From the NCBI RefSeq assembly GCF_035917455.1, contig NZ_CP109078.1, forward strand, positions 3,162,001-3,226,000: DNA of 64,000 bases, in the 5' to 3' direction. Positions 1 through 64,000 of this stretch are shown here, piece by piece; within the stretch, counting starts at the first letter, position 1; the number at the start of each line of letters is the position of its first letter. The notes under the pieces were generated by a model. The model saw nothing but the letters and a program-made list of their open reading frames with translations. It was not told the DNA's origin and did not search any database. The translations under genes were made by a program, and so were the position numbers. Source of the DNA: Micromonospora sp. NBC_01796 (GTDB lineage: Bacteria; Actinomycetota; Actinomycetes; Mycobacteriales; Micromonosporaceae).

Positions 1-152
1 ACGACGGTGTGCTCAAGGTGGACGGCGAGGTCGGCAACAAGAAGCTGTACGACCCTCGCGTCTGGGGCAAGGCGGCCGAGTCCGGTCTCGCCCAGCGGGT
101 GGTCGAGGCGTGCGAGCACCTGCGCTCCACCGGCACCACCCTCGCCCGCTGA
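1..152 (+). CDS. fba: Class II fructose-bisphosphate aldolase, C-terminal end (partial)
   Basis: The first 50 complete codons belong to a gene entering from the left and ending in TGA at 150-152. They read DGVLKVDGEVGNKKLYDPR followed by WGKAAESGLAQRVVEACEHL, which I recognise as the C-terminus of class II (zinc-dependent) fructose-1,6-bisphosphate aldolase. That glycolytic enzyme cleaves fructose 1,6-bisphosphate into dihydroxyacetone phosphate and glyceraldehyde 3-phosphate. The catalytic and metal-binding part lies outside the window. A DUF3151 gene sits nearby at 1842, a neighbour I remember for actinobacterial fba, which supports the call. Confidence 0.85.
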   Translation, partial: DGVLKVDGEVGNKKLYDPRVWGKAAESGLAQRVVEACEHLRSTGTTLAR

Positions 153-168
153 CCTATTCCGAACGCTG

Positions 169-201
169 ACGGCCGGTCCCCCGACAACGGGGACCGGCCG
201 T
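169..201. terminator. Bidirectional hairpin terminator after fba
   Basis: A 13-bp perfect stem (169-181 pairing with 189-201) closes a 7-base loop and is followed by TTCG. It lies between the stop of fba on the plus strand and the stop of the LOG-family gene on the minus strand, so it can serve both convergent genes. Confidence 0.75.
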
Positions 202-221
202 TTCGTATTACCCGGTGACGG

Positions 222-1550
222 TCAGTCGTGGACGAGCAGGCGTACCGCCTCGTGCACGTCGTCGGTGACGTGGATCGAGCCGGTCAGGTCACCGAACGGG
301 GTGAGCGCGAACAGCGGCCGGAGCAGCGACTCGATCGGCAGCGTCTCGGTCCAGAAGGCCCGGTCGAGGAAAACGTACGCGCCGCTGGCTCCGTCGGTGC
401 CGTAGAACGTCTTGGTCGCCGCCTGGAACACCTCCTGCACCGTTCCGGCCCGACCGGCGGCGAAGACGATCCCGCCCCGGGCCAGCCGGAGCAGGGTGTC
501 CTCCCGGATCGCGTTCGAGAAGTACTTGGCGATCCTGCCCGCGAACAGGTTCGCCGGCTCGTGTCCGTACAGCCAGGTCGGGATGGAGAGGCCACCACGC
601 CGCGCCCAGCCGACGGTGTCGGCCACGACGGACCGCTCGCCGTCACGCTGCGCGGGCGGTGCACCGCCCTCCGACACCGACCCGTTCCCGGTGGTCGACC
701 CGCCGAGTCCGGTGGTCGGCCCGCCGAGTTTGGTGGTCGACCCGGGACCGTCGGGGTCCGGGCCGAACTCGGCCCGGACCCGCAGGGCCGCCGCCGTGTA
801 GCGGTCGTGGTCGGCGAAGTCGGGGGCGGCGGCCAGCAGGTCGATGGCCGAGGCCAACTCCTCCGGCGTACGCCCGGACAGGTACGCCCCCAGGTTCGCC
901 GCCTCCATCACGCCCGGCCCGCCGCCGGTGACCACCAGCCGGTCCGCCCGCGCCAACTCCCAGCCCAGCGTCGCGGCCAGCCGGTACGCCGAGGTCCCCC
1001 GGGGTACGGCGTGCCCGCCCATCACGCCGACCACCGAACCGGGGCCGTGGATGGCCAGCCAGCTCCGGGTGGCGTCGGCGAGCGCGTTGTCGACGCCGTG
1101 GTCGTGCATCCGTTGCGCCAGCGCCTCCCGTACCGGTGGCATCGCCCCGCCGTGGGCGCGGAAGTGCTCGTAGACCACGGTGTCGAACATGCCGGCGAAA
1201 CCACCGTCGCCGAAGCCCGCGACCAGGTCGTCCGGGGTGTAGAGCCGGGGCGGCTGGGTCGAGTACGGCAGCGCGGTGAACGGCGGCAGCAGGTGGGCGC
1301 CCCGCCCGATGAGATCTGCCTCGACCTGACGGGAGGCGAACCGGCAGCCGACGAAAAGGGTGTCGGTGAGGTCGACGGCGGTGAGGTCGGGTGCCGGGTC
1401 GAGATCGAGCCGCAGCCCCTGCACGGTCAGCCCGGCGAGACTCCCGGTACGGAGGTGGCGGTCGAGTTCGGCGCGGGACTCGATCTCGGACTCCGTGGTG
1501 TCGTCCGGTTCGAGCAGGTGGGTGGTGGGTGGTGTGGACACGTCCGCCAT
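222..1550 (-). CDS. LOG-family (lysine-decarboxylase-like Rossmann) protein
   Basis: A 442-residue protein of the LOG/TIGR00730-like superfamily, whose characterised members are nucleoside-5'-monophosphate phosphoribohydrolases. Two conserved stretches are visible: GGGPGVMEAAN near residue 207 and AAGRAGTVQEVFQAA near residue 365. The second matches the PGGxGTxxE signature but with A-G-R in place of P-G-G. A low-complexity insert (TTKLGGPTTGLGGSTTGNGS, about residues 268-293) comes from three imperfect 24-bp repeats at 680-745 and separates the two halves. I chose the ATG at 1548-1550 because GGAGG lies just upstream; an in-frame extension to 1622 is less likely. It converges with fba. The substrate is unknown. 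Confidence 0.75.
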   Translation of the reverse strand: MADVSTPPTTHLLEPDDTTESEIESRAELDRHLRTGSLAGLTVQGLRLDLDPAPDLTAVDLTDTLFVGCRFASRQVEADLIGRGAHLLPPFTALPYSTQPPRLYTPDDLVAGFGDGGFAGMFDTVVYEHFRAHGGAMPPVREALAQRMHDHGVDNALADATRSWLAIHGPGSVVGVMGGHAVPRGTSAYRLAATLGWELARADRLVVTGGGPGVMEAANLGAYLSGRTPEELASAIDLLAAAPDFADHDRYTAAALRVRAEFGPDPDGPGSTTKLGGPTTGLGGSTTGNGSVSEGGAPPAQRDGERSVVADTVGWARRGGLSIPTWLYGHEPANLFAGRIAKYFSNAIREDTLLRLARGGIVFAAGRAGTVQEVFQAATKTFYGTDGASGAYVFLDRAFWTETLPIESLLRPLFALTPFGDLTGSIHVTDDVHEAVRLLVHD

Positions 1551-1654
1551 CCTCCTCCGCGCCGGCAACCGTCGACCAACGCCGGGCGGTCCGGAAGGCG
1601 TCAGGCGTTCCCGGAAGGGCATCGGACGGTCCCCGGAAGGGCGTCGGGAAGGAC

Positions 1655-1686
1655 GAGAGCCCGGTGACCGAAGTCACCGGGCTCTC
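1655..1686. terminator. Perfect 14-bp hairpin upstream of the LOG gene
   Basis: GAGAGCCCGGTGAC pairs perfectly with its complement around a CGAA tetraloop. It looks like an intrinsic terminator, but it lies about 105 bases upstream of the LOG-gene start on the minus strand and about 155 bases before DUF3151 on the plus strand, so no obvious transcript ends here. It could insulate the divergent genes or act as a leader structure. Confidence 0.5.
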
Positions 1687-1841
1687 CTTACCGGGTCCTG
1701 GGGAGGCTCCGGACCTCTATTTGTAGTCGAGTCGACCATCGCCCGCACCGGCCGCACGCGTGACCGACGACTCAGCCTTTCAGTCAGGCCGAGAGGTATC
1801 CCGCCTCGCGACCGCCCAGGTCGGGCAGGTTCAATGGGCCG

Positions 1842-2270
1842 ATGCAGAGTCTTTTGCCCGAACCGCCGGCCACCCTCCTCCCCGCCGACGACGCGGCCGA
1901 GGCGGCCCTCGCGGAGGCCATCGAGGCCGACACCGACGAGGCCTACGCCTCGGTCGCCGCGCGTTTCCCGACCTCCAGCGCTGCCTGGGGGGCGCTGGGC
2001 CAGCGGGCGCTCGCGTCCGGGCAGGTCGTCACCGCGTACGCGTACGCGCGTACCGGCTACCACCGTGGGCTGGACCAGTTGCGCCGCAACGGCTGGAAGG
2101 GGCACGGTCCGGTGCCCTGGGCGCACGGCCCCAACCAGGGGTTCCTGCGCTGCCTGCACGTGCTGTCCCGAGCAGCCGGCGAGATCGGCGAGTCGGACGA
2201 GGCGGCGCGCTGCGCCCAGTTCCTGCGCGACTGCGACCCCGAGGCCGGGGACGCGCTCGCCGGCTCCTGA
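1842..2270 (+). CDS. DUF3151 family protein
   Basis: A 142-residue soluble acidic protein. The stretches SVAARFPTSSAAWGALGQRAL, AYAYARTGYHRGLDQLRRNGW and GPVPWAHGPNQGFLRCLHVL match my memory of DUF3151, an actinobacterial family of unknown function found next to fba. It is probably helical and TPR-like: three helical repeats with an Ala/Leu pattern can be seen. The ATG at 1842 has no strong Shine-Dalgarno sequence. It converges with the EspI/ParA-like gene across a hairpin. The family call is good; no function can be given. Confidence 0.8.
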   Translation: MQSLLPEPPATLLPADDAAEAALAEAIEADTDEAYASVAARFPTSSAAWGALGQRALASGQVVTAYAYARTGYHRGLDQLRRNGWKGHGPVPWAHGPNQGFLRCLHVLSRAAGEIGESDEAARCAQFLRDCDPEAGDALAGS

Positions 2271-2310
2271 GCCGGTCCGCGCCGCCGCTGGTCCCGCTGA
2301 CCGGTCCGCT

Positions 2311-2337
2311 CCCCGCCCCGGTCCAACCGGGGCGGGG
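2311..2337. terminator. Bidirectional terminator, DUF3151 / EspI-like ATPase
   Basis: A 12-bp GC stem (2311-2322 with 2326-2337) around a CCA loop, placed between two convergent stop codons at 2270 and 2346. Confidence 0.75.
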
Positions 2338-2345
2338 GGAACCCG

Positions 2346-4832
2346 TCACAGGCCCTCGGCCACCGCGGCGGCGATCTTCAGCCAGGCGTCCCGGCTGGCG
2401 GCGGAGAGCTGCCCGTACCGGATCGGTTCGCCGGTGTCGATCAAGCGCTCGTACGGCGCCAGCAGCACCGCCCTGGTCCGGGCGGCGAAGTGGCGCTGGA
2501 TCGCCGGCAGGTCGATCTCCTTGCGTGACGGTGGCATGGACACCACCGTCACCGCCTGCCGGACCAGCCGCTGCCGGCCGCTCTGTTCCAGGTGGTCGAG
2601 CATCCGGGCGGCCGTCTCGGCGGAGTCGTTCCGGGCGGACATGGTGATCAGGAGCTGGTCGGTGGCGTCGATCGCGGCCTGCCAGTTCTGTGCCCGTACG
2701 TTGTTCCCGGTGTCCACGAAGATCAACTTGTAGAACCGGCTGACCACCTCACGGATCTCCGCGAAGGCGGCGGCGGTCAGCATCTCGCCCCCGGTCGCCG
2801 ACTCGTCCGAGGCGAGTACGTCGAACATTCCCTCGCCCTGCGACCGGACGTACTGCGACAGGTCCCCGACCCGCCCGTGCGACACCTGGAACTGCCCCAG
2901 GTCCCGCAGCATGTCCCGGACCGTACGGGAGTGGAAGTCCTGCTGCGCCCGCATCCCGAGGGTGCCCTGGGTCTCGTTGTTGTCCCAGGCCAGCACGTAC
3001 CCGCCGCGCTTCTGACCGAAGGTCATCGCGAGCAGCAGGATCGCCACCGTCTTGCCCGCGCCACCCTTCGGGTTGACCACGGTCACCTGGCGCAGCCCAC
3101 CGAAGTTCCGGCGCACCATCTCGATGTCCTGCCGGATCTCCTGCTCGTGCCGCCCCGGCGAGAGCCGGACCAGCCCGAGCGTGGTCTTGTTGACCGCCGC
3201 CCGTACGCCCATCGTGGCGATCGGGTCGGCCGGTCGGCTGGCCCGACGGCGCGCGAACTCCTCCGCCGTGGGGGTCGACGAGTCCGGGGTCCAGACCGGC
3301 TCCGGATACGTCATCGCCGGCGGCGGCACCCTGGTCACCCCGGCTGCCTCCCCGTACGGCTGCTGCGGCACCTCGGCGACACCCGGATAACCCTCGCCCC
3401 TCGGCTGGGGCCTCCCCACCGGCGGGTACGGCGCCGCCCTCGGCACCCCCGGCTGCCCCGGTACGCCAGCCGCCCCGGCCACGTACATCGTCCCGCCCGG
3501 CCCCGGATAGCCCTGCCCTGCCTGCCCCTGCCCTGGTCCCGGATAGCCCTGTTGGGCCGGCCTCGGGTAGTCCTGCTGGGCCGAAGCCGGGTAGTCCTGA
3601 GCTGCCGGTCCCGGATTCTCCTGACCGGCCGCTGCTGGCCCGAAATGGTCCTGCCTGGCCGGTCCCGGGTGGGTCTCGCCTGGCGGATAGCCCTGGCCGG
3701 CACGGATGCCGGCGTTGCCCACCGCTGTCGTGCCGTGGGGTGCCGGTGGCTGGGGCTGTCCGGGCAGTGGCACCCGTGCCGATGCCGGTGGCGCTGTCGT
3801 CGGCGGTGCCGGGGTGGCGATGGAGGGCTGGTGAGGATGGGGGGCCGCCGCGTCGGCCGGGACCGACGGGCTGGCGAAGTCGGGGTTGGCGGCTGCTGCC
3901 GGGTCGACGGCGGGACGGTGCGGCGGTTGTGCCCAGGGGGACTCCGGTGCCGCCGCCCGGTTGCTGTGTGGCCCGGCGCCGGGTGCCCCGCCCGCTGTGC
4001 CGCCCGGTCCGGCGGGTCCACCGGCGAGCAGGTCATCCAGGGTGAAGGGGTCGTCGAGGCGTACCGACGGGGTTGCCGGGCCGGGGACCGTACCCCGGGT
4101 CGGGGTGTCTCCGGTCGGCGCCCACGGATCCGGCGCTCGTCCCGGTCCGGCGCCGGGTGAACTCCGGGCCGGGTCGTCGTCGGCTCGTGCCGGTTGTGCC
4201 GGCGGCTGGTGGGCCGCCGCTCCGGCCGCGCCACTGATCAGTGGCCACGCTCGGGTCGGCTGCTCGACCGCCGCCCGCGTCTGCGCCTGCTCGCTTCCGG
4301 TCGGCGCGGGCCCGCCCGCGCTGCCCCCGTCCGCCCCGTTCCCGGTAGCGCTGCCAGCGGTGGCGCTGCCCCCGGAAGCTCCACTGGTCCGGGCGGTGCT
4401 GTTCCAGGTGGGTTCGCTGGTGGCGGCCCCGGTCCCGGTTGTGCCGCCCTCGGCGGCGGCCCCGGTCTCCGGTGCGTGGCGGGCCGGGGGGACCGGCGCC
4501 GGAGGACTCGTCGGTGTCGGTGGTGCCGATGGCACGGGCACCATCGGTGCGGCCTGCGCCGGCGGTACGGCCGGTGGGGTTGTGGGCGGCCGGGGTGTCA
4601 CCGGAGGCGGAACCGGGCCGCCTCCCCAGGCGACGTCCGCGCCGACTCCCGGCGGGTGCGGCGGCACCGGCGGGCTACCCGCGCCCGGCCCGCCGTGGGT
4701 CCCCGGGGTGTTGCCACCCGTCGGCTGCGGCGGCTCGGCGACGATCTCGTCCGGCGGCCAGAACGGCTCGACGTCACGGGGCGGCGCCCCCCGGCCCGGC
4801 CCGCGGAACTGGTCCGGCTGGTCGTCCACCAC
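2346..4832 (-). CDS. EspI/ParA-like ATPase with long proline-rich N-terminus
   Basis: An 828-residue, two-part protein. Residues 1 to about 510 are disordered, rich in Pro, Ala and Gly, and include tandem D/G-Y-P-x-P/S-A/G-Q repeats (DYPASAQQDYPRPAQQGYPG). The C-terminal ~270 residues are a MinD/ParA-like P-loop ATPase with the deviant Walker A VVNPKGGAGKTVAILLLA near residue 588 and a FVDTGNN Walker-B-like strand. The architecture resembles mycobacterial EspI of the ESX-1 cluster and related Streptomyces proteins. No ESX substrate, EccC or membrane gene is near, so a secretion role cannot be assumed. The GTG start has GGGGGGAG nine bases upstream. It may be co-transcribed with the lipid-kinase-like gene 88 bases upstream. 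Confidence 0.75.
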   Translation of the reverse strand: MVDDQPDQFRGPGRGAPPRDVEPFWPPDEIVAEPPQPTGGNTPGTHGGPGAGSPPVPPHPPGVGADVAWGGGPVPPPVTPRPPTTPPAVPPAQAAPMVPVPSAPPTPTSPPAPVPPARHAPETGAAAEGGTTGTGAATSEPTWNSTARTSGASGGSATAGSATGNGADGGSAGGPAPTGSEQAQTRAAVEQPTRAWPLISGAAGAAAHQPPAQPARADDDPARSSPGAGPGRAPDPWAPTGDTPTRGTVPGPATPSVRLDDPFTLDDLLAGGPAGPGGTAGGAPGAGPHSNRAAAPESPWAQPPHRPAVDPAAAANPDFASPSVPADAAAPHPHQPSIATPAPPTTAPPASARVPLPGQPQPPAPHGTTAVGNAGIRAGQGYPPGETHPGPARQDHFGPAAAGQENPGPAAQDYPASAQQDYPRPAQQGYPGPGQGQAGQGYPGPGGTMYVAGAAGVPGQPGVPRAAPYPPVGRPQPRGEGYPGVAEVPQQPYGEAAGVTRVPPPAMTYPEPVWTPDSSTPTAEEFARRRASRPADPIATMGVRAAVNKTTLGLVRLSPGRHEQEIRQDIEMVRRNFGGLRQVTVVNPKGGAGKTVAILLLAMTFGQKRGGYVLAWDNNETQGTLGMRAQQDFHSRTVRDMLRDLGQFQVSHGRVGDLSQYVRSQGEGMFDVLASDESATGGEMLTAAAFAEIREVVSRFYKLIFVDTGNNVRAQNWQAAIDATDQLLITMSARNDSAETAARMLDHLEQSGRQRLVRQAVTVVSMPPSRKEIDLPAIQRHFAARTRAVLLAPYERLIDTGEPIRYGQLSAASRDAWLKIAAAVAEGL

Positions 4833-4920
4833 GGCTAACTCCCCCCTGCTCCGCCCGAGGATATGCCCGCCGGACGCGATCAGCCCGGCACCGAGCCCGG
4901 CTGTCGGCCGACGTACGTGG

Positions 4921-5913
4921 TCAGCGGCCGTACACCGCCCAGGCGCCGGGCTCGATCCACCAGGAACGTTTCCGGCTCAGGTCCCCGCTCACGCCGTCGT
5001 CCACGTACGGCAGATCACCGTCGCGGGGCACGACCGCGACCGCGCGTCCTCGGGCCCGGCGCACCTCGATGCGTACCTTCTTGCGGCCCCAGCGGCTGCC
5101 GGTGAGCACCGGAACGGCGACCGCGACCTCGATGGTGCCGCTGGTCGGGTCCGCCTCGGTCAACAGCGGCAGCCCGGCGAGCTGTGTGTACCCCCGCCCG
5201 TTGCCGATCGCGCAGGCCAGTACCGGGTCGTCGCCGCTGGTCAGGATGGTGTCGTCCACCTCCACCCGGCCGCGCCAGGGGATGGTCCGGCCCTCCTTGT
5301 CGCCGCCGCCGAGCAGCACCCCGTCCAGGGTGACCGAGCCGCCGTCGTTGCGGAGCAGGTCGAGCCGGCGGACCGGGCCGTCGAGCAGCGCGGCGGCCAC
5401 CTCGGCCGGCTCGCGGGGCAGTCCGAGCTGCCCGACCAGGTCCACGGCAGTTCCGGCGCCCGCGCCGGCCGGGTCGAGCGGAAGCAGTCCGATCGGCGGC
5501 AGGTCCGGGACCGTACGGTTGCCGGCGAGGTCGGCCGGGCGGCGGCTCGGCGGTGGGGCGTACCGGCGGACCATCCGGCGCATTACAGCGCGTAACTGGC
5601 CGTCACTGGCGGTGGCGACGATCAGGCGGGTCTTGCTGTCCCCGTCCGGCCAGGTGAGACCGTCGGGGCGCTCCGGCGCGTCGAGCCGCGACAGCACCTC
5701 GTCAATCTCCGCGTCGGACGAGGCGGTGACCATCTCCACCCGGGCGCCCCGCGCAGTCAGCGCGTCTGCGCAGTTCAGCACCGGTACCCGAGGGGTATCG
5801 GTGCAGTTGTCACCGGTACCCTCGGCGCCCGTTCCACAGCATCCGTCGCCGCTTCCGCAGCCGGCGGACCCGTCCCGGCCGGACCCGAGGGTGAGCAGCA
5901 CCACGTCGTACAC
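4921..5913 (-). CDS. Diacylglycerol-kinase-like protein, atypical N-terminus
   Basis: A 330-residue protein. The middle and C-terminal parts look like the diacylglycerol/sphingosine kinase fold: IGLLPLDPAGAGAGTAVDLV followed by GLPREPAEVAAALLDGPVRRLDLL corresponds to the family's PLGTGND-GLP-RRxDL region, but the glycine loop is degenerate. The N-terminal half lacks a recognisable GGDGT motif and instead has a Cys/Gly cluster (CGSGDGCCGTG, about residues 14-24). It may therefore be a catalytically impaired homologue. I chose the GTG at 5913 because AGGAGG lies nine bases upstream; a longer frame reaches 6006. It is divergent from purA. Confidence 0.6.
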   Translation of the reverse strand: MYDVVLLTLGSGRDGSAGCGSGDGCCGTGAEGTGDNCTDTPRVPVLNCADALTARGARVEMVTASSDAEIDEVLSRLDAPERPDGLTWPDGDSKTRLIVATASDGQLRAVMRRMVRRYAPPPSRRPADLAGNRTVPDLPPIGLLPLDPAGAGAGTAVDLVGQLGLPREPAEVAAALLDGPVRRLDLLRNDGGSVTLDGVLLGGGDKEGRTIPWRGRVEVDDTILTSGDDPVLACAIGNGRGYTQLAGLPLLTEADPTSGTIEVAVAVPVLTGSRWGRKKVRIEVRRARGRAVAVVPRDGDLPYVDDGVSGDLSRKRSWWIEPGAWAVYGR

Positions 5914-5978
5914 GGGCGGTGGCCTCCTGCCTGTCTCCCGGCCACTACTGGCAGGGCTGTCACTTCTTGTTAATCTGA

Positions 5979-7325
<1,347 letters not shown>

Positions 7326-7342
7326 CCCGCCTGGTTTATGTC

Positions 7343-7403
7343 GTCGATCATGAAGTTAGCGACGGATCAGCGCACGTTTCCCGTCGCTAACTTCATGATC
7401 GAC
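7343..7403. repeat. Palindromic dispersed repeat, copy 1
   Basis: A 23-bp perfect inverted repeat (7343-7365 with 7381-7403) around a 15-base loop. The core GATCATGAAGTTAGCGAC is shared with four other copies in the window. It lies directly after purA, and its right arm contains the TGA stop of the DUF559 gene, which reads in from the other side. Confidence 0.9.
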
Positions 7404-8328
7404 GGGTCGGGTGGGTGAGGCGGGCGGCGCGGATCGTGGTGGGGATGTAGTCGGGGTTGAGGGTGTCGGACCAGGTGAAGCGGAGGACGCGCCAGCCGGC
7501 GTTGGCGATCAGGTTCTGGCGTCGGCGATCCCGGTAGAGGGCTTCGGGGGTGGCGTGAATGGACGCGCCGTCCGCTTCGCCGATGATCCGTTCGCGGAGC
7601 CAGGCGAGGTCACCCACGGCGAGCAGGTGACCGTCCTCGTCGCGTACGGGGTGCTGTAGCTCGTCCGGCGGGACGCCGCCGTCGACGCAACGCAGGCGTA
7701 CCCGGGTCTCCAGCGGGGATTCGGCTCGCCCGTCCGCCTCCGCCAGGTGCTCCCGGGCGGCCACCGCTCCTCGGCGCCGGGCGAGCATGGCGTGTACGTC
7801 CATCAGGTCCGCCTCGGTGATCGACCCTTGGTGCAACGCCGAGTCCAGTACCGACACGCCGGCAAAGCGGTCCACCCGGAGCAGCAGGTCGGCTGCCGTA
7901 CGCGTCGCCGTGGTGGTCCGGATCCCGCCGATCGTGCCGGCCTGCTCGGGTGGGATGACGAGTTGGTGCACCACCACGGCCGGATCCGTCGGTCGAAGCG
8001 GCCGCGCTGCCGGCCCGGGTACGGAAACGTGGATCCTCGGATCCGTCCGCAGCCCGGCGAACCCGTGCAACTCGGCGGCGGTCCCGAGCACCGCCGTCGC
8101 AAGCTCCCCGAGCGATGCCACCGCGGCCCGGATCCGGGCTCGCCGCGCGGCCAGCGGACTCGGCGCCAGGTCCACGAGGTAGGCAGCCCGAGCCAACCGC
8201 CGCCACTTCCCGCTGCGACACAGCCGCTCGATCTCCCGCACCGTCAGCCCCGCAGCCAGCGCCTGCTCCCGAGTAACCACCCCGTCCTGCCCAGCCGCCA
8301 CCCGCCGAACAACCCCCCACCCATCCAT
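7393..8328 (-). CDS. AbiEi-like N-domain + DUF559 (Vsr-like) nuclease-fold protein
   Basis: A 311-residue protein. The N-terminus (GVVTREQALAAGLTVREIER, then WRRLARAAYLV) matches the winged-helix domain of AbiEi-type antitoxin-like proteins. The C-terminus (GDLAWLRERIIGEADGASIH followed by YRDRRRQNLIANAGWRVLRF) matches the DUF559/Vsr-like PD-(D/E)XK fold, with candidate acidic residues Asp in GDLAW and Glu/Asp in GEADG. Such fusions are common in actinobacteria and uncharacterised. No AbiEii-like partner is adjacent. The stop codon lies inside palindrome copy 1 and copy 2 lies upstream, so the gene is bracketed. I chose the ATG at 8326-8328; a G-rich stretch sits upstream and the start is not certain. 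Confidence 0.75.
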   Translation of the reverse strand: MDGWGVVRRVAAGQDGVVTREQALAAGLTVREIERLCRSGKWRRLARAAYLVDLAPSPLAARRARIRAAVASLGELATAVLGTAAELHGFAGLRTDPRIHVSVPGPAARPLRPTDPAVVVHQLVIPPEQAGTIGGIRTTTATRTAADLLLRVDRFAGVSVLDSALHQGSITEADLMDVHAMLARRRGAVAAREHLAEADGRAESPLETRVRLRCVDGGVPPDELQHPVRDEDGHLLAVGDLAWLRERIIGEADGASIHATPEALYRDRRRQNLIANAGWRVLRFTWSDTLNPDYIPTTIRAARLTHPTRRS

Positions 8329-8367
8329 CCCCCCACCCAACCGCCCTTTACCCCCTCCACCACCCCC

Positions 8368-8399
8368 TGTGGAAAACCCCCCCACCCCCCTGTGGATAA
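8368..8399. promoter_or_regulatory. Pair of DnaA-box-like 9-mers upstream of purD
   Basis: TGTGGAAAA at 8368-8376 and TGTGGATAA at 8391-8399. The second is a perfect complement of the DnaA-box consensus TTATCCACA and the first differs by one base. They lie in the divergent region between the DUF559 gene and purD. Whether DnaA binds here is unknown. Confidence 0.4.
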
Positions 8400-8414
8400 C
8401 TCCCCGCCCCACCG

Positions 8415-8477
8415 CGTTGATCATGAAGTTAGCGACAGGAAATCGCCCTTTCGGCGTTGCTAACTTCATGATCAACG
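8415..8477. repeat. Palindromic dispersed repeat, copy 2
   Basis: Arms 8415-8436 and 8456-8477 (19 bp perfect, then a G-T pair and two more pairs) with the same GATCATGAAGTTAGC core. It lies between two divergent genes, just before purD, so this copy cannot simply be a transcription terminator. Confidence 0.88.
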
Positions 8478-8512
8478 AGCAAGTCCCACCCGGGTGCGTA
8501 GGATCTGGGGTC

Positions 8513-9766
8513 GTGCGGGTACTTGTGGTGGGTGGCGGGGGGCGGGAGCATGCGCTCGCGCTCGGGTTGAGGGACGATCCGGCGGTTGAGGCGGTGGTTG
8601 CGGCGCCCGGGAATCCGGGGATTGCCGCGGTGGCCGAGGTGCTGGCCGTTGACGCGGTTGATCCGGGGGCGGTGGCGGCGCTGGCCGTCGAGACCGGTGC
8701 TGATCTGGTGGTGATCGGGCCCGAGGCGCCGCTGGTCGCGGGGGTTGCTGATGCGATCCGGGCCAAGGGCATCGCGGTGTTCGGCCCGTCCGGGGCGGCT
8801 GCCCAGCTCGAGGGCTCCAAGGCGTTCGCCAAGGAGATCATGACGGCTGCCGGGGTACCCACCGCGCGGGCGTACACCTGCACGAACGCGGACGAGGTGG
8901 CCCGCGCCCTGGACGAGTTCGGCGCGCCGTACGTGGTGAAGGACGACGGGCTCGCCGCAGGCAAGGGCGTGGTGGTGACCGAGGACCGGTCCCGCGCGCT
9001 CGAACACGCCGCCCAGTGCACCCGGGTGGTGGTCGAGGAGTACCTCGCCGGACCCGAGGTCTCCCTGTTCGTGGTGACCGACGGTGAGGCGGCGCTGCCG
9101 CTGCTGCCGGCACAGGACTTCAAGCGGGTCGGCGACGGCGACACCGGTCCGAACACCGGCGGCATGGGGGCGTACGCGCCACTGCCGTGGGCGGCTCCGG
9201 ACCTGGTCGACGACGTGATGGCCCGGGTGGTCGAGCCGACCTTGGCGGAGATGCGCCGACGCGGCACCCCGTTCTCCGGGCTGCTCTACGTGGGTCTGGC
9301 CATCACCGCCGGCGGACCGAAGGTGATCGAGTTCAACGCGCGGTTCGGGGATCCGGAGACGCAGGTCGTACTCGCGCTGCTGGAGACGCCACTGGCCGGC
9401 CTGCTGCACGCGGCCGCGACCGGGACGCTCGCCGCGCACCCGCCGCTGACCTGGCGGGGCGGTGCCGGGGTCGCGGTGGTGGTCGCCTCGGCCGGATACC
9501 CCGAGTCGGCCCGTACCGGAGACGTGATCACCGGCGCCGAGCGGCCCGGGATCATCCACGCCGGCACCGCGCGCCGCGAGGAGGACGGTGCCCTGGTCTC
9601 CGCCGGGGGCCGGGTCCTCTGCGGTACGGCGATCGGCCCGGACCTGGAGGTCGCGCGGGACGCGGCGTACGCCCTGGTCGAGGGGATCGAGTTGGCCGAC
9701 TCCCACTACCGGCGGGACATCGCCCTCGCGGCGATCGAAGGTCGGGTCGCCCCGCCTCGCGGGTAG
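8513..9766 (+). CDS. purD: Phosphoribosylamine-glycine ligase
   Basis: A 417-residue ATP-grasp enzyme catalysing step 2 of purine synthesis: phosphoribosylamine plus glycine plus ATP gives GAR. It begins RVLVVGGGGREHALALGL, the typical PurD N-terminus. It contains VKDDGLAAGKGVVV (ATP-binding), the family signature RFGDPETQ near residue 280, and NTGGMGAYAP. I chose the GTG at 8513 over upstream in-frame codons because the family starts exactly here and GGATCTGGGG precedes it. It is monocistronic and does not overlap its neighbours. Confidence 0.96.
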   Translation: MRVLVVGGGGREHALALGLRDDPAVEAVVAAPGNPGIAAVAEVLAVDAVDPGAVAALAVETGADLVVIGPEAPLVAGVADAIRAKGIAVFGPSGAAAQLEGSKAFAKEIMTAAGVPTARAYTCTNADEVARALDEFGAPYVVKDDGLAAGKGVVVTEDRSRALEHAAQCTRVVVEEYLAGPEVSLFVVTDGEAALPLLPAQDFKRVGDGDTGPNTGGMGAYAPLPWAAPDLVDDVMARVVEPTLAEMRRRGTPFSGLLYVGLAITAGGPKVIEFNARFGDPETQVVLALLETPLAGLLHAAATGTLAAHPPLTWRGGAGVAVVVASAGYPESARTGDVITGAERPGIIHAGTARREEDGALVSAGGRVLCGTAIGPDLEVARDAAYALVEGIELADSHYRRDIALAAIEGRVAPPRG

Positions 9767-9876
9767 CCACACGACGACGGCACGAAAGCGGGATTCGCTG
9801 GACCCGCTCCGGTCCTTACCTTGGGACCCGACACCCGGTCGATCATCGGCCGGGGCGAGTTCCGCAGGGAGCGACC

Positions 9877-10548
9877 ATGAACACGATCGTGGCCAGCCGG
9901 TACGTCGGGCAGCGCACCGCCGACGGCGACCCCGCCGGCCCGCCCGCCCGTCGGGTGCGGGGGCGTATCACCAGCCGGCTCGCGCTTCCGTTGCTGGTGG
10001 GGGCGTTGACGGTGGCCGGGGCCGGCTGTTCGGCGAAGGACCGCGCACCGGCTCCGTCGGCGGGTGGCGCATCCACCAGCCCCGGCGCGTCCCCGACCGC
10101 ACCGGCCGGCGAGGCCGGGGTCGGCACGAGCCCGAGCGCCAGCGCCGCCGCCCAGCCGGGCAACAGTCCCGGCAAGCCGGCCCCCGGCACCTCCACCGGG
10201 GCGACCAAGCCGGGCGCGGCGACCTCCCCGGTGCAGATCGTGGAGTTCCGGATCCAGCAGAAGCCGACCTGCCCGCAGGGTGCCTCGGAGTTCCCGGTCG
10301 AGGCGACGCCGCTGGTGATCGAGTGGAAGGTCACCGGGGCGGACCGGGAGGTGGAACTGGCGGTGGACGGGCCGGGCCTCTACGACACCTATCCCGCGCA
10401 GGGCAAGGAGTCCTTCACCTTCTCCTGCGGCGGTGAGCCGGGCAGCGTCGAGAAGCACACGTACAAGCTCACCGCCAAGCACGGAAAGTACGTCGAAACC
10501 CGTACGCTCACCGCGACCGCGACCGTCTACGACATCGCGACCGTCTGA
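9877..10548 (+). CDS. Probable secreted lipoprotein of unknown function
   Basis: A 223-residue protein. It has an N-terminal basic stretch, a hydrophobic segment LALPLLVGALTVAGAGC (lipobox-like, Cys about residue 51) and a Ser/Pro/Ala/Gly-rich linker (about 55-120). A globular domain of about 100 residues follows (VQIVEFRIQQKPTCPQG and EWKVTGADREVELAVDGPG). That domain looks like a small beta-sandwich with two cysteines (TCPQG, SCGGE), possibly disulphide-bonded outside the membrane. The ATG at 9877 follows CAGGGAG. I do not recognise a named family; an Ig-like or PKD-like fold is an inference. Confidence 0.65.
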   Translation: MNTIVASRYVGQRTADGDPAGPPARRVRGRITSRLALPLLVGALTVAGAGCSAKDRAPAPSAGGASTSPGASPTAPAGEAGVGTSPSASAAAQPGNSPGKPAPGTSTGATKPGAATSPVQIVEFRIQQKPTCPQGASEFPVEATPLVIEWKVTGADREVELAVDGPGLYDTYPAQGKESFTFSCGGEPGSVEKHTYKLTAKHGKYVETRTLTATATVYDIATV

Positions 10549-10734
10549 GCCGAAACCAGTACCACCCCTGGCCGATCATCCCCGGTGGACCATCCGTTCG
10601 GTGTAACGACCGGACATCCCTCGTTGACACACCGTGCCATGATCAGCCTGTCGCGCGGAACGGATTGACATCCAGCTCTGTTTGCAGGGGTCCGCGCCGG
10701 TGCGTTGGCAGCGCGGGGAGGTCGGCGAAGTTCG

Positions 10735-11358
10735 ATGGGTGAGTTCCTGGACGTGGCGTTCGGCTTCCCGACCGCACTCTTCAGTTTCCTGCTCGTGGTG
10801 GTGGTCGGCTACTGGGTGCTGGTGCTGTTCGGGGTGGTCGGGCTGGACGACGATGCGACGGCCGAACCCGGAGGGGCGGCCGGATTCCTCGGTGGGATCG
10901 GGCTCGGTGGGCCGCCAGCCACGGTTGTCCTGTCGCTGCTGATCGCGGTGGCGTGGTTCGTCAGCCTCGCCGGCACCGTACTGCTGGAGCAGCCCGACCT
11001 GGCGAATTCCCTGGTGGCGATGCTCTCCACGGTGCTGCTCCTGGTCGCCCTGGTCGGTGGCTGGCTGGTCACCCGGCTGCTCGTACGCCCGCTGCGGCAC
11101 TTCTTCCACACCGACGAGACGGTTTCCCGCAACGCGTTTGTCGGCCGGGTGTGCGTGATCCGTACCGGCCTGGTCAGTGTCGACTTCGGACAGGCCGAGG
11201 TGACCTCACCCGACGGCTCGTCGGCGGTGATCCAGGTACGGCAGGCCAGCGGCGACGAGATGGGTTTCGGCAGTCGAGCGATGATCTACGACTACGACGC
11301 CGACCGCGAGTTCTTCTGGGTGTTGCCGGTGGAGGCCACCGGTGACCCCGACTACTAA
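10735..11358 (+). CDS. OB-fold membrane protein (YqiJ/NfeD-like), flotillin partner
   Basis: A 207-residue protein. Three or four membrane segments fill residues ~8-125 (ALFSFLLVVVVGYWVLVLFG; VVLSLLIAVAWFVSLAG; LVAMLSTVLLLVALVGGWL). A soluble beta-rich C-terminal domain follows (VGRVCVIRTGLVSVDFGQAE, then ASGDEMGFGSRAMIYDYD). That domain resembles the OB-like domain of YqiJ/NfeD proteins encoded next to flotillins. It starts 23 bases before the flotillin gene in the same operon and probably anchors or positions the flotillin. The ATG at 10735 was chosen; GGGGAGG is somewhat distant (14 bases). Two TTGACA hexamers at 10624 and 10665 are possible -35 boxes without clear -10 boxes. Confidence 0.75.
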   Translation: MGEFLDVAFGFPTALFSFLLVVVVGYWVLVLFGVVGLDDDATAEPGGAAGFLGGIGLGGPPATVVLSLLIAVAWFVSLAGTVLLEQPDLANSLVAMLSTVLLLVALVGGWLVTRLLVRPLRHFFHTDETVSRNAFVGRVCVIRTGLVSVDFGQAEVTSPDGSSAVIQVRQASGDEMGFGSRAMIYDYDADREFFWVLPVEATGDPDY

Positions 11359-11381
11359 CCCCACGGACAGAAGGACCACTG

Positions 11382-13406
11382 ATGGATGTGATCACCACCG
11401 GCGTCGGCGTGCTGCTGGCCGTCATCCTGCTTGTCGCGATCGGCGTGGTTTTCCTGGTCAGCCGCTTGTTCCGGAAGGTCGAACAGGGCAAGGCGCTGAT
11501 CATCTCCAAGGTCCGTCGGGTTGACGTGACGTTCACCGGTGCAGTGGTGCTCCCGGTCCTGCACAAGTCCGAGATCATGGACATCTCGGTGAAGACGATC
11601 GACATCGAGCGGACCGGCCAGGAGGGCCTGATCTGCCGGGACAACATCCGGGCGGACATCCGGATCACGTTCTTCGTACGCGTGAACAAGACCAACGAAG
11701 ACGTGATCAAGGTGGCGCAGGCGATCGGCACCGCGCGGGCCAGTGACCGGGAGACGTTGCAGGAGCTGTTCAACGCCAAGTTCTCCGAGGCGCTCAAGAC
11801 GGTCGGCAAGCAGCTCGACTTCGTCGACCTCTACACCAAGCGGAACGAGTTCCGGGACCAGATCATCCGGGTGATCGGCACCGACCTCAACGGCTACAGC
11901 CTGGAGGACGCGGCGATCGACTTCCTGGAGCAGACGCCACTGACCAAACTGGACGCGGCGAACATCCTCGACGCCCAGGGCATCCGGAAGATCACCGAGC
12001 TGACCGCGATCGAGCACATCCGTACCAACGAGTTCCAGCGCAACGAGCAGAAGGAAATCACCCGGCAGAACGTCGACGCCCGGGAAGCGATCCTGGAGTT
12101 GGAACGGCGGCAGGCCGACGCGGAACTCAAGCAGAACCGCGAGATCGAGACGCTGCGGGCCCGCGAGGACGCGGAGATCTCCCGGGTACGGGCGGAGGAG
12201 CGGCTCCGGGCCGAGACCGCGCACATCCGTACGGACGAGCAGTTGGGCATCCAGAAGGAGAACAAGGCCCGGGAGATCGCGGTCGCGGAGAAGAACCGGG
12301 AACGGGTCATCGCGATCGAGTCGGAGCGGATCGAGAAGGACCGCATGCTGGAGGTGATCGGCCGGCAGCGGGAGACCGAGCTGTCCACCATCTCCAAGGA
12401 CAAAGAGGTCGAGGTCGAGAAGCGGGCGATCGCCGAGGTCATCCGGGAGCGGATCGCGGTCGACAAGACCGTGGCCGAGCAGGAGGAGAACATCAAGCGC
12501 CTGCGGGTGGTCGAGGAGGCCGAGCGGACCCGCCAAGCGGTGATCATTCAGGCCGAGGCCGAGGCGCAGGAGGCCCTGGTCAAGGACATCAAGGCGGCCG
12601 AGGCGTCGGAGCAGGCGGCCAAGCACAAGGCCAGGGAGAACCTGGTCCTGGCCGAGGCTCGGCAGCAGGCCGCCGAGCTGGAGACCCGAGCGAAGATCCG
12701 GCTGGCGGAGGGTGCGCAGGCCGAGGCCGCCGCGGCCGGTCTGGCCGAGGTCCAGGTACGCGAGCGCGGCGCCGAGGCCATCGAGAAGGAAGGCCGCGCC
12801 GAGGCGATGGTCGAACGGGAGAAGGCGCTGGTCCTGGCCGACGCGTTGCGGGACAAGCTCAAGGGCGAGGCGGAGGGTCTCACCGAGAAGGCCGCCGCGA
12901 TGGCCGCGCTGACCGACGCGAGCCGGGGGCACGAGGAGTTCCGGCTGCGGTTGGAGGCGGAGAAGGACCTCCGGCTGGCCGAGATCGACGCGCAGCACAA
13001 GGTGGCCGAGTCGCAGGCGATGGTGCTCGCCGCCGGGCTGGAGAAGGCGAACATCGACATCGTCGGCGGGGACACCATGTTCTTCGACCGGCTGGTCAAC
13101 TCGATCACGCTGGGCAAGAGCGTGGACGGCTTCGTCCAGCACTCCGAGGTCGCCCAGAGCCTGGCCAAGCCGTGGCTGGACGGGGAGGCGAGTTTCCCCG
13201 CCGACCTGACCCGGATGATCGGGTCGCTGAACACCGGTGACGTACAGAACCTGACCGTGTCGGCGTGGTTGTTGCAGCAGATCAAGGCCGGTGGGGCCAA
13301 CTCGGACAAGCTGCAGGACCTGCTCCGGTCGGCGCAGCAGCTCGGCCTGGCCGACCAGCCGATCGCCGCCCTGAACGGCCCGAGGCAACGGGGTACGGGT
13401 GAGTGA
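11382..13406 (+). CDS. Flotillin / SPFH-band-7 protein
   Basis: A 674-residue YqiK-like flotillin. One N-terminal membrane segment (about residues 5-28, GVGVLLAVILLVAIGVVFLV) is followed by an SPFH domain (30-220: GKALIISKVRRVDVTFTGAV, DNIRADIRITFFVRV, LLEQTPLTKLDA-like). A very long Glu/Ala/Arg-rich coiled coil (about 230-560) and a C-terminal assembly domain (VLAAGLEKANIDIVGGDTMF) complete it. Flotillins form large membrane-bound cages or microdomains in bacteria. The gene follows the OB-fold partner and overlaps the start of the giant ATPase gene by 8 bases, implying coupled translation of the pair. Confidence 0.93.
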   Translation: MDVITTGVGVLLAVILLVAIGVVFLVSRLFRKVEQGKALIISKVRRVDVTFTGAVVLPVLHKSEIMDISVKTIDIERTGQEGLICRDNIRADIRITFFVRVNKTNEDVIKVAQAIGTARASDRETLQELFNAKFSEALKTVGKQLDFVDLYTKRNEFRDQIIRVIGTDLNGYSLEDAAIDFLEQTPLTKLDAANILDAQGIRKITELTAIEHIRTNEFQRNEQKEITRQNVDAREAILELERRQADAELKQNREIETLRAREDAEISRVRAEERLRAETAHIRTDEQLGIQKENKAREIAVAEKNRERVIAIESERIEKDRMLEVIGRQRETELSTISKDKEVEVEKRAIAEVIRERIAVDKTVAEQEENIKRLRVVEEAERTRQAVIIQAEAEAQEALVKDIKAAEASEQAAKHKARENLVLAEARQQAAELETRAKIRLAEGAQAEAAAAGLAEVQVRERGAEAIEKEGRAEAMVEREKALVLADALRDKLKGEAEGLTEKAAAMAALTDASRGHEEFRLRLEAEKDLRLAEIDAQHKVAESQAMVLAAGLEKANIDIVGGDTMFFDRLVNSITLGKSVDGFVQHSEVAQSLAKPWLDGEASFPADLTRMIGSLNTGDVQNLTVSAWLLQQIKAGGANSDKLQDLLRSAQQLGLADQPIAALNGPRQRGTGE

Positions 13407-16400
13407 CCCGTCGACCACCAGCGGCATGACCGGCACCGTCGAGCCGGATACCGCAGCCGTGGCCGCCACCGGCGGTGCTGTCGACGCCGGGACGTACGAG
13501 GTGTTGCGGGCTCGGCTCGCCGAGCGGGCCGGTGAGCTGGCTCGGCGGGCCGAGTGGCTGAACAGCCGCCGGTTGGAGGTCTTCGGCGGCACCGAGTTGC
13601 GGCTGATCGGCACCGAGCGGATCCGGACCCAGCACAACTGCGTACCCCGGGACATCGTCTCGGTCGGAGGGCTGATGCTGTTCGGCTACAACGTCTTCAT
13701 CGGGCTCAAGCCCGAGACGACCGTGGACGACGTCTTCTCGCTGCACCACTTCGCCCGTGGCCGGGCCGCCGCCGACAGCCCGACCAGCGAGGACGACGAC
13801 GCGTTCCGGTTCGACGACGTCGATCCGGGGCAACTCGCCGGGCTGCTGCGCGACCCGCAGTTCGAACGCGACTTCGGCGAGCTGTACCGGTACTACCGGG
13901 AGACCCGGTTGGTGCAGTTGCGACGGCTCGACGGGCGCCTGCTGGCGGTCTTCCAGACCGGGCCGCGTACGGAGGACATCCGGGTCCTGCGCTGGCAGGT
14001 CGACGTCGATGGCACCATCACGTACCTGGACAACCGGGGCGAGCGGGATCACGTCTTCCCGCCGTCACACGACTTCGAGTGGACCGAGACGACCCGCGAC
14101 GACCACATCCTCGGCCGGCATCCGCACATCTCCATCGACGACGAGGTGTTTGTCGAGACGGTCGGCGGGACGCTCACGGTCAAGGTGGAGAACAACACCG
14201 AGACCGGCCAGGGCATCTACGAGGAACCGGTCGACGAACCGTTGCAGAGCCTCGCCGACGCCGACATCCAGCACGCCCGGATCGGCCCGCTGATCCTGCT
14301 GCGGATGCGGCCGTACAAGGAGACCCGGTGGCGGCACCTGGTGTTCAACACCAGGACCAAGGAGGTGGTCCGGCTCGACGGCATCGGGCAGGCCTGCCAG
14401 CGGCTGCCCGAGGACCACGGGATCATCTTCCCCGGCGGCTACTACCTGGCCACCGGGGTCAGCCGGACCTTCGACACCGACACCGAGGGGCTGGAGTTCG
14501 AGCGGATCATCCGGTCGACCAACGGCGAGGACGTCCTCTACGTCTTCCACAACCGCAGCGCCGGTCGGACCCTGCTGCTGCCGTACAACGTGATCCGCAA
14601 GGAGGTTGCCACCCCGGTCCCGTGTCACGGTTACTCGCTGTTCGACGACGGGACCCTGGTGGTCTTCCGGGCCACCTCCGACGAACCGACGCGGGTGCAC
14701 CCGATGCAGGTGTGGCAGACCCCGTACCTGTCCGACAGTTACGCCGCCGGGCAACCGGTCGGCACCGGGCCGCTGGAGCGGGTCGGGAACGCGGACCTCG
14801 TACGCGGAATCTCGGACTGCCTGTCGGTGGCCCGGATGGTCAACGAGATGACCCCGACCCTCGGGGTGTTCGAGGCCCTGATCACCGCCTGCGCCCGGAT
14901 CTTCGACCACTACCACTGGCTCGGTGAGGCCGACCTCGGTGACCTGCGGGCCCCGCTGAGCGAGGTACGGGCCACCGGCAAGCAGGTGCTGGACGAGTTC
15001 GAGAAGGTCCAGTCGCTCACCGCACACGCCGCCGAGACCCTGGACGAGGCCGCCGCCCGGACCGCGACCCTGGTCCGGCAGGTACGCGGTGAGGCCCCGC
15101 GCACCGCCGACGAGTGGGTACGCCAGCTCGCCGGGCTGCGCCAGGCGCAGGGACAACTCGTGACCCTGCGCGACCTGCGGTACGTCGACCTGGCGCGGAT
15201 CGACGAGCTGAGCGGGGAACTCGACTCCGAACTGACCTCCACCGGTCAACGGGTGGTCGCCTTCCTCGAACGCGACGACGCGTTCGGCGACTACCAGGCC
15301 GAGGTGGAGCGGCTGCGTACCACCGCCGGGGCGATCGGGACGGTGGCCGAGGCCGCCCCGCTGCGCGACCGGCTCGCCGAGCAGGCCGAGGGTCTGCAGG
15401 TGGTGACCGAGGTGGTCGGGTCCCTGGAGATCGCCGACGCGACCGTACGGACCGGGATCCTGGCCCGCATCGGTGAGGTGCTCGGCGCGGTCAACCGGGC
15501 TCGGGCGACCCTCGACGGTCGCCGCGCGCAACTGCTCACCGCCGAGGGGCGGGCCGGTTTCGCGGCCGAGTTCGCCCTGCTCGGGCAGGCGGTGACCGGT
15601 GCGCTGGCGGTCGCCGACACCGCCGAGCGGTGCGACGAGCAGCTCGGCCGGCTGCTGCTCCAGGTGGAGAACCTGGAGTCCCGGTTCGGCGAGTTCGACG
15701 ACTTCCTCACCGAGCTGACCACCCGCCGGGCCGACATCTACGAGGCGTTCTCCGCCCGCAAGCAGGCCCTGCTGGACGAGCGGGCCCGCCGCTCCGACCG
15801 GCTGGTCGGCTCGGCCGAACGGATCCTGGTCAGCGTGCACCGCCGGCTCACCGGGCTGCGCTCGATCGACGAGATCAACACGTACTTCTCCTCCGATCCG
15901 ATGGTGGCGAAGCTGCGCGGGGTCGCCGACGAGCTGCGTACGCTGGGCGACCCGGTCCGGGCCGAGGAGCTGGCCGGGCGGATCAAGGCCGCCCGGCAGG
16001 AGGCCGGGCGGGCCCTGCGTGACCAGCAGGACCTGTACCTCGACGGCGGTGCGACGATCCGGCTGGGCCGGCACAGCTTCTCGGTGAACACCCAGGAGGT
16101 CGACGTCACGCTGGTGCCGCACGACGGCGAGCTGGCGGTCGCGGTCACCGGCACCGACTACCGGGCACCGGTCCGGGACGAGACGTTCCAGCAGACCCGA
16201 CCGTTCTGGGAACAGCTCCTGGTCTCCGAGTCGCCGGAGGTCAGCCGGGCGGAACACCTGGCCACCTCGATCCTCGCCGACGCCGGGGCGGGTGCCGGCG
16301 GTCTGACCATGGAGGCGTTGCACGAGGCGGCGGTGAGCCGGCCGGCGCTGGTCGACCTGGTCCGCCGGGTCGCCGAGGGCCGGTACGACGAGGGTTACGA

Positions 16401-18453
16401 ACGCGGCATCCACGACCACGACGCGGCGGCGATCCTGGAACCACTGCTGCGCCTGTACGACGGCGCCGGTCTGCTGCGGTTCCCGCCCGGAGCCCGTGCC
16501 GCCGCCCAACTGTTCTGGACCTTCGGTGCGGACGAGCCGACCCGGACCGCCTGGTCCACCCGTGCCGGTTCGCTGGCCAGGGCCCGTACCGCGTTCGGCG
16601 CCTCGGCCGCGATCGCCGAACTCTGCACGGAACTCTCCGGTGCCGCGGCGCGGTTCCTGCACGAGGCCGGGCTGCCGGAACAGGCGGCGGTGGCCCCGCT
16701 CGCCGCCGAGTACCTGTTCGAGGAGCTGTCCCGGGCACCGTTCGGTTTTGTCACCGGCTCCGGTGCCCGCGCGCTGCTCGACCGGTTCCGCCGCACCCTC
16801 GGCGGCCCCGCGTCCAAGTCGGTCCAGGAGTACGACGAGGACCTGCGGGCGCTCGGCGACGACCTGGCCGCCCGGCACCAACTGGTCGAAGCGTGGCTGG
16901 AGTCGTTCCTGCGTACGGCGGACACGTCGGCGTCGACCGGGCAACCGTTGGACGCGTACGACCTGGCGGAGGCGGTGGCGATCGAACTGTGCGGGACCGC
17001 CCTGCCCCGGCACGAGTCGGCGGCGACCCTGACGGCCGAGGTGACCGGGCTGCTCGCCACCCATCCCCGGATCGTCGATGCCCGGCTGCCGCTGCGGATC
17101 GACGAGCTGCTGGCGCGTACGCGTGAGTTCCGGACCGTGCGGGTGCCGGCGTACCGGGCGTACCAGCGGCGGCGCAACGAGCTGGTGGCCAGCGAGCGGA
17201 CCCGGCTCCGGTTGTCCGAGCACCAGCCGAAGGTGCTCAGCTCGTTCGTCCGCAACCGCCTCCTGGACGAGGTCTACCTGCCGCTCATCGGGGACAACCT
17301 CGCCCGCCAGATCGGCGCGACCGGCGACGGCAAACGAGTCGACCAGATGGGCCTCCTGCTGCTCATCTCCCCACCGGGTTACGGCAAGACAACCCTGATG
17401 GAGTACGTCGCCAGCCGGCTCGGCCTGGTCTTCGTCAAGGTGAACGGGCCGGCTCTCGGTTCGGCGGTCACCTCGGTCGACCCGGCCGAGGCACCGAACG
17501 CCACCGCCCGGCAGGAGGTGGAGAAGATCTCGTTCGCGTTGGAGCTGGGCAACAACGTGCTGCTCTACCTGGACGACATCCAGCACACCTCACCGGAGCT
17601 GTTGCAGAAGTTCATCTCCCTCTGCGACGGCCAGCGCCGGATGGAGGGCGTCTGGGACGGCCGTACGCGAAGCTACGACCTGCGCGGAAAGCGGTTCGCG
17701 GTCTGCATGGCCGGCAACCCGTACACGGAGTCGGGGCGGCGGTTCCGGGTGCCGGACATGCTGGCGAACCGGGCGGACGTGTGGAACCTCGGTGACGTGC
17801 TCTCCGGTCGGGAGGAGGTGTTCGCGCTCAGCTACCTGGAGAACGCGGTCACCTCGAACCCGGTGCTGGCGCCGCTCGCCGGCCGGGACCGTGGCGACCT
17901 GCAACTCCTGGTCCGGCTGGCCCGGGGCGACGAGACCGTACGCGCCGACCAGCTCACCCACCCGTACGCGGCGGTTGAGTTGGACCAGATCCTGTCGGTG
18001 CTGCGCAAACTGCTCCGGGTGCAGGAGGTGGTGCTGGCGAACAACCGGGCGTACATCACCTCGGCGGCACAGGCGGACGCGTCCCGTACGGAACCGCCGT
18101 TCCTGCTCCAGGGCTCGTACCGGAACATGAACAAGCTGACCGAGCGGGTCGTGCCGGTGATGAACGACGAGGAGTTGGAACGGGTCATCGACGACCACTA
18201 CCTCGGTGAGGCGCAGACCCTGGCGGCCGGCGCGGAGGCGAACCTGCTGAAGCTGGCCGAGCTGCGCGGTCGGTTGTCCGACGAGCAGGCTCGGCGGTGG
18301 GCCGAGGTGAAGGCGGGTTATCTGCGGGAACGCGCGCTCGGCGGCGACTCGGACGACGCGATCGGCCGCGCGGTCGGCGCCCTGGGTCTGCTCGCGGACC
18401 GGATCGCCGCCGTCGAGTCCGCCATCGAACGAGCCAGCCGCTCCGAGCGGTAA
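13399..18453 (+). CDS. Giant AAA+ ATPase of the flotillin operon (often labelled DNA repair ATPase)
   Basis: A 1,684-residue soluble protein. The N-terminal ~480 residues are beta-rich with repeating strands such as VFQTGPRTEDIRVLRWQVDV, plausibly a propeller-like platform; this is an inference. Residues ~510-900 are coiled coil. The C-terminal AAA+ module has Walker A PPGYGKTTLMEYVA (about 1325-1338), Walker B NNVLLYLDDIQH (about 1386-1397) and a sensor-like CMAGNPYTESGRRFRVPDML. Homologues carry the vague name DNA repair ATPase without, to my knowledge, direct evidence of repair. It starts with GTG inside the end of the flotillin gene, so the ATPase and membrane scaffold are probably made in fixed ratio. 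No nuclease motif is visible. Confidence 0.85.
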   Translation: MSDPSTTSGMTGTVEPDTAAVAATGGAVDAGTYEVLRARLAERAGELARRAEWLNSRRLEVFGGTELRLIGTERIRTQHNCVPRDIVSVGGLMLFGYNVFIGLKPETTVDDVFSLHHFARGRAAADSPTSEDDDAFRFDDVDPGQLAGLLRDPQFERDFGELYRYYRETRLVQLRRLDGRLLAVFQTGPRTEDIRVLRWQVDVDGTITYLDNRGERDHVFPPSHDFEWTETTRDDHILGRHPHISIDDEVFVETVGGTLTVKVENNTETGQGIYEEPVDEPLQSLADADIQHARIGPLILLRMRPYKETRWRHLVFNTRTKEVVRLDGIGQACQRLPEDHGIIFPGGYYLATGVSRTFDTDTEGLEFERIIRSTNGEDVLYVFHNRSAGRTLLLPYNVIRKEVATPVPCHGYSLFDDGTLVVFRATSDEPTRVHPMQVWQTPYLSDSYAAGQPVGTGPLERVGNADLVRGISDCLSVARMVNEMTPTLGVFEALITACARIFDHYHWLGEADLGDLRAPLSEVRATGKQVLDEFEKVQSLTAHAAETLDEAAARTATLVRQVRGEAPRTADEWVRQLAGLRQAQGQLVTLRDLRYVDLARIDELSGELDSELTSTGQRVVAFLERDDAFGDYQAEVERLRTTAGAIGTVAEAAPLRDRLAEQAEGLQVVTEVVGSLEIADATVRTGILARIGEVLGAVNRARATLDGRRAQLLTAEGRAGFAAEFALLGQAVTGALAVADTAERCDEQLGRLLLQVENLESRFGEFDDFLTELTTRRADIYEAFSARKQALLDERARRSDRLVGSAERILVSVHRRLTGLRSIDEINTYFSSDPMVAKLRGVADELRTLGDPVRAEELAGRIKAARQEAGRALRDQQDLYLDGGATIRLGRHSFSVNTQEVDVTLVPHDGELAVAVTGTDYRAPVRDETFQQTRPFWEQLLVSESPEVSRAEHLATSILADAGAGAGGLTMEALHEAAVSRPALVDLVRRVAEGRYDEGYERGIHDHDAAAILEPLLRLYDGAGLLRFPPGARAAAQLFWTFGADEPTRTAWSTRAGSLARARTAFGASAAIAELCTELSGAAARFLHEAGLPEQAAVAPLAAEYLFEELSRAPFGFVTGSGARALLDRFRRTLGGPASKSVQEYDEDLRALGDDLAARHQLVEAWLESFLRTADTSASTGQPLDAYDLAEAVAIELCGTALPRHESAATLTAEVTGLLATHPRIVDARLPLRIDELLARTREFRTVRVPAYRAYQRRRNELVASERTRLRLSEHQPKVLSSFVRNRLLDEVYLPLIGDNLARQIGATGDGKRVDQMGLLLLISPPGYGKTTLMEYVASRLGLVFVKVNGPALGSAVTSVDPAEAPNATARQEVEKISFALELGNNVLLYLDDIQHTSPELLQKFISLCDGQRRMEGVWDGRTRSYDLRGKRFAVCMAGNPYTESGRRFRVPDMLANRADVWNLGDVLSGREEVFALSYLENAVTSNPVLAPLAGRDRGDLQLLVRLARGDETVRADQLTHPYAAVELDQILSVLRKLLRVQEVVLANNRAYITSAAQADASRTEPPFLLQGSYRNMNKLTERVVPVMNDEELERVIDDHYLGEAQTLAAGAEANLLKLAELRGRLSDEQARRWAEVKAGYLRERALGGDSDDAIGRAVGALGLLADRIAAVESAIERASRSER

Positions 18454-18626
18454 GCCGGGTCCTCTGCGTCGGACGTCGGGTTGTGGCCTGGCATCGTGTC
18501 GAGTGCCAGTGCCTCTTCGCCTACGGCCTTCAAGTGGCGAACGTCGGTGATCACGTCTTGCGAGGTCAGCGGCGATTCGTCGAGAAGTTGCAGCACGAGG
18601 GCCTGCACGTACCGGTAGCTATCCAT
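18318..18626 (-). CDS. Small hypothetical protein overlapping the ATPase 3' end
   Basis: A 102-codon frame whose ATG overlaps the stop of the membrane-protein gene (ATGGATAG), consistent with coupled translation. Its first ~57 codons lie outside the ATPase gene and read like real protein (YRYVQALVLQLLDESPLTSQ, then DVITDVRHLKAVGEEALALD). The remainder is antisense to the last 136 bases of the ATPase gene and becomes Arg/Ser/Pro-rich. The real gene may be a small helical protein whose original 3' end was lost. I recognise no family. Confidence 0.4.
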   Translation of the reverse strand: MDSYRYVQALVLQLLDESPLTSQDVITDVRHLKAVGEEALALDTMPGHNPTSDAEDPAYRSERLARSMADSTAAIRSASRPRAPTARPIASSESPPSARSRR

Positions 18627-18945
18627 CGAGGGAGCGTTTCTTGCTTCGGGAAAACCATGGCCAGCTCCTGATCCACTGCACAGAGCCGATGGCCATGAGG
18701 AGGACGGCCGGCCAGATCAGATGCACCCAGCCGCCGCCGAGCAGCAGCGCCGCACCGAGCAGAAACTGTCCGCCGCCCTCCACCAGCACCAGCCAGGCGT
18801 CCGTACCGGTGGAATCACGGGCCTTTGTATCGCCGCGAAGCAGCAGCGTCACACCACGCCACAGGCCGAGCCCTCCGAACACCAGGGACGTCCAGCCCGC
18901 CAAAATGATCAACCAGCCGGGCACCCGCGGCTCCTTCGGAGTCAT
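18619..18945 (-). CDS. Small membrane protein, unknown function
   Basis: A 108-residue protein with three predicted membrane helices: PGWLIILAGWTSLVFGGLGL, the segment around FLLGAALLLGGGWVH, and LIWPAVLLMAIGSVQWI. A basic tail follows (RSKKRS). The ATG at 18943-18945 is preceded by CGACGAGG, close to the start. It lies downstream of the ricin-like lipoprotein gene but is separated from it by a strong terminator, so it probably has its own promoter. No family recognised. Confidence 0.55.
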   Translation of the reverse strand: MTPKEPRVPGWLIILAGWTSLVFGGLGLWRGVTLLLRGDTKARDSTGTDAWLVLVEGGGQFLLGAALLLGGGWVHLIWPAVLLMAIGSVQWIRSWPWFSRSKKRSLDG

Positions 18946-18997
18946 CCTCGTCGCTGTCCTGATCGAGGGTAGGTCCGAGGGTCGAGGCGGAGAACCT

Positions 18998-19039
18998 CGA
19001 AGGTCGGGAAGCGCATGGTTCGCCGCTTCCCGACCTTCG
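18998..19039 (-). terminator. Terminator after the ricin-like lipoprotein gene
   Basis: A 16-bp perfect stem (18998-19013 with 19024-19039) and a 10-base loop, 17 bases downstream of the stop of the minus-strand lipoprotein gene at 19056. Confidence 0.75.
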
Positions 19040-19055
19040 GTTGAATCGTGCGAAG

Positions 19056-19742
19056 TCAGCCACCGGCCGGACGGCGGGCGGGACCATTGTCGACGAACCG
19101 GAACGTGCTGCGCAGGGGCGCGTCGCCCAGTTCCTCGAGAATCAGGCCGTTGGTGGGCGAGTGTTGCAGGTACGCCGAGTTGTTACTGATCCCGTACGAG
19201 CCCTTGCCGTTGGGGATGATCGTGAACTGCTGGGCCGGGTTCTTAGCGTCGCAGAGCGCCCCCTCGACGGTCAGCGACCCCCCGTTGCCCGGGTTGTACG
19301 CCTGCCAGCAGGACGCCTCGTCTGCGGCGGGGTGATTGTTGGCCCTGGTGTACGCCTTGATCAGGTACTTGTCACCGCCGATCGGGGTCGGGACGAACAG
19401 TTGGCGTCCACTGTTGTCGTCGGCCTCGATGAGCCGGTCGTCGAGTGACACCCCGCCCTCGGACGCCTGCGCCCGCACGATGGTGACCTCACGTTTGCCG
19501 GACAGCTCGGCGCTGGGCGCGCCCGCCGGAGCAGGCGGAGCGGCCGGTGCCTTTCCGGACGGCGGCGCCACCGTGGCCGTACCGGGTGCCGTGCCCCCGG
19601 TGGTCGCGGATGGTGTCGCGGTGACCGTGGCGGCAGCCGATGACGTCCCCGCAGCACCGGGTGTCGTGCCACCCTCACACGCCATCAGGGCGCCGCTGCA
19701 CGCCAGCATCACCGCGCCGGTAACCCATTTCATCTTCAACAT
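19056..19742 (-). CDS. Lipoprotein with ricin-type beta-trefoil-like domain
   Basis: A 228-residue protein. The signal peptide MLKMKWVTGAVMLACSGALMAC ends in a good lipobox (LMAC). A Thr/Ala/Pro/Gly-rich linker (about 25-85) follows, then a ~120-residue domain with QLFVPTPIGGDKYLIKAY, CWQAYNPGNGGSLTVEG and NPAQQFTIIPNGKGSYGI. The Q-x-F and Q-Q-F-x-I patterns and short repeats resemble a single ricin-B-type beta-trefoil, suggesting carbohydrate binding at the cell surface. Two cysteines (CWQAY, LCDAKN) may pair. I chose the inner ATG at 19742 because GAGGAG sits six bases upstream and the signal peptide starts there. Confidence 0.65.
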   Translation of the reverse strand: MLKMKWVTGAVMLACSGALMACEGGTTPGAAGTSSAAATVTATPSATTGGTAPGTATVAPPSGKAPAAPPAPAGAPSAELSGKREVTIVRAQASEGGVSLDDRLIEADDNSGRQLFVPTPIGGDKYLIKAYTRANNHPAADEASCWQAYNPGNGGSLTVEGALCDAKNPAQQFTIIPNGKGSYGISNNSAYLQHSPTNGLILEELGDAPLRSTFRFVDNGPARRPAGG

Positions 19743-19782
19743 GCCGTACTCCTCAAAGCCGTGGGGGGGGGAAACGAGATGG

Positions 19783-20820
19783 TCAGGCCGCGACACGCCG
19801 GTTGCTGGTACGGCTCCACCAGGTCAGGCAGCGCCAGACCCATTCGAGTGGCCCGTACCGGTGTCGTGTCAGCCAGTAGCGGCTGAACACGGCCTGGACG
19901 GCGAGGATCGCCACGGCGAGCAGGATCATGCGGCCGTAGTGGGCGGATTCGTGCAGCCCGAGCAGCGGGCCGGCGACCGCCGCGATGAGGGTGGCGCCGA
20001 TGTAGTTGGTCAGCGCCATCCGTCCCAGCGGTGCCAGGACCTGCTCAAGCACGGCCCCCCACCGGGTGCCCAGCAGCAGGAGCAGGCCGGTGCCGTACGC
20101 GGTGGCGCCGATGAGTCCCGCGATGGCTGCGGCGATCTCCCCGTTCGGGTCGGCGAACGTGGCGGCCTGCCAGACGGTGGCGGGTATCAGTGCCACCGCG
20201 CTGACACCGAACAGCACCCCGATCTGCCTGCGGCGTCGCGCCAGGGTGTCGACGATGCCGTAGCGCACGACCGCCTGTCCGAGCAGGAACAGTCCGGGGA
20301 TGAGCAGCAGTCCCCCGCCGAGCAGGATCCCGGCGACGAGTCCTAGGACCGCGAGCGGCAGGACGATCTGCCGGGGCAACCACGATGCGGGCAGCAGGAC
20401 CAGAACACCAAAGATGGCGTACGGAAGCAGCGCCTCCCCACCGTGGAGTTGCTGGTGGGCTATGCCGAGGACACCGAGTACGGCGAGCCGCCGCAGGAGC
20501 ACCAGCCGAGGGTTGCGGGCCCGAGCGGTGGCGGTGTCGAGGAACAGCGCGAAGCCGATGCCGAACAGCAGGGAGAAGATGGGGAAGAACCGGCCGTGAA
20601 CGGTGTATTCGAGCAGTTCGGCGGCGACGTACCGGCCACCGGTCGACGGGCCGATCGCCATGTTGGCGATTCCCCCGGGGATGTTCACCAGGAGGATGCC
20701 GCAGAGGGCGAAGCCCCGTAGGGCGTCGAGGGCGGCAACCCGTGGCCGCGACCCGCTGGTGTCCTCCGGCACCGCGACACCGGGTCCGGCGGTGCTCGTA
20801 CGAGAAGGTGTCGGGGTCAT
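19783..20820 (-). CDS. DUF418 (YeiB-like) membrane protein
   Basis: A 345-residue polytopic membrane protein. RVAALDALRGFALCGILLVN and the C-terminal RMALTNYIGATLIAAVAGPL are hallmarks of the DUF418/YeiB family, which is related to acyltransferase-3-like membrane proteins. About eight to ten hydrophobic segments can be seen. The C-terminal SRYWLTRHRYGPLEWVWRCL is the typical family ending. The ATG at 20818-20820 was chosen at a conserved-looking N-terminus; no strong ribosome site is present. The function of the family is not established; acyl transfer to surface molecules is possible. Confidence 0.8.
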   Translation of the reverse strand: MTPTPSRTSTAGPGVAVPEDTSGSRPRVAALDALRGFALCGILLVNIPGGIANMAIGPSTGGRYVAAELLEYTVHGRFFPIFSLLFGIGFALFLDTATARARNPRLVLLRRLAVLGVLGIAHQQLHGGEALLPYAIFGVLVLLPASWLPRQIVLPLAVLGLVAGILLGGGLLLIPGLFLLGQAVVRYGIVDTLARRRRQIGVLFGVSAVALIPATVWQAATFADPNGEIAAAIAGLIGATAYGTGLLLLLGTRWGAVLEQVLAPLGRMALTNYIGATLIAAVAGPLLGLHESAHYGRMILLAVAILAVQAVFSRYWLTRHRYGPLEWVWRCLTWWSRTSNRRVAA

Positions 20821-20934
20821 GCATTTGAGAATGTCGAATGGCGGCGGCGGTGCCTTCCGCCTGCGAGCCGGCACCGGGCCGACGCTGGAATGAGATCGTG
20901 CGCGCTGGCCTCCACCAAAAGGTGGAGACCGACA

Positions 20935-21066
20935 TCAGGCCCCGAGCAACAGGTCCTCGGTGTCGCCCACGAGCACACAGCGCAAGTCGTCCGCCACCTC
21001 GCCGCACGCGCCGCCGTTGCCCCTGCCCTCGGTGCTCTTGCACCAGCCGGCCCAGATCACGTCCAC
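20935..21066 (-). pseudogene. Degenerate DUF397 copy
   Basis: A 43-codon frame starting GTG at 21064-21066 reads VDVIWAGWCKSTEGRGNGGA and then CGEVADDLRCVLVGDTED. It aligns without gaps to the intact DUF397 protein at 22537-22722 (DVTEANWRKSTKSSGNGGAC), but the conserved W-R-K becomes W-C-K and the C-terminal half (SFTPDAW) is missing. It looks like a decayed paralogue of the two neighbouring DUF397 genes. It is too short for a full domain and probably non-functional. Confidence 0.55.
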
Positions 21067-21095
21067 GCCTCCCCTCCCCACCCCCAATCTCCCCT

Positions 21096-21156
21096 GTTGA
21101 TCATGAAGTTAGCGCGCTCTGGGCGCAGAAAAGTTGTCGCTAACTTCATGATCAAC
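21096..21156. repeat. Palindromic dispersed repeat, copy 3
   Basis: A 19-bp perfect inverted repeat (21096-21114 with 21138-21156), core GATCATGAAGTTAGCG. It lies in the DUF397 island, between the degenerate and truncated DUF397 copies, and supplies the last codons and stop of the latter. Confidence 0.9.
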
Positions 21157-21318
21157 CAAGGGGTCGGTGGGCGCAGGGGAGGGGTTGCTGGGGGTTAGCG
21201 GGTCTTGGTGAGTGTCGCGTACGAGCACGTGGGGGAGGTTGTCTGCCACCTCTACGCAGTCGCCGCCGTTGCCGCTGCTCTTGGTGCTCTTGCGCCAGTT
21301 GGCCTCGGTCACGTCCAT
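21109..21318 (-). pseudogene. DUF397 gene truncated by palindrome copy 3
   Basis: Reads DVTEANWRKSTKSSGNGGDC and VEVADNLPHVLVRDT, which is nearly identical to the intact copy at 22537-22722, then diverges. Where the intact copy continues KDRDGGTLSFTPDAWRAF, this one has a Pro/Ser-rich stretch and then LVDHEVSDNFSAPRAR encoded by the palindrome. The start is the ATG at 21316-21318. The missing half contains the conserved W of DUF397, so I infer loss of function, though the frame stays open and may be translated. Confidence 0.65.
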
Positions 21319-21359
21319 GTCTCCGCCACTCCCATCGTCAGGTGGATCCACTGCTCGGG

Positions 21360-22450
21360 CTAGGCGGCAAGGCCCAGTAGGTCTGCCGCGTGGGCGTTGA
21401 AGCGCTGCACCTCGTACACCTCGGCGTAGGGCTTCATCCGCCGTTGCAGATCGCGGACGGTTTCGATCGTGCGTGACGAGTTGACCGACGAGGCCAGGTC
21501 CACGACGTGCGCTGCCCTCGTAGCGGCACCTTCCACGTCCGTGCGCTGTAGCTCAGCAATCGAAAGTGCCGCCTCGCTCAACGCGCCCCGCCGTGCTCGA
21601 CCCTGGCGCCGCGCGCCGTTGGCCGACTCGTTGGCGAAACGTTCTATCTCGGCCGTCTGGTCGAGATCTCTGAAGCAGTGGGCAGCTTCACCGAACAGAT
21701 ACGGCCCGTCGATGAACTTCGCCCACGCTGGCTCATTTTCGTGGACCACTCGGCCGAACAGTTGCTCCGCCTTCGCGACCGACCTGGCCGCCGCACTCGA
21801 CTCACCGAGCGCGGCGAGCGCTCGTGCCTCGAGAATGTGCAGGTCAGCTATGCAGGCGGGCGAATCGTTTCGGCGACGCCACGTCGGCCGGCGCGAGCGA
21901 GCATCAGGGCTTCTCGCGGATGGCCCAGAAGATTGGCCTGATCGGACATGCCGGCCAGGATGTGCGCGCCGAGCGCGGCGCTGTTCGACGCCTGCGCGAG
22001 CCGTAGCGCCTGAATGAGGTAGCGCTGGGCCAAGCCGTGCTCGCCGTCGTCGTACGCCATCCACCCCACCAGGTAGGACTGCTCCGCGGTGGCCTCGAAG
22101 AGCGCCTGCTGTACGGCCGGCTCATGCTCGCGCTTGAGCAGCGGCAGTACGTAACTCTGCATGTACTCGACCAGGGCGGTACGAGCGTGACCGCCACCGC
22201 GCATGACATCGAGGTCCTGGAACAGCGAGAACATGTCACGGATGCCCGCGACCTGGCGCATGCCTACCTGGCGAGGGCCCTGCTCGGTAGCGGTCTCCTC
22301 CAGCGTCGCCAGCAACCAGTCGCGACTGGGTGCTCCGAGGGCGGCAAGGATGAACGGTGCCTTCACGATGTCGCGGCGTTCCACGTCGGATCTCCCGAGA
22401 TCGGCGATCGTTTCGAGTGTCGCGTACGTGCTGTCCGAAGGTTGGTCGTG
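21360..22450 (-). pseudogene. Frameshifted, N-terminally truncated TPR-type transcriptional regulator
   Basis: Two overlapping frames form one protein. The upstream frame (about 22450 to 21860) contains TYATLETIADLGRSDVERRD, YMQSYVLPLLKREHEPAVQQ and LAGMSDQANLLGHPREALML, then stops at 21848. The downstream frame picks up with CIADLHILEARALAALGESS and continues to PYAEVYEVQRFNAHAADLLG at 21360. This is the TPR-like C-terminal region of actinobacterial XRE-type regulators. The shift lies near 21855-21875. No helix-turn-helix N-terminus is present before ~22450. It is probably a remnant, unless the shift is a sequencing error. Confidence 0.65.
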
Positions 22451-22490
22451 CCGGCGTACCCGTGTTTCGGATCGGTGTGGCGAAAGCGGC

Positions 22491-22526
22491 AGCGGCCGGG
22501 ATCCCTGTGCTGAGGGTCCGGCCGCT
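22491..22526 (-). terminator. Terminator after the intact DUF397 gene
   Basis: AGCGGCCGG (22491-22499) pairs with CCGGCCGCT (22518-22526), extended by an imperfect inner stem with one bulge. It lies 11 bases downstream of the DUF397 stop at 22537. Confidence 0.6.
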
Positions 22527-22536
22527 GCTCGGTGAC

Positions 22537-22722
22537 TCAGTGGTTCTTGGTCACCGCTACGAAGGCGCGCCAGGCGTCGGGGGTGAAGCTGAGGGTGCCG
22601 CCGTCGCGGTCCTTGGTGTCGCGTACGAGCACACGGGGCAGGTTGTCGGCCACCTCGACGCACGCGCCGCCGTTGCCGCTGCTCTTGGTGCTCTTGCGCC
22701 AGTTGGCCTCGGTCACGTCCAT
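22537..22722 (-). CDS. DUF397 protein (intact)
   Basis: A 61-residue protein: DVTEANWRKSTKSSGNGGAC, VEVADNLPRVLVRDTKDRDG, then TLSFTPDAWRAFVAVTKNH. This is the complete DUF397 domain, with the conserved W-R-K-S, N-G-x-C-V-E-V and F-x-P-x-x-W-x-x-F features. DUF397 proteins are paired with XRE/DUF5753 regulators (WhiJ-like loci in Streptomyces), and some pairs have been proposed to act like toxin-antitoxin or developmental switches. It overlaps the regulator gene by 10 bases (22713-22722), so translation is probably coupled. Confidence 0.92.
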   Translation of the reverse strand: MDVTEANWRKSTKSSGNGGACVEVADNLPRVLVRDTKDRDGGTLSFTPDAWRAFVAVTKNH

Positions 22723-23480
22723 GTCTCCGCCACTTCCGTCATCAGCTCGATCGACTGTCGGTGGGGCAGGGCTTCACCCCGGACCGACTCCCACGAACCC
22801 TGTAGTGCCGCCACGTGCTCGGCGCTCTCGACCACCTGGCCCTCCAACTGGTTGTCGAGGTAACAGGTGATCCGACCGCCGGGGCCGGCGGCGACCGCGA
22901 AAGGTCCGTTGAGGCCAGCGTACGCGCCGGCCGTCGATGGAACGAGATGCACTCGGATGTGAGGTTCCTGGCACGCGGCAAGCAGTGCGCGCACCTGTTC
23001 GAGCATCACCTGCGGGCTGCCGATCGGACGCCGTAACGCGCCCTCGTCCAGGCAGGCGGTGAACTGGGGCGGGTTCTTGCGGGACAGGATCCACTGTCGA
23101 TCCAGCCGGTCGCGGACCTTCTGCTCCACGTCGTCCCGGCTGATTGGCCCGGCGTCGGTGAGCACGGCTCGTGCGTACGCCTCGGTTTGCAGTAGCCCCG
23201 GCACGACCAACGGCTCAAACCATCGCAACGACAATGCCTCGTGCTCGGCCTCGGCCCACGGTTTGAACCACTGTGGATCCCGGCGCCGGCCCGTGTTCGG
23301 CCAGAGGTCGGACACCTTCTGGCCGAGCACGTTGGCGGCGCGCACGCGGGTCCGGGCGTGCGGGATCCGACCTGGATCGAGCCATCGGCTGACTGTTTTA
23401 GGATCGACAGCGGTCTTCTCCGCCAGCGACTCGATCGTATAGCCGGCCTGAGCCATCGCGGCCCGCAGAGCCTCATTCAC
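22713..23480 (-). CDS. XRE-family regulator with DUF5753 domain
   Basis: A 255-residue protein. The N-terminal helix-turn-helix (ALRAAMAQAGYTIESLAEKT and AVDPKTVSRWLDPGRIPHAR, residues ~4-45) precedes a DUF5753 domain (~80-250) with the typical LRWFEPLVVPGLLQTEAYAR and PQFTACLDEGALRRPIGSP. The family regulates genes beside DUF397 partners. The start is the ATG at 23478-23480. It is divergent from the small-protein operon at 23706, and a perfect inverted repeat in the spacer (23512-23527) is a candidate autoregulatory site. Confidence 0.92.
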   Translation of the reverse strand: MNEALRAAMAQAGYTIESLAEKTAVDPKTVSRWLDPGRIPHARTRVRAANVLGQKVSDLWPNTGRRRDPQWFKPWAEAEHEALSLRWFEPLVVPGLLQTEAYARAVLTDAGPISRDDVEQKVRDRLDRQWILSRKNPPQFTACLDEGALRRPIGSPQVMLEQVRALLAACQEPHIRVHLVPSTAGAYAGLNGPFAVAAGPGGRITCYLDNQLEGQVVESAEHVAALQGSWESVRGEALPHRQSIELMTEVAETWT

Positions 23481-23511
23481 GTTTTGTGCCTCCCCTAGGG
23501 ACAGAGCGTGG

Positions 23512-23527
23512 AATGTCTCCCGACATT
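23512..23527. promoter_or_regulatory. Candidate operator between the XRE gene and the small-protein operon
   Basis: A perfect 6-bp inverted repeat AATGTC-TCCC-GACATT, 32-47 bases upstream of the XRE start codon in the divergent spacer. It is followed closely by a half-site-like GACAT at 23536. Binding by the neighbouring XRE regulator is an inference. Confidence 0.4.
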
Positions 23528-23705
23528 ACATAGGTGACATGTTGTTGTCTGCCCCTTACGCGGGAGGGTTTTGGGCAGCAGGGCCGCCCAAATGGGCGGA
23601 ACTGCCGGGACCTTCCGAGCCCCTTACCGGAAGGTCGACACACCGGATAGCGCCCCGGCTACGAGACAGGCAGTCCGTGGCCGGGGCTGCCCACCTGGAG
23701 GTGAC

Positions 23706-23927
23706 ATGCCCGTTGACGCCCCGCCGGCCACGCCCTCGCTCGTGCTCTGGGCGGCTCGGCGTGTGTTCCTGATGCACACCGAGCCGACCGAGGTGAATCG
23801 CTCCACCGGCAGTTGCAAGCAGTGTCGCCCGGAGGGATGCGAGATGTTGGCCTGGGCCGGCACGATCCTGCGCGAATCGCGGTTACGTGCGAACGCCGCC
23901 GATCATTACGAGGCGAGGCGGCAGTGA
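23706..23927 (+). CDS. Small CxxC-motif protein (first of a three-gene operon)
   Basis: A 73-residue protein with an ideal GGAGGTGAC before its ATG. It contains CKQCRPEGCEMLAWAG (C-x2-C-x4-C, residues ~39-46), a potential metal-binding knuckle, flanked by helical stretches (TPSLVLWAARRVFLMHT; ILRESRLRANAADHYEARR). Its stop overlaps the next GTG start (GTGA). It is divergent from the XRE/DUF5753 gene. I do not recognise a named family; similar small Cys proteins recur at the second XRE/DUF397 locus in this window (33340). Confidence 0.65.
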   Translation: MPVDAPPATPSLVLWAARRVFLMHTEPTEVNRSTGSCKQCRPEGCEMLAWAGTILRESRLRANAADHYEARRQ

Positions 23928-24100
23928 CATTTCAAGATCAGGCGATCATCTGTATTCGGTGCAGGAACCGCGCTGGTAGCGGCCTTCCGCACGACTGCAT
24001 CGACCAACCGGAAACACGCGTCTACCGGGATGTCCGCTGTCTCTGCCCGTGCGTGCCCGGTCGGCCTACTCCACCCGACGATGAACACCCGCGCCTGTGA
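23924..24100 (+). CDS. Small cysteine-rich protein
   Basis: A 58-residue protein starting GTG inside the stop of the preceding gene. Seven cysteines include CIRCRNRAGSGLPHDC and CLCPC, compatible with a zinc ribbon or knuckle. The GTGA overlaps on both sides place it in the middle of a three-gene operon. No family is recognised. A role as a nucleic-acid-binding or regulatory accessory protein is only a guess. Confidence 0.6.
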   Translation: MTFQDQAIICIRCRNRAGSGLPHDCIDQPETRVYRDVRCLCPCVPGRPTPPDDEHPRL

Positions 24101-24303
24101 CCGAGCTGGTGAAAGTCACCGTCAACCTCACCCCGGACGCGAACGACGCGCTGACCGCGCTCACCGCCGACCGGCGTACGACAAAAACGGACGCCCTCTG
24201 CCGTGCCCTGCGGGTGGCCGCAGCCCTGCACGGGCTCGCGCCGGGTGGACGGTTCACGATCGTCCCGCCCGACGGCGACCCGGTCGAGATCTGGCTGGTG
24301 TGA
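24097..24303 (+). CDS. Small ribbon-helix-helix-like protein
   Basis: A 68-residue protein starting GTG in a GTGA overlap with the upstream gene. The N-terminus KVTVNLTPDANDALTALTAD, then RRTTKTDALCRALRVAAAL, has a beta strand followed by two helices with the T-K-T-D-A turn typical of ribbon-helix-helix (CopG/MetJ-like) DNA-binding proteins. A short C-terminal beta part (GRFTIVPPDGDPVEIWLV) follows. It may act as the operon's own repressor. It is terminated by the long hairpin at 24328. Confidence 0.65.
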   Translation: MTELVKVTVNLTPDANDALTALTADRRTTKTDALCRALRVAAALHGLAPGGRFTIVPPDGDPVEIWLV

Positions 24304-24327
24304 CCCTTTCCAGCGGGTAAAGGTCGG

Positions 24328-24379
24328 CGGGCTGTGGCGTTCCACTGCCTCTATAGGGGCACTGGAACGCCACAGCCCG
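24328..24379. terminator. Long bidirectional hairpin terminator
   Basis: A 17-bp perfect stem (24328-24344 with 24363-24379), with a further 4-bp stem in the 18-base loop. It separates the convergent small-protein operon (+) and the serine hydrolase (-). Confidence 0.8.
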
Positions 24380-24394
24380 ACCCAACCGAGCCGG

Positions 24395-25582
24395 TCAGTG
24401 CAGGGCGAGGGCGGCGGTGATGATGGCCTGGCTGACGGCGGTTGGGTTGTCGCCCTTGGCGTCGGTCGAGGTGATCGAGAAGGCGAGTCGGAAGGTGCCG
24501 TCGCGGGTGGCGGCGATGGCGCTGGAATAGCCGTACCGGGAACCGCTCTTGACCCACAGAGTCTCGCCGGTGGGCAGCGGGAAGGCGGTGAGGCCGATGC
24601 TGTACGCCGCCGGGTCGCCGTCGAGGTCGTCGACCTGCGGGAGGGTGAACATCTCGTTGAGCTGGGCGGCCGGAAGCAGGCGACCGCCGAACAGGGCCGC
24701 GCTGAAGCGGTCCAGGTCGGCCAGGGTGGAGATGATGTCGCCGGCGGCCGGGGTGATGGACTGGCTCCAGTTCGTCACGTCGACCAGCTCGGTCTGCCCG
24801 TCGCGGACCACGGTCTGGTAACCGTGGGCGTGCGGGCCGCGGATGGTCGGGTCGTCTCCGGGTACGGAGGTGTCCCGCAACCCCAGCGGCGTGAAGATCC
24901 GGTTCTGCATCTCCCGCGCGTACGAGTGCCCGGTGACCTTCTCGATCAGCATCCCGGCGACGATGTAGCCCATGTTCGTGTACTGCTGCTTCGAGCCAGG
25001 CGGGGTGAACACCGGCTCGTTGCGCAGCGCCTCCCGGACGATCCGTTCCTGCGTCCAGCGGTCGTACCGGTGGTCGATCGACCACTCGATGTCGTCGGGC
25101 AGCTTGGGGCTCGGCAGTCCGCTGGTGTGGTCCAGCAGCTGGCGTACGGTCACCCGGTTGTAGTCGGCGGTCAGCAGTCCGGGCAGGTAGCGGCGTACGG
25201 GAGCGTCCAGGTCGACCCGGCGCTCGGCGGCGAGTTGCAGTACGACCGTGGCGGTGAAGACCTTCGTGACGCTCCCGATCCGGAACCGGGCGTCCCGTGG
25301 CACCGGTGTGCCGGTCCGGAGGTTCCCGACTCCGGCGGCCCCGGTCCAGCAGCCGGCCGGCGTGGTCAGCCGGACCTGGGCGCTGGTCGCCTCGGCGGTC
25401 GGCAGTCCGGCGATCGCGGCCCCCAGCCCGCTGCCGTCGAGCGTGCCGGAGGGGCAGGCAACGGGCGGGTGGTGCCCGGCGGTCCCCGTCCCGGACGCGA
25501 GCGCCGGTCCGGCGGCGCCGATCGCGAGGGTCGTACCGAGCAGGAGCGCGAGGGCACCATTGCGGCTCTTGGTGAATCTCAT
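24395..25582 (-). CDS. Secreted serine hydrolase (beta-lactamase / DD-peptidase superfamily)
   Basis: A 395-residue protein. The signal peptide GALALLLGTTLAIGAAGPALASG precedes a penicillin-binding-protein-like fold with active-site motif S-V-T-K (Ser104, Lys107, in FRIGSVTKVFTATVVLQLA), Y-T-N near residue 200 (QQYTNMGYIVAGMLIEKVTG) and a C-terminal K-S-G in WVKSGSRYGYSS. This is class C beta-lactamase/D-alanyl-D-alanine carboxypeptidase-like. The substrate (peptidoglycan, esters or beta-lactams) cannot be told. I preferred the ATG at 25580-25582, which starts the signal peptide; a frame to 25618 exists. Confidence 0.88.
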   Translation of the reverse strand: MRFTKSRNGALALLLGTTLAIGAAGPALASGTGTAGHHPPVACPSGTLDGSGLGAAIAGLPTAEATSAQVRLTTPAGCWTGAAGVGNLRTGTPVPRDARFRIGSVTKVFTATVVLQLAAERRVDLDAPVRRYLPGLLTADYNRVTVRQLLDHTSGLPSPKLPDDIEWSIDHRYDRWTQERIVREALRNEPVFTPPGSKQQYTNMGYIVAGMLIEKVTGHSYAREMQNRIFTPLGLRDTSVPGDDPTIRGPHAHGYQTVVRDGQTELVDVTNWSQSITPAAGDIISTLADLDRFSAALFGGRLLPAAQLNEMFTLPQVDDLDGDPAAYSIGLTAFPLPTGETLWVKSGSRYGYSSAIAATRDGTFRLAFSITSTDAKGDNPTAVSQAIITAALALH

Positions 25583-25723
25583 GCGATTCACCCTCTCCGG
25601 CGGCGACCTACCGGACATCGGGGTCGCAACCCCCGGCTTCCCCGGAGGGCTTGCCTTACGGGTGGCCGACGGGCCCGCCCCCAGGAGAATCCTGTGTGGA
25701 CGGGCCCGCCGGGTGCGTGCTGG

Positions 25724-26302
25724 TCAGCGGCTCTGGAGGGCGTCCAGGGCGACCGCCATGGCGATCACCAGACGGCGGTCGAGCTGCGGGTTCTGGATCT
25801 CGATGACGTACTTGTCGCGCAGGCCCCACTTCTTGACCACCGAGAACGCCGGCTGGTCGCCGATGAGGAAGTCGAAGTGGTACGGCAGCCAGCTCAGCGA
25901 GTCGACGAAACGACGCAGCAGGGCGACCGGGAGGCTGCGCTCCTGTCCACGGGCGGCACCGAGACCGGGCTGCTCGACGATCCAGGTCGACCGGAGCAGC
26001 GACGCCTTGAAGTCCTTGCGGAACAGGCCGATGCCGTTTCCGGCCGCGTCGGTGATGTCGTACGTCGCACCGAGGTCGATCTTCTGCCGGGCCTTGAAGC
26101 CGAGCACCGGCTGCTGCTTGGTGTCGTCGGTGTAGAAGGTGACCTGTTCCTTGAAGGCCATCCGCTTCTGCTGCGCGAACGCCAACAGGGCACCCTCGGC
26201 ACCGTCGGGCGCCACCGCGCGTACCTCGTACTGGTTCACCATCATGCGCAGCCGCTGACGTACGTAGAACTGTTGCTGGCTCTGAATGGAATCGACGGAC
26301 AT
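25724..26302 (-). CDS. LURP-one-related (tubby C-terminal-like) protein
   Basis: A 192-residue beta-rich protein. RQRLRMMVNQYEVRA, QKRMAFKEQVTFYTDDTKQQ, GFKARQKIDLGATYDITDAA and GLFRKDFKASLLRSTWIVEQ are characteristic of the LURP-one/phospholipid-scramblase-like beta-barrel family. The bacterial function is unknown; membrane or lipid binding is suggested by the fold. It lies 41 bases downstream of the acyl-CoA dehydrogenase gene on the same strand and may belong to that operon. The ATG at 26300-26302 is followed by a Gln-rich leader. Confidence 0.8.
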   Translation of the reverse strand: MSVDSIQSQQQFYVRQRLRMMVNQYEVRAVAPDGAEGALLAFAQQKRMAFKEQVTFYTDDTKQQPVLGFKARQKIDLGATYDITDAAGNGIGLFRKDFKASLLRSTWIVEQPGLGAARGQERSLPVALLRRFVDSLSWLPYHFDFLIGDQPAFSVVKKWGLRDKYVIEIQNPQLDRRLVIAMAVALDALQSR

Positions 26303-26343
26303 AGTGCTTGCCTCGTTCTGACGAGAGGGAATGTGGAGGCGCG

Positions 26344-27558
26344 TCAGCGGATCGTGGATCCGGAGATGGCCCGGGCGATGACCATACGCTGGATCTCTGA
26401 CGTTCCCTCGAAAATTGTGTATATCTTTGCGTCCCGATACCACCGTTCTACCGGATGATCCCGGAGGAATCCGGCGCCGCCGAGGATCTGTACGGCTTTC
26501 TCGGTGACCGATACGGCCACCTCGCCGGCCTTGAGTTTGGCCATCGAGCCCTCGCCGGCCAGGAACGGGCGGTTGTTGCGCCCCATCCAGGCGGCCCGCC
26601 AGACGAGCAGTCGGGCGGCGTCGATCTCCATCCGCATGTCGGCCAGGGCGAACGCCACCGCCTGGTGCTCGACGATCGGGCGGCCGAACTGGACCCGTTC
26701 CTTGGCGTAGTCGAGCGCGTACTCGTACGCGGCGCGGGCGACGCCGAGGGCCTGTGCGCCGACGGTGGGGCGGGACAGCTCGAAGGTGCGCATGGCGGCC
26801 TGTCCGGTCGACCGCTGTCCGGTACGGGCCCGGTCGAGGCGTTCGAGCAGCCGTTCCCTGCCCCCGAGCAGGCAACTCCCGGGTACGCGTACGTCATCGA
26901 GGAAGACGTCGGCGGTGTGCGAGGCGCGCAGTCCGAGCTTGCGGAGTTTCCTGGTCGCGTGCAGTCCCGCCGTCCCCGGCGGTACGACAAACGCGGCCTG
27001 CCCACGGGAGCCGAGCGTCGGGTCCACGGAGGCGGTGACGACGCGCACCCCGGCGATCCCACCGTTGGTCGCGTACGCCTTCTGCCCGTTGAGCACCCAC
27101 TCGTCGGTGGCCTCGTCATACCGGGCCCGGGTACGGATGGCGCTGACGTCGGATCCGGCCTCCGGTTCCGTGCTGCAGAAGGCGGCGACCGCCGGCTCGT
27201 CGACGGTGCCGTAACACTGCGGGACCCATTCGACGAGTTGTTCCGGGGTGCCGGTGCCGTAGATGGCGGCGACGGCGAGGGAGGTTCCGAAGATGCCGAG
27301 CCCGATGCCGGCGTCACCCCAGAAGAGTTCCTCGCTGGCGATCGGCAGGCTCAGCCCGGTCGGGTCGGACCAGCAGTTGGCGACGAACTCGTAGCCGTAC
27401 AGTCCGATTTTTGCCGCTTCCTGGATGACCGGCCACGGGGTTTCCTCGCGGCTGTCCCATTCTTCGGCGGCCGGGCGCACGACCTCTTCGGCGAAGCCGT
27501 GCACCCAGTCACGCAGATCGCGCTGCTCCTCGTTCAGGTCGAGCGAGAACTCGGTCAC
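26344..27558 (-). CDS. Acyl-CoA dehydrogenase
   Basis: A 404-residue FAD enzyme that oxidises acyl-CoA to trans-2-enoyl-CoA. Family motifs: FCSTEPEAGSDVSAIRTRA (FAD/substrate loop), LNGQKAYATNGGIAGVRVV, GVARAAYEYALDYAKERVQF, ILGGAGFLRDHPVERWYRDA and IYTIFEGTSEIQRMVIA, whose Glu is the expected catalytic base. Length and motif order are normal. It starts with GTG at 27558, 58 bases after the SCP2 gene; the ribosome site is weak. Together with SCP2, MaoC hydratase, FabG-like reductase and thiolase it fits a beta-oxidation-type pathway; the chain length or sterol nature of the substrate is unknown. Confidence 0.95.
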   Translation of the reverse strand: MTEFSLDLNEEQRDLRDWVHGFAEEVVRPAAEEWDSREETPWPVIQEAAKIGLYGYEFVANCWSDPTGLSLPIASEELFWGDAGIGLGIFGTSLAVAAIYGTGTPEQLVEWVPQCYGTVDEPAVAAFCSTEPEAGSDVSAIRTRARYDEATDEWVLNGQKAYATNGGIAGVRVVTASVDPTLGSRGQAAFVVPPGTAGLHATRKLRKLGLRASHTADVFLDDVRVPGSCLLGGRERLLERLDRARTGQRSTGQAAMRTFELSRPTVGAQALGVARAAYEYALDYAKERVQFGRPIVEHQAVAFALADMRMEIDAARLLVWRAAWMGRNNRPFLAGEGSMAKLKAGEVAVSVTEKAVQILGGAGFLRDHPVERWYRDAKIYTIFEGTSEIQRMVIARAISGSTIR

Positions 27559-27616
27559 GCGGTTGCCGCCCGGCCGCGTACGGTCACGCCGGTCAGCCCT
27601 CGGGCGGTCATGCCGG

Positions 27617-28069
27617 TCAGCCCTTGGGGATGTCGAAGAGGTTGGCGATGTTGGAGGCCAGGGCGAGGTCGCCCTTTGCCTTCAGCTTGCCGGTCATGAA
27701 CATCATGACCGGGTTGGCGCCGCCGGAGACGACCTTGAGGAACTCCACCGGGCCGAGGGTGAGGGCGAGCTTCGGGTCGCGCACCGGGGTGCCGGTGACC
27801 GTGCAGGTGCCGTTGTCGATGACAACCTCGTAGGTGTCGACGCCACCGTCGGGGCGGCCGGAGATGTTCCAGTGGATGACCGTGTTGGTCGAGCCGGCGC
27901 GGTCGGCCCGGAACAGCGACGGCATCCGCTCGAAGATCTGGTCGAGGATGGGGCCCCGGCTGTCGCCCTTCATCACCGTGGCGATCTGCGCGTCCGGAGT
28001 GGTCTTGACCAGCTTGGCGAACTGCTTCGGATCCAGGGAGGAGAAGCTGGCCGGGTCGAAGTCACTCAT
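27617..28069 (-). CDS. SCP2 sterol-carrier-domain protein
   Basis: A 150-residue soluble protein. It contains GDSRGPILDQIFERMPSLFR, VIHWNISGRPDGGVDTYEVV and TLGPVEFLKVVSGGANPVMM plus FMTGKLKAKGDLALASNIAN. The last stretch (GKLKxxGD) is the classic C-terminal signature of SCP2 lipid-carrier domains. It probably binds fatty-acyl or sterol-like ligands for the adjacent acyl-CoA dehydrogenase. The ATG at 28067-28069 follows GGAAGG. It is divergent from the TetR gene across the two operator-like sites at 28098-28129. Confidence 0.9.
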   Translation of the reverse strand: MSDFDPASFSSLDPKQFAKLVKTTPDAQIATVMKGDSRGPILDQIFERMPSLFRADRAGSTNTVIHWNISGRPDGGVDTYEVVIDNGTCTVTGTPVRDPKLALTLGPVEFLKVVSGGANPVMMFMTGKLKAKGDLALASNIANLFDIPKG

Positions 28070-28097
28070 TGGGGTGCACCTTCCGAGAGAAATTGAA

Positions 28098-28129
28098 GTT
28101 ACTCTGGCGTAACCTTACGGGCGAGTAGG
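28098..28129. promoter_or_regulatory. Two abutting TetR-type operator candidates
   Basis: Site A is GTTACTCTGGCGTAAC (28098-28113, perfect 5-bp arms). Site B is CTTACGGGCGAGTAGG (28114-28129). Site B matches 13 of 16 bases of CCTACTGGTGAGTAGG at 31328-31343, in front of the FabG-like and thiolase genes. The sites lie between SCP2 and tetR and end one base before the first possible tetR start, where a TetR autorepressor would bind. Confidence 0.55.
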
Positions 28130-28142
28130 TATGCTCGCAAGG

Positions 28143-28790
28143 ATGTCGAGCTACCCCACCTTCAAGCGGCTGCCCCGCGCTGTCCGGGAACAGCAGATGC
28201 TCGACGCTGCCGTGAAAGTGTTCTCCCGTCGTGGGTATCACAGCGCGAGCATGGACGACATCGCCGAGGATGCGGGCATCTCGAAACCCATGGTCTACGC
28301 GTACCTCGGAACCAAAGAGAGCCTTTTCACCGCATGCCTGCACCGCGAGGGCACCCGCATGATGGAGGCGATCGTCGGCGCCGTCGCGGCTGAACTTCCC
28401 CCGGACGAACAACTCTGGCGGGGCCTGCGAGCCTTCTTCGGATTCGTCGGTGCGCACCGGGACGGCTGGGCGGTGCTCTACCGGCAGGCTCGCAGCGAGC
28501 AGGTGTTCGCCGGCGAGCTGGCCACCATGCGCACCCAGGTGGTCGAGGTGGTCGCCGCGCTGTTGCGTCGCAACCTGCCCGTCCCGGAGCCCGGAGCCCG
28601 CCAGGTCACCGACACCGACCTGGAGGTGATGGCGTACGCGCTGGTCGGTGCCGCCGAGTCGCTCGCCGACTGGCTCACCGACCACCCCGCCGAGGACCCC
28701 GAACGGCTGGCCACCCGACTGATGAACGCCACCTGGCTCGGCGCCGGCCAACTCCGCCTCGGTCAACTCTGGCGCCCACCCGCCTCCTGA
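28143..28790 (+). CDS. TetR-family regulator, probably of the lipid/CoA cluster
   Basis: A 215-residue protein. The N-terminal TetR helix-turn-helix REQQMLDAAVKVFSRRGYHS, ASMDDIAEDAGISKPMVYAY and LGTKESLFTACL (residues ~14-58) precede a ligand-binding helical domain. It lies between the SCP2/acyl-CoA dehydrogenase operon and, convergently, the MaoC/FabG operon. Related palindromes occur at its own promoter and at the FabG/thiolase divergent promoter, so control of all three units by an acyl-CoA-type ligand is a reasonable inference. An in-frame ATG at 28131 is an alternative start. Confidence 0.85.
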   Translation: MSSYPTFKRLPRAVREQQMLDAAVKVFSRRGYHSASMDDIAEDAGISKPMVYAYLGTKESLFTACLHREGTRMMEAIVGAVAAELPPDEQLWRGLRAFFGFVGAHRDGWAVLYRQARSEQVFAGELATMRTQVVEVVAALLRRNLPVPEPGARQVTDTDLEVMAYALVGAAESLADWLTDHPAEDPERLATRLMNATWLGAGQLRLGQLWRPPAS

Positions 28791-28803
28791 CCGCGCGCGG
28801 TTT

Positions 28804-29922
28804 CTAGGCGTCGACCGGGCGCAGGGAGCCGAGCAGGTGCGGGGCGCCGGAATCCGGATCGTGCAGGGAGAAGTCCCAGGCCGGAGTGGCGCTGAAGTTG
28901 ACCGTGCCGGGCAGCCTGATCGGCACCTTGAACGCCACCTCGACGGTGTACGCCTCCGGCAGCCGACCCTCCAGTGCGGCCAGGCACCGGGCCTTGCTCC
29001 ACATCCCGTGCGCGATCGGGCGCGGGTAACCGAGCAGGCGGGCGCCGATCCGGGAGGTGTGGATCGGGTTACGGTCACCGGAGGCGCGGGCGTAGGCCGT
29101 ACCCACGTGAGGATTGACCCGCCACTGGCCGGTGGGGGCCGGCGGCGCCGGGCGGTCACCCGGCTCGCGCCGCTCACCCGCCGTCGGGGTCGGCTCCTTG
29201 CGGAGGTACGTCGACACGTCGTGCCAGACCGGCTCCCCGTTCACCGACGCCGTGGCGAGTACGTCGAACTGCCGCCCACGGGCATGCGGACGCGCGTCGG
29301 CGGTACGCACTGCCAGGTCGAGCGTCTCGCCCGCGTCGATCGGCCGGAGCAGACTGATCCGGTTCGCCACGTGCACGAGCCCGAGCAGCGGGAACGGGAA
29401 GTCCGGCGCGGTCATTAGTCGCATCGCCAGTGGAAACGCCAGGACGTGCGGGTACGTCGCCGGCAGCGTGTCGGTGAGCCGGAACCCGCACACCCTGTCG
29501 TACGCGGCCAGGTGCTCCCGGTCCACGCTCACGCCCTGCAACAGCAGTTCCGTACGCGGCAACGGCGCCTCGACCTCGCTACGGGTGGCCGCCGCCGGCC
29601 GCCGCCGACGCGGAAGGAGCGCGGTGACCGCCCGCCGGTAGAGCGCACCGACAGCCGGCGCCCTGCTCAACTCGACCCGCTCGTCCCGCTCCGGAGCGGC
29701 AACGGGGACCGTCTCGTCCGCGTCGCTGATCCGGACCGTCTCGCTCGTATCGCTGATCCGGACCGTTTCGTCCGCGTCGCGGGTCGTGAGTTGGACCGTT
29801 TCGTCCGCGTCGTGGGTGGGGAGCTGGACTGTCCGGTCGGGGTCCATGCTGGTGATCCGGACGGTTTCGTCCGGGTCCGGGTCCGGAGGTGGGGTGGCGG
29901 GGGCGTCCGGGTTGGACATCAT
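28804..29922 (-). CDS. MaoC-like (hot-dog) enoyl-CoA hydratase with N-terminal DETV repeats
   Basis: A 372-residue double hot-dog protein. The hydratase-2 signature YARASGDRNPIHTS followed by PIAHGMWSKARCLA (Asp and His catalytic) is in the C-terminal half, and the first hot-dog is a degenerate MaoC-like domain. An unusual Asp/Thr-rich N-terminal tail (~residues 15-78) has six copies of a (D/S)-(E/R)-T-V-x-x motif: DETVRI, DRTVQL, DETVQL, DETVRI, SETVRI, DETVPV. The start overlaps the stop of the FabG-like gene (ATGA at 29919-29922), so the pair is coupled. It would hydrate enoyl-CoA made by the acyl-CoA dehydrogenase. Confidence 0.88.
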   Translation of the reverse strand: MMSNPDAPATPPPDPDPDETVRITSMDPDRTVQLPTHDADETVQLTTRDADETVRISDTSETVRISDADETVPVAAPERDERVELSRAPAVGALYRRAVTALLPRRRRPAAATRSEVEAPLPRTELLLQGVSVDREHLAAYDRVCGFRLTDTLPATYPHVLAFPLAMRLMTAPDFPFPLLGLVHVANRISLLRPIDAGETLDLAVRTADARPHARGRQFDVLATASVNGEPVWHDVSTYLRKEPTPTAGERREPGDRPAPPAPTGQWRVNPHVGTAYARASGDRNPIHTSRIGARLLGYPRPIAHGMWSKARCLAALEGRLPEAYTVEVAFKVPIRLPGTVNFSATPAWDFSLHDPDSGAPHLLGSLRPVDA

Positions 29923-31319
29923 GCTCCCAGCAGGCTCTGGCCGCAGACGCGGACGATGTTGCCGGTGACTCCGGCGGAGGTCGGCGCGGCGAACCAGGCG
30001 ATCGTCTCGGCCACGTCGACCGGGAGTCCGCCCTGCGCCATGCTGTTCAGCCGTCGACCGGCCTCGCGCAGGCCGATCGGCATCCTGGCCGTCATCCGGG
30101 TCTCGATGAAACCCGGCGCGACCGCGTTGATGGTGATGCCCCGTTCGGCGAGGACCGGCGTCATCGAGTGCACCAGCCCGATCACCCCCGCCTTGGCGGT
30201 GGCGTAGTTGGTCTGGCCCCGGTTGCCGGCGATGCCGGCGATCGAGGAGACGCTGATGATCCGACCGCCGACCGGGATCAGGTCCCGGTAGAGCAGCAGG
30301 TCGTTGATCCGCTCCTGGTTGGAGAGGTTCACCGCGAGCACCGAGTCCCAACCGCTGGCGTCCATCCGGGCGATGGTCCGGTCCCGGGTGATGCCGGCGT
30401 TGTGCACCACGATGTCGACCCGACCGTGCCGGTCACCGAGCTGGTCGGCGAGCCGGGCCGGCGCGTCGGACGCGGTCAGATCAAGTTGTACGGCACTGCC
30501 CCGGATGTCGTTCGCCACGTCCGCGAGCAAATCCCCGACCGCCGGTACGTCCAACGCGACCACGTGTGCGCCGTCCCGTGCGAGCACCTGGGCGACGGCG
30601 GTACCGATCCCACGGGCGGCACCGGTGACCAGCGCGACCTTGCCGGCGAGGGGCCGGTCCCAGTCGATCCGTTCCCGGTCGCCCTCGTCCCCGGTGCCCG
30701 GATCGGTCACCCGGATGACCTGCCCGGAGACGTACGCGGACCGGCCGGAGAGCAGGAAGCGCAGCGTCGACTCGATCTCGTACCCGGCGGTCCGGTCGAC
30801 GTAGACGAGTTGGGCGGTGATGCCCCGACCGAACTCCTTGCCGATGCTGCGGGTCAGTCCTTCGAGGGCACGCTGGGCGGTGGCTTCCCGTGGGGCGGCG
30901 CACGACTCCGGCGGGGTGCCGAGCACGATCACCCGACCGCTCGGCAGCACCGACCGTGCGTACGCGTGGAAGAAGTCGTAGAGCGGGCGGAGTCCGGCCG
31001 AGTCGGTGATGCCGGTGGCGTCGTACACCAGTGCCGCGTGCCGGATGCCTCCCGTCGATGCGGGGTCGGCCGACGTGCGGTCGGGTGCTGTCGTCTCGGT
31101 TGACGGCGGGTCGGTGAGTTCGACGCCGGCCGAGGTGAGCAGCTTGGTGACGGGTTCGCGTAGCCGTCCGCCGGGAGCGGCGTCGAACAGAACGGGACCG
31201 GGTACGAGAGGATCGCCCGGCCGGTACCGGCGCAGTCTGGGCGGATCGGGCAGGCCGAGTCGCTTGACGAGGGCGCGGCCGGCGCCTGAGTTCGCGAAGC
31301 TCGCGTACCTGTCACTCAT
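29919..31319 (-). CDS. High-molecular-weight FabG-type 3-oxoacyl reductase (FabG4-like)
   Basis: A 466-residue SDR enzyme with two Rossmann-like halves. The N-terminal half (~1-215) is a degenerate, probably structural domain. The C-terminal half has the NAD(P) motif TGAARGIG, the HNAG motif, and the catalytic SSIAGIAGNRGQTNYATAKAG set (Ser, Tyr, Lys). This two-domain layout matches FabG4-type reductases of actinobacteria, which prefer CoA substrates and NADH. It probably catalyses the 3-hydroxyacyl-CoA/3-oxoacyl-CoA step between the MaoC hydratase and the thiolase encoded beside it. It is divergent from the thiolase gene over a TetR-like operator. Confidence 0.9.
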   Translation of the reverse strand: MSDRYASFANSGAGRALVKRLGLPDPPRLRRYRPGDPLVPGPVLFDAAPGGRLREPVTKLLTSAGVELTDPPSTETTAPDRTSADPASTGGIRHAALVYDATGITDSAGLRPLYDFFHAYARSVLPSGRVIVLGTPPESCAAPREATAQRALEGLTRSIGKEFGRGITAQLVYVDRTAGYEIESTLRFLLSGRSAYVSGQVIRVTDPGTGDEGDRERIDWDRPLAGKVALVTGAARGIGTAVAQVLARDGAHVVALDVPAVGDLLADVANDIRGSAVQLDLTASDAPARLADQLGDRHGRVDIVVHNAGITRDRTIARMDASGWDSVLAVNLSNQERINDLLLYRDLIPVGGRIISVSSIAGIAGNRGQTNYATAKAGVIGLVHSMTPVLAERGITINAVAPGFIETRMTARMPIGLREAGRRLNSMAQGGLPVDVAETIAWFAAPTSAGVTGNIVRVCGQSLLGA

Positions 31320-31327
31320 AGGCGTAG

Positions 31328-31343
31328 CCTACTGGTGAGTAGG
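31328..31343. promoter_or_regulatory. TetR-type operator candidate between FabG-like and thiolase genes
   Basis: CCTACTGGTGAGTAGG has perfect 6-bp arms around GGTG and lies 9-24 bases upstream of the FabG-like start and 34-49 bases upstream of the thiolase start. It resembles sites A and B at the tetR promoter. The divergent genes could be repressed together. Confidence 0.6.
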
Positions 31344-31376
31344 TTTGGTGCAAGCCCTGAACGAGGAGACGGGAAC

Positions 31377-32699
31377 GTGGAGACCGTACGTCGCGTCGCG
31401 GTGCTCGGGGGCAATCGCATCCCGTTCGCCCGTTCCAACGGCCGCTATGCCGATGCATCCAACCAGGACATGCTCACCGCCGCGCTCAACGGACTGGTGG
31501 CCCGGTTCGGGCTGGCCGGGGAGCAGATCGGCGAGGTCGTCGCCGGGGCGGTGCTGAAGCACTCCCGGGACTTCAACCTCACCCGCGAGGTGGTGCTCGG
31601 CTCCCGGCTCGACCCGCGCACCCCCGCGTACGACATCCAGCAGGCGTGCGGCACCGGGCTGGAGGCGACCATCCTGGTCGGGAACAAGATCGCCCTCGGG
31701 CAGATCGAGGTCGGCATCGCCGGTGGAGTGGACACCACCTCCGACGCGCCGCTCGCGGTCAACGAGGAGTTCCGCCGTACCCTGCTCAAGCTCAACTCCG
31801 CCCGTACGCCGCTCGCCCGGTTGCGTGCGGCGGCCCGGCTCCGCCCCCATCAGCCGTTCCTGCCCGAGACGCCGCGCAACGCCGAACCGCGTACGGGACT
31901 GTCGATGGGGGAGCACGCCGCGATCACCGCCCTGCGTTGGGGCATCGGCCGGCAGGCCCAGGACGCGCTGGCGCTCGCCTCGCACCGGCGACTCGCCGCC
32001 GCGTACGAGCGCGGCTTCTTCGACGACCTGGTGACTCCTTACCTCGGGCTGACCCGCGACCAGAACCTGCGGCCGGACACCTCGATCGAGAAGCTCGGGG
32101 CGCTGCCACCGGTCTTCGGCACCCGTGGGCCGGGTCGGGCGGGCGCAACGATGACGGCCGGCAACTCGTCCCCGCTCACCGACGGCGCGTCGACCGTCCT
32201 GCTCGCCTCCGAGGAGTGGGCCGCCGCGCACCACCTGCCGGTCCTGGCGTACCTGACGTTCTCCGAGGTCGCGGCGGTGGACTTCGTACACGGTGACGAG
32301 GGACTGCTGATGGCCCCCGCGTACGCGGTGCCCCGGATGCTGGCCCGAGCCGGGCTGAGCCTGACCGACTTCGACTACTACGAGATCCACGAGGCGTTCG
32401 CGTCGCAGGTGCTGGCCACCCTCGCCGCCTGGGAGTCGGCCGACTTCTGCAAGGACCGGCTCGGGCTCGACGGTCCACTGGGGACGATCGACCGTACGAA
32501 GCTGAACGTCAACGGCTCCTCGCTCGCCGCCGGGCACCCGTTCGCCGCCACCGGTGGCCGGATCGTCGCCACCCTGGCCAAGCTCCTGCACTCCGACGCC
32601 CGCGACCCCGCCGGAGGCTCTGCTGCCCGCCCCCGCCGAGGCCTCATCTCCATCTGCGCCTCCGGCGGCCAAGGCGTAGTAGCCATCCTCGAACGCTGA
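31377..32699 (+). CDS. Acetyl-CoA C-acyltransferase (thiolase, FadI-like)
   Basis: A 440-residue thiolase. The nucleophile Cys91 lies in DIQQACGTGLEATILVGNKI. The other active-site parts are YEIHEAFASQVLATLAAWES, NVNGSSLAAGHPFAATGGRI (His387) and the second cysteine in SICASGGQGVVAILER at the C-terminus. It would cleave 3-oxoacyl-CoA to acetyl-CoA and a shortened acyl-CoA. I chose the GTG at 31377 (VETVRRVAVLGGNRIPF), which fits the thiolase N-terminus and has GAGGAG upstream; an in-frame extension to 31335 would overlap the operator. It is transcribed away from the FabG-like gene and terminated by the palindrome at 32722. Confidence 0.95.
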   Translation: METVRRVAVLGGNRIPFARSNGRYADASNQDMLTAALNGLVARFGLAGEQIGEVVAGAVLKHSRDFNLTREVVLGSRLDPRTPAYDIQQACGTGLEATILVGNKIALGQIEVGIAGGVDTTSDAPLAVNEEFRRTLLKLNSARTPLARLRAAARLRPHQPFLPETPRNAEPRTGLSMGEHAAITALRWGIGRQAQDALALASHRRLAAAYERGFFDDLVTPYLGLTRDQNLRPDTSIEKLGALPPVFGTRGPGRAGATMTAGNSSPLTDGASTVLLASEEWAAAHHLPVLAYLTFSEVAAVDFVHGDEGLLMAPAYAVPRMLARAGLSLTDFDYYEIHEAFASQVLATLAAWESADFCKDRLGLDGPLGTIDRTKLNVNGSSLAAGHPFAATGGRIVATLAKLLHSDARDPAGGSAARPRRGLISICASGGQGVVAILER

Positions 32700-32721
32700 C
32701 CCGCCCTGCCGCTGCCCGGTT

Positions 32722-32788
32722 CATGATCATTGCGCTCTGAGCTGTTGTGAGAGGCCCTCGGAGAACAGCTGAGAGCGCAATGATCATG
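32722..32788. repeat. Second type of long palindrome (one copy)
   Basis: A 17-bp perfect stem CATGATCATTGCGCTCT (32722-32738 with 32772-32788) plus an inner 7-bp stem (AGCTGTT with AACAGCT). It begins with ATGATCA like the five-copy family but otherwise differs. It lies between the convergent thiolase and Cys-motif genes and may act as a terminator. Confidence 0.75.
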
Positions 32789-32800
32789 GCCCGGCGCGAG

Positions 32801-33343
32801 TCATCTGCGGGACCAGCCGAGGAAGCGGTCGTAGAGCTGGTCCGGGGGTAGGTGCGGGAGGTCGGTGGAGGCTTCGGTGAGGCAGCCGGCCAGGTAGAAG
32901 TGGAGCAGGAGTCGGTCGTCGGCGTACTTGGCGAGCAGTCGGGCGCGGCGGGTGGGGCAGGGCCAGTCCTCGCCGCAGTTTGCACAGGTCCACGCCGGTT
33001 TGATCGCGGTGTGGATGATCGGCGGCAGGTTGAGCGGGCCGTTTCTCCGGGCCGGTTGTTGGGTGATGGTGCGTCGGATCCAGCGGCGCTGGGTCAGTGG
33101 CCCCGGCCGGACGTGGATCGTGTTGAGCCGGACGAGCACCCGGCGCTGACGGAGTCGTACCCGATCGGTTTTCCGTAGTTCGACGCCGCGGAGGTTGAGC
33201 CAGACGCCATCGGTGTGCCGCTCCCGGTGCCCGACCTCGATGACTTCGAGGAACAGTTTGCCGAGGCCGTAGCAGTAGTGCCCCTGGTCAGCCTCGATGA
33301 TGTCGCCGATCCGGACCATGGGCAGTCGACGGTTGTTGTTCAT
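32801..33343 (-). CDS. Hypothetical protein with C-terminal CxxC...C motif
   Basis: A 180-residue protein. The N-terminal beta-rich part (VRIGDIIEADQGHYCYGLGK, LFLEVIEVGHRERHTDGVW) may bind a ligand or nucleic acid. The C-terminal CANCGEDWPCPTRRARLLAK (C-x2-C-x5-C) resembles a small zinc knuckle that I have seen in actinobacterial proteins encoded beside XRE/DUF397 loci. The ATG overlaps the stop of the upstream small gene (ATGA at 33340-33343). No function can be named. Confidence 0.65.
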   Translation of the reverse strand: MNNNRRLPMVRIGDIIEADQGHYCYGLGKLFLEVIEVGHRERHTDGVWLNLRGVELRKTDRVRLRQRRVLVRLNTIHVRPGPLTQRRWIRRTITQQPARRNGPLNLPPIIHTAIKPAWTCANCGEDWPCPTRRARLLAKYADDRLLLHFYLAGCLTEASTDLPHLPPDQLYDRFLGWSRR

Positions 33344-33666
33344 GACGCAGCCTGGGCGGTTGGCGGGTCGAGACGGAGTCGCCAGGCGAAGGTCAGCAGC
33401 GGCGCGGTTTGCCGGTGCGGGGTGAGCCAGTTCCGCCAGCCGCTGCCGCGCTTGCGTCTGGGCGGGTTGGGTGGGACCACCGGTCGGCCAAGCTCGACCA
33501 GGCGGTTGGCTGCGGCGTTTGCTGATGGGCACGGTCCGGGGGTCAGGCAGACCACGCAGAGGCCGGTCTCCTTGACGGGTACGTGAGCAGCGAGGATTTC
33601 CCGAGCGGCTTCGGCATCCGCTTCGTCCCGCCGCCAGAGCTGACTTCTCGATCGGTAAACGGTCAT
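33340..33666 (-). CDS. Small CxxC-motif protein (second XRE/DUF397 locus)
   Basis: A 108-residue protein. It contains TGLCVVCLTPGPCPSANAAA (C-x2-C-x5-C, residues ~37-46) and a basic, Pro-rich C-terminus (PNPPRRKRGSGWRNWLTPHR). It is the first gene of a two-gene operon with the 180-residue protein and is divergent from the XRE/DUF5753 gene at 34144. The ATG at 33664-33666 follows GGAAGGG. It parallels the Cys-motif gene at 23706 in both motif and position; a direct functional link is inferred only from this repeated layout. Confidence 0.65.
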   Translation of the reverse strand: MTVYRSRSQLWRRDEADAEAAREILAAHVPVKETGLCVVCLTPGPCPSANAAANRLVELGRPVVPPNPPRRKRGSGWRNWLTPHRQTAPLLTFAWRLRLDPPTAQAAS

Positions 33667-34143
33667 CGTGTAGCCCTTCCCGCTGGTGGGAGCGGGCGTA
33701 CGGCAGCGCACGCGGACCGTGGGGGTTGACCCGCGCGTACAGGGGGTGCCGTATTGCCGTACGGCGTGTCGCCGTACGCCCGCTCCTGCTCAGCCGGTGG
33801 TGCGCTCTCGGGTCAGCGCACCACCGGGTCGACGGGACACGGACGCTGGCGCGGTACGGCACGCCGAGGTGTTTCCGGGCTGCGTTCCGTGATCGGGGGG
33901 TGGTAGACAGATGGGGAGTCGTTCCCCGGGACGCGATCCATCGCGATTGCTCCCTTCGGCTCGTGGCGGGCCGGGGTGGGAGTGGCCGCCAAACCGACAC
34001 CCATCCCGGCCCGTTCTCTCTGCCCTCCTTGATCACTCCACGTGATCGCAGACATTCATCAGAGTGCCGGAACGAATCCTCCTTGGCAATATTGCTTAAA
34101 GAGGTTTCTTCCGCGATTCTGGTTGCGAAGGGGAGTGATCACA
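33667..34143. promoter_or_regulatory. Structured divergent spacer between Cys-motif operon and XRE gene
   Basis: 477 bases without a gene that I can support. It contains a 9-bp stem with a TGT loop (33758-33766 with 33770-33778), a 13-bp stem CCGGTGGTGCGCT (33794-33806 with 33815-33827) and an inverted repeat GATCAC-TCCAC-GTGATC (34031-34047). A TGATCA also lies just before the XRE start (34136). The GATCAC repeat is a candidate XRE operator and the hairpins may attenuate the minus-strand operon. Confidence 0.45.
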
Positions 34144-34995
34144 GTGGAGCAACGAGGTCCGACGCTTCGGGCTCAGTGGCTTGGCAACGAGCTGCGCGAG
34201 ATGCGTGAGCAGGCGAACCTGACTCTCAAGGAGGTTGGCGAGTACCTACGCCGCAACCCGTCGACGGTCAGCCGATTCGAGTCCGGTCTGCTACCCGCAC
34301 GGGTCGCGGAGGTGCTCGCCTACCTGGACATCTGCGGCGTCGATGACCAGCAGCGGCGCGAGGATCTCAAGCAGATGAGCGGCGAACTCTTCCGCAAGGG
34401 CTGGTGGGACGGGTACGCAAACGACGTCGCCGGCTCACTGATCGACCGCATCTGGCTGGAGAGCCGTGCCACCGAGATCTGTTACTTCCAGCCAGTCGCA
34501 GTGCCTGGTCTGTTGCAGACCCGTGACTACGCCGAGGCCATCATCCGGACCGCCAACGGTGCCGTGGCGGAGGAGCAGGTCGAGCGCTGGATCGAGCTAC
34601 GGATGGCCAGGCAACAGTTGCTCGACCGGGATGAGCCCCTGCGTCTTGCCGCAGTGATCGACGAATCCGCCGTACGCCGGCTCGTCGGTGGCCCAAGGGT
34701 GATGTCTGCCCAGCTCATGCACTTGGTGGCGTTGGCGGATCGGCCAGGCGTCGAGATTCAGGTGCTGCCCTTCGAAGCAGGCGCTCATGCAAGCCCGGAC
34801 GGGCAGTTCGACCTGTTCCGCATGGCTGAGCCCTATCCGGACGCCGCGTGCATGCAGACGCCCTCGGGTGCCGTCTACGTCGAAGCGAACAAGGCCGTGC
34901 CGCTCGTGGCCGCGTACGATCGACTCTGCGACGCAGCGCTGTCCACCGGCGATACGGTCGCGTTCCTCTCTGACCTTGCGGCGCACTTGGAGTGA
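34144..34995 (+). CDS. XRE-family regulator with DUF5753 domain (second locus)
   Basis: A 283-residue protein. The helix-turn-helix LRAQWLGNELREMREQANLT, LKEVGEYLRRNPSTVSRFES (residues ~8-50) precedes a DUF5753 domain with ICYFQPVAVPGLLQTRDYAE, RLAAVIDESAVRRLVGGPRV and SPDGQFDLFRMAEPYPDAAC. It is homologous to the regulator at 22713 but clearly a different paralogue. GTG at 34144 was chosen (AAGGGGA upstream); GTG at 34135 is possible. Its stop overlaps the first DUF397 start (GTGA). Confidence 0.92.
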   Translation: MEQRGPTLRAQWLGNELREMREQANLTLKEVGEYLRRNPSTVSRFESGLLPARVAEVLAYLDICGVDDQQRREDLKQMSGELFRKGWWDGYANDVAGSLIDRIWLESRATEICYFQPVAVPGLLQTRDYAEAIIRTANGAVAEEQVERWIELRMARQQLLDRDEPLRLAAVIDESAVRRLVGGPRVMSAQLMHLVALADRPGVEIQVLPFEAGAHASPDGQFDLFRMAEPYPDAACMQTPSGAVYVEANKAVPLVAAYDRLCDAALSTGDTVAFLSDLAAHLE

Positions 34996-35237
34996 TTGAC
35001 ATGCCGGCACCGACGGCGATGACGGCGACGATGCTGCCGAAGGTGGCGTGGCGCATCAGCACCAAGAGCGATGCCGGCAGTGGCAACTGTGTCGAGGCGG
35101 GGCAGATTCTGGACGGCAGTGGTCGGGTGGCCGTACGTGACAGCCACGACCGTGACGGCCATGTACTCGTTTACACCTCTGCGAACTGGGCTGCCTTCCT
35201 CGCCGGCATCGGAGCCGTCCAGTTCAATCGTCCCTGA
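34992..35237 (+). CDS. DUF397 protein, first of a tandem pair
   Basis: An 81-residue protein. AWRISTKSDAGSGNCVEAGQ followed by ILDGSGRVAVRDSHDRDGHV and LVYTSANWAAFLAGIG is the DUF397 domain, including S-G-N-C-V-E, V-A-V-R-D-S and the final W-x-x-F. GTG at 34992 overlaps the XRE stop; an ATG at 35001 is an alternative. It shows strong similarity to the next gene, indicating a tandem duplication. Confidence 0.88.
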   Translation: MIDMPAPTAMTATMLPKVAWRISTKSDAGSGNCVEAGQILDGSGRVAVRDSHDRDGHVLVYTSANWAAFLAGIGAVQFNRP

Positions 35238-35271
35238 CCGTTCGACCCGAGAGCTGTTCGAGGTGATCCGC

Positions 35272-35508
35272 ATGCCGGCAGCTACGAGTACCACCGCAAG
35301 GGCGTTGCCCGAGGTCGCCTGGCACATCAGCACGCGAAGCGGCAACGGAAGCGGGAACTGTGTGGAGGCCGGGCTGATTCTGGACGGCAGTCGTCGGGTG
35401 GCCGTACGCCACAGCCACCATCCCGACGGCGATGTCCTCGTCTACGGGTCCGCCGAGTGGACAAGCTTCCTCAATGGCGTCAAGACGGACGGCTTCAACC
35501 CGCTCTGA
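35272..35508 (+). CDS. DUF397 protein, second of a tandem pair
   Basis: A 78-residue protein. ALPEVAWHISTRSGNGSGNC, VEAGLILDGSRRVAVRHSHH and GDVLVYGSAEWTSFLNGV parallel the preceding gene almost position by position, so this is a recent duplicate that has diverged (RDSHDRDG becomes RHSHHPDG). The ATG at 35272 has GAGG seven bases upstream. It ends 46 bases before palindrome copy 4. Confidence 0.88.
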   Translation: MPAATSTTARALPEVAWHISTRSGNGSGNCVEAGLILDGSRRVAVRHSHHPDGDVLVYGSAEWTSFLNGVKTDGFNPL

Positions 35509-35553
35509 CAGCCGCCGCCCCCATCGCTCGCCACGCCGCCCCCGCCCAGCGAA

Positions 35554-35614
35554 GTTGACCATGAAGTTAGCGACGCTCCGAGGGCCGGATTCTGTCGCTA
35601 ACTTCATGGTCAAC
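35554..35614. repeat. Palindromic dispersed repeat, copy 4
   Basis: A 21-bp perfect inverted repeat (35554-35574 with 35594-35614). The core differs by a compensated pair: GACCATGAAG on one arm and CTTCATGGTC on the other, so base pairing is kept while the sequence changes. It lies between the convergent second DUF397 gene and a TetR gene. Confidence 0.9.
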
Positions 35615-35639
35615 GCGTCCCGGCGCGGCTCAGCCCGGC

Positions 35640-36248
35640 TCAGGGCGCTAGGAGGAGGGCGGGGAGGGTGGTTTTGGTTAGTTTGTCGGCTTCGTCTTCC
35701 GTTAGCGGGTGGTGGTTGGTTAGGAGGCGGAAGATTAGGGGGCCGAAGAGGAGGTCGGTGGCGGTGTCGGCGTCTATGCCAGGGCGGGTTTCGCCTCGGT
35801 TGACCGCGCGTTGCCAGAGTTGGGCTACGGCTCGGCGGCGGTCGGCCAGGAAGTACTCGCGGAAGTAGGCGGCGCCGGAGGGATCGTCCACGCAGGCCGC
35901 TATGAGCTGGGCGAACACGCGGCCGTCGGGGCTGGCGTAGAAGGCGCTGACCTGACGTACCTGGGCGGTCAGGTCACCGCTGGCGCTGCCGGTGTCGGGC
36001 AGCGGGAGCGCGTCGGCCATCATCCGGCCGAACGCGTTCGCCGCCAATGCCGTACGGCAGGGCCAGTGTTTGTAGATCGTCGCCTTGCTCACGCCGGAGC
36101 GGGCGGCGATGGCGTCGACCGTGGCGGCGGGGACGCCACCCTCGCGCAGCAACTCCTCGGTCGTACGCAGCAGACACTCGTGGATCCGGTCGCTGCGCCC
36201 GCCCGTGGGGTACGCGCGAATGCCGTCCGCCCCCGCCGCCTCGCCCAT
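35640..36248 (-). CDS. TetR-family regulator of the aldo-keto reductase operon
   Basis: A 202-residue protein. The helix-turn-helix HECLLRTTEELLREGGVPAA, TVDAIAARSGVSKATIYKHW (residues ~23-62) is followed by a TetR_C-type helical domain. Its ATG overlaps the stop of the aldo-keto reductase gene by one base (TGATG), so it is the second gene of that operon and probably its repressor. The candidate operator is at 37150-37188 upstream of the operon. The inducer is unknown. Confidence 0.88.
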   Translation of the reverse strand: MGEAAGADGIRAYPTGGRSDRIHECLLRTTEELLREGGVPAATVDAIAARSGVSKATIYKHWPCRTALAANAFGRMMADALPLPDTGSASGDLTAQVRQVSAFYASPDGRVFAQLIAACVDDPSGAAYFREYFLADRRRAVAQLWQRAVNRGETRPGIDADTATDLLFGPLIFRLLTNHHPLTEDEADKLTKTTLPALLLAP

Positions 36249-37114
36249 CAGGCTGCCTTTGCCAGGGTGTCGTATTCGGCGTCGGTGAGCTTGATCGAGG
36301 CCGCGGCGATGTTCTGCTCCAGGTGGGCGACGGTTGACGTACCCGGGATGGGCAGCATCACCGGCGAACGCTTGAGCAGCCAGGCGAGCGCGAGTTGGGC
36401 CGGAGTGGCCCCGTGGTCGCGGGCGATCCGGGAGAGCGAGCTTCCCTCGCGGGCGAGCGGGCCGCTGGCCAGCGGCGCCCACGGGATGAAGCCGATCCCG
36501 TGCTCCGCCGAGTAGTCGAGCAGGTCCTCGGCCGACCGCTCGCCGACGTTGTAGCGGTTCTGCACCGACACGATGTCGGCGAACTTCGACGCGGCCTCGA
36601 CGTCGGCGACCGACACCTCGCTGAGCCCGATGTGCCGGATCTTGCCCTCGTCCTGGAGTGCCTTCAGCTCGCCGATCTGGTCGGCCAACGGGACAGCGCG
36701 GTCGATCCGGTGCAATTGGAACAGGTCGATCCGGTCCACCCCGAGGTGGCGCAGGCTCAGTTCGGCCTGCTGGCGCAGGTATTCCGGACGACCCACCGGC
36801 GTCCATCGGCCCGGACCCTGTCGGGTGAAGCCGGCCTTGGTCGCGATGACCAGGTTCTCCGGGTACGGATGCAGCGCCTTCTTGATCAGCAGCTCGGCGG
36901 TGAACGGGCCGTACGAGTCGGCCGTGTCGATGAAGTCGACGCCCAACTCGACCGAGCGCCGCAGTACGCGTACGGCCTCGTCGGGATCGCGCGGGTCGCC
37001 CCACACGCCGTCGCCGGTGAGCCGCATGGAGCCGAATCCGAGCCGGGTGACCGGCAGGTCTCCGCCGAGCAGGAAGGTGCCGCTGGGTGATGCGCTGATG
37101 GTTGCGTCTGTCAT
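36248..37114 (-). CDS. Aldo/keto reductase
   Basis: A 288-residue NADPH-dependent oxidoreductase. The catalytic tetrad region is visible: Asp and Tyr in [20 protein letters not shown], Lys in [12 protein letters not shown] and His in [10 protein letters not shown]. The C-terminal [20 protein letters not shown] is the cofactor-binding loop typical of AKRs. The best match by memory is the pyridoxal-reductase/oxidoreductase type (first strand [14 protein letters not shown]). It is the first gene of a two-gene operon with its TetR; the ATG is at 37112-37114. The carbonyl substrate is unknown. Confidence 0.93.
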
Positions 37115-37149
37115 GTGGAACTCCCACCGAACGGAACGGATCTTGAGGT

Positions 37150-37188
37150 GAACCGAACTGAACCGAACTGAACTGAACGAACAGTTCA
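37150..37188 (-). promoter_or_regulatory. TetR-type operator with repeated GAAC half-sites
   Basis: TGAAC-GAACA-GTTCA (37174-37188) is a perfect inverted repeat. Beside it, the decamer AACCGAACTG occurs twice in direct order (37151-37170), followed by AACTGAAC. It lies 37-74 bases upstream of the aldo-keto reductase start. Several repressor dimers could bind side by side. Confidence 0.55.
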
Positions 37189-37314
37189 CTCTAGGCCGGG
37201 TGCGGCGTCCCGACCAGCTCGGTTGATCGACGGGGTCGGACCTGGTTGCCTGGGGGCGATCATTTTCGGGGGCGGGCTGGGGCGGTGACTCCCCGGTTCG
37301 GAAGGAGCGCGGCG

Positions 37315-38601
37315 ATGTCGAGCAGGGCTGCCCTCGCGCCACTACGTCACGCACCCTTCCGTTACCTCGCCGTCGGCCGGTTCGTGAGCGTGCTCGGCAA
37401 CTCCATCGCGCCGACCGCGCTGGCATTCGCCGTACTCGATCTGACCGGGTCCGTACGCGATCTCGGGCTGGTGGTCGGCGCCCGGTCCCTGGCGAACGTG
37501 GTGTTCCTGCTCTTCGGCGGGGTGCTCGCCGACCGGCTGCCCCGGCAGGCGGTGATGGTCGTCTCCTGCACGTTGGCCGCCCTCACCCAGGCGGCGGTCG
37601 CCACGCTCGTGCTCACCGGGCACGCCAACATTCCGCTCCTGCTCGTACTCAGTGCGATCAACGGCACGGTGAGCGCCTTCGCCTTCCCGGCCGCAGCCGC
37701 CCTGATGCCGCAGACCGTGCCGGCGGAACTGTTGCAGTCGGCGAACGCGCTCAGCCGCCTCGGGGTGAACATCGGCTCGATCGGGGGTGCCTCGGCCGGC
37801 GGGATCCTGGTCGCCGCCGTCGGGCCGGGGTGGGGGATCGCCGTCGACGCGTTGACGTTCGCGCTGGCCGGGCTGGCTTTCGCCGGCGTACGCGTGGTGG
37901 CCGTGCGGGACCGCACGTCGGCTCGGCGCAGCACCTGGACCGAGTTGCGGGAGGGCTGGACGGAGTTCGTCTCGCGTACCTGGGTCTGGGTGGTGGTGCT
38001 CGGCTTCATGCTGCTCAACGCCGCGATGAGCAGCGGTGTCGGGGTGCTCGGCCCGGCCGTCGCCGACGAGACGATCGGGCGGAAGGCGTGGGGGCTGGTG
38101 CTGGCGGCGCAGACCGTGGGCCTGGTGGTCGGGGCGCTGATCGCGCTGCGGCTGCGCGTACGCCGGCTGCTCCTGCTCGGGGTGGCCTGCATGCTGGGGG
38201 CGGTGCCGCTGCTGCTCGCACTGGCGGTGGCGCCGGTCTTCGCGCTCCTGGTGCCGGCCGCGTTCCTCGGCGGTCTGGCCATGGAACAGTTCGGCGTCGC
38301 CTGGGAAACCTCGGTGCAGCAGTACGTGCCCGCCGACCGGCTCGCCCGGGTCTACTCGTACGACGCGCTCGGGTCGTTCCTGGCCATTCCGCTCGGCCAG
38401 ATCGCGATCGGGCCGGTGGCGGTGGCCCTGGGCAACGAGACGACTCTGCTGATCGCCGCCGGGCTGATCACACTCTCGGTGCTCGGCATGCTGAGCAGTC
38501 GGGACGTACGCCGGTTGCCGAGCCGGCACGTGCCCGCGCGCTTCGGTCAGGACGCCGAGGGCCCGCGGACGTCGCCCGATCCGGTGTCGTCCGGGGCCTG
38601 A
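37315..38601 (+). CDS. MFS transporter (exporter-like)
   Basis: A 428-residue membrane protein with about 11-12 hydrophobic helices. [20 protein letters not shown], the A-motif-like [15 protein letters not shown], and [20 protein letters not shown] are typical of MFS_3/enterobactin-exporter-like major facilitator proteins. It probably exports a small molecule by proton antiport. The ATG at 37315 has AAGGAG nine bases upstream; the in-frame extension to 37246 lacks a signal. It is divergent from the aldo-keto reductase operon and shares its promoter region, so the same TetR could control it. Confidence 0.88.
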
Positions 38602-38746
38602 TCCGCTCGGCCGTCGCGTCAAGCGGACCGAAGCGCCCGGCTGAGCGAGAGGGCCGGGTCCGATACCCGATCCGATGGCGACGGTGAAGATCGTGACGAG
38701 GGTCGTACGATCCGTCAGGATGGTCCGTCGGCGGAAAAGGGGTTCC

Positions 38747-40678
38747 ATGAGTACCGGGGTCGAAACGCTCGAGTTCCAGGCCGAGGCGCGCCAGCTCTTG
38801 CAGTTGATGATCCACTCGATCTATTCGAACAAGGACATCTTCCTGCGGGAGCTGATCTCCAACGCCTCCGACGCTCTGGACAAGCTGAGGCTGGAATCGC
38901 TGGTCGACAAGGAGTTGGAGGTCGACACCTCCGACCTGCACATCCAGATCGAGGTCGACCGTGACCAGCGCACGCTGACCGTACGGGACAACGGGATCGG
39001 CATGTCGCGGGACGAGGTCGTCGGGCTGATCGGCACGATCGCCAAGTCCGGCACCGCCGAGTTGCTGCGGCAGCTCAAGGAGACGAAGGACGCGGCGGCG
39101 TCGCAGGACCTGATCGGCCAGTTCGGTGTCGGCTTCTACTCCACGTTCATGGTGGCCGACCGGGTGACCCTGGTCAGCCGGCGGGTGGGCGAGGAGGACG
39201 GCACCCGGTGGGAGTCCGACGGCGCGGGGACGTACACCATCGAGCCGGTCGCCGACGCACCGCAAGGCACGGCCGTCACCGTGCATCTCAAGCCGGAGGA
39301 CGAGGAGGACCAGCTCTTCGACTACACCACCGAGTGGAAGATCCGCGAGCTGGTCAAGCGGTACTCCGACTTCATCGCGTGGCCGATCCGGATGGAGGTC
39401 GAGCGGCCCGCCTCCGACGCCGACGGCGAGGGTGACGACGCTCCGAAGCACGAGGTCAAGACGCTCAACTCGATGAAGGCGCTCTGGGCCCGTCCGCGCA
39501 ACGAGGTCAGCGACGAGGAGTACAACGAGTTCTACCGGCACGTCAGCCGGGATTGGAACGACCCGCTCGAGATCATCCGGATGAAGGGTGAGGGCACCTT
39601 CGAGTACGAGGCGCTGCTGTTCATCCCGTCCCAGGCACCGTTCGACCTGTTCACCCGGGACGCCAAGCTCGGCATCCAGCTCTACGTCAAGCGTGTGTTC
39701 ATCATGGACGACTGCCAGGCGCTGATGCCGGAGTACCTGCGCTTCGTCAAGGGTGTGGTCGACGCGCACGACCTGTCGCTGAACATCTCGCGGGAGATCC
39801 TTCAGCAGGACCGGCAGATCCAGCTCATGCGCCGCCGCCTGGTCAAGAAGGTGCTGTCGACGGTCAAGGACCTGATGGCCCAGGACGCCGACAAGTACGG
39901 CACCTTCTGGCGGGAGTTCGGCCGGGCGGTCAAGGAGGGGCTGCTCAACGACTTCGAGAACCAGCGCGCGATCCTCGACATCTCCTCGTTCGCCTCGACC
40001 AACGACCCGGAGCAGTTGGTCACGCTCCAGCAGTATGTCGAGCGGATGAAGGAGGGGCAGACCGACATCTACTACATGACCGGCGAGTCCCGGAAGATGA
40101 TTGAGAACTCGCCTCACATGGAGGCGTTCCACGCCAAGGGCTACGAGGTGCTCCTGCTGACCGACCCGGTCGACGAGATGTGGGTCGAGGCGGTCCGCGA
40201 CTTCGACGGCAAGCAGTTGCGGTCGATCGCCAAGGGGCAGGTGGATCTCGACGCGGAGCAGGAGAACAAGGCCGACGAGCCCGACCGCGACCAGCAGAAG
40301 GAGGAGTACGCCGCCCTCCTCACCTGGCTGTCGACGCAGCTCACGGAGCAGGTGAAGGAGGTACGCCTGTCGTCGCGCCTCACCACCTCCCCGGCGATCC
40401 TGGTCGGCGACGCGCAGGACATGACTCCGACCCTGGAGCGGATGTACCGGGCGATGGGCCAGGAGGTGCCGCAGATCAAGCGAATCCTCGAACTGAACCC
40501 GACGCACCCCCTGGTCACCGGCCTCCGCAAGGCCCACGAGCAGCGCGCCGAGGACCCGGCCGTCGCCGAAACCGCCGAACTCCTCTACGGCACCGCCCTA
40601 CTGGCCGAAGGCGGCGAACTCCCCGACCCCGCCCGCTTCGCCCGCCTCCTCTCCGACCGCCTAGCCCGCACCCTCTAA
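38747..40678 (+). CDS. htpG: Hsp90 family molecular chaperone HtpG
   Basis: A 643-residue chaperone of normal length. The GHKL ATPase domain has SNKDIFLRELISNASDALDK, DNGIGMSRDEVVGLIGTIAK and QFGVGFYSTFMVADRV. The middle domain includes LYVKRVFIMDDCQALMPEYL and NISREILQQDRQIQLMRRRL. The C-terminal dimerisation domain follows. I placed the start at the ATG at 38747 (AAGGGG upstream, family N-terminus FQAEARQLLQLMIHSIYS shortly after); a longer frame to 38675 is less likely. It is followed by palindrome copy 5. Confidence 0.97.
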   Translation: MSTGVETLEFQAEARQLLQLMIHSIYSNKDIFLRELISNASDALDKLRLESLVDKELEVDTSDLHIQIEVDRDQRTLTVRDNGIGMSRDEVVGLIGTIAKSGTAELLRQLKETKDAAASQDLIGQFGVGFYSTFMVADRVTLVSRRVGEEDGTRWESDGAGTYTIEPVADAPQGTAVTVHLKPEDEEDQLFDYTTEWKIRELVKRYSDFIAWPIRMEVERPASDADGEGDDAPKHEVKTLNSMKALWARPRNEVSDEEYNEFYRHVSRDWNDPLEIIRMKGEGTFEYEALLFIPSQAPFDLFTRDAKLGIQLYVKRVFIMDDCQALMPEYLRFVKGVVDAHDLSLNISREILQQDRQIQLMRRRLVKKVLSTVKDLMAQDADKYGTFWREFGRAVKEGLLNDFENQRAILDISSFASTNDPEQLVTLQQYVERMKEGQTDIYYMTGESRKMIENSPHMEAFHAKGYEVLLLTDPVDEMWVEAVRDFDGKQLRSIAKGQVDLDAEQENKADEPDRDQQKEEYAALLTWLSTQLTEQVKEVRLSSRLTTSPAILVGDAQDMTPTLERMYRAMGQEVPQIKRILELNPTHPLVTGLRKAHEQRAEDPAVAETAELLYGTALLAEGGELPDPARFARLLSDRLARTL

Positions 40679-40695
40679 CCCCCCGACACGGCGTC

Positions 40696-40750
40696 GATCA
40701 TGAAGTTAGCGACGGTTTTCGAGCGATTTCCCGTCGCTAACTTCATGATC
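40696..40750. repeat. Palindromic dispersed repeat, copy 5
   Basis: A 20-bp perfect inverted repeat GATCATGAAGTTAGCGACGG (40696-40715 with 40731-40750) and a 15-base loop. It lies between the co-directional genes htpG and purB. It differs from copy 1 only in loop and flanks. Confidence 0.92.
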
Positions 40751-40809
40751 AACCGGGTTGGTCGGGGTGGGGATGGGGTGGGGGCGGGGGGTGCGGGAGG
40801 ATGGGGTAC

Positions 40810-42255
40810 GTGACGGAGAGCAGCCAAAAGCGGCCCCAGGTTCCTAATGTGTTGGCGGGGCGGTATGCCTCGACCGAGCTGGTGCGGCTCTGGTCGCCGG
40901 AGGAGAAGATCCGGATGGAACGGCGGCTCTGGCTCGCCGTACTCCGGGCTCAGCGGGACCTCGGCGTGCCGCTGCCGGACGGTGTGGTCGAGGCGTACGA
41001 GCGGGTGTTGGACCAGGTCGACCTGGAGTCGATCGCGGCCCGTGAGCGGGTCACCCGGCACGACGTCAAGGCGCGGATCGAGGAGTTCAGCGCGCTCGCC
41101 GGGCACGAGCACGTGCACAAGGGCATGACCTCCCGCGACCTGACCGAGAACGTCGAGCAGTTGCAGATCCGGGCCTCGCTGGAGCTGATCCGGGACCGGG
41201 TCGTCGCCACCCTCGCCCGGCTGGCCCGGCTCGCGGTCGAGCACTCCGACCTGGTCATGACCGGACGCTCACACAACGTGGCGGCGCAGGCGACCACGCT
41301 GGGCAAGCGGTTCGCGTCGGCCGCCGAGGAACTGCTCATCGCGTACGAGCGGCTGGACGACCTGATCAATCGGTACCCGCTGCGGGGGATCAAGGGCCCG
41401 GTCGGCACCGCCGCCGACCAGCTCGACCTCTTCGACGGCGACGACGAGCGGCTGGCCGAGCTGGAACGGCGGGTCGCCGGGCACCTCGGCTTCAGCCGGG
41501 TGCTCAACAGCGTCGGCCAGGTCTACCCGCGCTCCCTCGACTTCGACGTGGTGGCCGCGCTCGCGCAGACCGCGGCGGCGCCGTCGTCGTTGGCCACCAC
41601 GATCCGGCTGATGGTCGGCCAGGAACTGGTCACCGAGGGCTTCCGCCCCGGCCAGGTCGGGTCCAGCGCGATGCCGCACAAGATGAACACCCGGTCCAGC
41701 GAGCGGGTCAACGGGCTCGCCGTGATCATCCGGGGTTACCTGTCGATGGTCGGCGAGCTGGCCGGCGACCAGTGGAACGAGGGCGACGTCTCCTGCTCGG
41801 TGGTCCGCCGGGTGGCGCTGCCGGACGCGTTCTTCGCCGCCGACGGACTGTTCCAGACCTTCCTCACCGTGCTCGACGAGTTCGGCGCGTACCCGGCGGT
41901 GATCGCCCGTGAGCTGGACCGTTACCTGCCGTTCCTGGCGACCACGAAGCTCCTGGTGGCGGCCGTGCGCCGGGGCGTGGGCCGGGAGGTGGCGCACGAG
42001 GTGATCAAGGAGCACGCGGTCGCGGTGGCCCTGGCCATGCGGGAGAAGGGTACGACCGAGAACGACCTGTTCGACCGGCTCGCCACCGACGGTCGGCTCG
42101 GGCTGGGCCGGGCCGAGATCGACACGCTGGTCGCCGACCGGGCAGCCTTCGCCGGTGCCGCACCGGCCCAGGTGCGGGCGGTCGCCGACCGGGTCGCCGA
42201 GGTCGTCGCGGCACACCCGGAGGCAGCCGGTTACCACCCGGCACCGATTCTCTAG
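40810..42255 (+). CDS. purB: Adenylosuccinate lyase
   Basis: A 481-residue member of the fumarase/aspartase superfamily. It converts adenylosuccinate to AMP and SAICAR to AICAR, both with release of fumarate. Signature GSSAMPHKMNTRSSERVNGL carries the catalytic serine loop. HVHKGMTSRDLTENVEQLQI and GRSHNVAAQATTLGKRFA hold the substrate-binding histidines. The GTG at 40810 has GGGAGG nine bases upstream and is preferred to the ATG at 40801, whose purine-rich stretch is too close. It is monocistronic, ending at a strong hairpin. Confidence 0.96.
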   Translation: MTESSQKRPQVPNVLAGRYASTELVRLWSPEEKIRMERRLWLAVLRAQRDLGVPLPDGVVEAYERVLDQVDLESIAARERVTRHDVKARIEEFSALAGHEHVHKGMTSRDLTENVEQLQIRASLELIRDRVVATLARLARLAVEHSDLVMTGRSHNVAAQATTLGKRFASAAEELLIAYERLDDLINRYPLRGIKGPVGTAADQLDLFDGDDERLAELERRVAGHLGFSRVLNSVGQVYPRSLDFDVVAALAQTAAAPSSLATTIRLMVGQELVTEGFRPGQVGSSAMPHKMNTRSSERVNGLAVIIRGYLSMVGELAGDQWNEGDVSCSVVRRVALPDAFFAADGLFQTFLTVLDEFGAYPAVIARELDRYLPFLATTKLLVAAVRRGVGREVAHEVIKEHAVAVALAMREKGTTENDLFDRLATDGRLGLGRAEIDTLVADRAAFAGAAPAQVRAVADRVAEVVAAHPEAAGYHPAPIL

Positions 42256-42270
42256 ACCGATTCGGAAAGC

Positions 42271-42308
42271 CGGGCTCAGGTACCGGGGTAGCCGGGTACC
42301 TGAGCCCG
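42271..42308. terminator. Bidirectional terminator after purB
   Basis: A 14-bp perfect stem (42271-42284 with 42295-42308) and a 10-base loop between the convergent stops of purB and the YbjQ-like gene. Confidence 0.8.
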
Positions 42309-42318
42309 TCGGCTCCCG

Positions 42319-42783
42319 CTAGGTCTCCGGGGTTGGGGTGGGGGTTTCGGCCGCACTGCGCAGATCGGGCGCGCTGGGCGGTTCCGAGACCCCGATCGGT
42401 TCGGGCAGGATCTCCGCGCTGTGCGCCGTGTCGGCGGCGAGCAGCGGCGCGTCCGGGAGCGGTGGCCGCGGCTGTTCGCGGATCACCACCGCCGTGCCGT
42501 ACGCGCAGAGTTCCATCCACATCTCGCCCACCTCGCGATGGTCGAAACGCATGCCGATCACGGCATTGGCGCCGAGCCGGCGGGCTTCTTCGCCCAGATT
42601 GGCCACCGCCTCCGTCCGCCACCGGGTGAGGTTCTCCGGGGCTTTCGGGTCGTATGCCCCACCGCGGAGGTTCTTCACCCCTTCGCGGTACGGGTTTCGG
42701 GTTCGGGCCATCGATGACACTACTTCGCCGAGGACTGCGCGGATCTCGTACCCGGGAAGGACATCCGTCGTCACGACCAGCAC
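42319..42783 (-). CDS. YbjQ-like (UPF0145, heavy-metal-binding) protein
   Basis: A 154-residue protein. The N-terminal ~105 residues match the YbjQ family: LVVTTDVLPGYEIRAVLGEV, VSSMARTRNPYREGVKNLRG, EARRLGANAVIGMRFDHREV and MWMELCAYGTAVVI. The family forms a pentameric beta-rich fold of unknown role, named for supposed metal binding. The C-terminal ~45 residues are Pro/Ala/Glu-rich and probably disordered. GTG at 42781-42783 fits the family start; an upstream ATG at 42843 is possible. No clear ribosome site. Confidence 0.85.
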   Translation of the reverse strand: MLVVTTDVLPGYEIRAVLGEVVSSMARTRNPYREGVKNLRGGAYDPKAPENLTRWRTEAVANLGEEARRLGANAVIGMRFDHREVGEMWMELCAYGTAVVIREQPRPPLPDAPLLAADTAHSAEILPEPIGVSEPPSAPDLRSAAETPTPTPET

Positions 42784-42981
42784 GTGTTGATGCTGGCAGA
42801 GCCGGGGTGGTGGCAATTGTGAGGTGTGTTCACGTCGGCTCATGCTGCAAAACCGCGCGCGAGGGTAGAACGACGTGCGGAGCGTGCAACGGCCCGCAAC
42901 CTCGTGCGGGGCGTGCAAGGGCATTCTCGCGTCGGTACGCCGCGACCGGCGGAAACGTTGCCGCGAGCAGGTGAAACGGCG

Positions 42982-43020
42982 CGGCGCGGACGGCCGGGGT
43001 GATCCGGATCGTCCGCGCCG
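42982..43020 (-). terminator. Terminator after the secreted protease
   Basis: A 10-bp perfect stem CGGCGCGGAC (42982-42991 with 43011-43020) and a 19-base loop, 15 bases downstream of the protease stop at 43036. Confidence 0.6.
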
Positions 43021-43035
43021 TACCCCTGAGGAGGA

Positions 43036-43722
43036 CTAGACCCCGGCCACCGAGGTGATCCAGGCCCGGTTGTAGGCCACGCTGCCGTAGTTCTGGATGC
43101 TCGAGCCGTCGGCGGTGGAGGCGACGCCGACCTGGGCACCGTTGTAGAACTCGGGGCCGCCGGAGTCACCGCGCCACGCGTTGCCGTTGACCCGGGTGCT
43201 CCGGATCGCCCGGCCGCCGTACGCGTCGGTCACGTTGGTGCTGGTGACCCGTACGTTCGCGGTCTTGAGGGTGGTCGAGGCGGAGCAGCCGCTGTAGCAG
43301 GTCATGCCCCAGCCGTAGATCGAGTTGGTCGAGTTGACCGGCGGGTAGGCGCCGGAGAGCGTCACGTATGAGGTGCTGATCGCGGTCGAAAGCTGGAGCA
43401 GAGCGAGGTCGTACCGGGTCGAGTACGAGGAGACGTTGCTGGTGACGCCCCCGGAGGTCCGGTTGACGCTGCCGACCCGGACCGACATCGTGCCGCTGAC
43501 GCAGTGCCGGGCGGTGAGCACCCAGCGGGACGCGATGATCGTGCCGGAGCAGGTGAACGAGCCGTTGCTGAACACGGCCGCGGCCCAGGGGGCGGACGAG
43601 ACCGTGCCACCGCCGATGATCAGCGGGGCGACCGGCTCGTTGCTCGCGGAGGCGGCGGAGGGGGCGACGAGCGCACCGACGAGGGCGGTGGCGACCGTCA
43701 CCAGGGTGAGGCGGATGCGCAT
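43036..43722 (-). CDS. Secreted trypsin-like serine protease
   Basis: A 228-residue chymotrypsin-fold protein. The signal peptide RLTLVTVATALVGALVAPSA with an AxA-type cleavage site is followed by a short pro-segment and the mature start IIGGGTVSSAPW. The catalytic triad is His in VLTARHCVS, Asp in YDLALLQLS and Ser in GDSGGPEF. Cysteines in SFTCSG/ARHC and TCYSGC probably form disulphides. It resembles Streptomyces trypsin-like and alpha-lytic-type extracellular proteases. It is monocistronic, with a long upstream spacer containing repeated AGACGTTCG elements. Confidence 0.93.
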   Translation of the reverse strand: MRIRLTLVTVATALVGALVAPSAASASNEPVAPLIIGGGTVSSAPWAAAVFSNGSFTCSGTIIASRWVLTARHCVSGTMSVRVGSVNRTSGGVTSNVSSYSTRYDLALLQLSTAISTSYVTLSGAYPPVNSTNSIYGWGMTCYSGCSASTTLKTANVRVTSTNVTDAYGGRAIRSTRVNGNAWRGDSGGPEFYNGAQVGVASTADGSSIQNYGSVAYNRAWITSVAGV

Positions 43723-44120
43723 GGAGGGGGCTCCTTCCGGGGGGTGGCACCCGGGGTTTCCGGGTCGGGGCGAGCCGCCGACGGCGGTTGGGTGTCCGCC
43801 GTACGGCCTTGAAGATCAAACGTTTGGTGTGACGAACCAGACGTTCGACGCCACACGCTAAGACGTTCGTCGTTCATCCACAAGAGTCAAATCGAACCCT
43901 CCCGATATGATCTCCGCGGGTCGACCGCCGGGGCCGAGAATGATCACCACCGGTACGCCCGTGGGTGCTCGTGATCACGCCGGTGGGCGGCGGGTGTGCG
44001 ATTTTCCACAGGGTTGTCCACAGGGCGGCCGGTGCGTCGGCCGAGCGCTCTGCCAGGTAGGCTTGCCCCGCTCGCCCCTATGGGCCGGCACCCAACTGCG
44101 TACACAGTCAGGAGTGCCCA
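43723..44120. promoter_or_regulatory. Divergent spacer, protease / purS, with repeats and DnaA-box-like sites
   Basis: 398 bases without a gene. A perfect 10-bp palindrome CAAACGTTTG (43817-43826) lies about 95 bases upstream of the protease start. AGACGTTCG occurs twice in direct order at 43839-43847 and 43861-43869, 22 bases apart. A hairpin runs from TGATCAC (43941) to GTGATCA (43977). TTTTCCACA (44002-44010) and TTGTCCACA (44014-44022) lie about 100 bases before purS and resemble DnaA boxes. Confidence 0.45.
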
Positions 44121-44375
44121 GTGCCTCGCGTCGTCGTCGACGTCATGCTCAAGCCGGAGATTCTCGATCCTCAGGGCCAGGCCGTCGCAAACGCGCTGCC
44201 CCGCCTGGGCGTCAGTGACGTCTCCTCGGTGCGCATCGGTCGGCGCATCGAGATCGAGTTCGCCGGTGAGCCCGACCTTGATCGAGCTCGGGAAATCGCG
44301 GACAAGCTGCTGGCCAACCCCGTGATCGAGGACTTCTCGATCCGGGTGGCCGATGCCGAGGATGAACATCCGTGA
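44121..44375 (+). CDS. purS: Phosphoribosylformylglycinamidine synthase subunit PurS
   Basis: An 84-residue small structural subunit of the three-part FGAM synthase (PurS-PurQ-PurL) that makes FGAM from FGAR, glutamine and [23 protein letters not shown] and [11 protein letters not shown], then [14 protein letters not shown], are typical. PurS bridges PurQ and PurL and helps channel ammonia. GTG at 44121 has CAGGAG upstream. Its stop overlaps the purQ start (GTGA), marking the beginning of a coupled purSQL operon. Confidence 0.95.
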
Positions 44376-45051
44376 CGGCCCGGATCGGTGTGGTGACCTT
44401 CCCCGGGTCACTGGATGACGGCGATGCCGCCCGTGCGGCGCGCATCGCCGGGGCGGACGTGGTCCGGCTCTGGCACGGCGACCGCGACCTGCACCAGGTC
44501 GACGCCGTGGTGCTGCCCGGTGGCTTCTCGTACGGCGACTACCTGCGCTGCGGCGCGATCGCCCGATTCGCTCCGGTGATGGAGTCGCTGGTCGACGCCG
44601 CCCGCGAGGGGATGCCGGTGCTCGGCATCTGCAACGGGTTCCAGATCCTCTGCGAGGCGCACCTGCTTCCCGGCGCGCTGACCCGCAACGAGCACCTGCA
44701 CTTCCGTAACCGGGACCAGTGGCTGCGGATCGAGGCGGTCAAGACCGCCTGGACCAACACCTTCCAGCCCGAGCAGGACGTGCTCATCCCGGTCAAGAAC
44801 GGCGAGGGCCGGTACGTCGCCGAAGCGCACGTACTCGACCAGCTCGAGGCCGAGGGCCGCGTGGTCGCCCGTTACCAGCGCGGCAACCCGAACGGCTCGC
44901 AGCGCGACATCGCCGCGATCACCAACGAGGCGGGCAACGTGGTCGGCATCATGCCGCACCCCGAGCACGCCGTGGAGGCGTTGACCGGCCCCTCGCTCGA
45001 CGGTCTCGGCTTCTTCACCTCAGTCCTCAAGCACCTTGCGGGAGTGCCGGC

Positions 45052-45055
<4 letters not shown>
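44372..45055 (+). CDS. purQ: Phosphoribosylformylglycinamidine synthase, glutaminase subunit PurQ
   Basis: A 227-residue class I glutamine amidotransferase that hydrolyses glutamine and passes ammonia to PurL. It starts [20 protein letters not shown]. The nucleophilic Cys is in [20 protein letters not shown] and the His/Glu pair in [10 protein letters not shown] near the C-terminus. It overlaps purS at its start and purL at its end (ATGA), consistent with a fixed stoichiometry. Confidence 0.96.
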
Positions 45056-47727
<2,672 letters not shown>

Positions 47728-47731
47728 CACG

Positions 47732-48490
47732 TTGGTCGGCACCGTCTACGCCCAACCCGGATCCGGGGCCCGCTTCGACTGGGGGCTGGGCGGTGCCGCC
47801 GAACTCGGCCGGGTCTGTGCCGCCCTGGTCGTGGTCGACGTACTCTCCTTCACCACCGCGGTGGAGGTGGCGGTCAGCCGTGGAATCAGGGTGCACCCGT
47901 TTCCGTGGGGCGCCCAGGCGGCCGAGTACGCCCGTCGGGTCGGCGCGGTCGCGGCGGTCGGACGAGGTGCGGTGACCCCGGAACAACCCTGGTCATTGTC
48001 GCCGGCCGCGCTGCGTACCGCACCGGTCGTGCCCGATCTCGTCCTGCCCTCACCGAACGGTTCGGCGATCTGTGCCGCCGCCAGCGCAACCGGCGTCCCG
48101 GTGGTGGCGGCGTGCCTCCGTAACGCACCCGCCGTCGCGCGCTGGCTCGTCAACCAGGGGTACGGCACCGCGCAGGCACCCGTCGGTGTGGTCGCCGCCG
48201 GTGAGCGTTGGCCGGACGGCACCGTACGCCCCGGTGTGGAGGACCACCTCGGAGCGTCCCTGGTGCTCGACGGGCTTGCCACGGTTCCGGGTGGACTGTC
48301 GGTCGAGGCCGCGGTCGCGTTGGCGGCGCTGAGTGGCGTACCGGACCTGCCGGCGGCGATCAGGGGCTGCGTCTCCGGCCGGGAACTGATCTACCGGGGT
48401 TTCGAGTCGGACGTGGAGATCGCCGTACAGATCGGTGTCTCCAACGTGGTGCCGCTGCTCCGGGACGGAGTCTTCGCGGCCGCCGCCTGA
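47732..48490 (+). CDS. ComB-like (2-phosphosulfolactate phosphatase family) protein
   Basis: A 252-residue protein. ALVVVDVLSFTTAVEVAVSR near the N-terminus, VLPSPNGSAICAAASATGVP and VGVVAAGERWPDGTVRPGVE match the ComB/2-phosphosulfolactate phosphatase family. Actinobacteria often lack coenzyme M synthesis, so the real substrate is uncertain. It starts four bases after the purL stop; the only early start I find is a TTG at 47732, so coupled translation is likely. It may be a fourth gene of the purSQL operon. Confidence 0.8.
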   Translation: MVGTVYAQPGSGARFDWGLGGAAELGRVCAALVVVDVLSFTTAVEVAVSRGIRVHPFPWGAQAAEYARRVGAVAAVGRGAVTPEQPWSLSPAALRTAPVVPDLVLPSPNGSAICAAASATGVPVVAACLRNAPAVARWLVNQGYGTAQAPVGVVAAGERWPDGTVRPGVEDHLGASLVLDGLATVPGGLSVEAAVALAALSGVPDLPAAIRGCVSGRELIYRGFESDVEIAVQIGVSNVVPLLRDGVFAAAA

Positions 48491-48586
48491 ACCGACCGAC
48501 GGAAGGTCCGGGCCGGCAGTGGCATTCCACGTGCGGTGGCTCTGTGCTGTCTTGCGTGGGCCGTCTTCGTTGGAGCGTGGCCTGAT

Positions 48587-48620
48587 CGGGCTGGCCGGGA
48601 GGTTGGTCCCGGCCAGCCCG
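48587..48620. terminator. Bidirectional terminator of the purSQL-comB-like unit
   Basis: A 14-bp perfect stem CGGGCTGGCCGGGA (48587-48600 with 48607-48620) and a 6-base loop between convergent stop codons at 48490 and 48626. Confidence 0.8.
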
Positions 48621-48625
48621 GATGA

Positions 48626-50899
48626 TCAGTCGTCCAGCCAGTCCAGCGAACGGCGCTCGCCGCCCCGGTTCTGCTGCTGCGGTGCGGGCGCACCGCCCCG
48701 GCCGCCGTGCCCGCCGCCCTGGGCCGACTCGTCGTAGTAGCCGCCGCCCTGCTGCTGGTCGTAACCGCCGCGGTCGTCGTAGCCACCGCCGCGCTGGTCG
48801 GCGCCACCGCGCTGGTCGTAACCGCCACGCTGGTCGTAACCGCCGGCCTGGGGCTGGTCGTAACCGCCCGCCGCCGGACCGGCACCGTAACCGGGCTGGT
48901 CACCGTAGCCGCCACGACCACCGGCGCCGTATCCGTCCGCACCCTGCTGGTCGTAACCGGCCCCGGCGGTCGGCGCGCCGTAGGCACCGCCACCACCCTG
49001 GCCGTAGCCCTGCTGGCCGCCCTGGCCGCCGTACGGCTGCTGGTCGGCACCGTACGCGCGGGTGCCGTCGCTGCCGCCGGCCCCGTAGGCACCGCCACCG
49101 GCACCGCCCTGGGCGTACGGGTCGGCCGGCGGGGCGTACTCGCTGCCGCCCGCGCTGGGACCGTCGTAGCGTCCGGTGGGCTCGTCGTAGCGGCCACCAC
49201 CACCAGGAGCCGGGGTGGGCGGGTAGGGCCCACCACTCGGCGCGGCCGGGTACGCCCCCGGTGCCGGGGGGTACCCCGCGCCGGGCTGCTCGCCGTAGTT
49301 GGCGCCGCCGTAGCCACCGGCACCCGAACCCGGTGCCGCGCCGTAGCCGCCCGCGCCGGAGGCGGGGGTGTTGCCGTAACCGGCGCCGGAACCCGGTGCG
49401 TTGCCGTAGCCGGCCGCGCCGGGTGCCGAGCCGTAGCCGCCGGCACCGGAGCCGGGCGCGTTGCCGTACTCCGAACCGGGGGCGCCGCCGTAGCCGTTGG
49501 CCGGGGCCCCGTAGCCGCCCGCGCCGGAGCCGGGGGTGTTGGGGTAACCGGCGCCCGAACCCGGTGCGTTGCCGTAGGCGCCGCCCGCGCCCGATGCGTT
49601 GCCGTAGCCACCGGCGCCGTACTCGCCACCGCCCTGCGGGGCGCCGCCGTAGCCGTAGCCGGCGCCCTGCCCGGCGGCGCCGTACGTCGACGCCTGCGGC
49701 TGCTGAGACGGCAGAGGTGCGCCGTACGGGTCCGGGAACTCGTCGTCCACCAGGGGGCGGTTGTGCATCATGGTCGGTGCGTCAGCCAGCGACGTGTTCC
49801 GGTTGATCGCCGTGGCGTCGTTGCCCATACCGGCGCGGTTCGCGACCCGGGTCGGGTCGGAGCCGCTCTGGTACCCGCCGCCGGCACCCGCCGCGGCCCC
49901 GGACCGGGGACCGTTCGGGTCGTCGTCGTCCTCGTCCGCGTTCTCCTTGCGCCGCATCCAGAGCAGGACGATGGCGCCGACACCGAGGGCGACCAGCAGG
50001 CCGCCGACGATGATCAGGATCCAGGAGCTGAGTCCGCCGCTGGAGCTGGTCTCGTCGGTCGCGGCCTGTCCGGGCGCGTCGCTACCGTCCGCAGCCGGTT
50101 CGCCCTCTTCGGTCGGCACCGCCTCGTCACTGGGCGGTGCCTCCGCGCTGGAGGACGGCGAGGCGTCGGCGAGCGCCATAACGATGCGCTGGTTGGTCAG
50201 CGTCTGGTTGGCGGCAGCCGTGATCTTCTTCTTCTGGATCTTGTCGTTCAGGCTGGCGCCGAGGTCGATCTGCCCGGGGGTGATCGGGGCACTGGCGGTG
50301 CCGAGGAACTTGAAGCTGCCACTGGAACTCGTGGTGGCGCCGTAGCTGTGGCCCTGCGAGTCGATCAGCGCGACCGAGGCGTTCGGCACCGGGGTGCCGT
50401 TGGCGTCGGTGACCCGGCCCGAGATCTCCTTGACCGTGGGCGCCGCCGCCGGCTGCGTAGGAGCTTGCTGGTCCGGGCCGCGCACAGTGAGGTTCCGCGA
50501 GTCGCTGTCGTTGTCTGTGCCGAACCCGGCAGTCACCCGCACGGAACCGCTTTTGCTTTGACCAGCGGCGAGCGTGCCAGCCGTGAGGTTGGCGGTGAAG
50601 GTGGCCGACTCGTCCGGGCCGATCGAGCGGGCAGGAACATCGCAGTCGCCGCTACAGCTAAGTCCTTCGAAGACCTCAACCGTCACGCCGAAGGGCGCGG
50701 CTACAGGGTTGTTGTTCTTGACCGTGAACTTCAGGACCGCCTTCTCGCCACTCCGTAGAGTGCCTGCGCTGAGGTCCGTGATCGATACGTCGGGATCGAC
50801 GGCGAGAGCTGGTGCCGAGGGGAGAGCGAGCAGGGCACTGGCTGCCAGCGCCACGACCACACCGGCCCGTCGCGTCCAGGCATGTCGGTGTGTTGTCAC
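48626..50899 (-). CDS. Bitopic membrane protein with Ig-like exterior and Gly/Tyr/Gln-rich cytoplasmic tail
   Basis: A 757-residue protein. The signal peptide (RRAGVVVALAASALLALPSA) precedes an extracellular CARDB/Ig-like domain (~30-140: VLKFTVKNNNPVAAPFGVTV, CSGDC). A carboxypeptidase-regulatory-like beta-sandwich follows (~150-240: ISGRVTDANGTPVPNASVAL). After an acidic linker comes one membrane helix (~305-328, WILIIVGGLLVALGVGAIVL) with basic RRK inside. The last ~420 residues are low complexity with repeats such as GSGAGGYGNAPGSGAGYGN, then YDQRGGYDQRGGADQRGGGYDD, ending LDWLDD. I recognise no family for the whole. GTG at 50899 follows GGAAGGCGG. Confidence 0.75.
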   Translation of the reverse strand: MTTHRHAWTRRAGVVVALAASALLALPSAPALAVDPDVSITDLSAGTLRSGEKAVLKFTVKNNNPVAAPFGVTVEVFEGLSCSGDCDVPARSIGPDESATFTANLTAGTLAAGQSKSGSVRVTAGFGTDNDSDSRNLTVRGPDQQAPTQPAAAPTVKEISGRVTDANGTPVPNASVALIDSQGHSYGATTSSSGSFKFLGTASAPITPGQIDLGASLNDKIQKKKITAAANQTLTNQRIVMALADASPSSSAEAPPSDEAVPTEEGEPAADGSDAPGQAATDETSSSGGLSSWILIIVGGLLVALGVGAIVLLWMRRKENADEDDDDPNGPRSGAAAGAGGGYQSGSDPTRVANRAGMGNDATAINRNTSLADAPTMMHNRPLVDDEFPDPYGAPLPSQQPQASTYGAAGQGAGYGYGGAPQGGGEYGAGGYGNASGAGGAYGNAPGSGAGYPNTPGSGAGGYGAPANGYGGAPGSEYGNAPGSGAGGYGSAPGAAGYGNAPGSGAGYGNTPASGAGGYGAAPGSGAGGYGGANYGEQPGAGYPPAPGAYPAAPSGGPYPPTPAPGGGGRYDEPTGRYDGPSAGGSEYAPPADPYAQGGAGGGAYGAGGSDGTRAYGADQQPYGGQGGQQGYGQGGGGAYGAPTAGAGYDQQGADGYGAGGRGGYGDQPGYGAGPAAGGYDQPQAGGYDQRGGYDQRGGADQRGGGYDDRGGYDQQQGGGYYDESAQGGGHGGRGGAPAPQQQNRGGERRSLDWLDD

Positions 50900-51057
50900 G
50901 TCCACCGCCTTCCGGTCTGACTTCTCCGGCCGACTCAATTCCGGCCAGGGTTCACTACCGTACGAGTACACCGTCGGCAACTATGCCTTGTTCGAGTGGA
51001 CTCGCGCGACCCAGGGGCAGCGTCAATTGACACGACGGCAGGTCGTATCGTCCCGTC

Positions 51058-51414
51058 GTGTCCTCTCCGTACAATAAGTCCTCACTGGTGGTGGCGGCGG
51101 TCGCCGAACTCGACGCTGGCCGTACCCCGGAGCGTGAGCTGCTTCGGGACGCGGTCCGCGAGCTCCTCGCGGAGCTGGCCCGGCGCGCACCTGGCCGTTC
51201 GGTGGAGGTGCGGGTTCCACCTTACGGTGCGGTTCAGTGCGGATCCGGGCCGCGACACACCAGGGGTACGCCGGCAAACGTGGTGGAGGTGGATCCGGTG
51301 ACCTGGATCCTGCTGGCAACGGGGCGGCTGGGATGGGCCGACGCGGTCGAGGCCGGACGGGTTCGAGCCAGTGGGAATCGCGCCGACATATCGCCCTATA
51401 TCCCGCTCGAATAG
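51058..51414 (+). CDS. Sterol-carrier-like small protein beside purF
   Basis: A 118-residue protein. [40 protein letters not shown] and [20 protein letters not shown] plus [20 protein letters not shown] match the actinobacterial protein usually labelled sterol carrier family protein and encoded upstream of purF. The C-terminal W-x-D-A-V-x-x-G-x-V-x-x-S-G segment is SCP2-like. GTG at 51058 has no ribosome site and a TTGACA lies 26-31 bases upstream, so a leaderless message is possible. Confidence 0.7.
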
Positions 51415-51540
51415 TGCATCTCGCGCTTATTGGCCGTCACGGTAAGGAGCGAGTACGTGACTTTCTGTATTGTCTCCGGCTCGCGTACACTGTTCGGCGA
51501 CGGAACTTCCAAATTCCCGCGCGCTAGGCGAGTCCGAGCA

Positions 51541-51559
51541 GATCCGCATTGAGCGGATC
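51541..51559 (+). promoter_or_regulatory. Small hairpin in the purF leader
   Basis: GATCCGC-ATTGA-GCGGATC, a perfect 7-bp stem 25 bases before the purF start and just upstream of its GAGGAG. It could modulate translation. No purine-riboswitch core is recognised around it. Confidence 0.4.
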
Positions 51560-51583
51560 GGCCTTCAGTTTGAGGAGCGGCAG

Positions 51584-53170
51584 GTGCCCCGAGGCGACGG
51601 CCGGTTGAGCCACGAACTCGACCCCGAACGGCCCGGCCCGCAAGACGCCTGCGGCGTGTTCGGCGTCTGGGCTCCGGACGAAGACGTCGCGAAGCTCACC
51701 TACTTCGGTCTGTACGCGCTACAGCACCGTGGCCAGGAAGCGGCGGGGATCGCCGTCAGCGACGGCTCGGGCGTGGTGGTCTACAAGGACCTCGGCCTGG
51801 TCGCCCAGGTCTTCGACGAGCCCACCCTGGCCAGCCTGCGCGGGCACCTCGCGATCGGGCACGCCCGTTACTCGACCACCGGCGGCTCGACCTGGGAGAA
51901 CGCCCAGCCGACGATCCGGGCCAACACCGCCGGCACCACGATCGCGCTGGCGCACAACGGCAACCTGGTCAACACCGCCGAGCTGGCCAAGGAGTCCGCC
52001 GCCCGCGGCATGGACTCCTCGGACGGTTCGACCTCGGACACCGCCCTGGTCACCGCACTGCTGGCCAGCCGCCCCGACCTCTCGGTCGAGGCCGCCGCGC
52101 TCGAGGTGCTGCCGATGCTGCGCGGCGCGTTCAGCTTCGTGTTCATGGACGAGAGCACCCTCTACGCCGCCCGCGACCCGCACGGGGTACGCCCGCTCGT
52201 GCTCGGCCGGATGGAGCGCGGCTGGGTGGTCGCCAGCGAGACCGCCGCACTCGACATCGTCGGGGCGAGCGTGGTCCGCGAGGTCGAGCCCGGCGAGCTG
52301 ATCGCGATCGACGAGCACGGCCTGCGGTCGGCGCGGTTCGCCGTACCGGAGCCGAAGGGCTGCCTCTTCGAGTACGTCTACATCGCCCGGCCGGATACCA
52401 CCATCGCCGGCCGGAACGTCTATTCCACCCGGGTCGCCATCGGGCGGCAACTGGCCAAGGAGCACCCGGTCGAGGCCGACCTGGTGATTCCCGTACCGGA
52501 GTCGGGCACGCCGGCCGCGATCGGCTACGCGGAGGCGTCCGGCATCACCTACGGCGCCGGGTTGATGAAGAACCCGTACGTCGGGCGGACCTTCATCCAG
52601 CCGTCCCAGACCCTGCGCCAGCTCGGCATCCGACTCAAGCTCAACCCGCTGCGAGAGAACGTGCGGGGCAAGCGGGTGGTGGTGGTGGACGACTCGATCG
52701 TCCGCGGCAACACCCAACGCGCGATCGTCCGCATGCTGCGCGAGGCCGGCGCGCTGGAGGTGCACGTACGCATCTCCTCGCCGCCGGTCAACTGGCCGTG
52801 TTTCTACGGCATCGACTTCGCCACCCGGGCGGAGTTGCTGGCCAACGGGCTGGACAACGAGGGCATCCGCCGGTCGATCGGTGCGGACAGCCTCGGTTAC
52901 GTCTCGCTGGCCGGACTGATCGCCGCGACCGAGCAGCCGAAGACGCGGCTGTGCCGCGCCTGCTTCGACGGGGAGTACCCGATCGAGCTGCCGGCCGGGA
53001 ACCTGATCGGCAAACACGTACTCGAAGGGGTAGGGCGTCGGGTCGCGGACCAGGCACCGGAGCCCGCACAGCAGCGCTACGACGGCGGTTCAGACGGAGC
53101 CGACGCCGACGACACCCCGCTACCACTCATCAGCAGCCCGGGCGCACGTGACGCACTGCAACGCCCGTAA
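51584..53170 (+). CDS. purF: Amidophosphoribosyltransferase
   Basis: A 528-residue enzyme of the first committed purine step, making phosphoribosylamine from PRPP and glutamine. DACGVFGVWAPDEDVAKLTY holds the N-terminal nucleophile cysteine, exposed after removal of a short propeptide. HARYSTTGGSTWENAQPTI is the glutaminase region. VVVVDDSIVRGNTQRAIVRM is the PRPP-binding loop. Cysteines in NWPCFYG and LCRACFDGEYP fit the B. subtilis-type Fe-S cluster enzyme. GTG at 51584 is favoured by GAGGAG eight bases upstream. The C-terminal ~50 residues are an acidic disordered tail. Confidence 0.96.
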   Translation: MPRGDGRLSHELDPERPGPQDACGVFGVWAPDEDVAKLTYFGLYALQHRGQEAAGIAVSDGSGVVVYKDLGLVAQVFDEPTLASLRGHLAIGHARYSTTGGSTWENAQPTIRANTAGTTIALAHNGNLVNTAELAKESAARGMDSSDGSTSDTALVTALLASRPDLSVEAAALEVLPMLRGAFSFVFMDESTLYAARDPHGVRPLVLGRMERGWVVASETAALDIVGASVVREVEPGELIAIDEHGLRSARFAVPEPKGCLFEYVYIARPDTTIAGRNVYSTRVAIGRQLAKEHPVEADLVIPVPESGTPAAIGYAEASGITYGAGLMKNPYVGRTFIQPSQTLRQLGIRLKLNPLRENVRGKRVVVVDDSIVRGNTQRAIVRMLREAGALEVHVRISSPPVNWPCFYGIDFATRAELLANGLDNEGIRRSIGADSLGYVSLAGLIAATEQPKTRLCRACFDGEYPIELPAGNLIGKHVLEGVGRRVADQAPEPAQQRYDGGSDGADADDTPLPLISSPGARDALQRP

Positions 53171-53277
53171 CGATCCGACCGGCGCGGCCCACGCCCAGCG
53201 TCCGGTGAGTGCCATAAGTCGAGCGATCCTCGACCGCTACCCGACGCGGCTCGCCGCGAGGAACAAAGGGGAGAACC

Positions 53278-54444
53278 GTGACGCACGTGACTGAGCGCAA
53301 TGGCGCAGGTAGCGGGTCGGCCGAGGGCTCCGGCTCCGGCGGCGGCGTGCGCCAGCCCTGGACCGCCGGATCCGGTCGCGCCACCCGCAAGCGCAGCGTC
53401 TCGTACGCGGACGCCGGGGTCTCGATCGAGGCCGGCGACCGGGCGGTCGAGCTGATCAAGTCGAAGGTACGGACCACCCAGCGGCCCGAGGTGATGGGGC
53501 AGCTCGGCGGCTTCGCCGGCCTGTTCCGGCTCGACACCACCAAGTACCGCAACCCGATCCTCTCCGCCTCCACCGACGGCGTCGGCACCAAGCTGGTCAT
53601 CGCCCAGCAGCTCGGCATCCACGACACGGTCGGCATCGACCTGGTCGCCATGGTCGTCGACGACCTGGTCGCGACCGGTGCCGAGCCGCTCTTCCTGCTC
53701 GACTACATCGCCACCGGCGAGGTCGTGCCGGACAAGGTCGCCGAGATCGTCGCCGGCATCACCGACGGCTGCCGGTACGCCGGCTGCGCGCTGCTCGGTG
53801 GCGAGACCGCCGAGCACCCCGGTGTGCTGAAGCCCGACGAGTACGACATCTCCGCGACCGGTGTCGGTGTGGTCGAGGAGAGCGAGATCCTCCGCCCGGA
53901 GCGGGTCGAGATCGGCGACGCGGTGATCGCGATGCGCTCCTCCGGCCTGCACTCCAACGGCTACTCCCTGGTCCGCCACGTGCTCCTGGGCGCCGGCCGG
54001 ATGCGGCTGGACACCGTGATCGAGGACTTCGGCCGGCAGCGGACCCTCGGTGAGGAACTGCTGACCCCGACCAAGATCTACGCGCAGGACTGCCTCAAGC
54101 TGATCGCCGAGACCGAGGTGCGGTCGATCGCGCACATCACCGGCGGCGGAATCCCCGGGAACCTGGTCCGGGTGCTGCCGGAGAACGTGGACGCGGTGGT
54201 CAACCGGGCCACCTGGAAGCCGCAGCCGATCTTCGACCTGGTGCAGGCCAAGGGCCGGATCGAGGACCCGGAGATGGAGTCCACCTTCAACATGGGCGTG
54301 GGCATGTTCGCGATCGTCTCCGCCGAGGACGCGGACCGGGCGCTGGCCTGCCTGGCGGGCCGGGGCGTCGAGGCGTGGCAGGCCGGCGAGATCATCGAGG
54401 GCACCGGTGAGGTGCAGATGATCGGCCAGCACACCCGCGGTTGA
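53278..54444 (+). CDS. purM: Phosphoribosylformylglycinamidine cyclo-ligase
   Basis: A 388-residue AIR synthetase that closes the imidazole ring of FGAM to give AIR. SYADAGVSIEAGDRAVELIK, LSASTDGVGTKLVIAQQLGI, GIDLVAMVVDDLVATGAEPL, GCALLGGETAEHPGVLKPDE and AHITGGGIPGNLVRVLPENV are the expected motifs. The first ~38 residues are Gly/Ser-rich and precede the family core. GTG at 53278 has AAAGGGGAG upstream. It follows purF at 107 bases and probably belongs to the same unit. Confidence 0.97.
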   Translation: MTHVTERNGAGSGSAEGSGSGGGVRQPWTAGSGRATRKRSVSYADAGVSIEAGDRAVELIKSKVRTTQRPEVMGQLGGFAGLFRLDTTKYRNPILSASTDGVGTKLVIAQQLGIHDTVGIDLVAMVVDDLVATGAEPLFLLDYIATGEVVPDKVAEIVAGITDGCRYAGCALLGGETAEHPGVLKPDEYDISATGVGVVEESEILRPERVEIGDAVIAMRSSGLHSNGYSLVRHVLLGAGRMRLDTVIEDFGRQRTLGEELLTPTKIYAQDCLKLIAETEVRSIAHITGGGIPGNLVRVLPENVDAVVNRATWKPQPIFDLVQAKGRIEDPEMESTFNMGVGMFAIVSAEDADRALACLAGRGVEAWQAGEIIEGTGEVQMIGQHTRG

Positions 54445-54571
54445 TCACCGAACGTACATTCGTGCATTCCGAGTTATTGCCGTGATCCTTCGCATACCCG
54501 ATCAGGACTTCACCCGAGTGGCCACCGCAACCTAGCCTGAGGGGCACCTCAGCTACGGGGAGGAGCGGCTG

Positions 54572-55705
54572 ATGGCTGTCCTGCGGCAAACGTTCACGGG
54601 TATGCGGGGCATCAACACCGTGCCCTCGTACGTGGTGATGCAGCCGACCACGCTCTGTAACCTGGACTGTTCGTACTGTTATCTCCCGTTTCGGGCGGAT
54701 GATCGGAAGATGCCGGTTCCGGTGGCGGAGGCGGTGGCGGGCCCGGTGAACGACTGGGCCCGGTCCGGTCGCTTCTCCGTGGTGTGGCACGGCGGGGAAC
54801 CCCTGGCCACCGGACGGGAGCACCTCGCCGCGCTGCTGGCCCCGTTCGACGAGCGGGTGGAACACCACGTACAGACCAACGCGACGCTGATCGACGACGC
54901 CTGGTGCGAGTTCTTCGCCGAGCACGCGATGCGGGTCAGCGTCAGCGTGGACGGGCCGAGACAGCGCAACTCCGACCGGGTGGGCCGGGGCGGGCGGCCG
55001 GCGTACGACCGGATCGAGCGGGGCATCGAGGCGCTGCGGCGCAACGGTGTCGGTTTCTCCGCCCTGTGCGTGGTGACCCGACCCGAGCCCGGCCTCGCCG
55101 CCGAGCTGTACGCGTACTTCCTCGACCTGGGGTGCGACGTGCTCGGGATCAACATCGAGGAGATGGAGGGCGTCAACACCCGCCTCAACGCCCACCCGGC
55201 CGAGGCGGTCACCGCCTTCTGGGCCGAGCTGGTCACCGCCTGGCGGGAGCGCCCCCGGATCCACCTGCGTGAGGTCGAGTGGTCCCTGCGGTACGCCTCG
55301 GCGGTCCTCGACGGCACCTCGGACGACCTGCTCCCGCGCCGGCTCGACCCGATCCCGACCGTCGGGTACGACGGCTCGGTGGTCCTGCTCTCGCCCGAGC
55401 TGGCCGGCTTCTCCGACCCCCGGTATGGGGACTTCACCAGCGGCAACGTGCTGGCCACGGGACTCGCGGAGATCCTCGCCGGGGCCGAGGGCCTGCCGTG
55501 GGTCCGCGAGTTCCTCGGCGGTGTGGAGTCCTGCCGCTCCACCTGCCCCTACTTCGGCTTCTGCGGCGGCGGTCACGCCGCCAACCGTTACTTCGAGCAA
55601 GGACGTTTCGACGGTACGGAGACCAACCACTGCCGTAACAGCAAGATCCGCCTACTCGAGGGAGTGTTGGACCATGCTCGAGATCACCAGCCCGCAGGAC
55701 GCTGA
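54572..55705 (+). CDS. Radical-SAM peptide maturase, cyclophane-synthase-like
   Basis: A 377-residue radical-SAM enzyme. CNLDCSYCY gives the [4Fe-4S] ligands Cys29, Cys33 and Cys36, preceded by the strand VPSYVVMQPTTL. WHGGEPLATGREHLAALLAP is the SAM-binding GGEP region. The C-terminus has a SPASM-like cysteine set: Cys321, Cys325, Cys331 (ESCRSTCPYFGFCGGGHAAN) and Cys354. The layout is that of maturases of ribosomal peptides in the FxsB/XyeB/GrrM superfamily, which form three-residue cyclophanes. The candidate substrate gene starts inside its last 32 bases. I recall NCBI using AmcB/AmcA for a comparable actinobacterial pair but could not check this. GGGGAGGAG precedes the ATG; a short TGAGG-GGCA-CCTCA inverted repeat (54538-54551) lies just upstream. 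Confidence 0.85.
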   Translation: MAVLRQTFTGMRGINTVPSYVVMQPTTLCNLDCSYCYLPFRADDRKMPVPVAEAVAGPVNDWARSGRFSVVWHGGEPLATGREHLAALLAPFDERVEHHVQTNATLIDDAWCEFFAEHAMRVSVSVDGPRQRNSDRVGRGGRPAYDRIERGIEALRRNGVGFSALCVVTRPEPGLAAELYAYFLDLGCDVLGINIEEMEGVNTRLNAHPAEAVTAFWAELVTAWRERPRIHLREVEWSLRYASAVLDGTSDDLLPRRLDPIPTVGYDGSVVLLSPELAGFSDPRYGDFTSGNVLATGLAEILAGAEGLPWVREFLGGVESCRSTCPYFGFCGGGHAANRYFEQGRFDGTETNHCRNSKIRLLEGVLDHARDHQPAGR

Positions 55706-55913
55706 GCCGACCGGGGGCGCCGTCCCCGACCCGGTCGCCGATCGGGTGCGCGCGGCCCGGAGCGGGCTCACCACCCTGCTGCACGAGGCCGAGCAGGCTC
55801 GTCGGGAACGCGCGGAGGAGGCGGCGGTGGGCGAGAGTGGCAGCGCGGTCTGCGCGTGGAACCACTTCGAGAACATCCCGACCTTCTACAACTGGAACAA
55901 CCGGCCACGCTGA
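55674..55913 (+). CDS. Candidate RiPP precursor with three aromatic-X-Asn motifs
   Basis: A 79-residue peptide overlapping the maturase gene by 32 bases, with GAGGGAG ten bases before its ATG. Residues 1-58 form a charged, helical leader (VADRVRAARSGLTTLLHEAE, QARRERAEEAAVGESG). The C-terminal core, about residues 60-79, is CAWNHFENIPTFYNWNNRPR. In it F65-E-N67, F71-Y-N73 and W74-N-N76 each fit the aromatic-X-Asn pattern that triceptide-type radical-SAM enzymes crosslink; W62-N-H64 is a weaker fourth site. No transporter or protease lies next to it. Its role as a substrate is inferred from overlap, size and core composition. Confidence 0.78.
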   Translation: MLEITSPQDAEPTGGAVPDPVADRVRAARSGLTTLLHEAEQARRERAEEAAVGESGSAVCAWNHFENIPTFYNWNNRPR

Positions 55914-56059
55914 ACCGGCCGGCGGTCCGATCGGTCGGATCTGGCACGTCCGACCGGTCAAGGACCTGCCGCGCGGGTCGGACAACGATCCGCACGGCAG
56001 ACCCTCGACCGGATGGAACCGTGTTGATCTACGGTGTGCCACACCATCCGGACACGCGT

Positions 56060-56085
56060 GAGCACGCGGGCGTTACCGCGTGCTC
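56060..56085. terminator. Bidirectional terminator after the RiPP precursor
   Basis: A 10-bp perfect stem GAGCACGCGG (56060-56069 with 56076-56085) and a 6-base loop, between the convergent precursor gene and the DUF3073 gene. Confidence 0.75.
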
Positions 56086-56102
56086 AATGTGCCCGACGGA
56101 GG

Positions 56103-56321
56103 TCAGCGGGCTGGAGGCGACCAGGTGTCTGGTTCGTCGTCCGCGTCATGGTCCTCGTCATCGTCGTCGACATACTCTTTGTAGTCGTCGTCGAAGTCGT
56201 GGTCCGACTTGCCGCTGCCGCCGAGTTCTCGCTGCAAGGCGGCGAGGTCGGTGTTCGGGGAGTGGTACTTCAACTCCCGGGCCACCTTTGTCTGCTTGGC
56301 CTTAGCACGGCCGCGCCCCAT
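56103..56321 (-). CDS. DUF3073 protein
   Basis: A 72-residue protein: MGRGRAKAKQTKVARELKYH, SPNTDLAALQRELGG, then a very acidic tail (YKEYVDDDDEDHDADDEPD). The basic N-terminus and acidic C-terminus are diagnostic of DUF3073, an actinobacterial family of unknown function encoded near purM and bldC. The ATG at 56319-56321 follows GAGGGGG. Confidence 0.93.
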   Translation of the reverse strand: MGRGRAKAKQTKVARELKYHSPNTDLAALQRELGGSGKSDHDFDDDYKEYVDDDDEDHDADDEPDTWSPPAR

Positions 56322-56821
56322 GGCTCGACCCCCTCGCACAGAATTCGGGGCAGCCCGAAGGCGGGCCCCGATGACGTCAGGCATCTCTCGTGGGTCTTAC
56401 GGTACATGGGTATGCCCGCGTTCGGCACCTCGGGTTACCGCCGGTGGTGCCCGCGCGTCGAGGTTGACCCGACCGGGCCATTTTCGGCCGGGTAACGACC
56501 GCGTTGGAAAACCGGTCATGACGGCTCGATCACCCTGTGCTGCGGGCTTACCGCCGAGACCGACCTTAGACCCCGATCGGGGACAAAACGAGGTTAATCA
56601 CGCTCGTCAGCCGGTCCCAACCCGGCGACGGGCACCGTCGTACGGGCCACGGGCGCCGGTCGAGGGTGTGAACGCCGGTCGGCTGCGGCTGACCTGCCTC
56701 GCTAGCGGCTCTGAGCGGGTCGTGACGGCCCGATCGCCCCCGGAGTCGACATCGGGGACCCCTTACCCGACCGTCGACACGGGCGAGGTGACGTGGGGTC
56801 GTGGTCGGACGCCGTACGGGG
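56322..56821. other. Long spacer between vdh and DUF3073, no gene supported
   Basis: About 500 bases. Open frames here are Arg/Pro/Gly-rich in all readings, without family resemblance or a ribosome site, so I support no protein. An AT-richer patch (GACAAAACGAGGTTAATC, 56581-56598) could hold a promoter for the minus-strand DUF3073 gene, which would then have a leader of ~250 bases. No RNA family is recognised. Confidence 0.35.
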
Positions 56822-56854
56822 GCGGGCGGACGGGATCAGGCCCCGGCCGCCCGC
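56822..56854 (-). terminator. Terminator candidate after vdh
   Basis: GCGGGCGG (56822-56829) pairs with CCGCCCGC (56847-56854). It lies 9-41 bases downstream of the vdh stop at 56863. Confidence 0.55.
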
Positions 56855-56862
56855 TGCCGGTG

Positions 56863-57945
56863 TCAGGTCAGGTGGATCGAGCGGAGCCGGCCGACCTCGG
56901 CCATCCGCCGCTCGGCGAGCCGGTCGGCCGCCACCGCCGGGGGTACGCCCTCGGCGTCGGCCAGGCGGAGGATCTCGCGGGTGGTGTCGTAGATCCGGGT
57001 GGCCCGGAGCTTGGCCCGTTCGAAGTTGAAGCCCTCGATCTCGTCCGCGACCTGGATCACGCCGCCGGCGTTCACCACGTAGTCCGGTGCGTAGAGGACG
57101 CCACGGTCGGCGAGCTGCTTCTCGATGCCGGGGTGGGCGAGCTGGTTGTTCGCCGCACCCGCCACGATCTTGGCCCGGAGGGCCGGCACGGTCTCGTCGT
57201 CCAGCGCGCCACCGAGGGCGCACGGGGCGTACACGTCGATGTCGGAGGTGATCAACGCGGTCGCGTCCGGGACCAGGTCGACCTCCGGGTACGTGTGCCG
57301 GGCCCAGTCCAGGGCCTTCTCGTTCACGTCGGTGGCCACCACCGTGGCGCCGTCCTCGATCAGGTGCCCGACCAGGTGCTTGCCGACCTTGCCCAGCCCG
57401 GAGACGCCGACCCGGCGGCCGGTGAGGGTGGCCGATCCCCACTGGTGCTCGGCGGCGGCGCGCATGCCCTGGAACACGCCCCAGGCGGTCAGCACGGACG
57501 AGTCGCCGGCTCCGCCGTGCTCGACGCTGCGGCCGGTGACGAACCGGGTCTCGCGCGCCACCACGTCCATGTCCTGCACGTAGGTGCCGACGTCGCACGC
57601 GGTGTAGTAGCGCCCGCCGAGCGACTGGACGAACCGGCCGTACGCGCGCAGCAGCGGTTCGGTCTTGAGCTGCTCCGGGTCACCCCAGATGACGGCCTTG
57701 CCGCCGCCGAGGTCGAGACCGGCGAGCGCGTTCTTGTACGCCATGCCCCGGGAGAGGTCGAGCACGTCGTGCAGTGCGTCCGCCTCGCTGGCGTAGGGGT
57801 AGAACCGGGTCCCGCCGAGCGCGGGGCCGAGCGCGGTCGAGTAGATGCCGATGATCGCCTTCAGCCCGGTCGGCTTGTCCTGACAGAAGACGACCTGCTC
57901 ATGCCCGGCCGATACCTGTTGGTCGGTGGTGGCGAAAACGCCCAT
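56863..57945 (-). CDS. vdh: Valine (Glu/Leu/Phe/Val-type) dehydrogenase
   Basis: A 360-residue NAD-dependent amino-acid dehydrogenase that oxidatively deaminates a branched-chain amino acid. The catalytic Lys is in [20 protein letters not shown], the substrate region is [20 protein letters not shown], and the NAD-binding glycine motif is [38 protein letters not shown] and [12 protein letters not shown] complete the family pattern. Its position between DUF3073 and bldC is as I recall for Streptomyces valine dehydrogenase, so vdh is preferred to ldh or pdh; specificity was not tested. The ATG at 57943-57945 follows AGGAGC. Confidence 0.88.
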
Positions 57946-58151
57946 GACTGCTCCTGATGTCGGTGTGCGTCTTTGTGGGACGCGGACCTCTCCGGTGCCG
58001 GCGGGGTGACGCCGGTGCTGCCGAGCCTAATATCGGCCGTCGCAACCTGCCGGTACCGACCGGGGACGGTCCGTCCCACCTGGCGGGGGCGACGGCCCGC
58101 GATCGGGGCCGTCGGCGGCAGGGAACTCGGGTTTCATGGGAGGATCGCGCC

Positions 58152-58991
58152 GTGCCGTCGCTCTTCGCTTCCTACCTGCGGGTATATGAGCCGTTGACCG
58201 CGTTCGACCGGGACCGGCAGATCTTTTGGCGCCGGTACGTCAAGGAGGGCCGGGCGGTCGCCCCGCTGGAAGGGCCGGGTCGGCAGCGTACGGCCGTGAT
58301 CGAGGCGCTCGGTGCCGGCTGGACCCGGCTGCCCGACCTGCCCGACGAGGCGTACGTGCTGGAGGCCGACGACACCCTGCTGGTGTGCCCGTGGAACCTG
58401 CGCGTACGGGTGGCCGAGGCGGCCCTGAGCGCCCGCGACGGTGTGCCGCCGGTGCTCGCCGACGCGTTCGTGCCACCGATCCTCGCCGGCCAGGCCAAGG
58501 CCGTGGTCGAGGACTTCCGCAGCGGGGCGCGGGTGCTGGAGCACGGGGTGCCGAGGCTGCACGAGCAGATCGCCACCTGGGGTGTGCCGCTGCGCTGGTT
58601 CGTCTTCGTCGACCCCGCCGAGCGGGAGCTGACCGTACGGCCGGAGCGGCGGGTGCTGCGCTACCGGACGGAGATCTCGAAGGCCCGGCGTCGGGCCTCG
58701 CGGGGGCTGGCGGTGCTGCGCAAGTCGGTCGGGGACGCGCCGATCACCGAGGCGGTGGAGGAGGGCGCCCGCTGGCTGGAGGAGTTCCATCCCCGGTCGG
58801 TGGTGGAGTTGGACTACGGCGGCCTGACCCAGTTGCTGCCGGACGAGGCGCTGGCCGAGGACGACTCGCCCGCGTTGGTCGCGGAGGGCCTCGCCGGGCT
58901 GTCCCGGGGCGACGCGGAAGCCGCTACCGAGGTGTACGAGAAGTTGGTCGCCCGGTGGCGCGCGGTGCAGTTGCTGGAGCGCTGCAACTAG
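58152..58991 (+). CDS. Conserved hypothetical protein between vdh and bldC
   Basis: A 279-residue soluble, Arg/Glu/Ala-rich protein. SLFASYLRVYEPLTAFDRDR opens it, and LRWFVFVDPAERELTVRPER and SVVELDYGGLTQLLPDEALA are the most distinctive stretches. Predicted helical with a central beta region; no membrane segment or catalytic motif visible. GTG at 58152 has GGGAGG eight bases upstream and fits better than an upstream frame to 57957. It is the counterpart of the hypothetical gene found between vdh and bldC in Streptomyces. Function unknown. Confidence 0.75.
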   Translation: MPSLFASYLRVYEPLTAFDRDRQIFWRRYVKEGRAVAPLEGPGRQRTAVIEALGAGWTRLPDLPDEAYVLEADDTLLVCPWNLRVRVAEAALSARDGVPPVLADAFVPPILAGQAKAVVEDFRSGARVLEHGVPRLHEQIATWGVPLRWFVFVDPAERELTVRPERRVLRYRTEISKARRRASRGLAVLRKSVGDAPITEAVEEGARWLEEFHPRSVVELDYGGLTQLLPDEALAEDDSPALVAEGLAGLSRGDAEAATEVYEKLVARWRAVQLLERCN

Positions 58992-58999
58992 GGGGTTCC

Positions 59000-59028
59000 G
59001 TTAGGGGCTTCCGGTCGAATCCCCTAAC
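59000..59028 (+). terminator. Terminator after the hypothetical gene
   Basis: GTTAGGGG (59000-59007) pairs with CCCCTAAC (59021-59028), with a 13-base loop, nine bases after the stop at 58991. Confidence 0.65.
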
Positions 59029-59338
59029 GCCCCGGTGTTGATCTTGTTGAATGCCGTATCCCGACACTTGTTCGCGTTCTCCCAGGTCAGAGGCTTGGAG
59101 AGCGTTTCCAACGTGAGGTTTGCTCGTAATCTTGAGGTTACGATGGGCCACAACGCGCCCGAATAAGACAGGTTTCAGTATAGAAAAGTTGTATAAATCG
59201 GTCATTGTTCATCCGTCCATCCAGGGACGTTCGGCCGTTCGGCCCATGTCGGACATCGGGGACTAGCCGGACCATGGGAGACGCGTCGGCCGGCGGGACC
59301 CCGGCCGATGTCTATAGGCACCTGTGGAGGAGTGACCG
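59029..59338 (+). promoter_or_regulatory. AT-rich bldC promoter and leader region
   Basis: About 310 bases before bldC, the most AT-rich stretch of the window around 59165-59210 (with TATAGAAAAG and TGTATAAATC). The TATA-like elements are plausible -10 boxes for bldC, giving a leader of ~120-150 bases. CGTAA-TCTTGAGG-TTACG (59125-59142) is a weak inverted repeat upstream that could bind a regulator. I see no open reading frame worth calling. Confidence 0.45.
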
Positions 59339-59548
59339 ATGGCATCGCGTACGCACGAACCAGAGCCGCTACTCACGCCGGCCGAGGTGGCGTCGATGTT
59401 CCGTGTCGACCCGAAAACCGTGACCCGGTGGGCGAAGGCGGGCAAACTCAGCGCAATTCGAACGTTGGGTGGCCACCGGCGTTACCGCGAGTCGGAGGTT
59501 CGCGCCCTGCTGCAGGGGCAGATTCCCCAGCAGCGTCAAGGCGACTGA
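59339..59548 (+). CDS. bldC: Developmental regulator BldC (MerR-like)
   Basis: A 69-residue single-domain MerR-like DNA-binding protein. EPLLTPAEVASMFRVDPKTV, TRWAKAGKLSAIRTLGGHRR and YRESEVRALLQGQIPQQRQ form a winged helix. This matches my memory of Streptomyces BldC, which binds DNA as head-to-tail oligomers and delays sporulation. The ATG follows a strong TGGAGGAG. It is monocistronic, with an extended AT-rich promoter and a long terminator. Confidence 0.96.
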   Translation: MASRTHEPEPLLTPAEVASMFRVDPKTVTRWAKAGKLSAIRTLGGHRRYRESEVRALLQGQIPQQRQGD

Positions 59549-59580
59549 CCCCTTACCGGGCCAGCCGCGTTTCGTTTGGT

Positions 59581-59627
59581 CTCAGGGGCGGCGGAGATAC
59601 GGGAAACCGTACTCCGCCGCCCCTGAG
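59581..59627. terminator. Long bidirectional terminator after bldC
   Basis: A 16-bp perfect stem (59581-59596 with 59612-59627) plus an inner 5-bp stem with a GAAA tetraloop. It separates the convergent bldC and ABC-transporter operon. Confidence 0.85.
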
Positions 59628-59661
59628 TCGTACCGGTGGCGCCCACCCGCGCCACCGGCAC

Positions 59662-60369
59662 TCAGCCGGCCGCGACCGCCAGATCGGTCTCCTCGACCAA
59701 CTGACCGTCCCGCAACTGCAACACCCGGTCCGCGAGCTCGATCAACGTCGGGTCGTGGGTGGCCACCAGCGCGGTCATCCCGCGCGACCGGACCAGCGCC
59801 TGGAGCAGGTCCATCATCGCCCGACCGGTCTCCGAGTCGAGCTGACCGGTCGGCTCGTCCGCGATCAACAACGGCGGGTCGTTCGCCAGGGCACGGGCGA
59901 TCGCCACCCGCTGCTGCTGCCCACCGGACAGCTCGTACGGCCGCTGACCCGCGTGCCCGCCCAACCCGACCAGCTCCAGCAGGATCGACACCCGCTGCTC
60001 CCGCTCGGCCGCCGGCACCTTGGCCAGCCGCATCGGCACCCCGACGTTCTCCGCCGCGGACAGGATCGGGATCAGGCCGAAGGACTGGAACACGAAACCC
60101 ATCGTGTCCCGGCGCAGCTCCAGCAGGTCCCGCTCCCCGGCCGCGGTCACCTCACGACCGGCGACGAAGATCCGACCGCTGGTCGGCCGGTCCAGGCCAC
60201 CGATCAGGTTCAGCAGGGTCGTCTTGCCCGCACCGGACCGGCCCCGTACGGCCACCAGCTCGCCCTGGCCGACCCGGAACGACACCTCCCGCAGCGCGTG
60301 CACCACCCGGTCACCGGAGCCGTAGGACCGGCTCAGACCCTCCACCCGTACCAGGTCCTCGCTGCTCAT
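59662..60369 (-). CDS. ABC transporter ATPase (LolD/MacB type)
   Basis: A 235-residue nucleotide-binding subunit. Walker [22 protein letters not shown]-loop [10 protein letters not shown], signature [16 protein letters not shown], Walker [17 protein letters not shown] and H-loop ATHDP are all intact. It pairs with the FtsX-like permease encoded two genes upstream. Its ATG overlaps the stop of the second ATPase gene (ATGA), so the three-gene operon is translationally coupled. Such transporters export or extract lipids, peptides or lipoproteins. Confidence 0.93.
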
Positions 60370-61349
60370 GGCTGCTCCTTCCGAGGTTCGTCGCCGGGGC
60401 GGATCTCCACGTGATCCGGCTGCAGGTTGAGCTTCACCCGGTCCCGCAGGACCAGGGCGTCCACGAAAGCCGTCGGCAACTGCATCCGGCCGGCCCGGTC
60501 CAGGACCGCGTACTCCTCGGTGACCAGTTCATCGAGCCCGTCCGCGCCGATCCGGGCCGACCGCCGTACCTCCGACGCGGTCCGCCCGTCGCGGATCGCG
60601 ACCGTACGACGGACCTGGGTCGCGACGTTCAGGTCGTGGGTCACCACCACCACCGTGACGCCCAGCTCCGCGTTGATGGTCCGCAGCGCCCCGAAGACGT
60701 CGGCCGCGGTCGCCTCGTCCAGCTCACCGGTCGGCTCGTCGGCGAACAGCACCTCCGGGTCGTTCGCGACCGCGACCGCCACCGCGCACCGCTGCTGCTC
60801 CCCGCCGCTCATCTGCCCCGGACGCCGGTCCGCGCAGTACCCGACCCCGACCAGGTCCAGCAGCTCCAGCGCCCGCTTGCGGGCCGCCCGGGCCGAGGTA
60901 CGCCGAGCCAGCCGCATCGGCAGCTCCACGTTCTCCCTCGCGGTCAGGTACGGCAGCAGGTTCCGTCCGGTCTGCTGCCAGACGAAACCGACAGTGCTCC
61001 GGCGGTAGCGCAGCCGCTGCTTGGCCGACATGGTCAACAGGTCGAACCCGGCCACCCGGGCGATCCCCGCGGTCGGCACGTCCAGCCCGGAGAGGATGTT
61101 GAGCACGGTGGACTTGCCCGAGCCGGAGGCGCCGACGATGGCGATCAGGTCGCCCCGGTCGATCACCAGGTCCAGCCCCTGCAGGGCCACCACCTCGACA
61201 CCCTCGGTCTTGAAGATGCGTACCAGGCCGTCGCAGACGATGTGGCCACGCAGGCGGTCGTTACCGCCGGCCCGCTCCGCCGCCCGTTCGGCGGCACGGC
61301 GTTGCAACGCCGCGAGATCGGGTACGGCGGTGGTCAGGGCAGCGGTCAT
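60366..61349 (-). CDS. ABC transporter ATPase with C-terminal AbrB-like domain
   Basis: A 327-residue ATPase. A ~40-residue N-terminal extension is followed by Walker A GASGSGKSTVLNILSGLDVP, Q-loop FVWQQTGRNL, signature QMSGGEQQRCAVAVAVANDP, Walker B VLFADEPTGELDEATA and H-loop VTHDLN. After residue ~270 the chain continues as EEYAVLDRAGRMQLPTAFVD and ALVLRDRVKLNLQPDHVEIR. This closely resembles the swapped-hairpin AbrB/MazE fold (xDxAGRxxLPxxxxxALxLxDxVxL). The start overlaps the permease stop by one base (TGATG). A heterodimer with the neighbouring ATPase is likely. Confidence 0.88.
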   Translation of the reverse strand: MTAALTTAVPDLAALQRRAAERAAERAGGNDRLRGHIVCDGLVRIFKTEGVEVVALQGLDLVIDRGDLIAIVGASGSGKSTVLNILSGLDVPTAGIARVAGFDLLTMSAKQRLRYRRSTVGFVWQQTGRNLLPYLTARENVELPMRLARRTSARAARKRALELLDLVGVGYCADRRPGQMSGGEQQRCAVAVAVANDPEVLFADEPTGELDEATAADVFGALRTINAELGVTVVVVTHDLNVATQVRRTVAIRDGRTASEVRRSARIGADGLDELVTEEYAVLDRAGRMQLPTAFVDALVLRDRVKLNLQPDHVEIRPGDEPRKEQP

Positions 61350-64000
61350 CAGTTTTCCTCTCCCAGCCGGAGGACCTCGCCGAGGCGCATCCGTCGGTTG
61401 ACCAGATTCTCGAACACGAGCGCGGCGGCCAGACCGACCACCACCAGCAGCAGCACCCCGCCGACCAGCAACGGGTCCAGATGGGTCCGGGCGGCCACCC
61501 CGGCGGTGAAGGTGGACAGGTTCAGCGCCGGCCCGATCAGGCCGGGCAGCGCCACCCCGACCACCCCGCCGGCCAGCACCGCGGCGCCGACCAGCGGAAG
61601 CAGCTCGTACACCAGCAGTTGCCGACCCTGCCGGCCGGACAACCCCATGGTCCGCAGCCGGGAGAGCACCCGGCCCCGGGTCCGCGCCTCGGCGACCACC
61701 GCGAATCCGACCGCCAGCAGCGCCAGCCCGCTCCCGCCCAGGGCACCGATCGTGAACGCCAGGGTGAGCAGCTCGTTTCCGCCGGTCCGGTCCAACCCCA
61801 ACCGGTAGTCGGTCAGGGTGGTCACCGCAGCCGGGGCCAGGAGCGCGTCGACCGGCCTGCCGATCACGCTCTCCCGCCACTCCCGCTGCCCGTCGTCGGC
61901 GGCGGCCAGCAGCGCGGCCCGGTCGTAGCCGTCCCCGGCGAGCAGGTAACGGGTCGGGTTGATCGGCTTGAAGTCGGGCACCGGCAGCGCCTGCCAGGGC
62001 AGCACCACGAACCGCTCGACCCCGATCTCGACCCCGGGGAAGCTCGACGCCACCACGCTCGACGTGAAGCCGTAGAGCCGGCCCTGCACGTTCACCACGG
62101 CGCCGTCGCCGACCTCCGCCGCGATCGCGGGGGAGACCAGCGCCGGCACCGGGCCGTCGGTCCGCTTCGCGTTCCGCAGCGCCGCCGGCACCCCGTCATC
62201 GGGTACGCCGCTGCGCCGCATCACGTCGACGAAGCTCGGCATGTCCACCACCAGCACCTGGGTCTGCCCGAGGTCACGATCGGACGCACTGGGGCCGGTA
62301 CGGAGCCGGCGGGCGTTCTCCAGCGAGATCGCGGTCACCGCGTCCACCCCGGGCAGCGCGTCGAGCCGGTCGGTCGTCGACGGGGCGAAGGTGTTCCCGG
62401 TGAGCCTGGCGTCGGCCGGGATGGCCTGCTCGCTCGCCCTGTCCCGGGCGTGCGAGATGGTGCTCGCGACCACCCCGCTGAAAACCCCGGTGGTGATCGC
62501 GATGACCAGCACCGCGAGCGGGCCGATGGTCACCGGTGCGCCCCGCCCGGCTCGGGCCAACCCGAGGAAGACGACCGCTCCCCGGGCCCTCGCGGCGATC
62601 TGCCCGACCATCCGCAGCGGCCAGGGCAGCACCCGCAGGGCGATCAGGGAGGTCCCGACCGCCAGCAGGACCGGCACCGAGACCAGGTACGGGTCCACCC
62701 CGCCGTCCGGCACCAGCCCGCGCCGCCGGAGCAGGAACACCCCGAGCCCGGCCAGCACCAGCACGCTGATCTCGGCGGTGAGCCGGCGGGCCGACGGCCG
62801 TTGCCGGATCAGGTCCTGCCGGCGGACCACGAACGTCACCCGACGCTGGCTCGACATCGCCAGCACCGGCACCGCCGCAGTGGTGATCACGGCGAGCACC
62901 GGGACCAGCCACTCGGTCAGCGCGGACCGACCGGGAACCAGGGTCCCGAGCAGCCACCCGGCGAGCACGGCGAACGGCTGGACCAGCACCGACTCGGCCA
63001 GGGTGCGTCGACCGATGGTCGCCGTCGACGCTCCCCGGGCCCGCAACAGGGCCAGTTCCTCGCGGCGGCGTTCCAGCGACAGCCGGGCGGCGAGCAGGAT
63101 CAGCCCGAGCAGGCTGGCCAGCACCCCGGTCTCGACCACCGCGAGCAGCGCCCGTACGGAGGCGAGCCGTTCGCCGAGTTGGATCAGGGAGACGTCCAGT
63201 GAGGTGACCACCGTGGTACCCGGCGCGGGGGAGGCCCGCTTCAGGCGTACCACCGCGTCGGTCACCGCCTTGGCCTTGCTGGCGTCGAGCCGCTTCTCGT
63301 CGATCCGGTAGTGCCAGTCGAGGGTGACCGAGCCGAGGCGGGGGCCGGCCGCGTTCATCCCGGCCCAGTCGGTCACCGCGATCGCCCGGAACCGCTCGCC
63401 GTCCATCATCGGTATCTGCGGGTCCACGGCCAGTCGCATGGCGTTCCAGATCGGCGCGGTGGTGTCCAGCGGCTCGAAGATCCCGACCACCACCACCGGG
63501 ACCTTGGCGGAGCCCACCAGGGAACCGATGTCGAACCGGCTGCCGAGGGCCAGCATGAGCGCGTTCGCGGTCCGCTGGGACACCGCGATCGGGATCCGCC
63601 CGCCCGGCAACCCGGCGGTCGCGTCCGGCCACGTGCCGGAGACCATCCGGACGGCCTCGTCCACCCCGGTCTGCGCCCGCAGGCCGAGCCCCGGTTGGCT
63701 GTCGCCGTTGAACGGAGGGAAGTCGCCCGACGCGCCCACCCTCTCGGGTTCGATCCCCGCCGAGTACCACTGGTCGGTGATCAGACCGGGCAGCGGCTGC
63801 GGCAGCTTCTCCCGGTACGGGTCCAGGTCCTCGATCCCGGTCTGGGTGGTCCTGGCCTTGTCGATGCCGGCCGCCATCGGCAACGAGATGTCCCGGACCT
63901 GGTACGGAAGGTCCGCCACGTCGGCGGCCAGTCCCCGGTCGGCGTACTCGTTGGCCAGTCGGGGGGCACCGGTGAGCAGCGCCGCCGAAGCCAACCCCAG
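61349..64000 (-). CDS. FtsX-like ABC permease (partial, enters from right edge)
   Basis: At least 883 residues of a large MacB/FtsX-type permease; the N-terminus lies beyond the window. Extracytoplasmic domains alternate with helices such as VLASLLGLILLAARLSLERR followed by REELALLRARGASTATIGRR (FtsX coupling region), FAVLAGWLLGTLVPGRSALT, LVISVLVLAGLGVFLL-like segments and, near the end, AAVLAGGVVGVALPGLIGPA. Two FtsX modules with long external loops are visible. It is the first gene of the exporter operon with two downstream ATPases, suggesting export of a cell-envelope substrate that is not identified. Confidence 0.88.
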   Translation of the reverse strand: MGLASAALLTGAPRLANEYADRGLAADVADLPYQVRDISLPMAAGIDKARTTQTGIEDLDPYREKLPQPLPGLITDQWYSAGIEPERVGASGDFPPFNGDSQPGLGLRAQTGVDEAVRMVSGTWPDATAGLPGGRIPIAVSQRTANALMLALGSRFDIGSLVGSAKVPVVVVGIFEPLDTTAPIWNAMRLAVDPQIPMMDGERFRAIAVTDWAGMNAAGPRLGSVTLDWHYRIDEKRLDASKAKAVTDAVVRLKRASPAPGTTVVTSLDVSLIQLGERLASVRALLAVVETGVLASLLGLILLAARLSLERRREELALLRARGASTATIGRRTLAESVLVQPFAVLAGWLLGTLVPGRSALTEWLVPVLAVITTAAVPVLAMSSQRRVTFVVRRQDLIRQRPSARRLTAEISVLVLAGLGVFLLRRRGLVPDGGVDPYLVSVPVLLAVGTSLIALRVLPWPLRMVGQIAARARGAVVFLGLARAGRGAPVTIGPLAVLVIAITTGVFSGVVASTISHARDRASEQAIPADARLTGNTFAPSTTDRLDALPGVDAVTAISLENARRLRTGPSASDRDLGQTQVLVVDMPSFVDVMRRSGVPDDGVPAALRNAKRTDGPVPALVSPAIAAEVGDGAVVNVQGRLYGFTSSVVASSFPGVEIGVERFVVLPWQALPVPDFKPINPTRYLLAGDGYDRAALLAAADDGQREWRESVIGRPVDALLAPAAVTTLTDYRLGLDRTGGNELLTLAFTIGALGGSGLALLAVGFAVVAEARTRGRVLSRLRTMGLSGRQGRQLLVYELLPLVGAAVLAGGVVGVALPGLIGPALNLSTFTAGVAARTHLDPLLVGGVLLLVVVGLAAALVFENLVNRRMRLGEVLRLGEEN

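What the first reader, a model, noticed from the sequence alone, without database searches (positions are those of the whole stretch)
54572..55913. Two-gene RiPP locus with a multi-cyclophane-type core, directly after purM
Seen: a CX3CX2C radical-SAM enzyme with a C-terminal cysteine cluster overlaps by 32 bases a 79-residue peptide ending CAWNHFENIPTFYNWNNRPR. Three aromatic-X-Asn triplets (FEN 65-67, FYN 71-73, WNN 74-76) sit within 12 residues, after a charged leader. Known: triceptide-type radical-SAM/SPASM enzymes join an aromatic ring to the beta carbon of a residue two positions on, often Asn. Inference: the product carries up to three consecutive cyclophanes, and no protease or exporter is adjacent. 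The combination of F, F and W rings with FYN-WNN back to back is unusual. It may belong to the pair I recall as AmcA/AmcB in NCBI annotation.
Basis: partly seen in the sequence, partly recalled or inferred. Interest (0 to 1): 0.88.

Follow-up and report, generated by a model that had tools for sequence, protein, structure and literature searches.

The report
Core-genome AmcB/AmcA triceptide pair
Two overlapping genes make a small peptide and the radical-SAM enzyme predicted to stitch three rings into its tail; the family is already named, but the tail is almost unchanged across most of a bacterial family, and sister versions sit beside proteins that resemble known DNA-gyrase protectors.

Summary
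54572-55705 encodes AmcB (NCBIfam NF041718, 524.8 bits, cut-off 425) and 55674-55913 AmcA (NF041722 phane_AmcA_3a, 112.6 bits, cut-off 65). Both families are already named: a new member of a known kind, with ring chemistry inferred, not tested.

Homologues support three rings: in 121 aligned precursors of the purM-linked clade and 19 AmcA_1-like ones, the three ring positions are always F or W, while partners vary among N/D/S, N/D/Q/E and N/K (the distant set was picked partly by such motifs).

Two additions. (1) The purM-linked type is nearly core in Micromonosporaceae: AmcA_3a passes its cut-off in 243 of 300 family genomes, and residues 60-78 are found unchanged (Y or F at 72, R or S at 77) in 239 of 300. 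AmcB distances track PurM (r 0.88). This fits a physiological role better than an arms-race antibiotic. (2) AmcA_1-like loci, one in this genome, carry a Qnr/MfpA-like pentapeptide-repeat protein in 21 of 23, against 0 of 118 purM-clade loci: possibly a gyrase-directed ancestor, unproven. The window product's function is unknown; both ideas are testable.

The parts
54572..55705 (+). amcB: radical-SAM peptide maturase, 377 aa
   Evidence: NF041718 524.8 bits (cut-off 425); Pfam PF04055; AF2 model nearest in PDB to ChlB (9gmc/9gm3), TM 0.74
54656..54679 (+). CX3CX2C motif (C29-C33-C36), expected to bind the SAM-coordinating [4Fe-4S] cluster
   Evidence: Cys at each position in 120 of 121 purM-clade proteins (1 X), 20 of 20 at 38-60% identity and 9 of 9 more distant; cluster role is established knowledge of the superfamily
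55532..55633 (+). C-terminal cysteine cluster C321-x3-C325-x5-C331-x22-C354, expected to hold one auxiliary cluster
   Evidence: C321, C325, C331 in 121 of 121 purM-clade and 20 of 20 at 38-60% identity; C354 in 121 of 121 and 19 of 20
55674..55913 (+). amcA: precursor peptide, 79 aa, type 3a
   Evidence: NF041722 112.6 bits (cut-off 65); overlaps amcB by 32 bases, as in 84 of 141 loci with the start chosen by script
55674..55844 (+). leader (1-48, motif RVRxxxxGLxxLLxEAExARxxRAE) and variable linker (49-57)
   Evidence: mean pairwise identity 0.593 (leader) and 0.446 (linker) over 110 type-3a loci
55845..55910 (+). 22-residue core, residues 58-79
   Evidence: of 122 purM-clade loci, 104 have it identical, 6 with Y72F, 12 have type-3b-like cores; residues 60-78 exact in 239 of 300 family genomes; 24,347 synonymous against 624 non-synonymous pairwise codon differences among the 110
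55866..55874 (+). triplet FEN 65-67, predicted ring 1
   Evidence: 65 = F120/W1, 67 = N110/D11 of 121
55884..55892 (+). triplet FYN 71-73, predicted ring 2
   Evidence: 71 = F121, 73 = N110/Q7/E4 of 121; W at the equivalent of 71 in 19 of 19 distant precursors
55893..55901 (+). triplet WNN 74-76, predicted ring 3
   Evidence: 74 = W110/F11, 76 = N121 of 121
54509..54538 (+). promoter-like TTCACC-N18-TAGCCT between purM and amcB
   Evidence: -10-like motif in 58 of 79 upstream regions against 0.64 expected in shuffles; 33 of the 58 also have a TTnA-like -35; 21 loci lack the motif; no transcript data
53278..54444 (+). purM (neighbour)
   Evidence: synteny
56103..56384 (-). DUF3073 protein (neighbour)
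   Evidence: PF11273; synteny

Best explanation
This is a triceptide-type RiPP pair of the named AmcA/AmcB families. AmcB, using SAM, the CX3CX2C iron-sulphur cluster and an auxiliary C-terminal cluster, grips the AmcA leader helix. It then joins each ring residue (F65, F71, W74) to the beta carbon of the residue two places on (N67, N73, N76), giving three consecutive three-residue cyclophanes and a loss of about 6 Da. Shown here: gene content, family membership, predicted fold, conservation, synteny and a recurrent promoter-like element. Inferred: the crosslinks, the leader contact and the clusters. The purM-linked version is a vertically inherited, nearly core gene pair of Micromonosporaceae whose product has been held constant. 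I therefore infer a physiological role for the producer (an internal or envelope-acting peptide, perhaps used uncleaved or trimmed by a general protease) rather than an arms-race toxin.
For: Family scores. AF2 model (pLDDT 89.1) nearest to ChlB, which a title in a reference list calls a 'multiple cyclophane synthase'. Rings always aromatic and partners polar across types. The related enzyme OscB joins Trp to Asn/Asp and Phe to Asn (PMC11002830 passage). Prevalence: AmcA_3a 243 of 300, AmcB 258 of 300, exact residues 60-78 in 239 of 300. AmcB against PurM distance correlation 0.879, 0 of 999 permutations, 70 loci. Core frozen while leader varies. Own promoter-like motif. In five Catellatospora loci and Allorhizocola purM is not seen next to amcB, yet amcBA stays with DUF3073/LeuDH.
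Against: No mass or NMR data for this peptide. N67 and N73 become D, Q or E in type 3b, and partner Q/E was not seen in the passages I read. AmcB lacks a recognisable SPASM domain. Invariance also fits a structural constraint of the enzyme. No protease or exporter was found, so release is unexplained. 57 of 300 family genomes are below the AmcA_3a cut-off. Four genomes of one genus code (G047, G067, G083, G097) pass that cut-off but lack the exact core. One distant precursor (L139) has His at the first ring position of an additional upstream unit.
Confidence: 0.72

Rival explanations
1. The window's product is an antibacterial aimed at DNA gyrase, like the proposed activity of the AmcA_1 systems, and its producers are protected by other means.
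For: Same precursor frame and related maturase. AmcA_1-like loci carry Qnr/MfpA-like pentapeptide-repeat proteins in 21 of 23 cases; such proteins are self-resistance factors for gyrase poisons (passages of PMC8145042, and PMC12406682).
Against: 0 of 118 purM-clade loci have the protein within the stretch held. 44 of 61 family genomes have no match to it at E<=1e-12. A nearly invariant product shared by most of a family is unlike an arms-race toxin.
Confidence: 0.15
2. A different ring set: only two of the triplets react because FYN and WNN touch, or W62-x-H64 forms a fourth ring.
For: W62 is W in 116 of 121; adjacency could strain two neighbouring rings.
Against: W62 is P or A in 5 of 121 and position 64 is P in 7, whereas residues 65, 71 and 74 never lose aromaticity. 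The touching arrangement ([FW]x[ND] followed directly by W) is kept in all 19 distant precursors found.
Confidence: 0.2
3. The pair serves purine synthesis, being tied to purM.
For: Conserved position after purM (72 of 78 named family loci).
Against: Promoter-like motif of its own in 58 of 79. purM not adjacent in six named loci. Outgroups and amc-less relatives have purM near DUF3073 without amc (7 of 16 stretches), so the position looks like an insertion into an old gene order.
Confidence: 0.03
4. AmcA acts as an unmodified small protein and AmcB has another substrate.
For: No protease is adjacent; the leader is conserved too.
Against: The two genes overlap and occur together; both belong to families defined as a maturase/precursor pair; the aromatic/polar triplets that vary in step with type need an explanation.
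Confidence: 0.05

Closest known systems
NCBIfam AmcB (NF041718) with AmcA_3a (NF041722)
   Same: Both proteins score over the curated cut-offs.
   Different: Nothing structural. The near-core distribution and frozen core described here are not part of the family names; the likely source paper (Phan and Morinaka 2022) was not held, so I cannot say whether it reports them.
AmcA_1 systems (NF041721), including a second locus in this genome (G000:C1:1461842-1462909)
   Same: Related AmcB (about 40-55% identity); same [FW]x[NDS]-xxx-[FW]x[ND]-W frame. 13 of 14 precursors scored pass the AmcA_1 cut-off; L133 does not.
   Different: Mostly a doubled core (by reading), a pentapeptide-repeat protein in 21 of 23 loci, and no purM neighbour in the stretches held.
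GrrM/OscB (TIGR04261)
   Same: Second-best family, 235.3 bits; OscB crosslinks Trp and Phe to Asn/Asp or Asn.
   Different: Below its cut-off of 310 bits; AmcA is not a Gly-rich repeat peptide (by reading).
ChlB (PDB 9gm3/9gmc)
   Same: Closest solved fold, TM 0.74, 19-20% identity; described by title as a multiple cyclophane synthase.
   Different: Works with an alpha-KG HExxH hydroxylase partner (passages); no such domain in AmcB.

Membership tests
AmcB (NF041718) | whole-protein score over 425 bits | tested here: met
   524.8 bits
AmcA_3a (NF041722) | whole-protein score over 65 bits | tested here: met
   112.6 bits
AmcA_3b (NF041723) | whole-protein score over 65 bits | tested here: not met
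   37.8 bits
GrrM/OscB (TIGR04261) | whole-protein score over 310 bits | tested here: not met
   235.3 bits
Triceptides | radical-SAM enzyme next to a precursor with aromatic-x-polar triplets | tested here: met
Triceptides | three-residue cyclophane (aromatic carbon to beta carbon at i+2) formed | not testable with these tools
   needs co-expression with MS and NMR
SPASM-domain radical-SAM enzymes | SPASM domain with its seven-Cys pattern (pattern recalled) | tested here: not met
   no Pfam SPASM hit at E<=1; only four C-terminal Cys conserved. The predicted fold still resembles anSME, CteB-type and SuiB structures
Pentapeptide-repeat-protected gyrase poisons | pentapeptide-repeat protein next to the biosynthetic genes | tested here: not met
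   0 of 118 purM-clade loci; 21 of 23 AmcA_1-like loci do have it

The most novel reading that the evidence does not exclude
Amc peptides began as gyrase-directed antibacterials protected by a Qnr/MfpA-like pentapeptide-repeat protein. In an ancestor of most Micromonosporaceae one copy landed between purM and DUF3073, lost the protector, and was domesticated into a frozen crosslinked peptide with a housekeeping role, perhaps modulating the producer's own gyrase.
Probability: 0.12. Interest if true: 0.85.

Novelty: new member of a known kind. Interest (0 to 1): 0.5.

Why it matters
A passage of PMC12026744 says that, among three-residue-ring peptides, biological activity is well understood only for dynobactin and darobactin. 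A triceptide that is nearly core and almost invariant in a family of antibiotic producers can be deleted in laboratory Salinispora or Micromonospora strains to ask what such peptides do. The pentapeptide-repeat neighbour of the sister systems names a concrete target (gyrase) to assay. In the held library, one search found 13 papers with at least two of the terms 'pentapeptide repeat', 'cyclophane', 'triceptide' and 'multiple cyclophane'; all 12 listed had zero for the first. Most subscription papers are not held, so this is no proof of novelty.

Tried and rejected
Operon with purM: rejected on the promoter-like motif, the hairpin-like sequence between purM and amcB seen by eye in many Actinoplanes-group loci, and rearranged neighbours. 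The palindrome TGAGGggcaCCTCA before amcB looked like an operator, but among 78 named family loci only three Plantactinospora loci share it exactly: dropped. W62-x-H64 as a fourth ring: weak. ABC/FtsX block as exporter: in 2 of 8 stretches. Mobility on plasmids: one weak match covering 8% of the query among 72,556 plasmid records. A distant pentapeptide-repeat partner for type 3a: not general (44 of 61 genomes without); 7 of the 12 best matches examined had no amcB within the stretch held, so the protein also occurs alone. Phan and Morinaka 2022 is not held; I saw its title only in reference lists.

Rows dropped or mishandled: alignment A1 for the fold used 38 sequences out of the window and 80 loci. 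The distance test used 70 of 77 loci (six without purM, plus L070, whose AmcB match is broken). L083 and L141 had no recognisable precursor and no pentapeptide-repeat protein; they are the two misses of 23. The 19 distant precursors come from 20 loci tested (L083 gave none; L141, L191 and L192 were not in that test), and they were first picked by counting aromatic-x-N/D motifs, which leans towards the result. The 110 type-3a loci were picked by a pattern of the core itself; the full set is 122 purM-clade loci, of which 12 are 3b-like. L001-L080 are the best 80 of 439 by AmcB similarity and L093-L122 the best AmcA_3a matches, so both lean to close relatives; one search was run to check this on 300 genomes. 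The 110 hold 5 duplicate pairs, and L132 duplicates L069. purM itself lies inside the stretch in 114 of the 122 loci (72 of 78, 40 of 42, and the window twice). In one search the window row was labelled 'far' by a script slip, though it falls inside 3a next to Plantactinospora; L142 and L149 were not in that tree, a quick one with 14 of 54 inner branches open. The pentapeptide-repeat HMM was built from 10 of the 23 loci it was then counted on; those 10 are over Pfam cut-offs. AmcA starts were chosen by script partly by nearness to the amcB stop, so the 32-base overlap count leans that way.

Full report
What is there. Two overlapping + strand genes lie 127 bases after purM: a 377-aa radical-SAM protein (54572-55705) and a 79-aa peptide (55674-55913). 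NCBIfam names them AmcB (NF041718, 524.8 bits, cut-off 425) and AmcA type 3a (NF041722, 112.6 bits, cut-off 65). Three aromatic-x-N triplets at the C-terminus are not chance: 0 of 100,000 shuffles, and 1 of 933 window ORFs.

The enzyme. CX3CX2C is C29-C33-C36; C321, C325, C331 and C354 are Cys in 121 of 121 purM-clade proteins aligned. Pfam finds Radical_SAM but no SPASM domain at E<=1, and no upstream cysteine pair is conserved, so one auxiliary cluster is the likelier reading (inference). AlphaFold2 gives a confident model (pLDDT 89.1); I see no room in it for an N-terminal recognition domain (my reading). Its nearest solved structures are ChlB with its leader peptide or precursor (TM 0.74), then anSME, a sactipeptide maturase and SuiB. 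The title of a ChlB paper, seen in the reference list of PMC12636437, calls it a multiple cyclophane synthase.

The peptide. Of 122 purM-clade loci, 110 have the 3a core and 12 a 3b-like one. Among the 110, which were picked by the core's pattern, the 22-mer is identical in 104 and has Y72F in 6; they hold 79 DNA versions, and 24,347 of 24,971 pairwise codon differences are synonymous, so the constraint is on the amino acids. Leader (1-48), linker and core have mean identities 0.593, 0.446 and 0.995. Five pairs are duplicates, leaving 105 distinct; the named ones span 17 genera. As these loci lean to close relatives, I checked 300 family genomes with a degenerate pattern: residues 60-78 (Y or F at 72, R or S at 77) are present in 239, against 243 over the AmcA_3a cut-off. 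The four that pass the cut-off without the pattern, G047, G067, G083 and G097, share one genus code. Type 3b mostly replaces FEN/FYN/WNN by FED/FY[QE]/F[ST]N. The more distant AmcA_1-like type has [FW]D[NS]-xxx-WD[ND]-W in the same frame in 19 of 19 precursors found in 20 loci. Ring residues are F or W at all three places in every one, while W62 is not so kept; L139 has a His at the ring position of an extra upstream unit. This pattern is what three i to i+2 aryl crosslinks predict, with partners N, D, S, Q, E or K. Partners named in the passages I read are Asn, Asp, Arg, Ser and Ala (PMC11002830); Q, E and K as partners rest on alignment only.

Distribution and inheritance. AmcB passes its cut-off in 258 of 300 genomes of the family and AmcA_3a in 243 of 300, with one match in each genome listed. 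Type 3b was found in 10 of 25 genomes chosen to probe the rest. In a class-wide sample of 394 genomes only 8 pass for AmcB: the window's genome, two other members of its family and five of one other family code. In all 78 named Micromonosporaceae loci (L001-L077, L080) DUF3073 and LeuDH follow; purM precedes in 72, and the six without are five Catellatospora and Allorhizocola, where the order of purF and its neighbour suggests an inversion or a cut flank. In genomes without AmcB and in outgroups, DUF3073 falls within the stretch beside purM in 7 of 16 (L163, L168, L172, L174-L177), with no amc between. AmcB distances track PurM (r 0.879) and LeuDH (r 0.864), 0 of 999 permutations each, 70 loci. 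The AmcB tree puts the purM-clade sequences together (SH-aLRT 100), with 3b (88) and 3a (80) inside. A -10-like motif precedes amcB in 58 of 79 loci against 0.64 expected; 21 loci, the Catellatospora and Dactylosporangium ones among them, lack it.

The sister systems. This genome has a second AmcB (G000:C1:1461842-1462909, 547.3 bits) with an AmcA_1 precursor followed closely by a pentapeptide-repeat gene. Of 14 such precursors scored from different loci, 13 pass the AmcA_1 cut-off. Ten pentapeptide-repeat neighbours all pass Pfam cut-offs. An HMM built from those ten finds one in 21 of 23 AmcA_1-like loci, in 0 of 118 purM-clade loci (827 kb, stretches of about 2 to 9 kb) and in 0 of 19 loci of more distant radical-SAM enzymes. 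PF00805 matches only four places in the 8.56-Mb genome, one of them this one. By sequence the best PDB matches of the L091 protein are designed solenoids, followed by QnrB1, MfpA and McbG-like chains. A model of the L079 member (pLDDT 78.3, only two sequences) is a beta-helix with a C-terminal helix; its first Foldseek match is a Clostridium pentapeptide-repeat protein (6fls, TM 0.57), and its best TM among the listed ones is EfsQnr, titled a DNA gyrase inhibitor (0.67). PMC8145042 (passages) describes AlbG as a self-resistance factor against the gyrase poison albicidin; PMC12406682 (passages) reports such a protein in the cluster of the gyrase-targeting speirobactin and names McbG as immunity factor for microcin B17. 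So AmcA_1 peptides may act on gyrase. Against a simple story: pentapeptide-repeat proteins have other or unknown functions, 7 of the 12 closest relatives stand without amcB in the stretch held, and scores against Qnr and MfpA models are far below their cut-offs.

How it most likely works. Shown: families, predicted fold, conservation, synteny. Inferred: AmcB binds the AmcA leader and closes three rings. For function I commit to a physiological role of a constant product, at about even odds; a gyrase-directed antibacterial is the main rival. Release of the core is open, since no protease or exporter is linked.

Verdict. Correct observation, largely correct interpretation, known family, unproven chemistry. 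What raises it above routine annotation is the frozen, near-core status and the protector-like protein of the sister loci, each of which gives a direct test.

Noticed in passing
L178 / G000:C1:1460902-1462909: A second Amc system in the same genome: AmcB, an AmcA_1 precursor and a pentapeptide-repeat protein.
   Followed up: yes
L195, L196, L198-L202: Relatives of the Amc-linked pentapeptide-repeat protein without amcB within the stretch held: possible orphan immunity genes.
   Followed up: partly
L078:6035-8387: The Saccharothrix deserti Amc locus lies beside ORFs that look by eye like phage prohead protease and major capsid protein, so that copy may be in a prophage.
   Followed up: no
L207 (G079): In a type-3b genome the DUF3073-LeuDH-bldC block appears turned round relative to amcA, a second rearrangement that left amcBA in place.
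   Followed up: partly
G047, G067, G083, G097 (one genus code): AmcA_3a passes its cut-off but the exact core pattern is missing; two of the matches end one profile position early, so the last residues may differ.
   Followed up: no
window 59662-63994 (-): Two ABC-type ATPases and a large FtsX-like permease beyond bldC, present there in 2 of 8 relatives.
   Followed up: partly
window 48626-50980 (-): A 784-aa protein with a long low-complexity Gly/Tyr/Pro/Gln-rich tail ending LDWLDD; some relatives next to purF or amcB show that ending too (by eye).
   Followed up: no
L071:2722-4060: A divergent Micromonosporaceae MAG precursor ending PRWTDVFTTQFTEFSNRPR whose last 60 residues match no NCBIfam model at E<=0.01.
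   Followed up: partly
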